A stretch of DNA of 64,000 nucleotides. Origin: Nymphaea colorata (lineage: Eukaryota > Streptophyta > Magnoliopsida > Nymphaeales > Nymphaeaceae). The notes below the pieces were generated by a model that saw only the letters and a list, made by a program, of their open reading frames with translations, ran no database searches and was not told where the DNA came from. The stretch lies in contig NC_045139.1 of the NCBI RefSeq assembly GCF_008831285.2, positions 11,690,704 to 11,754,703 of the forward strand, read 5' to 3'. A program made the translations under genes and the position numbers. Below are positions 1 to 64,000 of the stretch, in pieces; position 1 is the first letter of the stretch, and each line of letters begins with the position of its first letter.

Positions 1-660
1 TTAGACTAATTAAATCATTTAAATTGGGATCCTATTCAAAAAATCATATAGAAGCCTACAACAAATCCCAAGATCCAAGTTTAGATCCGAAGCCCATCCC
101 TAGACCCAAAACGGAGCCCTAAATCCAAATCTAGATCCAAATACTAGCCGTAGATCCAAAATAGATCCCTACATTCAAACCACGTACAAAATGGATTCAC
201 ATCCAATCAAATTCTAAAACTAGAGCCATAAAAAAAATTTAGATCTAGACCGAGATCCAAATCTCAATTCTGGACTCATTTGATCCCAATTTGTACCTTC
301 ATATCAATTCGGACCCGATCCAAACCCAAGATTCAAAGTCTAGATCCATATCCTTGTTCGGCTCCAAATTCTTGATCTAGATCCAAATTTGGATTCAATT
401 CCATGTTTTTGCCTTAATCCAGATCTAAATTTGAGATTCAAAACGAAATATTTGTTTTAGATGAAAATTCGAGATCCAAATCATAATGTATTATTTTTTA
501 TCCATTTTGAGCTTTTGCTACAAATCCAGCTCCAAATCTGAGAGTTAAATCCATTTTCAGATCCTAATACAAGCCACAGATCATCCGTAGTCTAAGTATC
601 AAGACATTATGATCATTTTCCAAATACAAATAGTTTCTAATTCTATAAGATTTCCAAAAT
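1..660. repeat. Degenerate AGATCCAAAT-like repeat tract
   Basis: From the left edge to about base 580 the words AGATCC, GATCCAAA and TAGATCC recur every 10-40 bases on an AT-rich background, with many drifted variants such as TAGACCC and AAATCC. No clean period or open reading frame is seen. It looks like an old satellite or simple-sequence array that has decayed. Nothing else can be supported in this stretch. Confidence 0.5.
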
Positions 661-769
661 ACCCTTTTTTAAAAAAAATATCATTGAATGCCCTTTCGTT
701 TTAAAAAATAACCTTACCTTCTTTCCAAAAAAATACCAAAAATACCCTTTGTGGTGCCCACAGCCAATG

Positions 770-995
770 TGGAAGACTCACCAAGACTGGTCTGGCCAAT
801 CCAGGCCTGCAGCAGGCCTGGCGTGGCAAGGCTAAGCCTGCAACAAGCTTGGTGCGGCACGGCTGGGCCTGCAGCCGGCCGACAAAGGCCAAAATAGGCT
901 TGTGGCTGGCCAGCTCGGCTTGTCTAGGCCTGGCAGCAGGGCAAGCTTAGGCTGGGCGAGCCTTGGGTGGGCAAGCTGCCCCCTGGCACAGTCAA
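770..995. repeat. GC-rich GGCCTGG/GGCTTGG low-complexity segment
   Basis: This segment is far richer in G and C than its surroundings. It is built from variants of GGCCTG, GGCTTG and GCAGC in both orientations. A shorter stretch of the same flavour lies at about 10,850-10,910, just upstream of the first copia remnant, so it may be part of a retroelement leader or LTR. The short minus-strand reading frame across it (701-892) is rich in Ala, Arg and Pro because of composition and is not called as a gene. Confidence 0.4.
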
Positions 996-1119
996 CCCCT
1001 CCGTCAACATATTTTTGGATAAATTTGAGCTTCGTAGTGTTTTTAAGCTATTTTAAGCCAATAATGACCAATTAATGGCTAATTTTATTTTGGAAAAAGA
1101 CCAGGGAGTTTTCTTCCTC

Positions 1120-1127
1120 TATAAATA
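1120..1127 (+). promoter_or_regulatory. TATA box of an LTR-like or orphan promoter
   Basis: TATAAATA stands in a CT-rich setting and is followed by a C/T-rich leader. No credible open reading frame follows within 1.5 kb; downstream is pyrimidine-rich, T-dominated sequence to about 1,900. The arrangement fits the U3/R part of an old LTR, but neither LTR end can be placed. Confidence 0.35.
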
Positions 1128-1559
1128 CCTCCTCGTTTCTCTCATTTAGGGGGGGAATCCATCATCTTTTCAAGCCTTTGAATCCTCTCTCTTCTTATAG
1201 ATTCCTTCTTCTTTCTCTTCTTCTTGTTCAATTTTTTTTTTTTTTTTGTTCTCCTATTGCTGAACTCCTAGCCTTTATTTCCAACACGAGGATATCTTAG
1301 AGGAGCTTGTGATGGACTCTTGGAGAGCATCTTCAACCCATTCATGCCACTATTAAAGAGTTCTCTTTGCCCTAAAGAGCTAAGGAGTCACCTCTACATC
1401 AAATCCTTTTTTTAAATTATTTATAACTTTTCTTTCTACCATTTTCTTGTCTCTTTTTTCTTCATAACAAACCGAAGAAGGTCTATAGTCTCTCTGGAGC
1501 TAAGGATTCTCCTTGAAGTTCCGAAGGGCATGACCAGTGCAAACATTTTCCTCAAAATC

Positions 1560-4500
1560 ATTTTTCCTCTCTTTTTAACAAGTTTTTATCATTAGCTTCT
1601 TCATTTCTTTTAGCTTGTTTATCTCTTTTATACTTGTTTTTTTGTCATTTTAACTTTCTCTCTTTCATTTTAACTTTTTTTTTTCTCTTATTCTTTGCTC
1701 TTCACATTTTCATTTTAATGTTTATTTCTTTCATTCTTAACTTTCCTCTATTTATTCCTCTTCTCATTTCTCTCTCATTTAATTTTTTTCTTTCAAATAT
1801 TTTTTTTTCATATTTTATCATTATTTATCTCTATGTATTCTTCTTTTTTATATTTTTCTTAATCATTTTTTCTAGCCTTTCATTGGCCCACCTACATTTT
1901 CAATACACCCTTGAGCGACTCGTTGTATGAAATCTGGTATTATATGAAATCTTACCACTATTAATTTGTCTCAAATTTTTCTTTTCCATTGCCCCATAGA
2001 TGTATGTTATTGTAGGAATGGTTTACTTTTTACTATGCATATAGAATTTATGTAATCATGCATACACAATCACTTACGGCAATCACAAATGCTCACAAGC
2101 ACATCTCTAAGAAACTTAAATAAGACAATTTCAAGCCCTAATGAGGTGATAATTAAATTAAGGCAAAATCTTGAAACTTAGTTAAGATTCAGGAGAAACA
2201 CCCGTACAAATTATAATATTTCCTTGTTTTAAATGTCAAATCTTTACACATTTCAACATGTTATTTTGATATTTATTATATCTCAAAATCTCTCTCTTTG
2301 GCCCTATGATGAACAGGAACTATGGTCATCGTCCATCTATGTTGATATCTTATTTTCAAATAAAACTTGAAAAACTTATTTTTACAAAGCATGACAAGTT
2401 GAGGCCATGTTTTGCAAAATAAGTAATTTACAAGTATATTCCTAATCATATTTCCTCAAACAAGTTGAAAATCTCGATTTTTGAAACTATATTCAAATAT
2501 AAGTTATATTTAGTTGCATTCTAGTGACAATATTTGAAGAACTCAAGTGATCTTACAAGTGTCTCTTCTAAAAAATTTGTTTCTTATACTATTTGGCTAT
2601 TCTTACAATTCAATCTCAAGTTTCTAAAGTTACTAATTATTAAGGGTTTGTTAACCTTAAGACCATAGTTCTAGACCTGAGGGCACTTTTTTCTAAAATC
2701 AAATCATATTTAATCATTTCAAAATTTGTCTCAATATATTTTATTTAGACTTGAGCACACATTCATATAGGATAACATTTCGAACATTGAAATATGCAAA
2801 GCAAGAGGCTAGTTCTTGGTTGGGTTACCCTCTATGAAGGCGTTGAGAATGGCCAGACTTTGTATCGACGGACAAGTCTCATTCTCTCTCATTTTAAAAC
2901 AAAACCTCATTTTTCTGAAGCACTCGAAGAGCAAAATAATTTTTGGAGATGCAAATATGGAGTTGCTTAATTTAAAATTTATTAGTAATGCCTTTTTAAC
3001 TAGAAAATTCTGGTTTTGGTTCTACTTAAAGCATAAAAAACCTCAGCAAATCGATAAGGAAACAGAGGGCAAACAAGTCGAACGACTCCATAAGCAACAG
3101 TTAAGATAGACGACAGAACACCCTAAATATGACATATCAAATTTATCGCAAAAAATAAAAAAAAGACCTAGTTGCCCAAGCTGGCTACAATGACGACAAG
3201 ACAAGGCAGCCAGCTGCGATGTAACTCTTGAACATCCCTCCACCAGAAATTAAAGTAACGTATTAATCATTTTTTCCAAAAAACAGGGCATGAATATGGA
3301 TGAGGATGGTTGTTACTTCATGCCTTGATAATTACTTAAGTTGTGCTAATCCGAAAAGTCTGTATATAAGAGTATTGTTTAGAACTAGACAGGTTAGGAT
3401 GGAGAGTTGAATCAAAGAAAGGGGACATAATGGATGGAGACAACAGAAAGAATAAGAGCAAATAGGTAGGGAAGGGTGTAAGAAATGATAGGATAGAAGT
3501 GAACCGACCTACACAGGGGAGACGAAGTCAGGATCAAGTATTCGAGAGATACTGGGAAAGGAGATCCACTTGTTGTGAACAAGGTAAATTGATTTTCACA
3601 TGTAGCTAAACTAGAAAAAATGACGGAAATTTCCATTGTTCCTACTAATGAAAAAGTAACGAAGTAATAGAGAATAGAAAAATTGGTCTTTCTTCTAAGT
3701 GTATACTTCTCCAAGTCTACATCTATTTTCCACACACATCAAGCAAATTCAATGTCTACAGGTTGAAGGGATGCACAAAAAAGGTCCAATGCTATAAGGA
3801 AGCCCAAATGTGGATGAAACAGGCACAACAATCACAAGTACATGAATTAGAAGCCCTAATCCCAAATGGAACACAAAAACCCCAAATCTGTTGCAAGAAA
3901 TAACATTAAGGGGATAAATCTTGAATGCAAACAAATAAAACGCAATAACATGAAGGGGATAGAGAAAGCATCCCGACCTTGTTTCTGATTGACGGCCTCT
4001 ACCACCTGGCAGAGAAGGTAGAAGGTGAAGATTCCTTGTTAGAAAGAGATGATCAAGGGTGTCAAAATCTTCAGCGATAATGAACTTTGCACAACTGCTT
4101 GGGTTTCTTGACTGACAAGTGAAAATTGAAACTTCTGTTTATTGATGGAGCAGGAGTGTTGGGCGAACAAGAACAAACGGAGGCACAGCTGATGCAGAGA
4201 AGTTCAAGTACCAGGAATGTTGGGCGAATCGACGTCGTAGGTCAAAGGTTGAAGGAAAAGAACGAACGCGCAAATGGGTTATGGTTCACATGTAAAATGA
4301 TTTGGTTGTGGCAGTTGTTCAAGCAGTGCCACAGGCCTGTCACTGGTGCTACAAACAACCTAGCGACAAGATAAAGGGTCTCCTTGGCACTTCAAAGGCA
4401 AAAACAACCTCTTTGATAAACTCTGGCATCGGTTAACTCTGTGCCAAAATGAGTACCAGCACTACCTCCCCTCATGCCAGTGATAAACATAACTACTAGG

Positions 4501-4646
4501 GCTAACCCTATAGTGCCCAAGCTAAACCCTAAAATAGTGACAGTGATGACCGTAAGTGGCGTAGTGATAAGAGATGACATGGAGCCCTCAAGAAGCATGA
4601 GATCGATTCTTTTATGCTTTAAATGGGAAAGCTAATATTTGGTGAA
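1560..4646. other. Intergenic, AT-rich, no recognisable gene
   Basis: A T-rich pyrimidine tract (about 1,560-1,880) is followed by unstructured AT-rich sequence. Short open frames at 2,816-3,109 (+), 3,412-3,735 (-) and 4,392-4,598 (-) match no family I can name. The last encodes a hydrophobic stretch but has no visible promoter, partner exons or motifs. Confidence 0.5.
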
Positions 4647-4877
4647 AAATTGGATGGTGACTCTAACTATCCAAAGTCACCCAACTCATTTATGAATACC
4701 ATATGATCCATCAAGATAGACAGATGAAAAAAGGTGATGAGCATTTTTGTCATCTAATATTTGTTCATATTTTTTATCCTTATTTCTCTCCTAAGCATCC
4801 ATTACGATGGATCAGATGGCCGCATGAGTGAGCTTGGTGATTTTGGATAGCCAGAGCCACCATTCACTCACTCAATG
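4647..4877. mobile_element. MITE with about 35-bp imperfect terminal inverted repeats (MULE-like?)
   Basis: The left end (GGTGACTCTAACTATCC at about 4,655) is mirrored by the right end (GGATAGCCAGAGCCACC at about 4,848-4,864), giving long imperfect inverted termini around a non-coding core. Possible 9-bp target duplications TTTGGTGAA (4,638-4,646) and TTTGGTAAA (4,878-4,886) differ at one base. A related copy lies at about 32,430-32,655. Long TIRs with a 9-bp duplication are typical of Mutator-like MITEs; the exact ends are inferred. Confidence 0.45.
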
Positions 4878-6005
4878 TTTGGTAAAATATTTACAATTTA
4901 AGTTACACAGGTGCACATCAACATTAAATACATTCAATAAACATTTGTTCATTTTTTGTGGTGCATTTTGTTGAGAAACATGTAGAAGCATGCTGAGGAA
5001 GTGGCATCAACGAATGCTAATCTTAGTGTTTCAATTGGTCCATAGCTTTCAAGATTTCTAGTATATATTTCAATCTTTTTTAGAGTGTAACAGGAATTCC
5101 GAAAAATGCTGACTTTACATGGGTCTTTATATTCAGCCCAAATTAACACACCCAATGACGTGACGCTTGGAGAAACTCCTAGCTATGTTAATCATGCATT
5201 TTAAGTCACTTTGATATAGTGAGAAACTCAAGTCATTAATTTAAGTTAAGTTTCTTATTGTGTACCACACTCTTTTGTTTACTTTATTCCTACTTTCTCA
5301 ATCACTTTTTTGTCTGTCACTTTGATAGGTGTGGTTTCTATAATTAAGGGTTACACCCATTTATTTTTTATCTTATCTCATTTACAGTGTGATCTCATAT
5401 CATTCTTATTTGTTCCATTTGGCTTCTACCAATTTCACTTGTGTTTCTTTCCCCTTTATGTATGGCCTCACAACAAATTCTAATCCTAATTATAATTAGT
5501 AATTTGTATATATTCACTCCTCTTCCACCACTTCTAATATCTGTTTAGAACATGCATAGCCACAAAAGGGGAAGAGTTCATAGAAGTTTGGTAGTTCTGG
5601 GAATTGAGCAAGATGGTGTTGAATGTTATACTATAAGATGCCCTCCATGTTCCAAAATCAAAGAAACCTGTTTTTATCTAATCTCATATGCCAATATTAG
5701 TAAACCTCATATTGATATTACCTCTACTAATTTATTGCCAAAAAAAATATTAGGATATGTACATCAAAATTCAACCTGCCCACTCCCAAAATAGGGACAT
5801 ATATTACGGTACGAAGAGTTGCAAGAGGGGGTTCCCTATTACTGATCCATGGGCCTGATCCTTATATCTAGAAGCATTTGGTTTTGTTAAGATAACTTCA
5901 TTTTGAAGGAGCCTTTGAATCATCAAAACACCTCAATGAGTGGTGATAAATATATTGAAAATGCCAAGCTCTTTAGCAACCTAGCGATAATAGTTTGATT
6001 AGTCT
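4878..6005. other. Intergenic, nothing recognisable
   Basis: AT-rich sequence with one 80-codon plus-strand frame (5,552-5,794). That frame contains a CPPC motif but matches no domain known to me and has no flanking exons. Confidence 0.4.
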
Positions 6006-6023
6006 TATACACACACATACACA

Positions 6024-6054
<31 letters not shown>

Positions 6055-6060
6055 GTATAC
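6006..6060. repeat. (CA)n(CG)n alternating purine-pyrimidine tract
   Basis: Fifty-five consecutive bases strictly alternate pyrimidine and purine: TA/CA repeats, then an uninterrupted (CG) block of about 15 bases, then TATAC. Such tracts are the classical Z-DNA-forming type. There is no gene nearby to suggest a function. Confidence 0.9.
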
Positions 6061-9000
6061 TCAACTCATTATCCAGATCTAAGTAGCTAGATATCAATTT
6101 AACACCAAGAAGTGATGTTTGTTTTACCTTGGCATCCATGTCTAACTTGAGATATTGTTCGTTGTGGTAATTCAATGCTCAACAAGTTAATTGAGTAGCA
6201 TGAACTGAATTACCATTTCTTGGCAATGTTGTCTGTGTTTTGAGATGCACCAAATGACAATATGATATGTCTACTTCCAATACATGCTCAGTTTTTTATA
6301 TCTACATGTTTGTTTTGTTCATTTGTTTAGGCCAACATAGCAATAATGAAGTTCCATACCTCAAATGAGACCTTGTAATATGAAAATAGGTGTGCTTCAT
6401 CCTCACTATCCAAGCAACACAGGTTGCACATTGACACCATGTTCAACCATGGCTCATCAACTAACTTTATTGAGGAGGCTTACTTCACAACTAAAGTAAA
6501 GAGCCCGTCTAGCATGAGGAAAGTGGTTTCCAAGGCAAATGAGATTCCTCCACTCATGCTTCTATCTTTGATTAACTCCACTATCATTCTCCTAGTAATA
6601 CCACAACTGGAATACCTAGTCCAACTATGTTGTAGTGGCACCTTCAATGAAGGTTGGAGCTCATAAATTTGGTTTACTTGTGCTAGCCAGCTAAAGGGTT
6701 TCATTGTACCTTTGGATGGTCTATCAGCATTTGGATTCACAACCTATGTGTTGTTCTTTACAGCCATCAAATGGATACAAGGAGGACACTAGCATATAGA
6801 TAGCCAAAAGTCTTACTTTGTCGCTTTCCTTGACCTGCCATGAGATCCACCCTTCAATTTGTTTAAAGGATTTGGGTCTCTCCATTCCATAGAGTTAATG
6901 GAGGAATTCACCAAGGTCCCCTGACTATGAGATTGAAAGTATTTCTTTGAAATTACAGTGCCACTGATTAACAAATACCATAGCGTGACAGGATAAATAA
7001 AACTACAAACCCATTAGTATAAACATATATTTGAATCCTTGCACCTCCTTTGGCTTCAAGTAAGCATATTTTCTCCAACTTATTCTATGAATGTGTCTGA
7101 AAACTTCCATACCCCACCCCAAAAAACAAAAAAAAAATTAAGCAAACTCTTTCTAAACTTCAAATAGTGCTGATGGTTATCAAGATTAAGCTTTGAATTG
7201 AGGTGAGAAAATATTCAAAGAAATATAATTTACCCACAAATGGTAATATCTTCTGATTACACAATGCTAACTTATACTTAGCTCTCATTAGACTTCATTG
7301 GCATCGAGCTTTCAAGTTTAATGGCTAGTGATGGGTTTCAAAAGGTTCTACTCCTTTTATTTGAGTGCAACCACGAGCAATGAGATAGGCTTTTACTTGC
7401 ACAATGTGCCATTTGCCTTAGCTTCACCTTGTAGACAAGTGTAGCACCTCCTAACATATTCATATTGGGAAAAGGCATTGAGATCTCAAGTGCTATAATG
7501 TCATAGATCAATAATTTCTTTGTCCATAGCTTTCTTAAAGTTAGAAAGGGTAAAGTGTAGTTGGCAAGCCCATGAATCGGGGCTCGGATCAGCTGCCAAC
7601 CAGGTCACTGGGTTAAAAAGTTGGCTCAGTGAAGTGTCTGAGTCAAGTTTTTATAATAAATGCTTAATTTAATGTTGTTTGGGTGGTTTACCAAGTTGAA
7701 ATTTGAGAAACTTCATTTTTGGTGGTTGCTAAAGAAAAATTTTGAACAATCCTTTCTAAAATTATGGCTTTCCTTTCAAGAGAGAACAAAAGAAAGCATC
7801 TTACACAACTCTCTCTTTTTTCCCTCTCATTAGGGTTTAGCATCTTATATCATCCTTCTCACCATCCTCTCTCTCTCTCTCTGTGGTTCATGTCTTCATG
7901 GTTGCAAGAAGGAAGGGCAAAAGACTGGAGTAGGATGGAATGCCATCTCTCTCTCTCTCTCTCTCTCTCTTCTTTGTTGTTCATGGTGGTAGGTTGCAAG
8001 AATGAAGGGAATTTCTCTTGGATGACTTTTGAAGCACAGGCCTTCCCGTTGGACCACCACCGGTTTTGTTCTTTGCTCGCATGAGAAGAAAGATGAATGC
8101 CTAGTTGAAGGAAACCCTCGCCCATGAACTTTCTTTTGAGTTTTAACCAACATTAAAGTTGTAAATCATTGCAAGTCAATGTTGGGTAGAAAAAAAAATT
8201 GGTAGTAGTAGCCGATGTGTTATTTTCTTTATCAAACCAAATTCAGACAATTCGGAGTTGACCCAGTGATTCCAAACGACCTGGGCAATACAAACCAATT
8301 TTTTTGAAAATCTGGTGTATACAGGTTAAACTTTGAATGTGACTTGTTTTACAACCGATTAGAGTTGACTCGGGCGATTCTGGAGTTGGATCGCCGAGTT
8401 TGCCAACTATGGTTACAACTTCTTTTATAGAGGGAGGACCAGAAGGAATGTTAGCATATATAATGGCAATGAAATTGGCATACTGTGGTTTAGACGTGAC
8501 AATACTTGACATGTTGTGGGTATTAACATGTCCTTCTAACTTCTCAAGATGCTGCACTGATCCTTCTAACTTCTCAAGATGCTGCACTGATCCCTTGTGA
8601 GACATCATGATATGGATGTGCTGGTGGGTGATTTCTACCCTCAGCTTGATCATGCAAAATGTTGATCTTGCTCATGAATAGCTTGGTCAGTGTTCATAGC
8701 TTGATCATGTGATTGTTGGACTAAATCATGGCAGCATCATCATGACTCTACAATATTTATTGTTGCTAAAAAACGATTGATTCTTTAGTGCCATTGCAAT
8801 TTTTTTATACTTACATGCATGTAGTGAACGAAAAGCTGAAAATGTCTGCATAGCTTTTTTGTATAGAGGGTAAGAGGGGTAAGATCATTGCCATCACATT
8901 GTGCCTTCATCAAACATACTATATGCCACATATATTCTTCTTCTTGGTGTGTGAAACTGGTGTCATCATTTAATTTATATTGAACTCTATACCTCAAGGA

Positions 9001-9889
9001 AACATAGGGTCAGAAATTGGGTTGAATTTGAATTGATTGCAAAACCAAGATGAACGAAAGCCAAAATTAGGTATGCCTAGTGTAAAACAGTACATCAAAA
9101 ACCAGTAGCATAACCTTTGGTACTCCATCCATTAGCTTTGCATAACCAAAAGTCCCACCTCATTGAAATACAAAACCTCTACTGAAACCTTTAGCTATTC
9201 GTGTACCTATTGTCTACCTTTCTATATTGCAAAATAAGTTGGCCCACTGTCAATATTGAAATCAATGATCTTTGAACATGGAGGAAACCATTGTTCTAAT
9301 CTTAGCCATCAACTTGTCAATTCCCTTCTTCCTTCCAATACTCTTTTCAGTCTTCTTTTTCAATTGTAGTTGTTCATTATAATTGTCAAATGTTCTTCAT
9401 TGATTGCCCGAGAAATACCTAATTCCTGCATGTAGAATTCCATTGGATCCCTACCCTATGTTGCTCTTGTGGGCATTGTAATTCCGACTAGTTTCTATTT
9501 TTTTCCCATAGAACAACATATGTTAGTCTTAATTAATCTATTAAACTTCAAAGTTACATGAATTAAACTTGACCATTTCCATCTTCATTCAAGTTTTTCT
9601 TACAAATCAAAGCTACGCACTAACAATATCTCTTTCACATGTGCCCTTCTAATCGACACTTGACATGTATAGCAGACCATATGGATGACCTATCTACTAT
9701 CAACATCCTTACCATGTTGTTGGAGTTTAATTCTTGCTTTTGCCCAACCATAACCTCCATAGACAACTGGAAATACTAATTTCCAACATGTACTTATCCA
9801 TTACTTTATCTTGCACTTGAAATTCTGACATAATCCTCAATCATGAAATGCCCTTTCTATTAAAATATTTCAAACCACATTTCTTCAAA
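6061..9889. other. Intergenic with CT microsatellites and a 30-bp duplication
   Basis: No gene is recognised. The frame at 7,764-8,084 (+) and its minus-strand shadows arise from (CT)n tracts near 7,866-7,881 and 7,949-7,971, set in a local imperfect duplication of about 85 bases (both halves carry TTCATG...GGTTGCAAGAA). A plus-strand frame at 6,424-6,666 begins with an SSTNFIEE-like string faintly recalling a gypsy protease, but it lacks the catalytic Asp and is not called. Confidence 0.4.
8531..8590. repeat. Perfect 30-bp tandem duplication
   Basis: A 30-base unit at 8,531-8,560 is repeated without a mismatch at 8,561-8,590. The unit is a multiple of three, so it adds ten codons to the minus-strand frame 8,243-8,653, but that frame matches nothing recognisable. 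Confidence 0.95.
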
Positions 9890-10110
9890 CTCCAATAGCT
9901 ACATTACACTGAATCAATGCATGAAAATTGGATTTTTCAGCTAGACCACACAAGGTGCACCTATTTGCCATATGTATACCCATTCTAATAGTACAATCTG
10001 AAGTGGGAAGCTTGTTGGGTCTGGCTATGAACACATACCAACAAGCTCTTTGATTTGGCCTCTCCATCATCTTCTTTGAGTCCATGGAAAGTAGACATCC
10101 CCTGCCTTTA
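9889..10110 (-). pseudogene. LINE ORF2 fragment, zf-RVT-like domain
   Basis: The minus-strand translation holds LPTSDCTIRMGI followed by CTLCG, then H and C spaced as in the zinc-binding domain found after the reverse transcriptase of plant L1-type LINEs (W-x-FIARPNKLPT, C-x2-C, H-x4-C). The frame is open for about 80 codons, but no reverse transcriptase is seen next to it, so it is a truncated relic. The family call rests on the spacing of the LPT motif and the Cys/His residues. Confidence 0.55.
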
Positions 10111-10139
10111 TCTTCTTCACTACATTTGAACTCCAAATT

Positions 10140-10910
10140 ATCTGTACTAGCGTTCTAACCAAATTGATTAAACAATGGATAAAGTTGACATCAAGACTCA
10201 GGCCATTTCCCACTAGGTATTTCTTTTTTGTGTTCACTATGTTAAACTTAAATCTGTGTAAACTCTACCATACTCTATTGTATTCAGCCCTTTGATTAAT
10301 TCCTATAATGGTTTAGGAACATTAGAATTGTAAGTCCCAACTCTATAATGTTTTGATGTATGCATTAATATGAGGTCTTTGGGTCGGCCATTTTATGGTA
10401 AGATCATTGATGTACTTCAAATTTTGTCACTATTCCCCTCATTTGATTGAAAACTCTAGTTGTCTTGTCAAATGGTGGTGCGACCTATCCCTAAGATTCC
10501 TAGTTGCACTCGGCGTCAATCTGAATTATGTACAATATGTCCCACTGACAATCCTCAAAGCAAATGTCTCTTAAGTTGCACCTCCCAGTATCTAATTCCC
10601 ATAACAATGCAAGCTCTCCATATGGGTGTGTGCATTCAACACGTTCAAACCATGCAATAATGAAGTAGGTAGAGAAATAGGAGATGAGAGCACCTTGGAC
10701 CGTGGGTCCTAGGCTGTCACGACTGAGCAAGGCTCTAAGCTTGGCAATCATGATCCGAGCTTAAGGGCAGTCCCTTGGGTGAACCTCAAACTGGGTCATG
10801 ATTCCATTTGTCTCTTCGGCTATGGGTCCACCTATGGTCAACTTGGCCTTGTTGTGTGGCTAGGCTTGGCATGGAGTGCTGGCCTGGGCTAGGCCCAAGA
10901 ATATCAATCA
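10140..10910. other. Intergenic, no gene
   Basis: No supported feature in this gap. The last 100 bases are GC-rich with GGCTAGGC/GGCCTGGG words resembling 770-995 and lead directly into the copia remnant. Confidence 0.4.
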
Positions 10911-10916
10911 TGGGCC

Positions 10917-12273
10917 ATGTGGTGTGCCACTGATACACGGCTTGTTGCTCGTGGTTTCTTACAAGAGGAAGGCATCAATTACTTGGAAACATTCAGCCCA
11001 ACAGTAAAACCCACTACTATTAGGGTTTTACTTCCCTTAGTCGTGCAATATGGGTGGTCACTTCGACAACTTGATTTTGACAATGTCTTTCTTAATGGCT
11101 ATCTTGATGAATATGTCTATATAACTCAACCAGAAGGGTTTGAAGATCAACAACATCTTGCTTATGTATGCAAACTGGAAAAAGTCATTTATAGCCTCAA
11201 ACAAGCTCCCCGAGCTTGGTACCATTGGCTCAGTTGTCATCTTCAACAACTTGGTTTCTTCATCTCACAATCTGATGTGTTTATCTATTCCAAAGGCAAT
11301 GACAAACTTTTGTCTATGTTGATGATATAATCATTACTGGGTCATCCCCATCTTTGGCTGATTGGGTTATTCGTCAACTACATGATACATTTTTAGTGAA
11401 AGATCTTGGACTCCTATCCTATTTTCTTGGGATCAAAGTCACACAGATAGCTCAATCGTTGTATCTATGTCAACAATATTATATCAAAAGTATCGTCAAA
11501 CAAGCTAATATGGCCATGGCAATGCCTATTGTTTCACCGATGAGTACTAATAAAGGCTATGAGTCATCTCAGACACCCTTTGATAATTCTTCACTCTATC
11601 GAAGTGTGGTGGGGGCATTACAATACACCACCCTCAATCGACCAGACATAGCATTTGCTGTCAACCGAACTTGCCAATTCATGCACTCTCCTACAATGAA
11701 TCATTGGGTAATGGTTAAACGAATTCTGCGATATTTGAGTGGAACCAGTCAATATGCATTACACCTCAAAACATCGTCAGCATTGCAACTATGGGCCTTT
11801 GAAGATGCCGATTGGGCAGGAGGTCCAGAAAATAGAAAATCTACAAGTGGTTTCGTTGTATTCTTAGGAGACAATATCATATCTTGGGCATCTAGAAAAC
11901 AAAGAGCTGTAGCTTGATCCAGCACTGAAGCTGAATACAAATCCTTGGCACGTGTTGCTGCAGAACTTCTTTGGTAAAAATCACTTCTTAAAGAATTGAG
12001 AATAAATTTCTCATCTTCGCCCATTCTTTGGTGTGATAACATTGGAGCATTATATCTCGCAGCTAATCTAGTTTTTCATGCTCGAACTAAACATGTGGAA
12101 GTGGGTTTTTACTTTGTTCAAGATCACGTCAATCAAGGAAATATTCAAGTTAGATTCATACGATCTGCTGAACAATTGGCTGATGGAATGACAAAAGCTC
12201 TCAGCACTAGTTCGTTCAACATGTTTCGTGACAAGCTTAACGTGGTTGAACCAATGTTCAGCTTGAGGGAGCA
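10917..12273 (+). pseudogene. Ty1/copia pol remnant: reverse transcriptase and RNase H
   Basis: The reading starts inside the reverse transcriptase (RLVARGFLQ, then QLDFDNVFLNG and YSLKQAPRAWY). It shifts frame near 11,310, just before the YVDD active-site codons, and continues at 11,354-11,917 with FLGIKVTQ, a TLNRPDIAF motif and the RNase H region (DADWAGG, STSGFVVFLG). A TGA stop at about 11,915 and a TAA near 11,976 break the RNase H before TKHVEV and the C-terminal ADGMTKAL motif (11,996-12,273). Gag, protease and integrase are missing, so the 5' half is lost. The SLREHV ending directly overlaps the polypurine tract, as in Ale/TAR-type copia elements. It is not functional. Confidence 0.88.
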
Positions 12274-12756
12274 TGTTAAGGTAAGAAATGTTAAGAAGAA
12301 GAAATCAACGGCACCAACATAGCAAGAAAAGATTATCACGTGAAGGCTTGACTCTATTAAGGAAAGATTTTTCAAATTTCAATTTTTATTTGTAACTCCT
12401 TGGTTGAATTGTTATCATGTTGGTTCCAGCCTTGTAACGCTAGACTGTTACCACACGTCTCCAGCCTTGTAATGCTGGACTGTTACCACATGTCTCCAGC
12501 CTTGCAACATATTAGTGTTGCCATATTGATCAGCCTTATAACTTTGGACCTTGTAACATATTGTTGTTACCATAATCATCAGGCTTGTAACGTTGAACTG
12601 CTACCATACGGCTCCAGCCTTGTAACACTATAAATAAACTATGAAATACTCTTGCTATGTCAATGCAAGAGACTGTCACTTTATTGAGTTGTCACTCTCT
12701 TCCTTTCTCATCCCTCTTTTACTCTCTTTTCCTTTCTCGTCCCTCTTTTACCATCG
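12274..12756 (+). mobile_element. 3' LTR of the copia remnant (right end cut)
   Basis: A purine run (TTGAGGGAGCA) directly precedes TGTTAAGG at 12,274, as expected for a polypurine tract followed by an LTR starting with TG. The LTR contains a block of roughly 35-bp repeats, then TATAAATAAA at about 12,629. No matching CA end is visible before gypsy-like coding sequence begins at about 12,757, so the LTR seems truncated or interrupted. A 27-bp imperfect duplication (CCTTTCTCATCCC / CCTTTCTCGTCCC) lies at about 12,700-12,753. Confidence 0.6.
12425..12628 (+). repeat. U3 tandem repeats, about 35-bp unit, six or so copies
   Basis: Units starting with CCAGCCTTGTAA and ending in GTTACCACA begin near 12,425, 12,461, 12,496, 12,530, 12,580 and 12,614, with a shortened extra copy near 12,549. 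They are strongly diverged from one another and end directly upstream of a TATA box (TATAAATAAA). That placement fits enhancer-like repeats of an LTR U3. Confidence 0.75.
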
Positions 12757-15235
12757 AATTGGTCCATAGCACAAAACCACTTGCCATGGTGCCTTACCGG
12801 ATGGGTCTTGCGGAGTTGAAAGAACTTCAACATCAGCTAGATGAAATGCTGGCGGGAGGGATCATTTGGCCCTCTAAGGCTCGTTATGGAGCACCTGTGT
12901 TGTTTCAATTGAAACATGATGGCTCAAAGCGTCTATGCATAGACTACCATGAATTGAAAAAGGTAACGATTAAGAACAAATATTCATTGTCACTCATTGC
13001 TAACATATTTGATCAGTTGGGCAATGCATGAATCTTTTTGAAATTGGACATTTGATCGAGTTACTAGCAAGTTATGATAGTAAAAGGAGATGAAACAAAG
13101 ACCACTTGTGTCACTCGCTATCCTAGTTATGCCATTCAGGTTGACCAATGCCCCAACGACCTTCTCAACAATGATGAACAATATCTTCTACACATACATT
13201 GACAAGTCTGTGGTGTTTAGTGGCAGCATGGAGGAGCATGTCTGTCATCTCCCCTCACCGACTTTCTCAAGAAGCACACAGCCAGGGTCTGGACACAGCC
13301 CATCGAAGTTTCTTTTGAAGGATTGAAAAGAGCTCTTATGAAAGAGCCTGTGTTTAAGTTATTTAAGGTCCACATTGACACTTCCAACTTTACTATTGGC
13401 AGAGTATTGATACAAGAGGGTCATCTGATCGCCTATGAAAGCCAAAAGTTGAAGAAAGTAGAAAGGCACTATACTTTACATGAACAAGAAATTACTATAA
13501 TCATGATGCACTGCCTTCGCATATGGAGACATTATCTACTGGAGCTCAGTTTGTTGTAAAGACTAACAATATATCTACAAGTTCTTTCCATACACAGAAG
13601 AAGTTGACCCCAAAACAAACCCGATGGCAAGAATTCCTAGCCGAGTTTGATTTTGTGTTGGAGTACAAGGCAAGAAGAACCAATGTCATGGCAGATGCAC
13701 TTAGTCGCAAGGCGGAGCTTGCGACCACATGGGCAGGGACCTCTGAAGCACACTTAGATGGTGATCTCCTTGAATGTGTTTGTGAAGGCATGCAACAGCA
13801 TTCCACGGCGAAGCACCTAATAGCCCTAGCTGAGATAGGCAAGACTAGGAGATTTTGGCTGCGCGATGGACTTCTTCTCACCAGAGGTGGACACGTTTCA
13901 TGTCGAGATGGGGTAATCTTCAGTGGGAGCTATTGAATGAGTGCTATGACACTTTGTGAGCAGGCCATCTTGGCCAGGAGTAAACCCTAACCCTCCTTGA
14001 ACGTGGCTACTATTGGCCAAAAATGTGGGATGATGTGGAGAAGATATATGTAAAGACGTGTTATATCTACCAACAAGGCAAGGGAGTGAAGTAAAAAACT
14101 GCCGGCCTCTTGGAACCTCTTCTTATTCCAAAGCGTCCATAGGAAAGTCTATCCATGGACTTTATTGTGAGCCTCCTAAAAGTAGATGGACTCTACTCCA
14201 TGGTTGTGGTTGTGGATCGATTTTCTAAGTATACTACTTTCATCCCAACCTCAAAGGAGTGTCCTGCAGAAAAAATGGCGGAGATATTTGTAAAGAATAT
14301 AGTGAAGTATTGGGGCGTACAAAAAAGCATTGTAAGTGATCGTGATGTCCACTTCTCAGGCAATTAGCGTGAAGTGTTTTGATTGCTAGGCCCAAACTTG
14401 TTGTGTTCAATAAGTTTTCATCTACAGATAGACGGCTAGACTGAGTATATCAACACATTATTGGAGCAATACAAGGCACTTTGTGAGCATAAAATGAGAA
14501 AAATTAGGTGAAATGCTAAATGTAGCTTAATTCTGCTACAACTTACACAAGAGAGAGCCTTTAGGGCATAGTCCGTTCGGGATAGCTACTGGACAGTAGC
14601 CGTTGATGCCACATACCCTTGCTGCCCAAGAGAAGGGAAGGCCAACCTTTGCCTAGCAGTTTATCAGAGACTAGCAGGAGCAGAAGGAGTTAGTTAAAGC
14701 ATTCTTGCACAAAACAGCCCAGAAGATGAAGAAGTGTGCTGACAACAAGCGGCGACCCACAAAGTTCAGAATTGGAGACCAAGTCCTTGTGAAGCTGTAC
14801 TAAAACCGGACAGAAAGCTTTCGTCAGAGACATTGTGCCGATATGAAAGTATGGAAGACCCTTCACAAGAGTCAAGAAGACCGGAAAGCTGGCATACAAG
14901 CTACATCTACCACCAGATTTCAAAGTACATCCAGTGTTCCATATTTGTAACCTAAAGCCTTTTCATGTTGATGATGAAGACCGAGAAGGAACACGCCGTA
15001 GTGGGAGCTAATCCTACAAAGAGTGCCTTCGTCAAATAAGCATGTGGCAGACCATTAGATGGAGTAGATTCTTCAGCACAAAATTAACTATCTTGAACAG
15101 CCGAAGAAGTACTTGGTGATGTGGGTGGGCGATGAGCAGCCAACGTGAGAGTATGCCTTTCGGATAAAGAAACGACACCTAGAGGAAGACTTGGCTTACC
15201 ATACAGCAGTTAGCGTCAAGGACTGCTGCATGATT
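12757..15235 (+). pseudogene. Ty3/gypsy chromovirus pol remnant with chromodomain
   Basis: Domains run in pol order but in several frames. The RT N-terminus is at 12,757-13,031 ([33 protein letters not shown]). RT continues at 13,090-13,245; here the YLDD active site is missing and VVFSGSMEEHV follows DKS directly. RNase H is at 13,323-13,725 (HIDTSNFTIGRVL, then DALSRKAEL). The integrase zinc region and core are at about 13,960-14,370 (YYWPKMWDDV, MDFIVSLLKVDG, VSDRDVHFSGN). A GPY/F-type module lies at about 14,840-14,985 (VHPVFHICNLKPF). A chromodomain-like end is at about 15,090-15,180 (LVMWVGDEQPT, then a stop where the Trp would be). Stops and frame changes occur throughout. GPY/F plus chromodomain places it in the chromoviruses. 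Protease and gag are absent. Confidence 0.88.
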
Positions 15236-15740
15236 TGAAAGGGAGAACCTATGTCTGAATCTGTATTGCTTACTTTCTTTTTCGCTTATGATGTCTTTGA
15301 TTTATGCTTTTATTTACTTGTAAATGAGCACCCTCCCATCGGTCCCCGTGCATGTTGAGGATTCTGTGTTTAGGGTGGTCGACATTTGAATCTTTGTAAG
15401 AGGCCCCAGCCATCCTATGTGAATAAATTTGAGATTTCTTTTGAAACCTCTTTGCTTACATTGCTCTTGTGATGAATGCGATTTATGCCTATTGCAAGAG
15501 TATCCCTTCATTTCCTTGCAATCTTTGATTTTCACGCGCACTCGTTATTTTTTCAAGTTATCCGCACACACTTCTGCTCCTTTAAGCTTACCGCAGACGA
15601 GCGCCCGCTGGGCTGCATGGGCTAAAGACAGTGAGCCCAAGACACAAAACATGCATTTGCTTCAACAGCAAACAACAACCTACATGGTGTTTCATACTGA
15701 AAGCTGGAATAAACAAAATGTATATTAAATATATTCTTAT
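15236..15740. other. Probable 3' non-coding end of the chromovirus
   Basis: This non-coding stretch follows the chromodomain and may include the polypurine tract (AAAGGGAGAA at about 15,237) and the start of a decayed 3' LTR. No LTR boundary or second copy is visible in the window, so the extent is a guess. Confidence 0.35.
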
Positions 15741-15860
15741 TCAATAACTTAACAATGTCATGGGATGTCTGAGCCTTTGATGCCAAAATTCTAGACCGAC
15801 ATTTGTAAGCCTATTTGAAAAATAAGAAACATGGGTTTTGGAATTCCCAAGGTAGTATAT
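15741..15860 (-). pseudogene. Ty1/copia GAG-pre-integrase fragment
   Basis: The minus-strand translation contains the string LEFWHQRLRHPM near its end, matching the WHxRLGHP zinc-binding start of copia integrase (GAG-pre-integrase domain). No DDE core follows on the minus strand. Just upstream in the minus sense is the hAT-type MITE at 15,924-16,102. It is a short relic unrelated to the plus-strand copia at 10.9 kb. Confidence 0.45.
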
Positions 15861-15923
15861 GTCTTTGTATCTAGTTCTTTTTCCACTCACATTCTGGTCC
15901 TTAAGATGAGAATTCCATAATAT

Positions 15924-16102
15924 CAAGGGTGGAGCTAGAAATTCTTCTCCATGGAGCACTAGATTTATAGTTAAATGGTACCTCATGGAGCAGCAAACTG
16001 GATCTCGTGGGGCTACTCCATATAACTAGACCCAGGTCCAACCGCTAAAGTAAGGTTTTAGAGTGTGCTCCATGGGGTATACGCCCCATGTATCTGCTCC
16101 TG
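15924..16102. mobile_element. hAT-type MITE, 179 bp
   Basis: The element starts CAAGGGTGGAGC and ends TGCTCCTG. It is flanked by 8-bp direct repeats CATAATAT (15,916-15,923) and CAAAATAT (16,103-16,110), seven of eight matching. Ends of the CAGGGGCGGA type and 8-bp duplications are characteristic of the hAT superfamily. There is no coding capacity. Its ends resemble the three MITEs at 48.2-49.6 kb. Confidence 0.55.
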
Positions 16103-16110
16103 CAAAATAT

Positions 16111-19100
16111 AAGGATTAATTGTTCACTAACTAAAATTAAATTTAACTTTATAGTAGTTGGTGTACATAAGACATTTTGTAAAACAATGTCTAGTGAGAT
16201 TTCTGTTTTAGCATCCCCAATGTGCGAACTCTACAATTTTTTTCCAGTTCCAACTAAAAGAACGTCCTAAACTCAATAAGGCCTTCAAATGGCTCTTAAT
16301 TTGCCTGAATCAAGAAGTATGGAACTAAAGGTCTTGTATCCAATAACCATTCATTATCTTGACTGTTGGCCATGGTTGCAATAAGAAGCACTTGGGAAGC
16401 TAAGATGTTTGATTTGTTGCAGATTTGACAAATCACCATTTCCTTTACTTCCAGAAGAACTTTATTGCCTCTGACTATTAGAGAGAGAGAGAAAGGCTAC
16501 TGATTATCTACGGCTAAATTTGAACGATAAAGAGGCCTGCAGGCTAAGACTAAGAACTAGTGTTATTGCAATTTGTGTGCATCGGTGGCGGAGATACATG
16601 GACAAGCCCATCAAAAGTTCCATTACAAGAACTCAAAATTATTTTACGGTGACTTAAAAATTACATAGGGTGCCCATATCAGATCTAGGCTGGTAACTCG
16701 TGTGCCCTTCAGTCAAAAAAATCCTGGCTCAAATGCTAATGTGAATAGGCCTAATTCATCCTATTCAAATTGAATCGTTCCTACACCGGTTCATTTTAAG
16801 ATCTGATTAAAAAATCGGCAATTTTCCTACAAATCACTCAAATAGGTAAAATTCTGGCATTTTAACTTGAATCGTCCATTTAGGGTAATTTCGTAGAGGC
16901 CCACCATTCGAGCATATTCTTCCAGCTTCTATCACCAAAATAGATGCAGATAAGTATAACCATTTTTTTTTTCTTTAAGGTGTTTTAAGAAATGCATGGC
17001 AAGCAAAACCAGTTATGTGCACTTCCCCGTGCATGAAAAATTATGCACATGGGTATATAATGACCAAAATATCCTTGTGTAAGTTAAAAAAAACTTTTTA
17101 GAAAGACAAGGGGTTATGAAAAGGTTAAAAGTCTAAATTGTACCTTTGGTGTATATTTATGTGTGCACACCCTTTTGCACACAACTCAATCTCCATGACA
17201 AGAGCTTCACTATTTACCAAAAGGACAAATCATATTTTCTCGTTTTACGAAATGGTTATTACAATAAGCTCTCTGTGCCCTGAATTCATTTATTAGACCT
17301 TAACTGGTAGTAAATGTGAAAGTAAAAGAGAATGTTGCCCATCCAAATGGTGCAGAAATCCATGAGAGAGAAGCTCCCTTTCTTCTTCTAATTTCTCTAC
17401 AAATTCTGCAGTGTTATTGGGTTATTTATGTTTTTAATATTTTATCTTTCTTCCTTAAAGTTGTTTAATCTTTGATGTTATTTAAAAAACTTTTTCTTCT
17501 TTCTTCTGATTTTCTAATTTTTTAATTTTTATTTAAAACACATTGTTTAATCAACCTCGTTCACAAACCATTCCATTCCAATTCCATTTGCCAATCCACA
17601 CCTTTTGGCTGTCCAATTCGATTCAAAAACCAATTGTGATAACATTGTTATAAACCGAGTGTCTTGAGCAAACCTGAAAGGCCAGGACAACTCTTACCAC
17701 ACTTGGCAGATGATCATTCATCGACATACACAGCTAGAACAGAGAGTAAATTAGGCCAGTGGGCAGTGGCTGTCCATTGATCCCTTACTGAAACTAAAAA
17801 TATTCATTTCGAGTTATTCCGTATCCCTAAAAGACAAGCACAATAGAACAGACATATTCACATTTACACAACAAAATATCTGAACAGTATAACCCTAATA
17901 ATGTTAACAATGTGTTTCTTAATAAGATAGGATAAACCTAAGAGTTTCTAAAGCTGATGTATTCACGGGATTATGAGGCGCTTAACTATCACCTTGAATT
18001 ATGGTTCATAAACATTTCAAGCACCAAACAGAGAAATAGTACGAGGTTGGCTGGAATAAACTAGATTGAATGCTCGAGCAATTCTTGAGATACGTCACTG
18101 CGAATGGTATCAGTCATTCTAACAGCCTTCAAATCCAACACATGATGATGCATGTTCCTTGGGAGGTGTTTGATGTCATGAAACATGTTGAGGCATTACA
18201 AAAGAAAAAGGTGCTGTCAAAACACTGAGTCCCTTTCCAAGGCCAACCGTTTTACCTACATTGTTTTCAGGGTGCACAAGTAAATGAAAATTTTCACCCA
18301 TTGAGTACACCCTGACTCTTTCTTTTTTGTGCTCATGAGACACCCCACTTTATGGATACTCATCAATAGGAGATGCGTTTGAATGACTTGAGAATATTCT
18401 CTCCTATTTCTTAAGTAATTATGATGATACATAAATGGGTTCAACTAATCGCTACCTTGTGCCCTAGTTGGTGAGCCCCTTTGACAGGTACCTGATTCGT
18501 GTTCTGCAGGATGCCAGGAACAGAACGGAACATCTAGTTCCTGGCATCCCAACAACAAGAAAGACCAACGTCCACGGCAGAGATGCATTTGATTAGGCAC
18601 GGAACAGACACTCCAAACAACCTAGGGAGGTCGTTCCTCTGTGTCTACCCCGAAACGCCAAAAAATGTGGGTGCGGATACCATGTTTGTGTCGGCAGAAC
18701 TCGTGTTCCAATAGTCAAACGCCTCCCAGACAGACGAAAGAGACAGAACAGACTTGTGTACATGCGCTCTGATGTGCTCTCTCCCACGCGTTGTGATTGC
18801 CGGGATGAAAAGTTAACGCCTATAAGATAAGACGAACATAAGCATGAGATACCGCCTTCTCATTATAGCTATCATCCCCTTAACCAAAAGATTATGCACT
18901 TACATAACACTTTATCAGCATCATTGATGATATGGTACCGATGTTTAACGCACCCAGACACCTAGCCTAGCTACCACCATAATCAACATCAACCAGCAAG
19001 ACAAACCAACCAATAGATTGAACATTAATCAAGAGGGTTTAGAAATGCATTCAGTGACAGGCTATTATCGGCTTAATCATCAGTTCTTCGTGGTCTACAT

Positions 19101-20128
19101 TACACGAGGATGGGTGACCTATTTCTCAAGAAAACTTGGGCGAGGATGTAGCAAATGTGTGTTTCAGACTTCAGTATGCAGTTTAAAGAAAGTATCATAA
19201 CCATCAAATGCTGCAGCCACGGCACTGTGCGTGCACACTGCACCCAACGAAGATGCAGCAGCCTATTTACCGCAGCATGTAACATAATGCATAGCTATTC
19301 TAGAGAGGTTGACTATAACATTCATCAGCATGGTCATGAAATTCTATATTTCAGCACCTTCAACAACTTCCCATCGATTTCATATTCAAATCGTTATTAC
19401 TATAAATCTTCATCATAGTAAGATATCAACATCAATTTTTTGTAGTAGTGGCCACCAATTAGCACTAACACTATGATAAACAAAGTGATATATTGCAGGC
19501 TATAAGAAAGATCAAAACATGCACAGAATTTAGCATAGCAAGGAGTTAAAATAGTAGGGAAATCAGAACTAGTGCCCTTGATATAGAAAGCAGACATCAT
19601 TTGAAGTTGCCACTTGAAAATGTAACCAATAAAATGCAGTGAAACTTTTCAAGTAGAACCGAGACACCGCGACCACATATCCCTAAATTAGCTAGATACA
19701 GCACTTACTGCCGGAAACCCGCAGGTAGAATATATGTTGCATATATTTACATGTTAAACATATGTTTTCTATAGGGAGCATCTGAATTTGCAGCTTCAAA
19801 AATGCATTCTCCCTTGTTAATGAGTTCATAAGTAGAACAAGATATCAAACGTTGTTATAGGTAGAAGCCTGCCAGAAGATAACTACAGATTAAAAACAAG
19901 AACAAAAAAAAGTCCACGATAAACTATTGGTGAATAAAAAACTACTGAAAATCACAGACAAAATAGAGAGCTACAGCAACTAAGCTCAAATGATCTTCAA
20001 CAATACATTGAGTAAAACAGGGAAGAGCGCTTAATAGGCATTGAGCCTAAATGGTAAAAAGATGCACATCAACATGATGAAAATGGCCACTGTCTAATAG
20101 ACCCCCAAAGTATAAAGGAACTTAAGGT
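16111..20128. other. Intergenic, no gene recognised
   Basis: AT-rich sequence with only short frames. It contains a 13-bp perfect inverted repeat near 18,520 (listed separately). The last few hundred bases before 20,129 are downstream of the PAC1 stop on the minus strand and probably include its 3' UTR, though I cannot place the poly(A) site. Confidence 0.4.
18509..18549. repeat. 13-bp perfect inverted repeat, 15-nt loop
   Basis: GGATGCCAGGAAC (18,509-18,521) is followed after 15 bases by its exact reverse complement (18,537-18,549). It could form a hairpin in RNA or be the joined termini of a tiny element. No gene is beside it. Confidence 0.85.
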
Positions 20129-20881
20129 TCAAGAGGTCTCAGGAGTTTGCTGGGTGACTCCAAATTTTACCAATAACTTGTTAACTGAGTCTGGTGAACA
20201 CACTTGGTATTTGACCTCGCCTGTAGGGGCTAAAAGGATCTCAGCCAGTTCAAGCTTGTCAGAGGTTAAGCTTGTGCTGTCCATAGTCTTGCTCAGCACT
20301 TTCAATACCAACTGTACTGCTTCTTCTCTTGTGATATCATCCTTGTATTCTTGCTTAAGCATGGACTGTGCAGCCGGATTATTTGCTCCTATCGCAGCAG
20401 CCTTCCATCCTCCATAGTTTCCACTCGGATCGCTCATGTACAATTGAAACCCAAAATTTTTGTCCCAACCAGCAAACAAGAATGACACACCAAATGGACG
20501 AAGCCCACCAAATTGTGTGTATCCCTGCTTCGTATCACACAAAGATTGCACCAGTTGTTCAACAGGCATGGGTTCCTGGTAAGCATAAGCATAACGTTGA
20601 GCTTGAATTCGAGCAGTGTTAATTAGGATGTTAGCATCAGACATGATCCCTGCCACAGCACATGCCAAATGGTCATCGATCTTATACATTTTCTCCGTGG
20701 ACTTTGATGCCTGCAGCAGCTTTGATGTAACCTTTTTCTCCCCAACCAGCACAACTCCATCCTTGGCCAGGACCCCAATAGCGGTTCCAGCATTTCCTAT
20801 AGCCTCCATTGCATACTCAACTTGGTAAAGTCGGCCTTCAGGAGAAAAGATGGTCGTTCGACTGTCATAGCGCCTAGACAT
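20129..20881 (-). CDS. PAC1: 20S proteasome subunit alpha type-4
   Basis: This is an intact 250-residue single-exon frame, the normal length for the family. The N-terminus carries the proteasome alpha signature ([24 protein letters not shown] begins at residue 5), followed by the Ntn-hydrolase fold without the catalytic N-terminal Thr, as expected for alpha subunits. [14 protein letters not shown] and [14 protein letters not shown] are typical alpha4 stretches, and [14 protein letters not shown] is the conserved loop. The product sits in the outer rings of the 20S core particle, gating substrate entry for ubiquitin-dependent proteolysis in cytosol and nucleus. The start is fixed by a Met directly before SRRYDSR and by an upstream splice acceptor (TTTTCTGCAG ending at 20,894), which implies a 5' UTR intron. 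It lies head-to-head with the RsgA gene. Confidence 0.97.
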
Positions 20882-20893
20882 CTTGCTTACTTA

Positions 20894-21715
20894 CTGCAGA
20901 AAAGAAATGTCGTGCCATTCTCAAATGGAGAAAAATTCTTAGAATATGCTGATATGCAAGCACATGTACTATTTATAAAAAGGAGATAAACACTAAAAAA
21001 ACAGGACCCAAGAAATCATGCACATGCATAAGCCCTGTAAACAGATGCATGCTTATCCCACCATTTGATTCCCGTTTGCCAGAACCAAGTAAACCAAAAA
21101 ATCGGCATAAATAACCTCCTAGGCTCCAATTCACAAACCAAAAATTATACTGCGAACTCAGAAGAGAACACGAAACCTCCAAACAGATAACGCCTATTAC
21201 CGGTTCAACAAATTCAAGTAGGACTTTTCAAAAGTTAAGCCTACAAAAAAGGGAAATTTGGTTATAGAGAAGACAAACTCAGGTCGAAAAACAAACCAAA
21301 AAAAATAATCGCGCCAATCTTGATAAACCCAACCATCACTCCGCAATAAAATCTACAGACAGATCATGAAAGAGTACCATTCATCCCCGCAAGACATGAA
21401 TAGAGAAATTGGAAGAGGAGAAACCGCTAATAGAATATTAACATAGCACAATAGATCATAGAACCTCGTGATAGAGTAGAGAAAACTGCAATAATTGACA
21501 GCAAAAGAGGATGAAAAACGTAGAGTATCAAGAAATCAATGAAAACAGATCTCCTAAAAATGCATCTGACATACGAAAATAGATCAACGATACCAAGCGA
21601 GCGAGAGAGAGAGAGGTCGCTTACGAGTTCTCAAGCAGTTGCAGCGGTGGGAAGAAAACTTGGGCGTTCGGTTTCTCCCTTCGCAGTCTCCGGACGCTCC
21701 TCGCTCGTATATATC
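20894..21715 (-). promoter_or_regulatory. PAC1 5' UTR intron, leader exon and TATA box
   Basis: On the minus strand a TATATAT sequence (21,708-21,714) is followed about 30 bases later by the presumed transcription start. A non-coding exon follows and ends at 21,625 with the donor CTC|GTAAGC. The acceptor CTGCAG ends at 20,894, 13 bases before the ATG, giving a leader intron of about 730 bp. A (GA)n run on the plus strand at 21,598-21,613 lies just inside the intron. Leader introns are common in plant housekeeping genes. Splice sites are inferred from sequence only. Confidence 0.65.
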
Positions 21716-22110
21716 GTGCTCCTTGGTCCTGTAAGGAACATTTTCACTTTGAACCTCGCCTTTTGATAAGTATGCCAATATGGTGCCAAGTCGTTGTGGT
21801 CAGTAATTAGTATAAACTTCGTTTACCACCCGGGAGTGTGAGAGCTGCACCTGGTGATCTGTGACGTACAGAAACACCCGGGGACGGGAATGTAACCGGT
21901 TTGACGCACTCCTCTTCTACACAGACTCTGTTCCCATCGTCTTCCCCAACTCTCTCTCTCTTGCTCTCTCAATTTGCTTCTCCCTCTATCTCTCAAAAGC
22001 TCGCGATCCTCGCTGTGGAGGTGTTTCTGAAATATTCGGGTTGTTTCTGTACTGCTTATAGCATGTAATCCTCTCTGTCTCCCTCTCTCTTTACACGCAC
22101 ACACATAGCA
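21716..22110. promoter_or_regulatory. Shared upstream region of PAC1 and RsgA (divergent pair)
   Basis: The PAC1 TATA box faces left at 21,708 and the RsgA start codon is at 22,111, so fewer than 400 bases must hold both promoters plus the RsgA leader. The RsgA side is a C/T-rich leader (about 21,945-22,095, CTCTCTCT runs), typical of plant 5' UTRs. No plus-strand TATA box is obvious. This fits a bidirectional promoter, but that remains an inference. Confidence 0.6.
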
Positions 22111-25100
22111 ATGCGAACCAATTCAATCTACACCACCATTCTTACTGCCATGTTTTCCCTATCATCCTCACCCACCCCCAAATCCCTACCCACCATTCAC
22201 ACCTCCTCCGCTCACCCCAATCGCCTCCGTCTCTTCCGCGGCCTCTCCACTTTCAGCCCACCGTCAGGCGGCGACGACGATAACTTCGTGCCCCTCGCGG
22301 CCAAGAGCGACACCCACCTCCCCAGAAGGCTGCAACCTGACAGGCACGCTCTCAAGGCAAAGGACTACATCAAGGAGAAGCTCGTCTCCTCGACCGACGC
22401 CTCCACTCCATTGCTCGACCCTTGTTCCCCTGGCCGCTCCAGCCACGCCATCGGGTTGGTGGCGGCCGCGCAGGCGAATTTCATGAGGGTTTTAGTCGAA
22501 CGAGTGGGGGTGGCAGCGGCGGATTCGTCGAGAAGCGCCGGGAAACTGTCTTCACTGCCGGAATCGGATGAAATAGGTGGATTTTTGGACCCGACCGAGT
22601 TTTCTTCAAAAATTGAGGATGGTGGTCACCCGGAGGGCTCGAGTCCCGGCGAGATTGGGGAGGAGAAGGTCGGCATTGAGCTCCTCTGCGTGGTGCGGGC
22701 AGTGCTAAAGAAGATTAAGAGGAGGGTTTTGGTGGGGGACAAGGTTTTGGTTGGTTCCATTGATTGGGTTGATCGGAGAGGGATGATAGAGAACGTGTTT
22801 GAAAGGAAATCCGTGATTATCGATCCTCCAGTGTCGAACGTGGACCATTTGCTGGTACTTTTCTCCATGGAGCAGCCGAAACTGGAGCCCTTCGCGCTTA
22901 CTAGGTTCTTGGTGGAGGCGGAATCAACCGGGATTCCAGTCACATTGGCCTTGAACAAGTTGGAGCTCGTCGATGGAGCGGTTGTTTTCTTATTCGGATG
23001 TGATAAATATCTCCTTTCTGATCCTTTCGTTCCTTTGAGACCATGAATCAGTGCCTCAAGAAAATAGTGAAATGATCAATATACAGCTCATTCGTTGTCT
23101 AAGTATTAGTTGTTACTCTTAACCCCCTTTGATTTCTTCTATTCGATAAGCAAATGCTTGAATAGACTTTTAGTTCGATCAAATCGTAGTCAAGAACACT
23201 GAATGAATGTCTGAGTTTAGCATGTTTCTACGTTTTCAGCATCTATTGAGGGACTATTTATAAGATAATTTTTAATTGAATGGAGTTCAAGGCATATTCA
23301 ATATCTGTATTACGCTTTGCTGACGTACTTTATTAGTTCTTTATGTATCACGCCTGAAATTTCACGGTCTTTTTATGCTTACTGAGGCTGCTAATCAAGA
23401 AACTATGGATGCATGTGCAAATAATAGTGCTTTGTGTCGTTGCAGATATGGATGTGTATAGTATCACAGGCATGTAGGTTTCATCAAATTATAGAAATTC
23501 TGGTTGATTCCATCCATTTTGGTGGTCATTTTCTTCTTTTTTTTTTTCAAATTCATCTTCCTATGAAGAATATCTATCATTGTGAATCATCTAAGGCACA
23601 TGGAGGTCTTGCATTGAATAGTATCTAAGTATCCAATCCTCTCTGTTCCATGCATACATTTATAGCACCTGCTTCCATCTTGAATAATCCTATTTTGTCT
23701 GAGTTCCCCTAGCATTATCATGTACACTTGATCAGATGTTCTATTTTTGTTTGCTTAAACATCTGCAACCTTTGCCTCGTGCTTTGCCTCAAGTGAGGTT
23801 CTCAACTATTATGTGTAGCCTAAAAGGTCCGCTTCTTATCATATTGCTTGTCTTAGAGCAGGTGATATCATCATGGAAAAGGAGGCTGCGTTCTTGGGGT
23901 TATGAACCAATCTTCTGCAGCGTCAATACCAACCATGGTTTGGCGAATCTTGCTTTCATCTTGAAAGAACAAACTACAGTAATCGTGGGACCAAGTGGTG
24001 TTGGGAAATCGAGCCTGATAAATGCATTAAGAAGCAGCGGGCACATTTCTGACCCCTTGGGCGACCAGGTTCTTTCCATATGACTTGATGTTACTCACCA
24101 ACAGCATTTAATTTGTGCTTGATTTGGAGTGTTGATTATTTGTGTTTTCCCTTCTGACAAGTGGTGTCTGTTAGTTGAAACTCGAAACAGCATCGTTATT
24201 CAATGTGTCCTGGTAGGATATCTTCTTCTTTCTCTTTAAACATGAGGAAACCTCCAAGGATCTGAACTCTTAATGGGCCTGCCCCTGAGGGTAGCTCTCG
24301 GGCGAGCCGCCACCACCATGGTTTATTGAAGACATCACCATGAAAATGCTGAAGCTATAGAATGGTAGAATTGGTAGTTGGGACCTATATCACATAGGTG
24401 TGAAGACTGGTGCACGTCTAGGTGCAAAGCAATTTAAAAGAACTTGATTGAGGGGATATATATGTGTGTGTGTATATGTATAGGTAGGTAGGTAGGTAGA
24501 TAGATAGATAGAATAAGATTGTCACATAGTCAAAAGATTTTGAAAAATAAGAGATAATACAGCTGACCAAATCAAAAGACTATAAAGAGTCTAAATGCTT
24601 TAGAAAATAAAATGAGTACCATTTTAACTGGAAAACCAGCCACTACTTGTTTTCATATTTGATTCATTTTTTGTGAAAAATCAACCATATGGATGTGATC
24701 TTCATAACCAAAACACCATGAATCCATACAAAAATGACTTTTTTAGTGTTTCTAGTTTTTTTTTGTAAAAATTTAAAGATCAACAGTAAGATTCTTTTTT
24801 TTGGCTAATAGAACTCCTCTGGTATGTCTACGATATGTTGATTTTGCTAGTCTTAGGCATGAAGAACATATCTATGTAATAGTTCCTTTGGAAGTAAGTA
24901 AATGTGTGACTGGATGGACCAGTTGACTGATCCTGCCTATTTTTCTGTTGAAAAAGTAAAATTTGACTTGGTCAAAGTTGATAAGTCTAACACTACATAG
25001 AAATGGCATAAAGTGTGTAGACTGCAGCTGACATGGCTTCAACCATGTTCAACTGTGTCCAGGGCTGCATCCATGTCCTGAAGTCAACATGGTGTGTATG

Positions 25101-26732
25101 ACATGGCTGGGCTATGTCACATGGGAGTGGGTGCGGTGAGAGCATATATATATATATATATACATATATATGTTATTTTTTATATAAGTAATTCTATTTG
25201 TCTATATTTTTAAATTTTTTTTATCAAGGTTACCTTGAATCAATATATCAATGAAAACTCAGCCAAAACATTTTTCAGAACGGCCAAAACTCATGTGACG
25301 CCGTGTCAGGCCGCACCAGCACCTGCACTGATGCGGGTGCGGGTGCGCCACCATAGTTGGTGCACCCGTGTGACTTAGGCTGGGAGTTGGAACCTGATTC
25401 AGGATCTTCACATCAAGAAGCCTTATGGTTCTGCTTTACCACCTATTCTCCACCTACTAAGACCTTAGGTTAATGTCACTTAGTATGCATGTCTAGCAGC
25501 TTCATTCTCTTTCACCTTGAACAGACAAAGAAAATTTTCCTTTTCAATATTACAGCCTTGCAGGGTGGTAATTGAACTATGATGGATTAAACTCTTGCCT
25601 TGTTCTAGTTATTGTCTCTTACTATACTTGTAAACGAATTCCAGAATGCAATCAGTAAATGGTTCGAAGATCAGCGTGTTGGGGAAGTGTCCTCAAGAAG
25701 TGGCAGAGGAAAACACACTACAAGACATGTTTCATTGCTTCCTCTTGCAGGAGGAGGATATCTTGCCGATACTCCTGGGTTTAACCAGCCCAGTCTATTG
25801 AAAGTCACAGCAAGATCTCTTGCAGAAATGTTTCCAGAGGTTTGTCCCCAAAAATCCTCAGTTTTGGTCATATATTGAAACACAACCTCTTTTTAAAAGA
25901 ACGAATTGCTGTGTAGGCATAAGCAGTCTTTGTATCCCCCTTTCTCATTCACTTTCAAAATCTTTCAGGTCAGACAAATGCTTAGATCAAGTGAGCCCGA
26001 AAAATGCTCATTCAGTGATTGCTTACATATTGGTGAACCAGGATGTATTGTGAAAGGGGACTGGGAAAGATACCCTTACTATCTTCAGCTGCTTGATGAG
26101 ATCAAAGTCAGAGAAGAATTCCAGCTGCGTACACTGGGGACAAAAAGAGAAGGTGATGTGAGGTAATCTTCAAATTTCCAGGAGAGAGTGTGTTATAGTG
26201 CAGTCATTGGAATCCCAGCCACTTAATTATTTACACGACCTGCCTTTGATAAATAATAATAGTATGGGATGATTTATGACTTGCTTTATAAAATGAGGAC
26301 GTTTAAATGGTTTCATTGGGCAAAAAATGGGAACAGCATTATCAATGTTCATTTTAGAGTCATAAGGAGAACCCTTTCTTGTTCACCTGGTCCACACCAT
26401 TTATAAATCTAAGATGTGCAAATTTTAGCTGACCAGTTGGTTTTTTCTTTTCTTTATTTTTATTTTTTGGTATCCACTAATTATAGATTTGGTTTTGTCA
26501 GCTTGTGTGGCTTTTCTACTCGATTTTCCCTTTCTCCTCTAAGTCATCTTGTGGCATTCACAAAATGTGCAGGTACAAGATGGGTGGCATGGGAGTCAAA
26601 CAAGCTGAGCCACGCCTGGAATTGAAGAAACATAGACGACAGTCCCGTAAACGGTTGAATCAGTCACTTCTGGATGATTTGGATGATCTTGATGAAGATG
26701 AAGGATTAGTTGATCTTGGAGGCACTCGATAA
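22111..26732 (+). CDS. RsgA/YjeQ-type small-subunit biogenesis GTPase, organellar, five exons
   Basis: The exons I infer are 22,111-22,980, 23,862-24,068, 25,645-25,839, 25,969-26,162 and 26,573-26,732 (about 541 residues). All junctions keep frame. The first donor (GCG|GTTGTT) is the weakest, and an acceptor at 23,857 is an alternative. The protein is a circularly permuted GTPase: G4 NKLELVD at about residues 282-288, G5 CSV, then the P-loop GPSGVGKS at about 333-340, the GRGKHTTRH switch, and G3 DTPGF at about 401. A zinc motif C-x4-C-x-H-x5-C (about 437-450) and an acidic C-terminal tail (DDLDDLDEDE) follow. The Ser/Pro/Thr-rich first 60 residues look like an organelle transit peptide, followed by an OB-like region (VLVGSIDWVD, IIDPPVSNVDHLL). 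The family helps mature the bacterial-type 30S subunit. It is similar to the Arabidopsis EMB1688 gene product. Intron 2 (1.6 kb) contains repeats. Confidence 0.9.
24465..25400. repeat. Microsatellites and repeat debris in RsgA intron 2
   Basis: A compound TGTG/TAGG/TAGA microsatellite lies at about 24,465-24,512 and a (TA)n run at about 25,146-25,171. Between 25,010 and 25,380 runs a GC-richer stretch with repeated CATGG/GTGCG words that is unlike the flanking intron and probably marks an inserted, decayed element. No ends or target duplication can be placed. Confidence 0.5.
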
Positions 26733-28949
26733 GCACAAGCATAGTCAGTGAGCCTACGGGGAGGCATTTATACATAAAGATCAGTTGATTCATGCTGTTG
26801 TATATAGTCGAAGTCGTTTGCACACTGGTTAATGTAGACTTGTAGTCTTACCTTAGCAGTCTTTCGAAGAAGAGCATATCTTGTTCTTTTGCCATCTAAA
26901 AAAGGGATATGTACGGAAGAATCCCTGTTTTAGATGAGTAATGTGTAAAAGCCTCCATTTGTTTGTCTACCTTCACAGATTTTTAACGTGCTGCAACGGC
27001 TTTGTATGTTGATAAAGTTTGAGTTCTCAGATATGTCAACAGTGCTAGCAGTGAGAACACTCTGCCAATTTAGATAAGCTGATAAACTACCAGAACCATC
27101 ATGACATTTTAGACAGTTGATGATATTGGAGACGGGACTCCTGGGAAGTGAACAAACTTAGTCTTCCAGATTGGTGAGGTCTTCCAATGACATTCTGATG
27201 GCATACCATGGTTAATATCTGAATATTCAGTTCCCTCCCTCGCTAGGGACCTATAACGTTGTACAGAAATCAGACCTGATTCTAACTGGGATATGTGAGT
27301 GAATTTGTGTCTGCTACAGATAACGGTTCAGGCGCTCTGTTTCGATTTGAGAATAAAGGGGTTTCATTACCTTCTATTCCCTTTGTTTCTTCTATAGCCC
27401 TTTGTTTCTTCTATAGGTTTAACACAAGAATACTCGTGAAAAAAGTTCGCCTCCTCTTATCTGAGTGATAGGTCTGAGGACCCCTTGATGCAAAAACCAT
27501 GGTTACCTACTTTTACATAATTTCCTTCACCCGTTTCATTCTCCCCTGCATACGTGATGTAATAAACGTAATGTTGAACTTCGTGTTGGAATGGTGTGGC
27601 CTTTGTTCAAGATTGTGGCCGAAATAATGAGTCAATGGAGATTAACAATATTGCTTATGTCTTTCACTTACCGCATTATCTTTTCTGGCTATCTAAAATG
27701 ATGGTTTGGGAAATGAGAATTGGTGGCAACAGTGAAGATGAATTTCGACTGCATGATATTTAGATTATTGTTAAGAAATCCTCTAATTTTTTCTCTCATT
27801 TTATTCCATCTCCATTCTCTGTCTCAGTTTACTGCTCTTACACCCCAAAAGACCATGAACATCTCGACGTTGTCAGCTTTTCCACCTTTTCAATAGATGT
27901 GCTTCAAACACCATTTCTCAAAGCAAGGTTTTAAATTAATGGTAGGAATGAGCTAATACTTGTAGATAACGGAAACAAGAATAAAAGTTCCATCAATTTA
28001 AGCGCTGATGTGCTGGTAATTGGCAAAACGCCTCCACGGCTCCTGACTATGCTCATCCCCACATTTTATGAGAAAAAAAAATTATGAAAAAAAAGAAACA
28101 GACCTAAAAGACACTTGAAACCAAAATAAATTTAAAAAAAAATGTTAAAAGTTTTCAATAACAAAAAGAACTACTATACTGATGGTATAGAGGAGTGTTG
28201 ATCTGGATTGAGGGTTGCTGTTTTTGAGGCTAATTGTGACTCACTTAATTCTAAGGGTGCCGGGATCGCTAAGTCGACCGTTTAACTACTTGAGGCTCCC
28301 AAGGAAACTTGGTTGTACATGGACAAGAGCATGAGAAAGGGATGAAACAAGTTCCGAGGATTGTGATCCAAGAGCACTTTCTAATGCTTTAGGTTCAGAA
28401 AGGCCTTCTTGGTTTTCTAATGAGGAAGCACAGTCTTCCCCCCCGTCTCCTATTTTTTAGGTGTACTTTGTCTTATATCTACGAGTCCAATGAAAATTAA
28501 TCTCTGCTGGGAGGCCTACGAGAGGGCAATGTCGGGTCACTCTAACCAAAGGGCATTTCTTTTTCTCCCTTGCTATTGCTTCGTCCTGCATTGGAGATTA
28601 AGTCCAAGAAGTATAATTCGGCATCTGCGATGTAAGACATGGACCAACAAGAACACCAAGAACTTGGAGATTTAATTAATAGAAGACTCTGATGGGTTGT
28701 TCGATGTAAGAAAACTGTCAAAAACTTCTTCGCTAATTAAGGACTCTTTTTTAAAAAAAAAATCGTGGAATTTTGCATGAAAAATAATGCTTCTTCTTTG
28801 GTGGGTGAAAACTATCGTGGAAACTCTATTTTTTTGTGGCCCCTACCATGAAAGAAAGAATACCTTAGTCCCTAAAGAGGCCGAAGCCCTTTCTTCTTTC
28901 TCCATGTCCCCCCTGGAACCAAGGGCTGCTTTTAGGGCTGTATAATGAG
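26733..28949. other. RsgA 3' region and intergenic sequence, no gene
   Basis: The first 150-300 bases after the stop are probably RsgA 3' UTR. The rest is AT-rich with no frame I can assign. Confidence 0.4.
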
Positions 28950-29420
28950 CTGAGCCAACTCGGGCTCAAGTCGAACTCGCTCAAAAAAACTTGGCTTGTT
29001 TATAAACGAGCCGAGTTTGAGCTTACAAAAATACTTGAAATGATAAACGAGTCGAGTTCGAGTTTCAAGTACTCGACTCGTTTATACTTGAGTCGACTCA
29101 CAAATCAGTATTCTATATAATATTGCCAAAACCGATTCACCAAATCTTTGGTTTTAACTTTTAAGGCAAAAACAAATTTTCACAAGTTACACGAGCTAAC
29201 GCTGACACGAGTTAGTGCTAAATGAGTTAATACATAAATAAGTAAAATGGGTTAAATGAGTCGAGTTCGAGCTCCATTTTGTGTAGTCGAGTCGAGCTTG
29301 AGCTTGCTATAAGGAGATCGACTCGAGTTCGAGCCGAGCTTGAGTTTTGTGAGCAGAGTCAAGCTCGAGCTGGCCAATCTAGGGCTCGACTCGGTTCGTG
29401 TGCAGGTCTAGCTGCTTTAA
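28950..29420. repeat. GAGCTCGA/ACTCGACT-rich dispersed repeat, copy 1
   Basis: The segment is packed with GAGTCGAGTTCGAG, CGAGCCGAG and CTCGACTCG words in both orientations around TTTATAAACGAG. It begins near GGCTGTATAATGAGC. Related segments lie at about 33,150-33,480 and 56,945-57,330. It is a self-complementary dispersed repeat of unknown class, and the frame at 29,279-29,608 is a by-product. Confidence 0.6.
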
Positions 29421-32400
29421 GATCTGGCTGGGGAGCGGTGCATCTGTCAACTAAAACTTCCCCTTACAACTGTTATCCCCTTGGTGGCCTTCTCTTTGTT
29501 GGTCGCTCTTTGTCGTTTCCTATAGAACTCTCCTCTATGCTTCAAGACTGCTCTTTTGTCTCTCATTTCTGGCCACTCAGAGGTACAAATCCCTTTAAAT
29601 TGAAATAATCAACAAGTGCTTGAGAAAACCAACGTTGTCAATGTTAGCATTGGGAGGAATCTTTGTACAAAATGAAAATAGGAACTGTATATTTTTGCCT
29701 GCTCATAGAGAAACCATTCATTCTTAAGGCCGTAGACTACGTTTGATTTAACCTGCTATACCTTCTTACTTTCCTAGTAATATAAAACTCAAAGATGAAG
29801 TCTCCTTGGAGTCTAAACTTATGACTAACTATTCATTGGCCAGGACCTTCTCCAATTGTGTTAAGCCTTTGGTTTTTTCAACCAACTAAACTGAATGATG
29901 ATGAATTTGTTTACCTGTTTGTTATTATGACATTAAAAAAAAAAGCGTTTCAAATGTTGAAAGTAAAAGGCAAAATATGAAGATTCATGTCAACCTCTCT
30001 GATTTTGGCGAGCACATAGCCTGATATGCATACACTCCGTGCATGATGAAGGATTCCAGAATAGTTCTAATAATGAAGATTTTTAAAAAAAAAAAATTTG
30101 GCAATCAGGCTTATATATGTGCCCCGATCCTGGCATAAACTGAAGCCAAGGATCAGTGGGTCGAAATCTGGTGCGCTGGACATTTGGGTCAATTTTGAGT
30201 CGCATTATAACAAATAGTCTCAAAACTAAGTTCAAACTTCATACTTGGAATCTAATATATGAAGGTGACCATTGGTTTCTTGGGTGGACTGCAACAACTT
30301 ATGTGAAAACATACTTGACAATAACTATATATTTGAGATTTAGAAAAACTTTGAAGAGCCTATATATTTATATTTTGTATTAACTAGTATCCATAGCTTT
30401 TCAACATATTGTGAACCAAATCCAGCTATTGAGCGGTTTGGAATTCATCCTGCTCAATGCTTGAGCCAGTTTTGGGTTGAGAAGTTACAGCATACGTTGG
30501 TTGGTTCAGCCTAATATTTGATAATAATGGAGAAAACTACGAAAAAGGTAGTTCGATCAGAAATGTTGACAAAGAGCGTTCTTTAACTTTCTACAAATGA
30601 ATAGGCATAGATATCTGGACCCTACTTCTTTATGCATATTCCTATCTGCATGGATACACATCCATGAGTTATGTAATAGGGTTCTTCAATATAAAAAGGA
30701 AACCTGTTCTTGTTCTTGTATAACTTGTTTCTGAAAAAAGAAACTGGTACCAACTATTTTCTGGGGAAGGTTTTCTCTAAATCTGTTATGACTTTGTGTT
30801 CTTCTTGGTTTTTAAATTTCATCTGTTTTTTTTGTTGACGACTCTTATGTAACACACTATAAATGTCCCATGCATCTGCCTCCAAAAATGGGACAGATTC
30901 ATAAGAGAGTTTATATAACAACAGTATTTCGTGAATCTATCCTAGCTTTTGAAGCAACTTCATAGAATAGTAACAGTTTGTTACTGTTGTCAAACTGCAC
31001 TTAAAATGATAGTAAAAAAATAGAGTTGTTCCCCTAACAATATGTACGAGGATAAACCTGCTGGCCCTAACTTCTGCTTCAACTTCATTCCTTTGTGGTT
31101 TCCTGTGAAATGAGGGCCGCCCAAAAGGGTGTAGCATAGATGATTGACAGGTTGGTAAAAGTCTAGTTGTCAGTTATGAGCACCATTTTTCGGATTGCAA
31201 AGGATTGATATGCAACACCGTAGTTGATGAGTGTATCACTTTTCATCCAGTTCTTGAAGCTGCCTGCTGACCATAGAAAACAAAAACTTTTAATTCAAAA
31301 CCCAAAGTTCCCGATCTCAGACACACACACAAACTTTTAATTCAGAATCGAATTCAAATCCAAATATATGGATATCCAATAAATCGGAGATGTGATTAGA
31401 AATACCTTTGATTCGAATCTATTTCTAAAACCATTGTTCCCCAGTAGGAATAATTTGTATCCTAATCAGTGAATGCATATTAAACTTTGCATGCATGGTA
31501 CACTTGTAAAGGACGTTTAGTGGATGCAATAAAATAGAGGACCTTCTTATGCATAAATAACTACACAAATGGATGTAGAACTAGAAGTGGCCTTCTTTTA
31601 TCCACAGTTTTCTTATAACTACACGATAGCTGTGTGTGGTCAAGTTTCTAGCAATATTGGTAAAATATTAGTCACCAAGGGCTAAATCTTGTAGTGGGTG
31701 AATGGGTGGCTAAATGCTTTATTGCCTTTAACACGATATGAACTATAGGAAATTATATATATATATAATGAAATGCGTGCCAAGAAGGTGCACGATCATT
31801 AATTTATAGGCGAAAAGCCATCGGTAACTGAACAGGCACGATAATCACAATAATAGAAGCCAACTGTGTGCTTAGTAGGAAACTTGCAAAAGGGTCGCCA
31901 CTCACCACTTGGTTGAAATGGCATGAATACCTGTGGGGGCTGGTGTGGGCCGATTCTTTGAAAGGACTTGAAATTATACTATATGATAACAAAAAAATTG
32001 TTCTTATTATTCTAATTACTCTATCTTTCTCTCACTCACACACACACACATATATGTGACTTACATTGGAAATGTTTAGTTTAAGACCTAAGATTCTAAG
32101 TAGTTTTTCAAAAATCTAAGGTTTACTAATATGAGAGAAAAGACATAGCCATCCATCCGATGCTGATCGGACGACTCAGGTTTGATGTCTTCTCGTGTTA
32201 TATATATATATATATATATATATAGTGCCTAAATGGTGATTATAAATGGAGTGACCAACGGGGCACTGTCCACAAGAGCTGTCCGACCTTTTGGAGCAAA
32301 TGGCCTTATGGCTTGTCCCATTTTTTATAGGAATTTTATTTTTAATGGGCACTATTGCATGGAGGAAAGGGAGGATGGAGATTGCCACATGTATGATTTT

Positions 32401-33140
32401 TTTATTGGACAGTTCTCATGGGTAGTCTTCTAATGTGATTCAAGCTATCTAAAGTCATCCAGCTCATTCAAAACAATTGTTTAGTCGATTTTGATGAACG
32501 GTTGGAAAAAAAATGAAAAACAAAAATTTGTGAAAGAAAAAAAAAGTGTCGTGAACTATAAATAATGAAAATATCCATTCCTTTTTCACTTTTTTTTTCT
32601 CGATCAAACAACCTTTATGAAGAGGCCTAGTGACTCCAAATAGGTTTTCACCAGTCTGGCGTGTTCACTCCACTAAACTCATCATCTTGGGGTTGGATTT
32701 GGCAAGAGATCGACGGTCGACATGAAATGATCATGTTGGGTCGATTTACCATCGCGTTTAAATCGATGAATTATATATATATATATATATATAATTTTCT
32801 AATTGAATTAGCAATAGTTTATGATACAACAAAGTTTATGATACTTGGTGCTTTCAATAACTATCGTTTAACCACCAAGTGGCATTCGACACCTGGCAGA
32901 TTTAAATCCCACATATCTTACACGTCTATGTGTGGACAATATTTATGTATTTTTTCATATTAAATGCATGTCTACCCAACTCAATTTAAAAAGATTTCCG
33001 GCCGACCTAACGTTATATCAGTTCAAAAGACTACAAGCCAATCTACTTTCATGCACACGTATGTAAGCACAACACAACCTGATACTAAGCTAAGTTTGGT
33101 GAGATATATGTTAAAAAAATTATTATGAGGCCAGGATTGC
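29421..33140. other. Intergenic with AT microsatellites, no gene
   Basis: Features seen are (TA)n runs at about 31,746-31,769, 32,197-32,224 and 32,771-32,793, a (CA)n run at about 32,036-32,049, and a second copy of the 4.65-kb MITE family at about 32,430-32,655. No coding gene is supported. Confidence 0.4.
32430..32655. mobile_element. Diverged copy of the MITE at 4.65 kb
   Basis: GCTATCTAAAGTCATCCAGC here aligns with CTATCCAAAGTCACCCAAC in the first copy, and the right end (AGTGACTCC...TTCACC) is its approximate inverted partner. Ends and target duplication are not resolvable by eye. Confidence 0.35.
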
Positions 33141-33149
33141 AGACGAGCC

Positions 33150-33480
33150 CACGCAAGCTGGGCCAGTTCCAGCGCTGCTTGATTCAAAAAATTCGAGTTT
33201 GAATTGGAGCCAAGCTTCATAAAAAGGCTCACGTTAAACTCGACAATACAGCGTTGAGTTTGGGCTCCACTTGTTTAACTTGCTTTTGTTGTCCCTATTT
33301 TTGTATATTTTAACTCATTTAAATCGTTTATTTTCTATTCATTCATTTTATAGTAGAGCTGAGTCAAGTTCTTACAATTTAAACTCAACTCATTTAAAAC
33401 ATTTCAAACATCAACTCAAACTTGATTCATTTATAAACAAGTTAAGTTTCAATTAATGAGTTATATTCAACTGATTCACT
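33150..33480. repeat. GAGCTCGA-type dispersed repeat, copy 2 (diverged)
   Basis: It shares the pattern of GAGCCAAGC, GAGTTTGGGCTC, ACTCAACTCA and TTTATAAACAAG words with the segment at 28,950-29,420, but with many C-to-T and G-to-A type differences. It is probably an older copy. Confidence 0.45.
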
Positions 33481-33839
33481 AAATTATGCCAAGGAACCTT
33501 TGGATCACCTCCCCTTCTAAGCATGCTTTACAAACATATTTACAATTCGAGACTTCATCCATCAACCAGTTAAAATGAAAATTTCAAAGAAATGACATAT
33601 CATTTAAAAAATTATTTAGCTTTTTACTTGTTAGTGGGTCATTTGAAACTGTGGAAACGATATTATTTATATAAATGAAACTATCACAGTTCAATGCATA
33701 ACATCCTTCATTTTGTATGATGTTTGATTAATTTTCTATAATCTATAAAAAAAATGGTGGTACCTTCCAATGCTTACAAGAATTAAGAATTTATTTTTAT
33801 ATGTAATCTCTTTTTTATGTTCAATTTTTTGCTGGGCTT

Positions 33840-35463
33840 ATGTTAGTTAATGTTATTTTCCTTTCTCTCCCCTCTAAGCATGCTAGAGAGAGAAGAGAGT
33901 GTGTGTGTCTTGAGGTGCGGTGGAGACACTGGTTTGAGGGAATCGGTTGAATGGAATCCGGGGGGCCAGCCCTCCCAGAGTTCGCTCTCTGTCCCGTTGG
34001 ACCCTCTTTTCCGGTGGGCCCGGCCGTTAGAGTTGGACTCACACCGGTGTGACGACCCACAACCCCTAAAACTTCGCTTTTGTCACTAGCCGTCACCCTT
34101 AGCCGCGCCGGCGCAGCTCCTTATGGTTTTTCCACTTGCTTGCGTTGGTGGCGGTGGCCGGTGGTGGTGGTCGCGGTGCCGGCACCGGCGGCCGCCTGAG
34201 CCTCTCCACGTACAAGCCCCGGCGTACCCTTCTCGAACCAACTCGCGCCTTCTCACAGAAATTGCATTTTTAGATTCTTTCCTTTCTGTGTCCGTGTGGC
34301 ACCTGACCGTTTCTCTCTCTTACCCGCGCAGGAACGTTAAAACTGAATGGTGTCAGTATGGATACTAAAAATGGTGGATATTGGGCACCATTTTAGAGGA
34401 TTTGGGCGAGGAGATGAACTCCAACGGAACTGCTCCATTTCTGTGAGTCTGCAATCAGGCTTTATCTCCTCTCTCTCTCCACTTTTTTGGGTTTTCCCAA
34501 TTTGTCCATACAGTCATTCTCACCATCGTTACTTTAGATGCATATATAAGGTGACCGATAGATAGTGTGTTTTATATTTTAATTGCATACCCACATCAGA
34601 TTATGTATGATACGCGGCCAGAAAAGGAAAACCCGTTTTTGCTCTTTTATTTTAAGGAGAAAATAAAGAATCGCATTTGTAATGGTCGGTCTCTCTCTCC
34701 TCTCTCCCTCGCTCTCTCTCTCTCCCCCTCTCTGTCATATGCATGGTAACTTGGCAAGAGGGGCTTTATGTGCAGCATGCTTGATGGGGATAGCTTGAAT
34801 GGCGCTGTAACTTACTCCTGTATGTTTTTTTTCATCTGCCCTGTTTCCATTTCTTCTCGTTCGTTTTGGATGGTGAACTGCTAGTTGAGTTTCTCTTTTT
34901 GTCTCGAGTAATAGCTCTTGATATTTGTACTGTGGCCGTATAAACGACAATGGTTCTGATGTGTTTATGTTTAGCGTGTATTAGGTGGGGTTGTTGGTGA
35001 CCGTGTTGGTTTATGATGGTTATCTAGATTGTTGGTTTAGGCGTTAGTTATGGCATTTGATCAAATGTTTGATGCGTATTTTTTTGCTTTTCTCCTTCAG
35101 TCCGTGGTTTTCTTTGTTGGCCACGCCATTTTCGCATGCTCTTAGGTCTTGGATGTTGCTGTCCCGTTGAGATTAAGGACTGGTTTTTTGTTTGATTCCT
35201 TGGCGAAGAAAATTAGGATCTTGGTCGTCTATTTGTATGTTTAGGTGGTTTGCTGATGGTCTTTATTTTGTGGATACTGTTCTATTCTATTTCATGAGCC
35301 ATTGAATAAAATCTTATTTCTTGAGACTTGAGAGCAATATTTCTGATGATGTTGCATTGGATGTTACAACTATGATGGTTTCAGTTTAAACATGGTCTTT
35401 GTAAAATTTGGAGTATACAAACGTGGGTGGGAGTCAGAGGAGGGGTAGAAGGTGAACTCTATA
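33840..35463 (+). promoter_or_regulatory. F-box gene promoter, leader and 5' UTR intron region
   Basis: A GC-rich island (about 33,950-34,250) stands out from the AT-rich surroundings. It contains a perfect 14-bp palindrome TCACACCGGTGTGA (34,039-34,052) and a 10-bp palindrome GCGCCGGCGC (34,105-34,114). CT-rich leader-like tracts follow at 34,468-34,482 and 34,687-34,735. A possible acceptor (GGTTTCAG at about 35,383) and upstream donors suggest a leader intron, but the pair cannot be fixed. A TAG in frame at 35,446 shows that coding does not extend upstream. Confidence 0.5.
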
Positions 35464-36753
35464 ATGTGTTCTGGCATTGATCTTCCTGGGCGCAGATACA
35501 ATCTAAGGAGTAATGGAGTGTCTAGCGACGCAGACTCTGAGCGAGGATCTGAGGCCCTTGTTCATTCATTTTCATCAAGAACCAGACGGAGACGTGTTAT
35601 CACAAATAATGTCGGATCTGACGAACCTTTAGGCCTGCGGCCAGTTAATCCTAATATGGAGGAAGATACCATAGACTCTAATGGTGAACCTCAGGATGCA
35701 GATTACTCATACATTCCCTTGCTCAGTGATGAGCTTGCACTTTTGATCCTTGCTAGGATCCCTAGGTCAGAACATCCAAAGCTTTGTTGCATAAACAAGC
35801 GATACATGGCTCTGGTGAAGAATGGGGAACTGTCTAAGATACGAAGGGAGATCGGAGTTACTGAACCATTGGTTATAATCTTCGCCAGTGGAGAGCATCA
35901 TTGGTGGGAACACTCTCCAAGCTCTGGGCTTTGGAGAAAGCTCCCAGATTTGCCATCTGAACCATCGTTTCATCTTGCAGACAGGGAATCCCTATGTGTT
36001 GATACTCAGCTGCTGATATCTGGCCTTGAGAGCAATGGCATGTCGGTTTGGAGATACGAATTGCTCACAAACAGTTGGCACAAGGGTCCATCAATGGCGA
36101 CTCCGAGATGCTTATTTGCATCAGCAAATTGTGGAGATGTTGCCCGTGTTGCTGGTGGGACCAAAAACCGAACAATCTTGAATTCAGCTGAGCAATACAA
36201 TCCTAGAACTAAATCCTGGGAACCCATGCCCAGCATGAAACAGCGAAGAAAACTTTGTTCAGGGTGTTTTATGGACAACAAATTTTATGTAGTTGGTGGT
36301 GTCAATGAAGAAGGCAAACTAACCTCTGGTGAATTCTTTGATAGAGAGAAAAAAACATGGCATCTGATTCCTGGCATGATCAATGACTTGTCTAGTTCTG
36401 ATTGTCAGTCTCCTCCCCTTGTTGCTGTTGTGAACAATGAGCTGTATTCCCTTGAAACAACTACAAACAAGCTGAAAGTTTACTTGAAGCAGAGCAATTC
36501 ATGGAAGGACCTAGGCATGGTCCCTGTGAGAGCAAATCACAGCAGGGGATGGGGCGTTGCTTTCAAATCTCTGGGTGATAGGCTTCTTGTCATTGGTGCA
36601 GCTTGGAATGCTGTGGATCATCACAGCCAAGGCATATCAATTTTTTCTTGCCAGCCTGATCCCAATGCAAGAGATGCTCACTGGTTTTTTCTTGGGAGGA
36701 CAGGTAACTTCATGGGCCCCTTTGTGTTCAACTGTTCTATCATGGCTGTGTAG
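35464..36753 (+). CDS. F-box/kelch-repeat protein
   Basis: The protein is about 429 residues in a single exon. I start at ATG 35,464 because the frame upstream holds only a GTG (35,452) and then a stop. The N-terminal 75 residues are Ser/Arg-rich and disordered-looking. A short F-box follows (about residues 77-118: LLSDELALLILARIPRSEH...CCINKRYMAL). Kelch repeats come next: LESNGMSVWRYELLTNSW, VAGGTKNRTILNSAEQYNPRTKSWEPMPSM, and FYVVGGVNEEGKL...WHLIPGM, with the usual GG, Y and W spacing. The ending is FNCSIMAV, matching the conserved C-terminus of plant F-box/kelch proteins of the At5g60570/At1g74510 type. Such proteins are substrate receptors of SCF (SKP1-cullin-F-box) ubiquitin ligases. 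The substrate is unknown. Confidence 0.93.
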   Translation: MCSGIDLPGRRYNLRSNGVSSDADSERGSEALVHSFSSRTRRRRVITNNVGSDEPLGLRPVNPNMEEDTIDSNGEPQDADYSYIPLLSDELALLILARIPRSEHPKLCCINKRYMALVKNGELSKIRREIGVTEPLVIIFASGEHHWWEHSPSSGLWRKLPDLPSEPSFHLADRESLCVDTQLLISGLESNGMSVWRYELLTNSWHKGPSMATPRCLFASANCGDVARVAGGTKNRTILNSAEQYNPRTKSWEPMPSMKQRRKLCSGCFMDNKFYVVGGVNEEGKLTSGEFFDREKKTWHLIPGMINDLSSSDCQSPPLVAVVNNELYSLETTTNKLKVYLKQSNSWKDLGMVPVRANHSRGWGVAFKSLGDRLLVIGAAWNAVDHHSQGISIFSCQPDPNARDAHWFFLGRTGNFMGPFVFNCSIMAV

Positions 36754-38567
36754 TTCTGGCCATTTGGTGTTGAAGCTTCTGTTTCCTGTCTGAATAAAAG
36801 CTTGGTGTTCTATATACGTGGAAATTGTGCGAATTGAAAAGAAAGCCTATTGCTATGGGGAATCATATCGTGCAGAAATTTGATGATCTGTTAGTTTGTG
36901 CTGTAGTTGAAAGTTACATTCTGTTCATAAAACCTTGCAATTTCTTTGGATCCTATATTCTATTTCAAAGTCAAATACTTCTGATGACCAAGATTCTTCG
37001 GTTGAACTACTCTTTCTCTTCAGCTTATCTTTTCGTTCTTCCTTCTCCACTGAAGCGCTTTCCTGCCATGCATACTTTTACTCATTGAACATTGTTGGCA
37101 CTAAGGAGAGAGAGTTTACATATAATATCGAGAATGAGAGACTGCAGAGGTGCTCGCCGCTTAATGATTCTTTGCCTAAAGGAACTGGTTGTTGAGGACA
37201 TTTTTTTTCTATCTAGTCACGTTTGCATGCTTTTATCAAAGCATCTCCTTGACAGGCCTGCATTGTAGCTTGAACGAATCAACATCATACCTTATACTGA
37301 ATAGTGCAACACTGTAAGCAGAAGTAGATTAGAAAACAAGTGGGTTTCAGTGATAGCAATTTTTACACATGCGTGTACATGAACTGCCAACATAAGGATA
37401 ATCTAAACAATTCTTTCATACTCTACGTGAGGCGTATTTAGCATTCCATGCTCATAAAATTATGCAACAAAAATTCGTTTAAATTTCAAAGTTAGTAAAA
37501 CTGATTTTACATGAAGCGGAAAACGACTTGAAGGACAGAGAGGAAAACATTGACAATAAAGAAACATTTAAATGAATAATCCTTTTGATGGTACTGGCAG
37601 CCTGACATGGCGGTGGTCACATTCTACCAACTCTGAAAATACTGAGAATTGCAACGACCAACATTGGGCCAACTAGTTTATACGGCGGTTGGGAGTGCCG
37701 AATATGGTGATGCCATATTGATGTGGACAGATCTATGTTGCACTTCCTAAAGCCACAGATGCAAATAGAGCTGATTGCAACTAAACTCGAACAGCCAAAT
37801 TTTGCAAACTCCTTCCCTTCAAACTGAATCGTTGGTACCCCCGTGCAAAGCCCTTCAGGCCAACCATTTACTCCAGCTAAATCGATCCAACGGCACTAAT
37901 GAATACCACCCAATCAGATTTAATGCTCTACGGATATAAACTTGGATGTAATGAAAGGAAAAAAATAATCCCTAAGAATTTTATCTATTCAGGTCAGATA
38001 ATCTAATAGTCTTGATCTAGTCTTGGTTCCAAATTTACATGCGCTGGCACGGAATCTGAATTCAAATATTATTCTTTTGTGCCAAATCCCACCAATAAAC
38101 TTTTGATCCAGATCCAACCACACGCCCCGTCTCTGGAATTCCTAGTTAAGGAGCAGCTTCCCACGGCTAGCCTTCTGTTTCCTCTCTTAAGAGGAAACCC
38201 AAATAAATTAGCCGATAGTAACCTGTGAAACTGTGGATTTTCAAAAGGAATAAAATGTAAAGTCGAAAGAAATTGTGAATCTATGATCTTCAGGACAAGG
38301 GTTTTCGCACTTTCCGTCCACCTTTTCTGATACGTCGGCCACCATGTGCTCCCCGTTTTCCTCTTTTGCAGGATGTTTTGAGTTTGAAAACGAAAGTTGG
38401 TCCTCAAAACTTCGGCTGTTTCACCTACTGAATAATAAAAAGTGGGAGTTTGTGGGTGCCCTCACCTTTCCATCTGTATAGATGTGAGGTTTCGAGCCAT
38501 AACCTATGTCCACGTCCGTGAACCTTTAAAGATATTTGCACATGCCACACACAGGCCCTTATGTGTG

Positions 38568-38598
<31 letters not shown>

Positions 38599-38633
38599 GC
38601 CCAGTGGAAGTAATTTCCTTCATATATATTTCC

Positions 38634-38672
<39 letters not shown>

Positions 38673-39560
38673 CCTAGATCAGATTTTGATGCAGCATAAG
38701 CATACGCTTTTAAGGAGGCTTCATTCTCCTTGGTTGAAGCATAATCCCTATCACCTCCTTGAGGGATGGAGAGGACAAACTATTGTCGTCCGGTTCTGAT
38801 CTAGCGAAAATTAACAGATCTCGTATATATCACAAGATCAGACCTCATGGTAATGTAGACTGGTTGTTTGTCGCAGTCTGTTATAGCTCTGCACTACACA
38901 GGGAGGAACGACTTCTTACTTTGCATCGACTCCAAAAAATGGGCATTCAGTTGGACAATAGATACCCAAACTGTACATATAATTTGGCGTCCAAATTTTG
39001 GCAATATATGATAGGTTGATTTGATGAATAGGTCAAGCTTAAAAGCGTCGGTCTGAGAGTCTTGGAGTTGGTGGAATTCCCAAACTTTCAAATTCAAGTG
39101 GCTTGGGCATTGTGGGTTGACTACTTTCCTTGTTGTGCTTTGGAGAATATGGAAGTACAGGAATGGAATTTTCATGTCTGCAGAGTCCACTTCATGGGCC
39201 AGGTGGTGACAGAACTACGGAACGTCCTGTCCTCCATTTTCTGTAATGCTCCATGGAGTAAAAAAATTACTGTTTTTGCATGGTCCTACAAGAGAAAGGC
39301 GGAGCTCGTTGGGAATTTGATGACTTCTTCAACTATTTGCTGCGTCGTTCACTAGATCTGAATGGTGCGGTACACCTGCAGGTGGCCAAACAAAGCAGAG
39401 AAAATCCTTTCTCTGGTTCTGCAGGGAGAATGGCAGACATGGTTTTGGCTTCAATATACTGACTGATGGCTGTGTTAATGTTTTTGCTTTACCCTGTAAC
39501 CCTGATTTTGTGACTATTAACCTGCTGAGAGTCAAGGTCCCTTGTCATTCTGGGCTGGAA
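36754..39560. other. F-box gene 3' region and intergenic, no gene
   Basis: AATAAA at 36,793-36,798 is a likely poly(A) signal for the F-box gene. Beyond it are AT-rich sequence, a (CT)n run (about 38,571-38,598) and a (TA)n run (about 38,636-38,671). Short frames at 38,069-38,407 and 38,759-39,462 have no recognisable domain. Confidence 0.4.
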
Positions 39561-39564
39561 TCGT

Positions 39565-39775
39565 ATGGATGTCAATAGATCGATTCTAATCGGATATACG
39601 TTGAGCCTTTTCGGATATTGTTTGCATGTAAACAAAGAAAAGTCATATTCAAATCCGAATTCTGATTGTAAAATCTGAGTCCATACGAATCCAATGTTTA
39701 TGTATATCTGAATCGGATGTCAATTCTTAATTACGAATGCAGTCCGATTTCTTAATCGGATATTAAAAAGAAAAA
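39565..39775 (+). repeat. ATCGGAT-rich repeat, plus copy
   Basis: It starts GGATGTCAATAGATCGATTC and is full of ATCGGATAT, CCGAATTC and GAATCGGA words. A longer copy of the same family lies in the opposite orientation at 41,160-41,530. A faint third relative may be at about 31,340-31,430. Confidence 0.6.
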
Positions 39776-40180
39776 AATCCATCTTCAAAACTGTTCATAT
39801 TTCTTATACTTAATTTTGTTCACAGGATGTGCTCTATTTTGTTATTTTGTGTAGCCATTCAATTCACTATTTTGAATAAAAGGTGGGAGCCTAACTCCCT
39901 GCATCGCAAAAGCCTTTGAAGTGTTGCCCTTTAGCGCCGCATTCAGCTGCCGAATCTTCCCTGTCCCACAACACTATGGTTTCCAATGAAAGGTTACAAT
40001 CCAACACTAAGACTGACGGTGCTATTTTCAAAGCAGCGAATGCCCATGCCCTCTCTGCAAAACTGATGCAATGCTTTTTCAATCTGAAGACGCCAACGTT
40101 GAGGACCCAAAACGATTTTAGTGAAAGCCTTTGAGGCTTTACAATTAAGCTTTTGTTCACAACAATGGGGTGGGTCCACC
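39776..40180. other. No gene recognised
   Basis: Overlapping short frames exist on both strands (for example 39,891-40,160 minus), but none has a recognisable motif or supporting splice structure. Confidence 0.35.
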
Positions 40181-40236
40181 GGTGACTCCAGGGGAGGAGC
40201 TAACATGGCTTCTCCCTTCCATTACCCACGGTGGCT

Positions 40237-40330
40237 AGAGGCATGGGGGAGCTCCAGGCATGGGGGAGCTCCGGCGGTTCCCCCTCGCCGGCGACAGCAG
40301 GGCGAGCCGCTGGGGCTCCCCCATGCCTCT
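40237..40330. repeat. GC-rich hairpin: 16-bp perfect inverted repeat
   Basis: AGAGGCATGGGGGAGC (40,237-40,252) is exactly complementary to 40,315-40,330. A direct partial copy of the left arm (AGGCATGGGGGAGC) lies at 40,256-40,269. Inside the loop CTCGCC and GGCGAG form a second stem. The surrounding GC-rich block (40,180-40,440) carries frames of 60-144 codons on several strands, none recognisable. Confidence 0.8.
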
Positions 40331-41159
40331 ACCCATCATGGGTACAGGAAAGGGGAGCCTCCTCTTGTCGTTGTCGGTAGGGCCGGCAGCACCGACGCCG
40401 TCCCGTTGGCACGCCGGCGACGGCAAGTGTCAGTGGCTTCTTTGAGAGAGAGAAAAAGAAGAAGGATGAGAGGAAAGGAGGGAAAAGATCTGGACCAGCC
40501 GATTTCAGATGGATGGCGCAGATTTGATGTCCTTGCATACATTATATATATATAGTTCATGGGCAAAAACCATACCATTAAAAACCGATTGCTAAAATAT
40601 TTATTTGCATAATCTAACCATATAGATACGATCTTAATAGTGTTTTAGTGAGAATCATGTGCATACAGACTTATAAACTGATGCGTGTGTATGCAATTTA
40701 TTCAATAAATTAATTAAGATATATTTATACTGGAGATTCTCGACACTACTACAATTTCTTTTTTTAACAAGGCTGATGGATTAACACGTATCTCAAACAT
40801 TACAAGGAGAAGCACAGGTGAATACATAAAAGATAGTATCGAATGATGTCTACCAAAATGATACAAACAATGTCAATTGTTCACCTTCCTTGGCATAGAT
40901 GGACTTGACCATTTATTTGGAAAAAAAGGTGAGTTACATGCTTATATGCTTAGCAACTTACACAATGTAGTAGAACTCTTTTTATGATGTCATATTTCCT
41001 TCATTGTTTTTTGAATGCTTCAAAGGGCGTAACGTAACTGGTCGGATTGACAAGCTAATAAAAATTTACTCGTCAGTTCGATTCTCATTGGCGCTACTCC
41101 TTTGGACTATAAACAATAGATATGTGACACTCTAGTTGATGGGTATAGTGTTTCTCACT

Positions 41160-41530
41160 AAATATATCAATATATCTTATTTGAATCGGATATTCGATCG
41201 ATCAGATCTGAAAAAATCGGATATAAAAAAAATAATATCCGATTAAGAAATCGGATCGGATTCAGATTTAATAAATGGCATCCAATCGGATTTGGATTCA
41301 GATTTACATAAATATTCAATCGAATTCGGATATGGATTCGGATCGGATTCATTTTTAGACAAATATCATGTATCTAATGCTATTAAATTTTGAAAATTGG
41401 CAAAATCCTGTTCAAAATTTGGATTCAGATTCGGATATGACTTTTTTTTATTCGAATTCAAATCTGAATATGTGAATATCCGAAAAAAACGGATATAATT
41501 AAGGATATATTCGATCCATTGACATCCCTA
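41160..41530 (-). repeat. ATCGGAT-rich repeat, minus copy
   Basis: It ends TCGATCCATTGACATCC, the reverse complement of the start of the 39,565 copy with one difference. The interior repeats ATCGGATTC, GGATTCAGATT and TATCCGAT. Orientation is opposite to the copy at 39.6 kb. Confidence 0.6.
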
Positions 41531-42353
41531 CTCCTCACCCAGGTCTCGAAGTGGCCTCAAACCCTGATAAGGATGAGGAGCTTTGGCATCTTCAGAGTAT
41601 CTACCCACTCAGTCCTCACTTTCTTTTTACAGTCTCCACCACTCAGGTAGCTGCTTTTTTCTTCTTTGCTCCTACAAGTTGGTTAATCCTTGTTTACTAG
41701 CTTCTATTAGCAATCTGAGCTAGTATATCAATATCTAGTACATCTAATTTGCAATCTTAGATATTTCTGGCTAAGTGTTCCTCAGGAAGCTGTTCAATAG
41801 AGGACGAAGAACCTCGGTGGCGATCTAAGTTGTGGTTTTAAACCTGCTTTCCATTTTTCAAACTTAACTTTTTTCTTTATTTTATTTTTTGACATTGTAT
41901 TAAGGTGCACTCGTTTCATTTATATTGCTCGCTTTAACTTTTAAATATGTTATAATTTTTAAAGCAAGAGAAGCATCATAGTACCACTTTGTGCCAGGAT
42001 CTTGAAATATTCTTTATGAAACATCTCGAATCTATGCAACTCATTTTCTTAGACTTTTATAAACTAAATTGAGGTCCTTCACGGGTAATTTATGATTAAA
42101 ATATTGTAGAAAAGTTCTTGAGAGGCCTTCCTCTTAACTTGAACACAGTTCAGGTCCCCTCTTAGCACATGAAAGTCTTATGTATAAAGATGTAGAAATT
42201 TCCAAGTTAAATGAAAAAGTCAGAAAAGGAGAAAATGAGTGATAGATCAACCAAATGAACCATGGAGTAGATCTCATGCTAAATGCAAACCTAAAACCCG
42301 TTGTCCAAAAAAAAAATGTGAAGAGTTCTAAAAATCCCTAAGAGGTTGTGTCA
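41531..42353. other. Intergenic, no gene
   Basis: AT-rich sequence with no supported feature, ending at the target site of the LTR retrotransposon (TGTCA at 42,349-42,353). Confidence 0.5.
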
Positions 42354-43503
42354 TGATATGTGCCTAATTTTGGCACCTTCGAGGAGGCCTGGCCGAGAGC
42401 GCTAGAGCGGAGCCGACCAGCGGCATGAGTAGCAGCTGGGCACGCCGATTACCACCTGACAGGCTTATGTCCTCGTTGTCTTATGAGGTTAGCCTCGGCG
42501 GGGAGCGTCGAGAGAAGCAGGCCGCAGCATTGCGCGCGGCCGAGGATGGGCGCAAGCCCAAGGAGTGACCTGCAAGGTCTGACACTAGCACCTATGTTTA
42601 TAGGGCCAAGTGCACGCGAGTGAGTTAGACCACTTGACACCTTGGCATGGTTCAGGGTTCGACACTTATAGAACCCTTGGGCATTACTTATATGGCTGCA
42701 GTGGGAGGAGTAGGCGGAGCAGCTAAGGTCGAAAAAGGTGAGACAGGCTTCGGATCTATAGAGAGAGCGAGCGCAACCAGATCCATTCCAGGCGCCCTTT
42801 TTGCTTATGTTTATTTACTCTTTTGTACTGTCTCGATTTGAGACGTGTTAAAATCGTTTTATTTTAAGTTCTTTGTATCGTCTCGGGTTAGGAGCTAAGT
42901 GAACCGAGACGCTTCTCATGTATACAACCTTGTAATTAGGTTGTTTTGGATTGCGCTTGAATGAAGATTTGATTCCATTTGGGTGTCGCTTTCTCTCTTC
43001 CCCTTTTCCTCCTGAGCTTTGTCAATGGTGGTGGTCGGATTCTAGTCCGACCTCAACTGGCATGGCCAGAGTTCTACCCTACAGCCAACAGCCTCCTCTA
43101 TTTCTGATCTCTCTTCTTCTCCTAAAGTCACCCCTTCCATGGCCGATTGGATGACGATTTGAAGATGACGGACGTTGCTGCCGACGACCTCTCCATCTTC
43201 TCCAAGTCACGACGTTTTCCCGACCAGTAAGCTAGGTGATCCACGGTGCAACTTTCCTTAACCACAAAGGGAGGTTAGTGGCCGGTTGAAACTCACGGGA
43301 AGGCTGCAGTGAAGGAGTACGCCAGTTGATATGGTGTTCAACTTCCAAAGTAGCAACACGACCAACCACCGACGATCGAACATCTGCCTCCCCGATTCCT
43401 GCGATAGAAGGAGAAGCGGTGGCAGATCACAAAGTTGAGATCGATTTGCCCTGCTGAGCGTGATCCTGGGTAGCGATAGCGCATCGGCAGCGAGGTCCTA
43501 TCA
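42354..43503 (+). repeat. 5' LTR
   Basis: It is bounded by TGATA and TATCA. It contains a C/T-poor stretch with three GTCTCG/GAGACG motifs (42,830-42,911) that can form two short hairpins, followed by ATGTATACAACCTTGTAATTAG, which could be a 3' processing or termination region. The copy at 45,717-46,874 matches along its whole length, with an 8-bp indel near base 35. Confidence 0.92.
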
Positions 43504-43506
43504 ATT

Positions 43507-43518
43507 TGGTATCAGAGC
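43507..43518 (+). other. Primer binding site (tRNA-iMet type)
   Basis: TGGTATCAGAGC lies three bases inside the 5' LTR. It is the standard plant retrotransposon PBS, complementary to the 3' end of initiator tRNA-Met. Confidence 0.92.
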
Positions 43519-45702
43519 GGACGCTCACGGCGGCGAATCGAAGATGCAGACGACATACATTGGCTTTCTCAAGTTATACAGAAAACACAGAGACAAAAAT
43601 CATTGGCGCTGATTCTCTAGAAAGATTCGTCTATCGAGCAGTAGACCATTCGATTCGCCTATGTCTCAAGCATCTTCCAGCAAATTTTTAGAATTTTTGA
43701 GGCTGTGGTTGGCAAGAAATCGATTTTTGAAGAGGCACGATTTCTGAGGCGGTGTTTTTCCCAATTTCGGTGACCACCGAGCATTCCGGCATATCTCTGA
43801 TTCAAAATGTGTGGATGATCATCTAGGAGGATTCTTAACGAATTTCTGCATCCATCGAGCCCAAGATCATCGAATTCCGTTCATAAATGAGGAAGATATA
43901 GCTATTTGAAGATTACTGGCAAGCTCTATCGGTTTTTCGACAACGAAACACAAATCCGGTGAACCCGACAAATTCCGGCGCCGTGTTCTTCGGTCCTCGG
44001 CGGTGTCGCATGTTTCCGTGTCCATTGTTGCCTCTAGTCACCATGATTCGCGAGTCCCGATGTGTTTCACGCAACCGTGTCGGCTAAACTCGACGAATCC
44101 CGCCTCTTGTCGCGTTACACTATCTCGCAAGCAGACCGAGTCCCGCTCCACACGAGTCGGGCAGTTCTAAAAGGGGGGCGATATCATGTCAGCATGTCCC
44201 TGTCATTCTTAGCACGTGTCCGGCCTGGACACCACCCGAATTCAGCCTGAAGACGTCTTCTCAGTAGCCTGAAAAACTCGAATCTACATCAACTTCAAAT
44301 CGCCTGCGTTTTCAGCTCCGACCTCCGTTTGGGACGAGCAAACATGCATTGGAATCATCTTCGTCTTGGCTATATTCTCACAAATTTTCAGATTTTTTGA
44401 TGAAGACAATCGGGTGCAGTACATTTTTGAATGAAGACTGTTTTGAAGGGCGTCCTGCGACTGTGCTGAAGTTAATTTTCAACAGAATCAGGCGGCACTT
44501 CAGATTCTCGGCACTGTTAACTCCGGCCACGGATTTAGTCGAGCAGATATCAGTTTGAATCGTCTACATCTCTTCTGTCTGCCCACCAAATTTCAAATTT
44601 TTTGGAGCTAACATAAGGGCGCAGTGAATGTTTAAGTGCCAACTACTTTGAGCTGATTTCTAGAACTGAGTAGAAGTTGCAGTTGAATAGAAAATGCATG
44701 ACTTTGGGCCTCAACGAATTTTGATAGGTGATGATAGTGACAGCGATCTTGGAGATGTTGGATTCCTACAGATGTCTTATATTTTTTTGTCCAAGTTTCG
44801 TGAATTTTGGACCGCCCTACGAGAAGATATCGATTTTTGAAGAAGCAAAAGTCCCTGGAGCGGCTAAAAGAGAATATAAGTGCAATGGACTTAATTCTTG
44901 GCGTCTACGCGAGGGACAAACACCTACAAGATATAGTGCTGATTCTGGGTTCGGAAATCAACCAAGAACCGAGGATAGAGGTCTGAATGGCAGGAAGAAA
45001 CCCTAATTGCTACTTGGTGTTCCAACACCATAGCATCCACGGGTTCCACTTTGAACTCAAGGTCGACAAGGTGAGCCGGCGAGTTTGGGTGACAAACTTG
45101 ACGCTTACGAGAAAATTAAGTGTAGCAGAGATTGTGATAAGACCCCAATGAACCGAGTAGTTCTACCCAGGCGAGATCCTCAAGGTAGGAGACTTCAGCC
45201 AGAGTTTCAAGCTGAAAGTGATTCCTTTGGTCTCTGGCCAAGAAGAAGGAGCCATGACAGCAAGCACCAAGAGCCGCACGCAGAAGGTTCGGCGGCACGA
45301 GCAACGCAGCAGCTTTGTGAGAAAATCATTGAAGCCATCGACAAACTGCAAGCAAAATGGAAGCAAGATGAAATCGTTGAGAACGACACCACAACCATGA
45401 GAGGGCCATTGTTGCCACGGTCCTTCACCCCTCATTGCATGATCAAGCTTAAGGAGGGTGGTAGTGGTACTTCGGAGAGCTTGTTGAACAGTCTACAAAG
45501 GGCAGCAACGCGGGAGATGGTCACGAGTTTGATAAGTGACCAAGGAGAGCAGGCCGAAGAGATTCCAGACTGTACAAAGAAGGAACTTGTTCCAACGCCT
45601 TGAAAGGGAGGGCCAAAACATAGCAGCATGGGATTACAAAATGGGCATAGTCAGATTATCCAAGAAGATAACCTCATACGAGCTTGAGGTCAAGCTCGGT
45701 TT
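43519..45702 (+). other. Non-coding interior of the LARD-like element
   Basis: Short frames only. The longest, 45,085-45,603, opens with TTG rather than ATG and is rich in charged residues (KPSTNCKQNGSKMKS-like in another frame). No CCHC, DTG, DDE or YxDD motif is seen in any frame. A purine-rich AAGGAGGGTGGTAG at 45,450 duplicates the terminal polypurine tract. Confidence 0.6.
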
Positions 45703-45714
45703 AAGGAGGGTGGA
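45703..45714 (+). other. Polypurine tract
   Basis: AAGGAGGGTGGA sits two bases upstream of the 3' LTR, where plus-strand priming is expected. Confidence 0.8.
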
Positions 45715-45716
45715 TC

Positions 45717-46874
45717 TGATACGTGCCTAATTTTGGCACCATCGAGGACGGCCGAAGGCCTAGCCAAGAGCGCTAGTGCGGAGCCGACCAGCGGCGTGAG
45801 TAGCAACTGGGCACGTCGATTACCACCTGATAGGCTTTTGTCCTCGTTGCCTTGTGAGGTTAGTCTCAACGGGGAGCGTCAAGAGAAGTAGGCCGCAGCA
45901 TTACGCGCGGTCGAGGATGGGCGCAAGCCTAAGGAGCGACCTGCAAGGTCTGACACTAGCACCTATGTGCATAGGGCCAAGTGCACACGAGTGAGTTAGA
46001 CCACACGACACCTTGGCATGGTTCAGGGTTCGACACTTATAGAACCCTTTGGGCATTACTTATATGGCTGTAGTGGGAGGAGCGGACAGAGCAGCTAAGG
46101 TCGAAAAAGGTGTGACAGGCTTCAGATCTATAGAGAGAGCGGGCGCAACCAGATCCATTTCAGACACCCTTTTTGCTTGTGTTTATTTACTCTTTTGTAC
46201 TGTCTCGATTTGAGACGTGTTAAAATCGTTTTACTTTAAGTTATTTGTACCGTCTCGGGTTAGGAGCTAAGTGAACCGAGACGCTTCTCATGTATATAAC
46301 CTTGTAATTAGGTATTTTTGGATTACGCTTGAATGAAGATTTGATTCCCTTTGGGCATCGTTTTCTCCCTTCCCTTTTTCCTCCCGAGCTTTGTCAATGG
46401 TGGTGGCCGGATTCTAGTCCGACCTCAACCGGCGTGGCTGGAGATCTACCCTACAACCAGCAGCCTCCTCTATTTCTTATCTCTCTTCTTCTCCTAAAGT
46501 CACCCCTTCCATGGCCGATTGGATGACGATTTGAAGATGACAGACGTTGCTGCCGGCGACCTCTCCATCTTCTCCAAGTCACGACGTTTCCCCAGCCAGT
46601 AAGCTAGGTGATCCACGGTGCAACTTTCCTTAACCACAAAGGGAGGTTAGAGGCCGGTTGAAACTCACGGGAAGGCTGCAACGAAGGAGTACGCTAGTTG
46701 ATATGGTGTTCGACTTCCAAAGTAGCAGCACGACCAACCACCGACGACGAACATCTGCCTCCCCGGTTCCTGTGATAGAAGGAGAAGCGGTGGCAGATCA
46801 CAAAGTTGAGATCGATTCGCCCGGGTTAGCGTGATCTTGGGTAGCGTTAGCGCCTCAGCAGCGAGTTCCTATCA
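45717..46874 (+). repeat. 3' LTR
   Basis: Second long terminal repeat, TGATA to TATCA, followed at once by the target duplication TGTCA. Short frames in it (such as 46,329-46,526) repeat those of the 5' LTR (42,951-43,154) and are not genes. Confidence 0.92.
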
Positions 46875-46879
46875 TGTCA

Positions 46880-47672
46880 GCCCTATTGAGTGAATTAAGG
46901 GGACATTTTGAGTGTCATTTTAGAAAATTGAGGAGTTCCAACCATGGTTTTGTAATTTTTGAGAATCATGAGCAATAAGAACTCAACAAAAACGGCCGTG
47001 GTGGAGGTCTTCGTTTACTTCCTTCAGTCTAACACCTCTTTCATTGTGCCTATTTTATCCACCCTAGAGCATGTTCTCTTCCTCTTGCACCCTTACTTTT
47101 CTTATCGTCTTCTTTGAAGTCGCTTTCCTAATTACTTTTTTGTTTTTTGGTTTTTCAAGGACTGGCGGAGTTTGAAGGAGTTCTTGCTCGTGTTTGGAGC
47201 CTTCCACGTAGTGGAAGACCATAATTCTCTATCTCCTTCCTCGGAGGGATACAGGGGAGGCCGAAGCCTCATGTCATGTGGGCTTGTGTGGGCAGTTGCC
47301 TATACATGCCCACAAAATTACTTGTTTGCATATTAGTTGACCTACTAATTTGTATATTTTCTATGGTAGTGCCCCTTAGTCATTTACTTTTTAATAGAGG
47401 ATCTAAACTTTTTTGAGTAATTGCACCTCAGCGAAAAGTTTCTGGCTCCTCTAGATACAAGGCACTGTTTTCCCTTTACACTTCTCTTCAGTTTTTAGGA
47501 GTTTAAGGCCCAAGTCATCTGGAATTTTACAGCATTTATTTGATAGATATAGGTATGCATTATATGATCTTTATCTGATTTTAATGGCTGTATATTGTAT
47601 GGGGCCCTTCCCTCTTAGATATGCATGCATTAGACTCTCTCTCTCTCTCCAACCCCCAACCCCCTTCTTCTT

Positions 47673-47703
<31 letters not shown>

Positions 47704-48245
47704 ATTTAGTACATCCTTAATAACATCAAATGCATATTCGTTAGGTTTATTTCGTGCATTAATTCTTTTATGCATATAATTTAGATGCATGTCATGTCAT
47801 ATAGTAGAACTAGAGTTTGCATATCATGCATGAGCCCATGAATGAAGCTTAGCCTACATAGGATTGTCGTGTCTCTAGTAATTGTCTAGTCAGTTCATGT
47901 TGATATTTGATTTGATTTTCTTATTGTTGATTACGTGTGTGTGCTGATTTGAGTAGGTTTAGAGCATGTTTAAGAGTCTCAATGTGTTAGGGTTTAGGTT
48001 AGAAATACTCTATTTAATTATCAATTAAGTATTCGTTAAGATTAATCACGATTAAGGATAGCAGCCTTCAGTTAGTCAACTCATTGTTTTATGTAGATTT
48101 TTTCTTTCTTTCTTTTTTTGGAAATCTTAAGTTCAAATTCTGGTACTGTACTGTACATAGATCCACATTTCTTCCAAGCATAAGCCAAGTTTCAGCTATT
48201 TAGAGTTATTTTGGTCAGGTTTTCAAGGACATTTCAAAATTTGGG
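46880..48245. other. Intergenic with a (TTC)n microsatellite
   Basis: A pure (TTC)n run of about 13 units lies at 47,664-47,702. Around 47,231-47,460 the sequence (ACAGGGGAGGCCGAAGC to TTTCTGGCTCC) resembles the hAT-type MITEs downstream, but its right end and target duplication are not clear. No gene. Confidence 0.45.
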
Positions 48246-48253
48246 GGTTATCT

Positions 48254-48450
48254 CAGGGGCGGAGGGAAGGGGGGGCCGTCCAGGCCGTGGCCCCACCCAA
48301 GCTAATTGGAAAAGAAAAATTTATATTAAGTAAATTGAAAATTTTTAGTTGCGTAGTGCATTTTTTAGATTCGGCTTTAGTTCAGCCCTACCCAGATAAG
48401 TTCGTTGGACCGTTTGACCTGCCCCTAAAAAAAAATCTCGCTTCACCCCT
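48254..48450. mobile_element. hAT-type MITE, 197 bp
   Basis: It starts CAGGGGCGGAGGGAAG and ends CTTCACCCCT. The flanking 8-bp repeats GGTTATCT (48,246-48,253) and GGTTGTCT (48,451-48,458) differ by one transition. The interior is non-coding. End sequence and duplication length fit the hAT superfamily. Confidence 0.7.
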
Positions 48451-48925
48451 GGTTGTCTCTAGACATAAATAGTATCAAATTTGAAGAGCTTATATCTTAA
48501 GATCCAGATTTTTTTTTTTTTTGAGTTTTGTAGAAAGGGTTGGTTTCTCGAATGTCCGAAACAGAATGGATCTAATTTCATGAAAGTTTGATGCCATTCG
48601 CCCTCTCGTAACTTACAAATTTGAATAAAGTATTCTGGTTGCTTATTTTTGCATCGTATAAGAGTACTTAGGGTTTTCATTTGTTTGCTCTTTTTTTCCT
48701 TATTTTTCTTATTTTTCTAGCAGAGTGTAATTGCTGTCTCGTAGGTGTATAAAGTTTAATTGTTTCATTTTCTATAAGTTGGTGTATTAAGTGTATGTTT
48801 ACATTTACTTGTTTTTCTTAGAATATTTTTCTAGTGTTGTTTTTATTATGTATTGGTTCCATGAAGATCCGTCCTAGTGTCCTAGATGGGCATGCCTCCT
48901 TTGGCCTTGAAGAACTCTTAAAGAC

Positions 48926-49084
48926 CAGCGGTGGAGGCAGGTGTGGCCACTGGGGGGCAATTGTCTGGACAGGACCAACTGAAAATTCTTCAAGGAAAAG
49001 ATTTTAGTTTCTATATTGGTGCTCTTAAAGAAGATTAAAATTTTCTAACTAGTGTCTCTTAGGCTCTTAGCCACTTCGCCCCTG
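48926..49084. mobile_element. hAT-type MITE, 159 bp
   Basis: It starts CAGCGGTGGAGGCAGG and ends CACTTCGCCCCTG. Flanking 8-bp repeats are TTAAAGAC (48,918-48,925) and TTAGAGAC (49,085-49,092), seven of eight matching. The core resembles that of the 48,254 element. Confidence 0.68.
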
Positions 49085-49387
49085 TTAGAGACCTTGTTGC
49101 TTTAAATTTATAAGCATTTTGTTCGAGTCTTATAGTGTTTCAATGAATCAGTGATTTGTTTTCAAATTATAAATTTGGATCTCCTTCCTTGGATCACGCT
49201 CTATGACTCGACTTGACACTATTGCAGAAGTTGGTTGACTATAATTGGTGCACGATTTCTACTAACTTTGATTAAAATATTTTATCTTTTGGATCGTTAA
49301 GGATAGTTAAAAAACATTCCACACATTTTATCCATATGCTTTCAGCTTATGATTGAACAGGTTTCATAGTTCAAAATTTCTTCCATC

Positions 49388-49572
49388 CAAGGGAAGAGCC
49401 AGAATTTTTTTATGAGGGGAGACGGATTAATGTTTCTAAATTTTGACAGGAGCCAAAATATCTGTTTTCAAAAATTTTATAAAGAGTAAGTAAAATTTTC
49501 TAAAATTTACATGTAATTAAAAAAAATGAGGTGAAACCAAGGCATGTGGGTCCCTCTTTCACTACACCCCTG
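49388..49572. mobile_element. hAT-type MITE, 185 bp
   Basis: It starts CAAGGGAAGAGCCAG and ends CACTACACCCCTG. Flanking 8-bp repeats are CTTCCATC (49,380-49,387) and CTCCCATC (49,573-49,580), seven of eight matching. Non-coding; third member of the local cluster. Confidence 0.68.
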
Positions 49573-49580
49573 CTCCCATC

Positions 49581-50254
49581 AGGCAGCCATTCCTCCCCAT
49601 ATGACTTGGGGAAAAAGAATCTTCCGGCCGGCCATTGTTTAACCAACCTCGACGGAAACTGCTTGACATCCACAGCATGAATTCCTGCTTAACGTTGGGC
49701 AAAGGCTCTTGTCATGATGAACCCATGCTATGTATTCATGATGAGTATATAAGGCAGCTTGAGTAGTAAAGTCTTTTGCTATAAATGCATATGCACAAGC
49801 AGGTAAAGAGTACATGTGTTGAGCTACCTCTTCAAAGAAATCAGTCCTCTCCAGGCGCATTCTTTTCAATTGAATCCTCTGCACTCACAGGTTCCGTCGT
49901 TCCCATAGCTTATCCTCCATTAATGTTGAGGTTTGAATTCTGCAATGGAGCTTCAGTCAATCTCCTCAGTCTCTATCGACTCAATGCTCTTTATTTTTTT
50001 TTCCTATGAAATCTATCTAAATTATACATGAATTGAATTCTATTATAGTATATAATGCCGTATCGTACTGCCCTTTCTAAGGTGATTCTTAGACCATGCA
50101 TATTGGAATAATATATCATTTCTTTTCCCCTTCTTCCTTTCTCTCATCCTTCCATTCATCTGCATCCCTCTATTTCATTTTCTGATCCCAATTCATTTTT
50201 CCATGGATTCCTGAAGATGAAACGAAATATGACATGACTCGAGTCAGAGTAGGG
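49581..50254. other. Possible organelle-derived sequence, no gene
   Basis: No nuclear gene is seen. The segment 49,800-49,960 has a texture like organelle spacer (TTCCGTCGTTCCCATAGCTTAT), and it leads into the tRNA-His copy, so the organelle insert may start here. This is not proven. Confidence 0.3.
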
Positions 50255-50328
50255 GCGGATGTAGCCAAGTGGATTAAGGTAGTGGATTGTGAATCCACCA
50301 TTCGCGGGTTCAATTCCCGTCGTTCGTT
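50255..50328 (+). tRNA. trnH-GUG: Plastid-type tRNA-His(GTG) copy in nuclear DNA
   Basis: GCGGATGTAGCCAAGTGGAT and GGATTGTGAATCC (anticodon GTG) are the well-known plastid trnH sequence. The T arm CGCGGGTTCAATTCCCG is intact. The acceptor end reads CGTTCGT instead of CGTTCGC, so the first pair is G-U. Neighbouring sequence is not the normal psbA spacer. It is probably an insert from plastid DNA, directly or through mitochondria, and is unlikely to be used. Confidence 0.85.
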
Positions 50329-50499
50329 TATTCACATCATTCATTATTTTTTCTTATAATTTGATCCAACAAGGATTCATATTAAAAATGTATAATTCTC
50401 AAGAGATATAGAAGTGTTGGATATTGATTTCTATACCGTATGGTAGATGGATTAGTGTGATTGAATTGAATAAAATTATCCATTACTGTATGGTAGTGA

Positions 50500-50640
50500 G
50501 TTGCCCGGGACTAGTCGGATGGAGTAGATATCCTTGTTTCCCAATAGGAAAAAAGGATCCCTCCCCAAGCCGTGCTTGCATTTTTCATTGGACACAGCAT
50601 TCATTCTCTATGTATACATTTAAAATATCAGTTGAAGGGG
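50500..50640 (-). pseudogene. trnK(UUU) 3' exon and intron fragment from plastid DNA
   Basis: GTTGCCCGGGACT followed by AGTCGGATGGAGTAGATA is the reverse complement of the plastid trnK 3' exon. About 14 bases between two ACT repeats are missing, which removes part of the T arm. The following AAGCCGTGCTTGCATTTTTC and TATGTATACATTTAAAAT are typical of the adjacent matK/trnK intron. Orientation relative to trnH is opposite to that of plastid genomes, so the insert is rearranged. Confidence 0.7.
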
Positions 50641-51900
50641 TAGGTTTTATTGGGGGAGAGGAAGCTATAAATTGAGTTTTATTAGGACTACGAGCTTCCG
50701 GAATTTAATGGGACCTTCATAAATTCGATTGGCAGGAGTGTTATGATAAATTCGATTTGGAAGTCCAATGAGAAAAAGGAGACTTTTCTTTTTTTTCTTT
50801 TTCATTAAAGGTATATGCCTGAGACATAATCGACTAATTCACGACTGAATCAGAAGCCAATACAGTGAGCATTCGTAGGGTCTGGTAATTAGGAAAGGTT
50901 GATAGTTATAGTCTTCTTTCCTATAAGTCAACCCCCCTTGATCCTCGGAGCAAAGATTTATAGCTCTTCTTTCATAGAAGCTGAGTATTTTGAAGTGGAT
51001 TCTGAAGATAAATAAAGCATCAATAGTCCTTTTTGTCCACGGGGCAAGAATCAGGCCAGTTATATCAGCGAAGCAGGATTCTAAACCATCTGTTGTGTTG
51101 TTCAAGCGACACCCAGATTTGAAATGGGGACACAGGATTTGCAGTTCCCCCGCCTTCCAACTCCACCATGCTGCCAAAAAAAAACTAACTAGTAAAAAAC
51201 CTAGGTCCTCAAGTGATCTTAGAAACCAATCCCTCTCAGTAAAAGATCTCAACATCGTATTCGCTTAGAAAAAAAAAAAAAAAAGAAATTGCATTTTCAT
51301 TATGGTCTGATGGAGTGACAACTACTTTGATATGTTTGTATAACTGGAAAAGCAAACGGTTAGACAGGTCAAGTTTTACTGTTCAAATCTGATATAAAAA
51401 AGGGAACTGTCCGTCAAAGTTATAATGGGTTATGGACTGAATATGTTAATTCGAAAATCAGTAGACACGTTGTTCTTATGAAGCAGAGTAGTATCTGACA
51501 AAGTGGTATCACACTGATTATTATATGATAATTTTTTAACTTTCCATGTATAAAAATAGAAACAAATAGACTAGAAGTGTTGTCAACTCTTATGCCAATG
51601 ATACCATCTAAGGTTGGACCATAGTCGACGTTGAATCTAAAAGATCTACTGCTGGATACATTAGATACCTTTGGCAGCTGCGCGCCTGAAGTACAAGACG
51701 AATGTTCACAGTCTTACTTCTCTATTATATTGCTCAATCAGTTGGCCGATAATATTACTAATTTCTTATGTATGTATTAATTCTTTCTGAGAAGCAAAAA
51801 AGAAAGTTCCATTCTCACAACGCAATTTGGCGTGGCGGAAAGAAATAGAGTATCTCGTACTTCTAAGAACTCAAGTTATGAAAGAAGGGAAGTTCATTTA
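50641..51900. other. Unassigned, possibly organellar mosaic
   Basis: The minus frame 50,839-51,255 (138 codons) is the longest here but matches nothing I know. A short VESKRSTAGYI-like string near 51,629-51,665 (+) recalls copia RNase H but stops at once. No gene is called. Confidence 0.35.
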
Positions 51901-51904
51901 AATA

Positions 51905-52110
51905 TTATATTTCTATATACTAAAGAAATACAGGGATGGAAGGCGGTCATTAACCGCCATATAAGTGAACCAACGTGCTCTAGGGTGACAGTCCTTGTTC
52001 CATATGCGCTGCCTCCATGGCTCCTCAGGTCGGCTCGAGCGAATGGTTGCCCATAAATCGTTGAAGGTGACGCTGTACACATTCAGCCTAAGCACATCAG
52101 GATGATTGGT
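51905..52110 (-). pseudogene. LINE ORF2 C-terminal fragment (zf-RVT type)
   Basis: The minus translation reads VTFNDLWATIRSS, PWRQRIWNKDCHPRARWFTY, then VNDRLPSLYF. This is the pattern of the post-RT region of plant L1 LINEs (W-x-x-x-IW-x5-P-x4-F-x-W-x6-RL). Frame is lost on both sides, and sequence up to about 52,560 may be more of the same element with stops. Confidence 0.45.
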
Positions 52111-53025
52111 CAGCAGCGATCAAGTAACGATTCTGGCGCACCATCAAGCAGAGAATTGGGAATATGAGATGAAGCCAGAATATTGATCATCTCAGCCACC
52201 GTACAACTCTTCAGTCTTCCCCCGAGACCTCCAGGTAAAGGCAGCTCCCCTCACACTAGACTGGCCAAAACTTGATGTTAGCCCACACAAACACTCCATC
52301 TAACTGGCGGCCCGAGATTTTCTACTCAGACTTATCCCTTTCATGAGACACGAACAGGATCAACCAGGCTTTAGAATCCACTGATAGTTTCAGCCCTTAT
52401 TAATCAGGCCCAAAGTGTATTCCAAATACAAAGCACACCATCTAGTCACTCGCGTCATCAATTTAGAGCTGACCCTTGAACGTATTTATTTTCTCATACC
52501 ACCAAAAAATATTTGGCGCACGCATTAATTAAATCGCCCATACATGACGATGTTGTCCACAGGGAGGGCCAAGGCAAAAAATTTCAGTCAGATTAGCTTT
52601 AAGTTACTTCCTGCTTGTCCAACTAGAAATCGAATTTTCCGATGCCAGTTTAGATACGACGGCATTATGCAACTAAACAGGGTCTCATGAGAAGAATGTC
52701 GCCGGTGAGGGTGACCTAGGTTCACAAACCCAAGAAGGCAGGCTTCATAACACCATCTCCCACAGAACACGGCTACCAAAATAAATAGACGGAGCAGCGT
52801 CTACCGGAAAGAACCCATCCAAACATGCACCCCAGATCCTAATAAAACACGTTACCCAAAAATTAAGTTGGCAGACATCCAGGCAAGAGACGTCATTGAA
52901 GAGACAAAAGGAATATAAACCCAAAATTCATTTAAGAACTCAAGAGACAAAAGAACTATAAACCCAATATTCAACAAGGGACAAGAAGTCCAGAAGCCTA
53001 AAAGCACCCTCTCCCTCTCTCTCTC
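52111..53025. other. Possible LINE debris and RPL17 3' flank
   Basis: The minus strand from 52,560 to 52,110 may continue the LINE remnant but holds many stops. The 200 bases before 53,026 should contain the RPL17 3' UTR. No other feature is seen. Confidence 0.35.
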
Positions 53026-56000
53026 TCAAGAGGACGCCCCGCTTCGAATTACTTGACTTTTCTTGGTCCTCCTAGGAGCAACCTGCGTATCCACCTGCAG
53101 CAAAACCACATGCAACTAAATAAAACCTCCTCCAGTGAAACAGACATAAACCTTGAACGCTGTATCAAAATACCACAATAGAAACAGACTTCCAGATCAA
53201 AACAACCATGTTGATAACATTCTCAATTGATAACTTGTCGAAGGGACGGGCTAGTTAAAAGAATGACAAACATCTTCAATAAGGCACGACAATCAGAGAA
53301 AGAGGAACCAAATTTAAAATACAAACATTTCCATCAATCGGGTCAGGTTTAACGTAAACAGCCAAAAGGCAAGTGGAACTACTAATTGAAAAGCAATCAG
53401 AAGATTGTTTTATAAAACAATGTTGCAATTTGTTCGAGGCCAGCCATGAAGGATCAGAGAGGCACGGAGAACTGCATAGGTTATGCTATTGCCAGCCTTC
53501 AAGGCAAATACACGCCATGTTTTCAAGACAGTTTTGCTCTGCTAACTGGCTTAGAGTCAAGACCGATGGTAACAATACGAACAGCCAAAAGGCAAGTAGA
53601 ACAATCAATTGAAAAGAAACAAGAAGATTTTTTTCTAAAACAATGTTGCAATTTGTTCGAGGCCCGCCATGAAGGATCAGGGAGGCACGGAGAACTGCAT
53701 AGGTTATGCTATTGCCAGCCTTCAAGGCAAATACACGCCATGTTTTCAAGATGGTTTTGCTCTGCTAACTGGCTTAAGAGTCAAGACCAACGGTGAAAGG
53801 AAAGGTAGCACAGTTCCAAATGAAATAAAAATAAATAAATAGTTTTCTTCTAAAAGAATGTAGCAACTTGTTCGAGGCCGGCTATGAAGGATCACATTGG
53901 CACGGAGAATTGCAGAATCATGCTATTGCCAGCCTTCAAAACAATATTTGCCATCGGTTTAACAATTTTGCTCTGCAAACTGGCTTTAAGGGTTTGTGAC
54001 AGCCACATAAAGAAAGCCAAAAATAGCATCAGCAAAGCTATTTATCCACAAACAGAACATAATTGAATTTTTTGGTGCAAATAAGAACATCCAAGAAGAC
54101 ATATAAGCACACATGATGAGACAGTTATACCAGATACCACAATGCACAGCCATGCACAAGAAAACCAATTTATAGTGCATATCAGACTAGCCATATACAT
54201 TATACACATCTACATGTACAGCAAGAGACATGAACGTATAAAAGTTGCTGGGAACAGAAAAAAAACAAAGAAGATATAGTTGACAGACATGACGAATTTT
54301 CAAAGTTCAAGGAGAATATTAGAAAACAAAGTTACACACCTCCTTTTTAACAGGTGCCTCCTTCTCTGACAAAATCAACTCAATATGGCAAGGTGAAGAC
54401 ATGTAAGCTGCAATTGAGTAACATATTGTTATCACAACTAATCCCTTATGTGATAGAAGGCAGTAGATACAAGAACAATAAACAGGAAACTTACGGTTGA
54501 TTCGCCCATGTGCTCGGTAAGTTCGTCTTCTTTGCTTCTGGGCCTGGTTGACTTGAATGTGGGATATATAGAGTGTATCTACATCCAAGCCTTTCACCTG
54601 AACAGATATTGATACTACCATTATTTGCAGAATATTAAAAAAAAAGTAGTCCAAAGCAAAATCTGGAAAAATAAGAAGCCATACATCAGCATTACTCTCA
54701 GCACTTTTCAGCAGGTTCAAGATAAATTTGGCAGATTTTTCAGGCCAGCGACCCTGTCCATTTGAATGACGAATCTTCGCTTGAGCTGTTCGCCCAACCC
54801 CTCCACAAAAACGCCTGAAGGGAATGGCTTGCTTATGAGCAATAACATCCTCAAGGTACCTCTTAGCCTTAGCTAATGGCAGTTTTCTTATTGCAAAAGC
54901 TGTCTCCCTGGTATTCTATGTAAGAAAAAAAACATTGCTTAACATACTTATTAAGGGTATTATGGCATTAACAGAACACTGAAAAAAAATATATATACAG
55001 ACAATACTTCCACATAATTTCATACACAGATATCATCACAAAATGTGCACCTCAGAGATAACAAAACCGCTTGCTTTCAGCAACAAACAACAAGAGTTAC
55101 AAGACCAAAAAACATACTCTGTCAATCGAAGGCTTTATATTAGTATGGAAATGGAACTTCATTCTTCTTAGTCTTTCAGTTTTCTAAAGGAGTAAATTTA
55201 GCCAATAGCAAGCAGAATCCCAAAGAGAAGATGATACCTCAGATCAACTCCAGACTTAAGAAAAAAATATTGCAAATGGATCCATGGAGAAACTAAAACA
55301 TATATACATACACACACAGATATATATATATATAACAAACTCATCATCCATTGAGAAAAGTTAAAAGGATTTTGTACTGATCCAACCAAGAACGTATCAA
55401 CAAAAGTGTGAACTATAGTTAACTACACAAAACAATAGCCGCCAACACCTGAGCAGATAACCACCCGGTATACCCTGTTCAAATGATGGAGAAGCGCTAT
55501 GTAACATTATTTTTTGAACCTTTTGTCAGAGGCCAAGCCTACAACGGTTCACCCAATAACAATGCAATCTATGTTCCTGAAGCTTACGAGAGACCAGTTC
55601 ATTGAGACAACAAGTCCCTGCTTTTTTTCTTCAGGTATCGCACCAATTCCTATCAAATCGAGCGTGGGCAAAAGGAGAAAACAACATCAAAAAAACAAGA
55701 TGGACACTTTTTTACACGCAAGAAACAAAATCCGTTCCTTAATATTTTAACATAATAGTCACGTCAAAGGAAACAAATCCACAAAACGGCCAATGAGACA
55801 CCGATCAAGTTCGTGGTCGAAGTGGATATCACTTATAGTTACCACTAAATGAAAAGGATACGAGAAATGAAAGCGAGGATGTGAATGCTTATAAAATATA
55901 ACACCAGGACCGGCCATGGGATTCGGTGACGTATCGAAGGGGGGATCCCACTGAAACCGTGGAAATGAATACTAGAAAACCCCTTCTAAGCTCGCCCAGT

Positions 56001-56477
56001 AAATCCCCAGAAGCCCTCAAGCTTACCCAGAAGCAACCCGTCAGAAAAGCAAAAAACCAGAACTCGAAATCAAACCATGAACCAACTAATGACACCCAAA
56101 CCCATACATTTCACCAAACATAAGGCATTCAACAACACCGGACCAAAATTCACACCATGAAAAGGCCACAAACACTCGAGAGAAAAGCTAATATGCTTCG
56201 CAAGAATTAAAAGACCCGATTATATAAATAAAACGGCAATACCTTGAAGTGAACCCTAAGATCCGAACCCCTAGCCTTGCAGGCTGAAACAATACCAAAC
56301 ATTTTTGTCAGATCAAACCAATCAACCGTCGAATCCAAGCATTTGTAACGTAAAAGCCACAGATATAGACCATATAAGAGTCAGGAAGCTCGCCTTTAGT
56401 AGGATTATCGGGTTCCCTGGAGTACTTCACCTGAACAAAAAAATGCGAATGAGAAAAGCAGGACTCAGACGAAATCG

Positions 56478-56530
<53 letters not shown>

Positions 56531-56538
56531 TTCACCAT
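53026..56538 (-). CDS. RPL17: 60S ribosomal protein L17 (uL22), seven coding exons
   Basis: Coding exons, 5' to 3' on the minus strand: 56,536-56,538 (ATG only), 56,394-56,430, 56,243-56,283, 54,685-54,915, 54,495-54,597, 54,340-54,407 and 53,026-53,094. They sum to 552 bases, 183 residues plus stop, in agreement with the family. The product reads [85 protein letters not shown], then [17 protein letters not shown], and ends VRS-type IRSGASS. uL22 lines the peptide exit tunnel of the cytosolic large subunit. All introns are GT-AG except intron 2, which must use a GC donor (AAAG|GCGAGC). The last intron (1,245 bp) carries three H/ACA snoRNA-like units. Intron 1 is half microsatellite. Confidence 0.96.
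53417..53553 (-). ncRNA. Box H/ACA snoRNA-like unit A in RPL17 intron 6
   Basis: On the minus strand GCCAG (53,550-53,546) pairs with CTGGC (53,495-53,491). The upper stem GCAAAA...TTTGC encloses CTGT/ATGG pairs. The H box ATAGCA is at 53,489-53,484, with exactly 14 nt between upper stem and H box. The second hairpin is closed by TGCAGTT (53,476-53,470) and AATTGCA (53,429-53,423). ACA follows at 53,422-53,420, three bases before the inferred 3' end. Length is about 137 nt, normal for plant H/ACA RNAs. Pocket sequences TTAGCAGA and CTTGAAGG would guide pseudouridylation. The upper stem of hairpin 2 is weak in my fold. The target is unknown. Confidence 0.72.
53641..53776 (-). ncRNA. Box H/ACA snoRNA-like unit B in RPL17 intron 6
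   Basis: This is a near-identical tandem copy of unit A. Same GCCAG/CTGGC closing stem, H box ATAGCA, TGCAGTT/AATTGCA stem and ACATTG end at 53,641. In the upper stem CTGT of unit A becomes CCAT, turning two wobble pairs with ATGG into Watson-Crick pairs, so the pairing is kept. Flanking intron sequence is duplicated as well (AGCCAAAAGGCAAGT at about 53,360 and 53,583), giving a repeat period of about 224 bases. Confidence 0.72.
53856..53988 (-). ncRNA. Box H/ACA snoRNA-like unit C in RPL17 intron 6 (diverged)
   Basis: The oldest-looking copy. The GCCAG/CTGGC stem, H box ATAGCA, guide strings TTTGCAGA and TTGAAGG, and CTCCGT/TCGAACA of the second pocket are kept, while loops and spacers have changed. 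The closing stem of hairpin 2 reads GCAATT/AGTTGC, a changed but still paired version of that in units A and B. ACA is followed by TTC at 53,856. Conservation of boxes and pockets against variable loops is what a functional guide RNA family would show. Confidence 0.62.
56481..56530. repeat. (CA)n(GA)n microsatellite in RPL17 intron 1
   Basis: About 13 CA units followed by about 12 GA units on the plus strand. On the transcribed strand the CT run starts five bases after the 5' splice site, so it occupies half of a 105-bp intron. Confidence 0.9.
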
Positions 56539-56640
56539 CTCCACCACAGATCGAGCTCCCCCTGCAAGAGCGACGTCGTCTCGTGCTGCTTAGAGAAGGA
56601 AGCAAACCCCGCTAGGGTTTTTCGCACTTATAAGGGAGGA
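56539..56640 (-). promoter_or_regulatory. RPL17 core promoter and 5' UTR
   Basis: On the minus strand TTATAA (56,633-56,628) is followed by a telo-box AAACCCTA (56,620-56,613) and then a pyrimidine-rich stretch (CTTCCTTCTCT) where transcription probably starts. The telo-box is a hallmark of plant ribosomal protein and translation-apparatus genes. The leader runs directly into the ATG at 56,538. Confidence 0.7.
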
Positions 56641-58500
56641 AATTCCGGCTTTGCCCTTTGAGAACTTAGGGCATTTCCCTTGATACGGTTATACCCCTTG
56701 ATTTCTTCGTTTTCCTTTTCCTGTCCCCATTCGACAACAGATCGGGTCCGAACCAGATCCGCTTTAGCTACTAAAATCCATATTTCAGGAAAAATACCAG
56801 AATTCACATTTCATTGGGTCTTGGATGAACGCTGTTTAGGCAACAAGTTTGACCCGGACCAGGTCAACGTTGTCGAGCTAAGACACGGATCCTGACTTTA
56901 CTCGACGAAGGACCTGAGCTTACCCTGCTCTCCCTATTTAGAGATGTACGGCCAGTCAAGCTAACTTGGGCAGTTGGGCTCAACTCGAACTCGCCCATAT
57001 GAGCTCAACTCAAGTCTCAATCTCCACTTGTTTAATAAACGAGTTGATTTTGAGCTTGAGTTCAAACTCCAATTCTAAATGAAGTTTGAATTACCCAAGT
57101 TCGATTCGTTCAAACTCGACTTAGCTCATGTCTTCTATGTTTGTTAATCTTCATGGGCATGTTGGTAAGTTTGATGACTTTGAATGTCCTTTTCATGGTT
57201 TTCAGATCAAGTGACAAACTGAGACGAGTTGAGTTCAGACTCAGTTTATCAAGTCGAGCTCAGCCATGGTTTATCGAGCCAAACAATATGTAAATGGAGT
57301 CGCATTCGAGCTCGACTTTCTTATTATGTATCCTATCACTGCATTAGACCTAAGATCCAAAATCTTAGCTGGCACTAAAACTTGGATTTGAAATTCCCCT
57401 TTTTATATGATAGGAAGATTCATCGTTTGTATAGAAATTGATTTCATAAAGCGTGGATTTTAGATCCCCTCCAAATATATCCCAATTATTTAAACATGGC
57501 TTTGTGTTCCAAGGGTACTACAAGGGCAAGATGATCTTTACCCTTATAAGACTCAAACTAAAATCCTACATTTTACAAGTCCTTTTCATGACCGGCTACG
57601 CTATACTCCTTTAGGTTAGTCTAACTTGTTATCTTATTATTATTACTTAGTCCTAGTACGATTGATAGAGCATAAATATTTATTTTCTTTCTATAGAGGG
57701 AAAACATTGTCTCACCTATCAAACTCTACCTTCCAAAGGATACTATTACTGAATCATACTTTCTCATTTTCTTATAAGACTTAAGTAAAGCTGTAAACTT
57801 TCAGGTACAAGTTATTGATTAATTTATTATTAACATTGTAAAAAAAGTTGTTACAGGTGAATGTAGAATAGCAGGGCTATCCCTTATGGGTTTGTGCAAT
57901 AATGTATATTCAGGTAGGATCCATCATTTGGCAAATGTTAGTTACTTAATTGGATTTCATGTAAATGAATCTGCATTAGGATTCATACCCTAAATTTTAA
58001 AACGAGACTCAAATCTCACTAGGATAATATCCAACATCTGTGTATAATGATGTCAGATATTTATTGAATCCCAATAAAAGTATGAAGACATGAATTCATA
58101 TTTCAGCTAGGAAATTGCATATCAAGGTTTGAATCCGATCATTAATGGGATGTGATGTGTTTTCCAGAACCGACTACACTGATCCGAAACTACATATTTC
58201 CTATCCATTGATCCATTTGGCCGATGACATTGAGTAAGCACCGCGTGCAATTGCAGAGTCTTTCGAGACATGAAAAAAAGTTCATAAGATAACTTTTTCA
58301 TATTACTTGTTCCTCAAAGTTCCATCTTTGGAAATGAAGGCCGAGGCTCTCACTTTTTTTGATCACGCGGTGACTAATTGCCGAAACTGAAGGGGAATTG
58401 CTCCATTCATCGACAAGTCATAAACGAGATGCGTTGTCTTGAACGGAGACGTTCGGGTTTATAGTGCCTTCAAGAAAATTTTGTGAAGGACAATCATCAA
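56641..58500. other. Intergenic with GAGCTCGA-type repeat, copy 3
   Basis: The segment 56,945-57,330 holds the same family of words as at 28,950 (AACTCGAACTCGCCC, TTTAATAAACGAG, GTCGAGCTCAGCC). The rest is AT-rich with no gene. Confidence 0.5.
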
Positions 58501-58504
58501 CGCT

Positions 58505-58578
58505 GGCCTATTAGCTCAGTTGGTTAGAGCGTCGTGCTAATAACGCGAAGGTCGCAGGTTCGAGACCTGCATGGGCCA
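58505..58578 (+). tRNA. Nuclear tRNA-Ile(AAT)
   Basis: The 74-nt cloverleaf is complete: acceptor GGCCTAT pairs with ATGGGCC, D arm AGCTCAGTTGGTTAGAGC, anticodon loop CTAATAA (AAT, read as IAU), T arm GCAGGTTCGAGACCTGC. The internal A and B boxes (TAGCTCAGTTGG and GGTTCGAGACC) match the RNA polymerase III consensus, and a run of ten T at about 58,600 is the terminator. No intron; CCA is not encoded, as expected in plants. Confidence 0.95.
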
Positions 58579-58598
58579 TTTATACTTTGAGCGCTTCT

Positions 58599-58610
58599 AA
58601 TTTTTTTTTT
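58599..58610 (+). terminator. Pol III T-run terminator of tRNA-Ile
   Basis: An uninterrupted T run starts about 21 bases after the tRNA 3' end. Confidence 0.8.
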
Positions 58611-59686
58611 AACCGCTTCGTGAAGTTTCGATTATATCTTGCAACTGTCATGAATCAAGATTAACCTATTTTACTGTTGAAGCGACAATCTTGCAGCAAA
58701 TACTTTCATTGGATATTAATTAAGCCATTTCGATATTTTGGATCATAAAAAATTTAAATACTACCATTGAATATTGAATTAAACGATTTCGAAACATTTT
58801 GAATCATCAAAAATTTTGCAGTGAATGGTCGCATTTCCCCTTTTTTGCAAGGGCTGTTTTCCTGAAAAAAGAAAGAGTTATTTTTGGGAATACCGTCGAA
58901 ATATTGTGAGAATTTGAAATGGCGGCTTGCATTGCTCGCTGATGTCAAAACCATGCAACCACCGTAAAGGAAAAACAAATTGAAATTGTGTTTGCATTCC
59001 TGGAAGCATTCTGAAACCTGTTTGCTTCAGCGTCTCTAATTAAACTTAAGTTTATGGTATTCCTCTTGAGCACGACCCACTGTCGGATCCGCAAATGCCA
59101 GAAAAAAAAAAAAAAAAAGGAAAGAAACTTATTTGTATATGAACTAGTCCTCTAATGTTTCGGGTAAAAACTTTCATCACTACGAACAGGAAAAAGGAAA
59201 TTCTAACAAAGGGCTTCTGGTTAGCAACAACTTACACCCTTTTTCCTACAAATTCTTTCTGCCTCTGCACCATTCATATCATTACATGAAGTTGAAACCC
59301 GCACCTCCACTTCCCTCTTCCAAACCGAAAGTCCCCTTCACACTTGTCATAATTCACTGACAGCAAAGTATTATTAATATCTTTGAAAGTTCTAAGATTT
59401 GGGCATTTCAGCCTCCAACTTTAACATCTTCGGAAAGAAGAAATGATATGGTGCCTGAGCTCTAGTTGACAAGGGCATTGCTTGAAAGATTCATCTTTCA
59501 TTGAATTGCGCATAGAGCTCTAGAAGTGTCTTCCCAAAGAACCCCGTGGAGGCGACTCCTGTTGTTTGTTTTTGACATGGTCATATACAAGTCAAACAGT
59601 GGGCATTTGTATCATTATTCAAATAGTTCTTTTTACTTTTTGTAAGGGTTTGAGTTGGTTCCCTTTTTCCAGTTTTCCCCCTTTTT
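58611..59686. other. Intergenic, no gene
   Basis: AT-rich sequence with an A run at 59,102-59,118. No coding or RNA feature is supported up to the LTR start. Confidence 0.5.
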
Positions 59687-60223
59687 TGTTGTGGGCTACA
59701 TTTTTGGTGGAGAGTCCTCAAGTTGTGGTTGAAAAAATGGAGCCTCCATGCAAGCTGCTGCAGTTTTCTCCATACAAACAAATGGTAGAGAGAAAAAACG
59801 ATGTGATCTTCATCTTTTCAGAAGAACGACAGGTTGGTAACAAGTTTGGGCAGTCATTTTCTGCTGATTTTCAGTATTTTGTGAAGAGAGAAGACAGAGA
59901 CAAATTTGGGGCGAAAGGTCACTGCGTAGCAGCGTTGTTTGTAAGGGGATTTGTTTGTTTCAGTTTATTTGATCTCAGTGTACTTGATGTTCCCTATAAT
60001 AGAGAATCCTGTTGAGTTCTCCCTGTGGATGTAGGAAGGCAAACAGTTTATCCGAACCACGTAAATTAGTGTACTTTCTGTGTGACTGGTTTCTTTGTTT
60101 TTCTATCTGCCGGCTCATTTCTTTGTTCACTGTCTTGATATCACATACACATATCTATTTAGAGATGTTGTTTTTCACCTTACCCTGTATTTTGCTTGCA
60201 ATCTGTTCTCCTTTTTTTCAACA
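59687..60223 (+). repeat. 5' LTR of a Ty1/copia element
   Basis: It starts TGTTG and ends CAACA, an inverted terminal pair. The second half (TCTCCCTGTGGATGTAGG, CCGAACCACGTAAATTAG) is the familiar R/U5 block of Tork-type plant copia elements. A degenerate primer binding site TAGAATCAGAGCC follows at 60,226-60,238. The 3' LTR lies outside the window, so length and target duplication cannot be confirmed. The 149-codon frame 59,566-60,015 is not a gene. Confidence 0.7.
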
Positions 60224-60292
60224 TCTAGAATCAGAGCCAAGTTGCAATATTTGTGTTTGTGGTAGTTGGTTTTAAGGACTGTGACGTCAAAT

Positions 60293-60844
60293 ATGTCAAT
60301 GACTAAGTTTGACGGCAATATTAATTTTGGTCTATGGCAAAAACATGTAAAAGCCATTTTGGTTCAGAACAACTTGCATAAAGCCTTGCTTGGAAAAGAG
60401 AAATCAGGGATTAAAGATGATGATTGGGATGAGTTAGACCTGAAGGCAATCAGTACAATTCAGCTTTGTCTAGCTAATGAGGTAATGTATAATGTTGCAG
60501 ATGTAGATACTACGACTGATTTGTGGGTTAAATTAGAAAAATTATATATGTCGAAGTCTCTCACAAATAAGTTGTATTTGAAAAAGCAGCTCTATAGTTT
60601 ACGTATGACTGATGGGACAAATTTGTTTGAACATTTAAATGTCTTTAATAGGTTAATTACTCAACTTCGCAGTGTTGGTGTTAAGGTAGATGAAGAAGAC
60701 CAGACCCTTCTTCTTCTTTCATCTATGCTTAAAGTGTATGACCATCTTGTGACTACTATTCTTTATGGAAAAGACACTTTAAAACTTGAAGAAGTTAGAA
60801 CTACTTTGCTTTCAAATGAAGCCAGACATAAGCCAAATCATTGA
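60293..60844 (+). pseudogene. copia gag (UBN2-type), stopped early
   Basis: The first ATGs are at 60,293 and 60,299, the latter before TKFDGNINFGLWQ. The frame has the conserved LWQKHVKAIL, LWVKLEKLYM, LKKQLYSLRM and FNRLITQLRSVG of copia gag and ends at a TGA (60,842) before the zinc knuckle. The knuckle at about 60,945-61,000 lacks its first Cys and its His and has a TAG inside. No functional Gag. Confidence 0.88.
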
Positions 60845-60987
60845 GAAAATTTGATGGTGAAAGAACATGGTCATGATAGCGGTCGTCAAAAGCATAAATT
60901 CAGCAAGAAATTCAGATCTCGATCCAAGTCAAAAGGTATAGACATCAGATACAGGAATTGCAAAGAAGAGGGTAATTAGAAAGTTGA

Positions 60988-62541
60988 TTGTTCAAAGCTT
61001 TAAAGAAAAATATGAACAGAAAAAGAAAGCAGCTGCAAGCAAGTGTAGTATCAGACGTCGATGGAGATGTGCTGGCCATTTCTTCAGGTAATAATATCCA
61101 ACCTGATGTATGGATTTTAGGTTCTGGATGTTCATACCATATGTGTCCTCATGAGTCATGGTTCGATTATTATACATCATGTGATACTGGAAAAGTGTTG
61201 ATGGAAAATAATACAGAATGTAAATCAGTTGGAATTGGATCCATACAAATAAAAATGTTTGATGGTGTCATTACAACTTTAACAGAAGTTAGACACGTTC
61301 CAGATTTAAGAAAAAGTCTTATTTCTATTGGTACATTAATGGTTTTACATTTAGTGGTTCTAATGACATATTGAAAGTGAAGCGAGGAGCTTTAGTTGTC
61401 ATGAAAGGAGAGAAAGTTGGATCTCTATAGAGGTTGATTGGAGAAATTGTAACAGGGACAGCTGCCATTTCATCTTTCTCATCCCTTTCTGATGATGATA
61501 TTGCATATTTATGGCATGCTAGATTAGGCCACATGAGTGAAAGAGAGATTCAAAAGTTGTATAATAGAAAGCTTCTCAAGGGCATCAAATCATGCAAATT
61601 TGAATTTTGTAAATGTTGTGTTCTTGGTAAACAATGCAAATCAAATTCTCAACCTCTACAAAAAGAAGTAAGGACATTCTTGAATATATCCATTCATATG
61701 TACGAGGGTCTGCACCAGTTACCTAAAGGCAGAGCTAGATTTTTTTGTTACGTTCATTGATGACTAGTCTCGAAAAGTTTGGATATATTTTCTCAAGTAT
61801 AAATCTGAAGTATTTGAGACATTTAAAGAATGGAAAGCGAGAGTAGAAAATCAAACAGGTAAAAAGTTAAAGGTGTTAAGAAGTGACAATGGTGGTGCAT
61901 ATACGTCATCTCAGTTTGAAAATTTTTGCAAAGTTGAAGGGATTACTCAACATTTCACTATTTCAGGTACACCACAACAAAATGGCGTGGCAGAGAGAAT
62001 GAATAGAATTTTGATTAAGAGGGCTCGTTGCATGAGGTTGTTTGTAGATTTACCAAAACAGTTTTGGGCAGAAGCTGTTAATACAACATTTTTTTTAGTA
62101 AATAGATCTCCTTCTACAACGTTAAAGGAAGTATGATACGGTAAGCCAGTTGATTACTCTGACATACATATTTTTTGTTGTCATATTTATGTGTTATTGC
62201 AGGAATGAGAAAGAAGAAAACTTGATGCTAAATCAAAGAAATGTATCTTTCTTGGATACAAATCAGGCATGAAATGGTATAAAGTATGGAACCCCAACAC
62301 ACAGAAAGTGGAGATCAGCAGAAACATAGTCTTTAATGAAGCTTCATTGTTAAAGAAAATTCAATATTGTGATAAAGGCATTGAAAAAACAAGCAATCCA
62401 ATTCAGCTAGAGTGGAGTAATGACAAGATCAACCAAATTTTAGAAGAACCATCACAAGATAGTGAGGAAGATGAACAACCACTTAAAGTACCTTATTCTA
62501 TTGCGAAGGGTAGAGAAAGAGGGAAGTTAGATTACCTTTAA
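60988..62541 (+). pseudogene. copia protease and integrase, degenerate
   Basis: The protease region reads WILGSGCSYHM: the catalytic Asp of the usual DSG triad is Gly (codon GGT at 61,120-61,122). The GAG-pre-integrase domain has LWHARLGHMSE and the paired Cys (CKCCVLGK). The DDE core follows in pieces: a stop after FID at about 61,757, then VLRSDNGGAYTS and NGVAERMNR, so the second Asp and the Glu are present. Another TGA is at 62,134, where a Trp codon is expected. The frame 62,269-62,541 continues with the C-terminal KVEISRNIVFNE. Confidence 0.88.
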
Positions 62542-62569
62542 AATTTCAAGATACAGTAACATATGCATT

Positions 62570-64000
62570 TCCAGTTATGTCTACTGAATCATTGACTTTT
62601 CAGAAAGCGATGATAGTAAAAGATGGATGGCTGTTATGGAAAATGAAATGAAGTCTCTTTAAAAGAATCAGACATGAGAACTGGTAAGTCTTCCAGAAAA
62701 AAAGAAAGTTATTGGCTGCAAATGGATGTTTAGAATAAAAGAATCCTCAAGTGCAAAAGAACCACCAAAGTACAAAGCCAGGCTCGTGGCCAAGGGCTAT
62801 GCTCAGAAAAAATGAGTCGATTTTTCAAAAATTTGTCTCCAGTTTTGAAACATTGCTCAATTAGAGTTTTGTTAGTCATGGTAGCTATTGATGATTTGGA
62901 ACTAGAACAACTAGATGTTAAAACTGCATTTTTACATGGTAGCCTAAAAGAAGAAATATATATGCAGCAGCTAGAAGGATTTATTCAAGCAAAAAATGAA
63001 GAGCTAGTGTGCAAATTGAAAAGGTCACTCTATGGCTTGAAGCAAACACCACGACAGTGGTACAAAAGATTTGACACATTTATGTTGGCACAAGGCTACA
63101 ATAGGAGCAGGTATGACAGTTGTGTTTACTTTCATTTTTTGAATGATAGTTCTATTATTATTTTGATGCTTTATATGGATGACATGCTTATAGCATGCAA
63201 ATACATACTAGAAATTGCTAAGTTAAAATATGAAATTAAAAATGAATTTGAAATGAAAGATTTGAGGGTAGCCAAAAGAATTCTAGGTATTGAAATTCGT
63301 AGAGATTGAGAGAAGAAGAAATTGTAGTTGACACAAAAGGAGTATGTTAATAAAGTGTTGGATAAATTCAATATGAAGAATGCAAAATTAGCATATACTC
63401 TACTTACTCAACACTTTAAGTTATTTTTGAAAGATTGTCCTCAATCTGAAAAAGAGAGCAACGTTATGAGTAAAATATCATATGCTAATGCAGTTGGATG
63501 TCTTATATATGTCATGATTTGCACTAGGCCTGATTTATCTCATGCAGTAAGTGTTGTCAGCAGATATATGGCAAATATATGTCAAAGACATTGGTAGGCA
63601 GTAAAATGGATTTTGCGATATTTGAAGGGCTCATCATATTTTGGTTTACTATTTCAGGCAGGTACAAATATTTCTGATGCTTTTATTGGCTATGTTGATT
63701 TAGATTACGCAAGTGACTTGGTGGACAAAAGAAGATCAACAACAAGGTACATATTTACTCTAGGTGGACGCCCAATCAGTTGGAAAGTTACATTATAGGA
63801 TATTGTTGCTTTATCAACAACTGAATCAGAGTATATTGCTGCAGTAGAAGCTGCCAAAGAAGCAGTTTGGTTAAGAGGACTTGTTAATGAACTGGGTATT
63901 ATGCAGGAAGGTGTCAAATTACATTGTAATAGTCAAAGTGCAATTTTTTTAGCTAAAGATTTAGTTTATCATTCAAGAACTAAACATATAGATGTTAGAT
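62570..64000 (+). pseudogene. copia reverse transcriptase and RNase H, degenerate, cut by window end
   Basis: RT starts with KARLVAKGYAQK at about 62,776, meets TGA at 62,811, shifts frame, and goes on with LEQLDVKTAFLHG, LYGLKQTPRQWYK and the active site LYMDDML (YMDD rather than the commoner YVDD) to a stop at 63,307. RNase H follows with ARPDLSHAV-type RPDLSHAV, RYLKGSS, DADWA-equivalent VDLDYASD and STTESEYIAAVEAAKEA, interrupted by TAG at 63,594 and 63,796. The text runs out at TKHIDVR, so the 3' end and LTR are outside the window. Confidence 0.9.

Follow-up and report, generated by a model that had tools for sequence, protein, structure and literature searches.

The last intron of the RPL17 gene holds three tandem copies of a snoR86-family RNA, which have box H/ACA architecture and complementarity to non-plant 18S rRNA. 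We consider it very probable that these are tandem snoR86 gene copies whose RNAs are released from the RPL17 intron and assembled into H/ACA RNPs; the 3′ pocket would guide the uridine equivalent to Psi406, and the 5′ pocket would be a candidate second guide.

snoR86 copies in two RPL17 genes

The window, i.e. the whole stretch of DNA that was analysed, is 64 kb in length. When the window was run through cmscan with the Rfam models, six matches exceeded the cut-off: three to snoR86 (RF00303), one to snoR74 (RF01231) and two to tRNAs. The two snoRNA families, together with the RPL17 gene, point to a plant genome. The tRNAs are a tRNA-His (GTG) gene at 50254-50329 (+) and a tRNA-Ile (AAT) gene at 58504-58579 (+). 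A permissive Rfam scan of 52500-58000 returned nothing beyond the standard scan. By eye, the window also contains pieces that are Ty1/copia retrotransposon-like, at 11303-11917 (+), 60266-60844 (+) and 62734-63309 (+), and two uninterrupted ORFs; the ORF at 20129-20890 (-) resembles a 20S proteasome alpha subunit, and the 434 aa ORF at 35449-36753 (+) resembles an F-box/kelch-repeat protein. The RPL17 gene and its snoRNA units are arranged as follows.

53029..53094, minus strand: RPL17 last coding exon, ends in stop
53095..54339, minus strand: RPL17 last intron, GT...AG (splice-site ends on the gene strand), contains the three snoR86 copies
53417..53553, minus strand: snoR86 copy A, full-length H/ACA unit (Rfam match 53419-53539)
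53640..53776, minus strand: snoR86 copy B (Rfam match 53642-53762)
53855..53987, minus strand: snoR86 copy C (Rfam match 53857-53973)
54340..54408, minus strand: RPL17 exon, 5′ side approximate
54496..54597, minus strand: RPL17 exon, ends approximate
54682..54915, minus strand: RPL17 exon, 3′ end approximate (Pfam PF00237)
55497..55627, minus strand: snoR74 (RF01231), second H/ACA RNA (91.2 bits, cut-off 44)
56243..56284, minus strand: RPL17 exon, 5′ end approximate
56395..56430, minus strand: RPL17 N-terminal exon, ends approximate

All three units match the RF00303 model over its full length (1-123), with scores of 84.7 (A), 75.5 (B) and 78.5 bits (C) against a gathering cut-off of 40 bits. 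Because of this match, with E values of 2.7e-14, 3.9e-12 and 7.5e-13, respectively, chance is ruled out; judged by the family model, the units are copies of snoR86, a box H/ACA snoRNA already described from plants. In their 3′ pocket arms and their H and ACA regions, all units are like RF00303. An earlier, sequence-only reading of this DNA had described three H/ACA snoRNA-like units and had not recognised the RNA. The description held in all three units and the RNA is now resolved as snoR86; since every unit lies above the covariance-model cut-off, the notion of an unknown RNA is rejected.

The units are 133-137 nt in length (n = 3), all on the minus strand. Copies A and B form a direct repeat of 197 nt at 93%, with a spacing of 223 bp (the earlier estimate was a period of about 224 bp). 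Pairwise unit identity is 97.1% for A-B, 81.2% for A-C and 78.9% for B-C. The 5′ flank of C is unlike those of A and B; the ∼15 nt right after the ACA are still similar. By these identities, the tandem duplication behind A and B is young and C is older, the same order of events that had been proposed.

The RPL17 (uL22) exon stretch matches Ribosomal_L22 (PF00237) with an E value of 6.3e-20. Copies A, B and C lie between the last two coding exons, inside 53095-54339 and on the minus strand like RPL17, which is the last-intron, host-sense location given in the sequence-only reading; three snoRNA units in one intron on the host sense strand form an intronic cluster. The window snoR74 is in an earlier RPL17 intron, between the exons ending at 56243 and starting at 54915. 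Like snoR86, snoR74 is an H/ACA RNA of the same gene; different from snoR86, it occupies another intron and belongs to a separate family. In PMC2653536, snoR74 is listed beside ACA21 and yeast snR10.

A search of the plant's own genome (407.8 Mb, 783 contigs) with RF00303 found at least five snoR86 matches, three in the window and two on a further contig, C3; the search scored 45 of 56699 first-look candidates, which makes five a lower bound. All five matches listed are above the cut-off of 40 bits. On the C3 stretch (L017) there is a second RPL17 gene, in which all six exon pieces recur, and the two C3 copies, D and E, are again located between the final two coding exons. When a model is made from the three window units alone, it finds both over positions 1-137, with 118.8 and 117.4 bits. 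The C3 paralog also contains two snoR74 copies, at L017:7457-7587 and 7716-7846, in an intron that matches the single snoR74 intron of the window gene. The earlier reading had named a lack of the unit in RPL17 introns of related species as evidence against it; within this one genome, the unit is conserved in the intron of a paralogous gene, with two copies.

H/ACA architecture and the 5′ end of RF00303

Each of the units A, B and C runs in the order hairpin, H box ATAGCA, hairpin, ACA. The lower stem GCCAG/CTGGC, the H box and the ACA are present in 3/3 units, just as had been claimed. The H boxes of the two C3 copies are AGAGCA and ATAACA, both of which fit ANANNA. The elements of copy A are listed from the 5′ end of the RNA.

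53540..53553, minus strand: first 14 nt of copy A, outside the Rfam model (which starts at 53539); lower-stem strand GCCAG and 6/8 nt of the 5′ pocket arm TTAGCAGA
53496..53503, minus strand: 3′ arm of the 5′ guide pocket, CTTGAAGG
53484..53489, minus strand: H box ATAGCA (ANANNA), by sequence
53464..53471, minus strand: 5′ arm of the 3′ guide pocket, TTCTCCGT, complement of 18S ACGGAGAA
53431..53438, minus strand: 3′ arm of the 3′ guide pocket, CTCGAACA
53421..53423, minus strand: ACA box, by sequence

Minimum-energy folds gave two hairpins in 3/3 units. A two-hairpin structure of 26 pairs is formed in 76/76 pair cells of the three units, compared to 27-44% when it is slid by 1-3 columns, a contrast that is partly built in as the structure was drawn from the scored units themselves; the shuffle control for this structure is uninformative, with 500/500 shuffles reaching the observed value. 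The free-energy z-scores are modest (-1.26, -1.30 and -2.01 sd relative to shuffles), so fold energy alone would not decide the structure. These energies, 1.3-2.0 sd below shuffles, are what one would cite for tandem repeats without RNA function in which the hairpins arose by chance; however, the family match has an E value below 1e-11 per unit and the units are conserved in the second RPL17 gene, and we regard that reading as extremely improbable compared to snoR86 gene copies.

Six stem pairs vary on one side and none on both among the three units. In this alignment, the stems of A, B and C show conserved pairing and not compensatory covariation; of the earlier claim that stem changes keep pairing, the kept pairing stands, with one-sided changes in 6 pairs and two-sided changes in 0. 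When all five copies are compared, 99.2% of 128 pair cells are standard pairs (27-48% in slid versions), and one upper-stem pair is changed on both sides, being G-C in two copies, G-U in two and A-U in one. Covariation at the observed level is reached by 309/500 shuffles, and five copies this similar therefore cannot prove the structure by covariation. Counted along the sequence, the distance from pocket to box is 14 nt to the H box for the 5′ pocket and 15 nt to the ACA for the 3′ pocket; the 14 nt claimed earlier is right for the H box, and the ACA distance is 15. The target U of H/ACA RNAs is located ∼15 nt upstream of H or ACA, according to PMC8351944.

Compared to RF00303, which begins at GAGCAAA, the window units reach 14 nt further 5′; the Rfam matches start at 53539, 53762 and 53973, 14 nt inside the units. 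The structure line of RF00303 has two short hairpins in its 5′ part, whereas the full units form one hairpin with GCCAG/CTGGC. Similarity among the five copies begins ∼12-14 nt upstream of the Rfam model start. The last 12 of the first 14 nt are alike in all five except for one A/T change, and the run AGCCAGTT(A/T)GCAGA is common to the five-copy alignment. Among A, C, D and E, identity in ten-column bins is 0.00-0.44 up to column 60, 0.72 across the border and 0.95 inside; the ten columns with the 5′ arm have an identity of 0.95. At the 3′ end, the same four copies have an identity of 0.87 around the ACA and 0.39-0.53 downstream. In 5/5 copies the lower stem GCCAG/CTGGC is paired and shows no variation, which agrees with the stem and is no proof of it. 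Taken together, RF00303 probably lacks ∼14 nt, including one lower-stem strand and the greater part of one 5′ pocket arm, as judged from five copies of one genome.

Guide pockets and 18S sites

The snoR86 copies are presumably transcribed within the RPL17 pre-mRNA. Based on what is described for H/ACA RNAs in PMC8351944, they would be processed out of the last RPL17 intron and would assemble with dyskerin/NAP57, NHP2, NOP10 and GAR1. The 3′ pocket TTCTCCGT / CTCGAACA would then pair with 18S rRNA around ACGGG-U-N-ACGGAGAA, and in this plant such pairing may direct pseudouridylation of the U equivalent to human 18S Psi406 (yeast 358). The 5′ pocket is a candidate for a second guide function, at the 18S position that is U302 in yeast.

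According to PMC2653536, snoR86 is the plant functional homolog of U71 (Table 2; chicken 18S-367, 8+3 nt, 3′ hairpin); the human U71C/D site is given as 18S-406 in PMC6466398. We scored the pairing on non-plant 18S, using eukaryotic rDNA that occurs as ten stretches in bacterial assemblies. Eleven stretches matched the 18S pattern, and ten of them are rDNA by context; they were picked by a pattern from the same 18S region, so that finding this region in them tests nothing. As an observation in its own right, these ten loci (L002-L011) are eukaryotic, partly yeast-like rDNA contigs inside public bacterial genome assemblies; in viral contigs, the eukaryotic rRNA patterns had 0 matches. L008 was verified as SSU_rRNA_eukarya with 842.8 bits. 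L009 is yeast-like: its 18S is 1800 nt in length, and 14/14 published yeast 18S pseudouridines land on a U (list: PMC8307265).

The left arm of the 3′ pocket forms 8/8 pairs in 10/10 rDNA loci, with one G-U in 6 loci; the right arm forms 4 pairs, one of them G-U. In a scan of the L009 18S and the readable start of its 25S (94 U, so that the 25S is practically unscanned), the 3′ pocket ranks first at U358, and shuffled guides scored equally high in 3/500 (A/B) and 1/500 (C) cases. U358 plus 48 gives 406, on our assumption that yeast Cm414 is human Cm462. These results support the U71 site of 18S (human Psi406, yeast position 358) as the target of the 3′ pocket, as predicted from complementarity to non-plant 18S; the target, which the sequence-only reading could not name, is thereby resolved for this pocket. 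The likeness between snoR86 and vertebrate U71/SNORA71 (18S Psi406) concerns the kind of site, with 8+3 nt paired by the 3′ hairpin; what the two share in the table of PMC2653536 is the target. PMC8522698 describes SNORA71 as inactive at a predicted 28S site, and predicted H/ACA pairing therefore need not mean activity.

A neighbouring site, U379, was also considered as the chief 3′ pocket target. When first scanned, with one or the other arm set a base short and a one-base gap allowed, U379 ranked top with a score of 24, and 2/300 shuffled guides scored as high; the complementarity is GTTCGA-TT-CCGGAGA, 21 nt from U358. With both arms at the pocket ends U358 is top, in agreement with the published 8+3, and U379 was set aside.

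For the 5′ pocket, a double-guide reading has snoR86 also serving the plant U that corresponds to yeast 18S Psi302, a site located 56 nt upstream from the 3′ pocket target. We hold it tentatively, at somewhat below an even chance. U302 is the top U for both window versions of the 5′ pocket in the L009 18S and readable 25S start, ranking first among 61 candidates for A/B and among 74 for C. Of the 510 U, 14 are published yeast 18S pseudouridines, U302 being one of these (list: PMC8307265); yeast Psi302 carries no mark as shared with human (PMC8307265). The pocket arms GCAGA (left) and TTGAA (right) are invariant in 5/5 copies, and in L006 and L011, which have a G beside the target U, copies A/B, D and E pair there. 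However, shuffled 5′ pocket guides scored equally high in 146/500 (A/B) and 19/500 (C) cases, and the ranking comes from a yeast-like 18S and 94 U of 25S. Moreover, 5 of the 10 loci (L002, L004, L007, L008 and L009) have an A beside the target U, to which copies A, B, D and E oppose a C, and only copy C pairs (6+5). At L003, L005 and L010 (3/10 loci), a U302-type site is absent at the matching distance; in L003, these letters do occur at another place on the contig. Judged from these alignments, U302 is a weak candidate for the 5′ pocket. In yeast, snR49 guides 18S Psi120, 211 and 302 as well as 25S Psi990 (PMC8307265); its Psi302 is the candidate target of the snoR86 5′ pocket, and we claim no homology between the two RNAs. 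A further idea, which we hold to be unlikely, is that a double-pocket guide was overlooked as the library model is without the first 14 nt, that the copies differ in their fitness for Psi302, and that copy number and type could tune two neighbouring modifications.

Possible copy turnover and significance

An unfiltered search with the window-unit model found relic-like snoR86 matches on the C3 stretch at L017:4580-4707 and 4781-4900 (-). They are weak (18.6 bits, E 0.013; 12.1 bits, E 0.26) and adjoin the intact copies in the same intron; the first retains CTTGAAGGCTGGC. With two intact copies and two such relics in one intron, the second RPL17 gene lends some weight to a view in which the tandem duplicates are in part redundant or in decay, just one or two of the genes work, and copies are born and die in a tolerant intron. 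We regard this as possible, yet rather unlikely for the window, where 3/3 copies retain the H and ACA boxes, the two pockets and all named stem pairs with letters on both sides; copy C is intact despite a difference of ∼19% from A. The reading that we prefer remains that of tandem snoR86 gene copies.

The units add members to a family that is already known, as are its class and snoRNA clusters in introns, and the find is mostly ordinary. Intronic snoRNA gene clusters occur in rice (PMC8351944) and intronic snoRNAs are few in plants (PMC5122169; PMC8351944), which makes the RPL17 intron location less usual there than in animals. In the open-access literature, the name snoR86 occurs in one paper; by title, that literature yielded no work on RPL17-hosted plant snoRNAs, and the available part of PMC7464842 has nothing on snoR86-type RNAs. 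With the literature scope being open access, the RPL17 location and the 5′ pocket target may already be published, and we do not claim otherwise.

The identity of the cluster is settled, and the general picture of plant snoRNAs is unchanged. For the family, the five genomic copies suggest that RF00303 is truncated at the 5′ end and its structure there wrongly drawn; U302 is a testable candidate target for the 5′ pocket. For this plant, the occurrence of snoR86 and snoR74 in introns that correspond between two RPL17 genes offers a local case of copy birth and decay.
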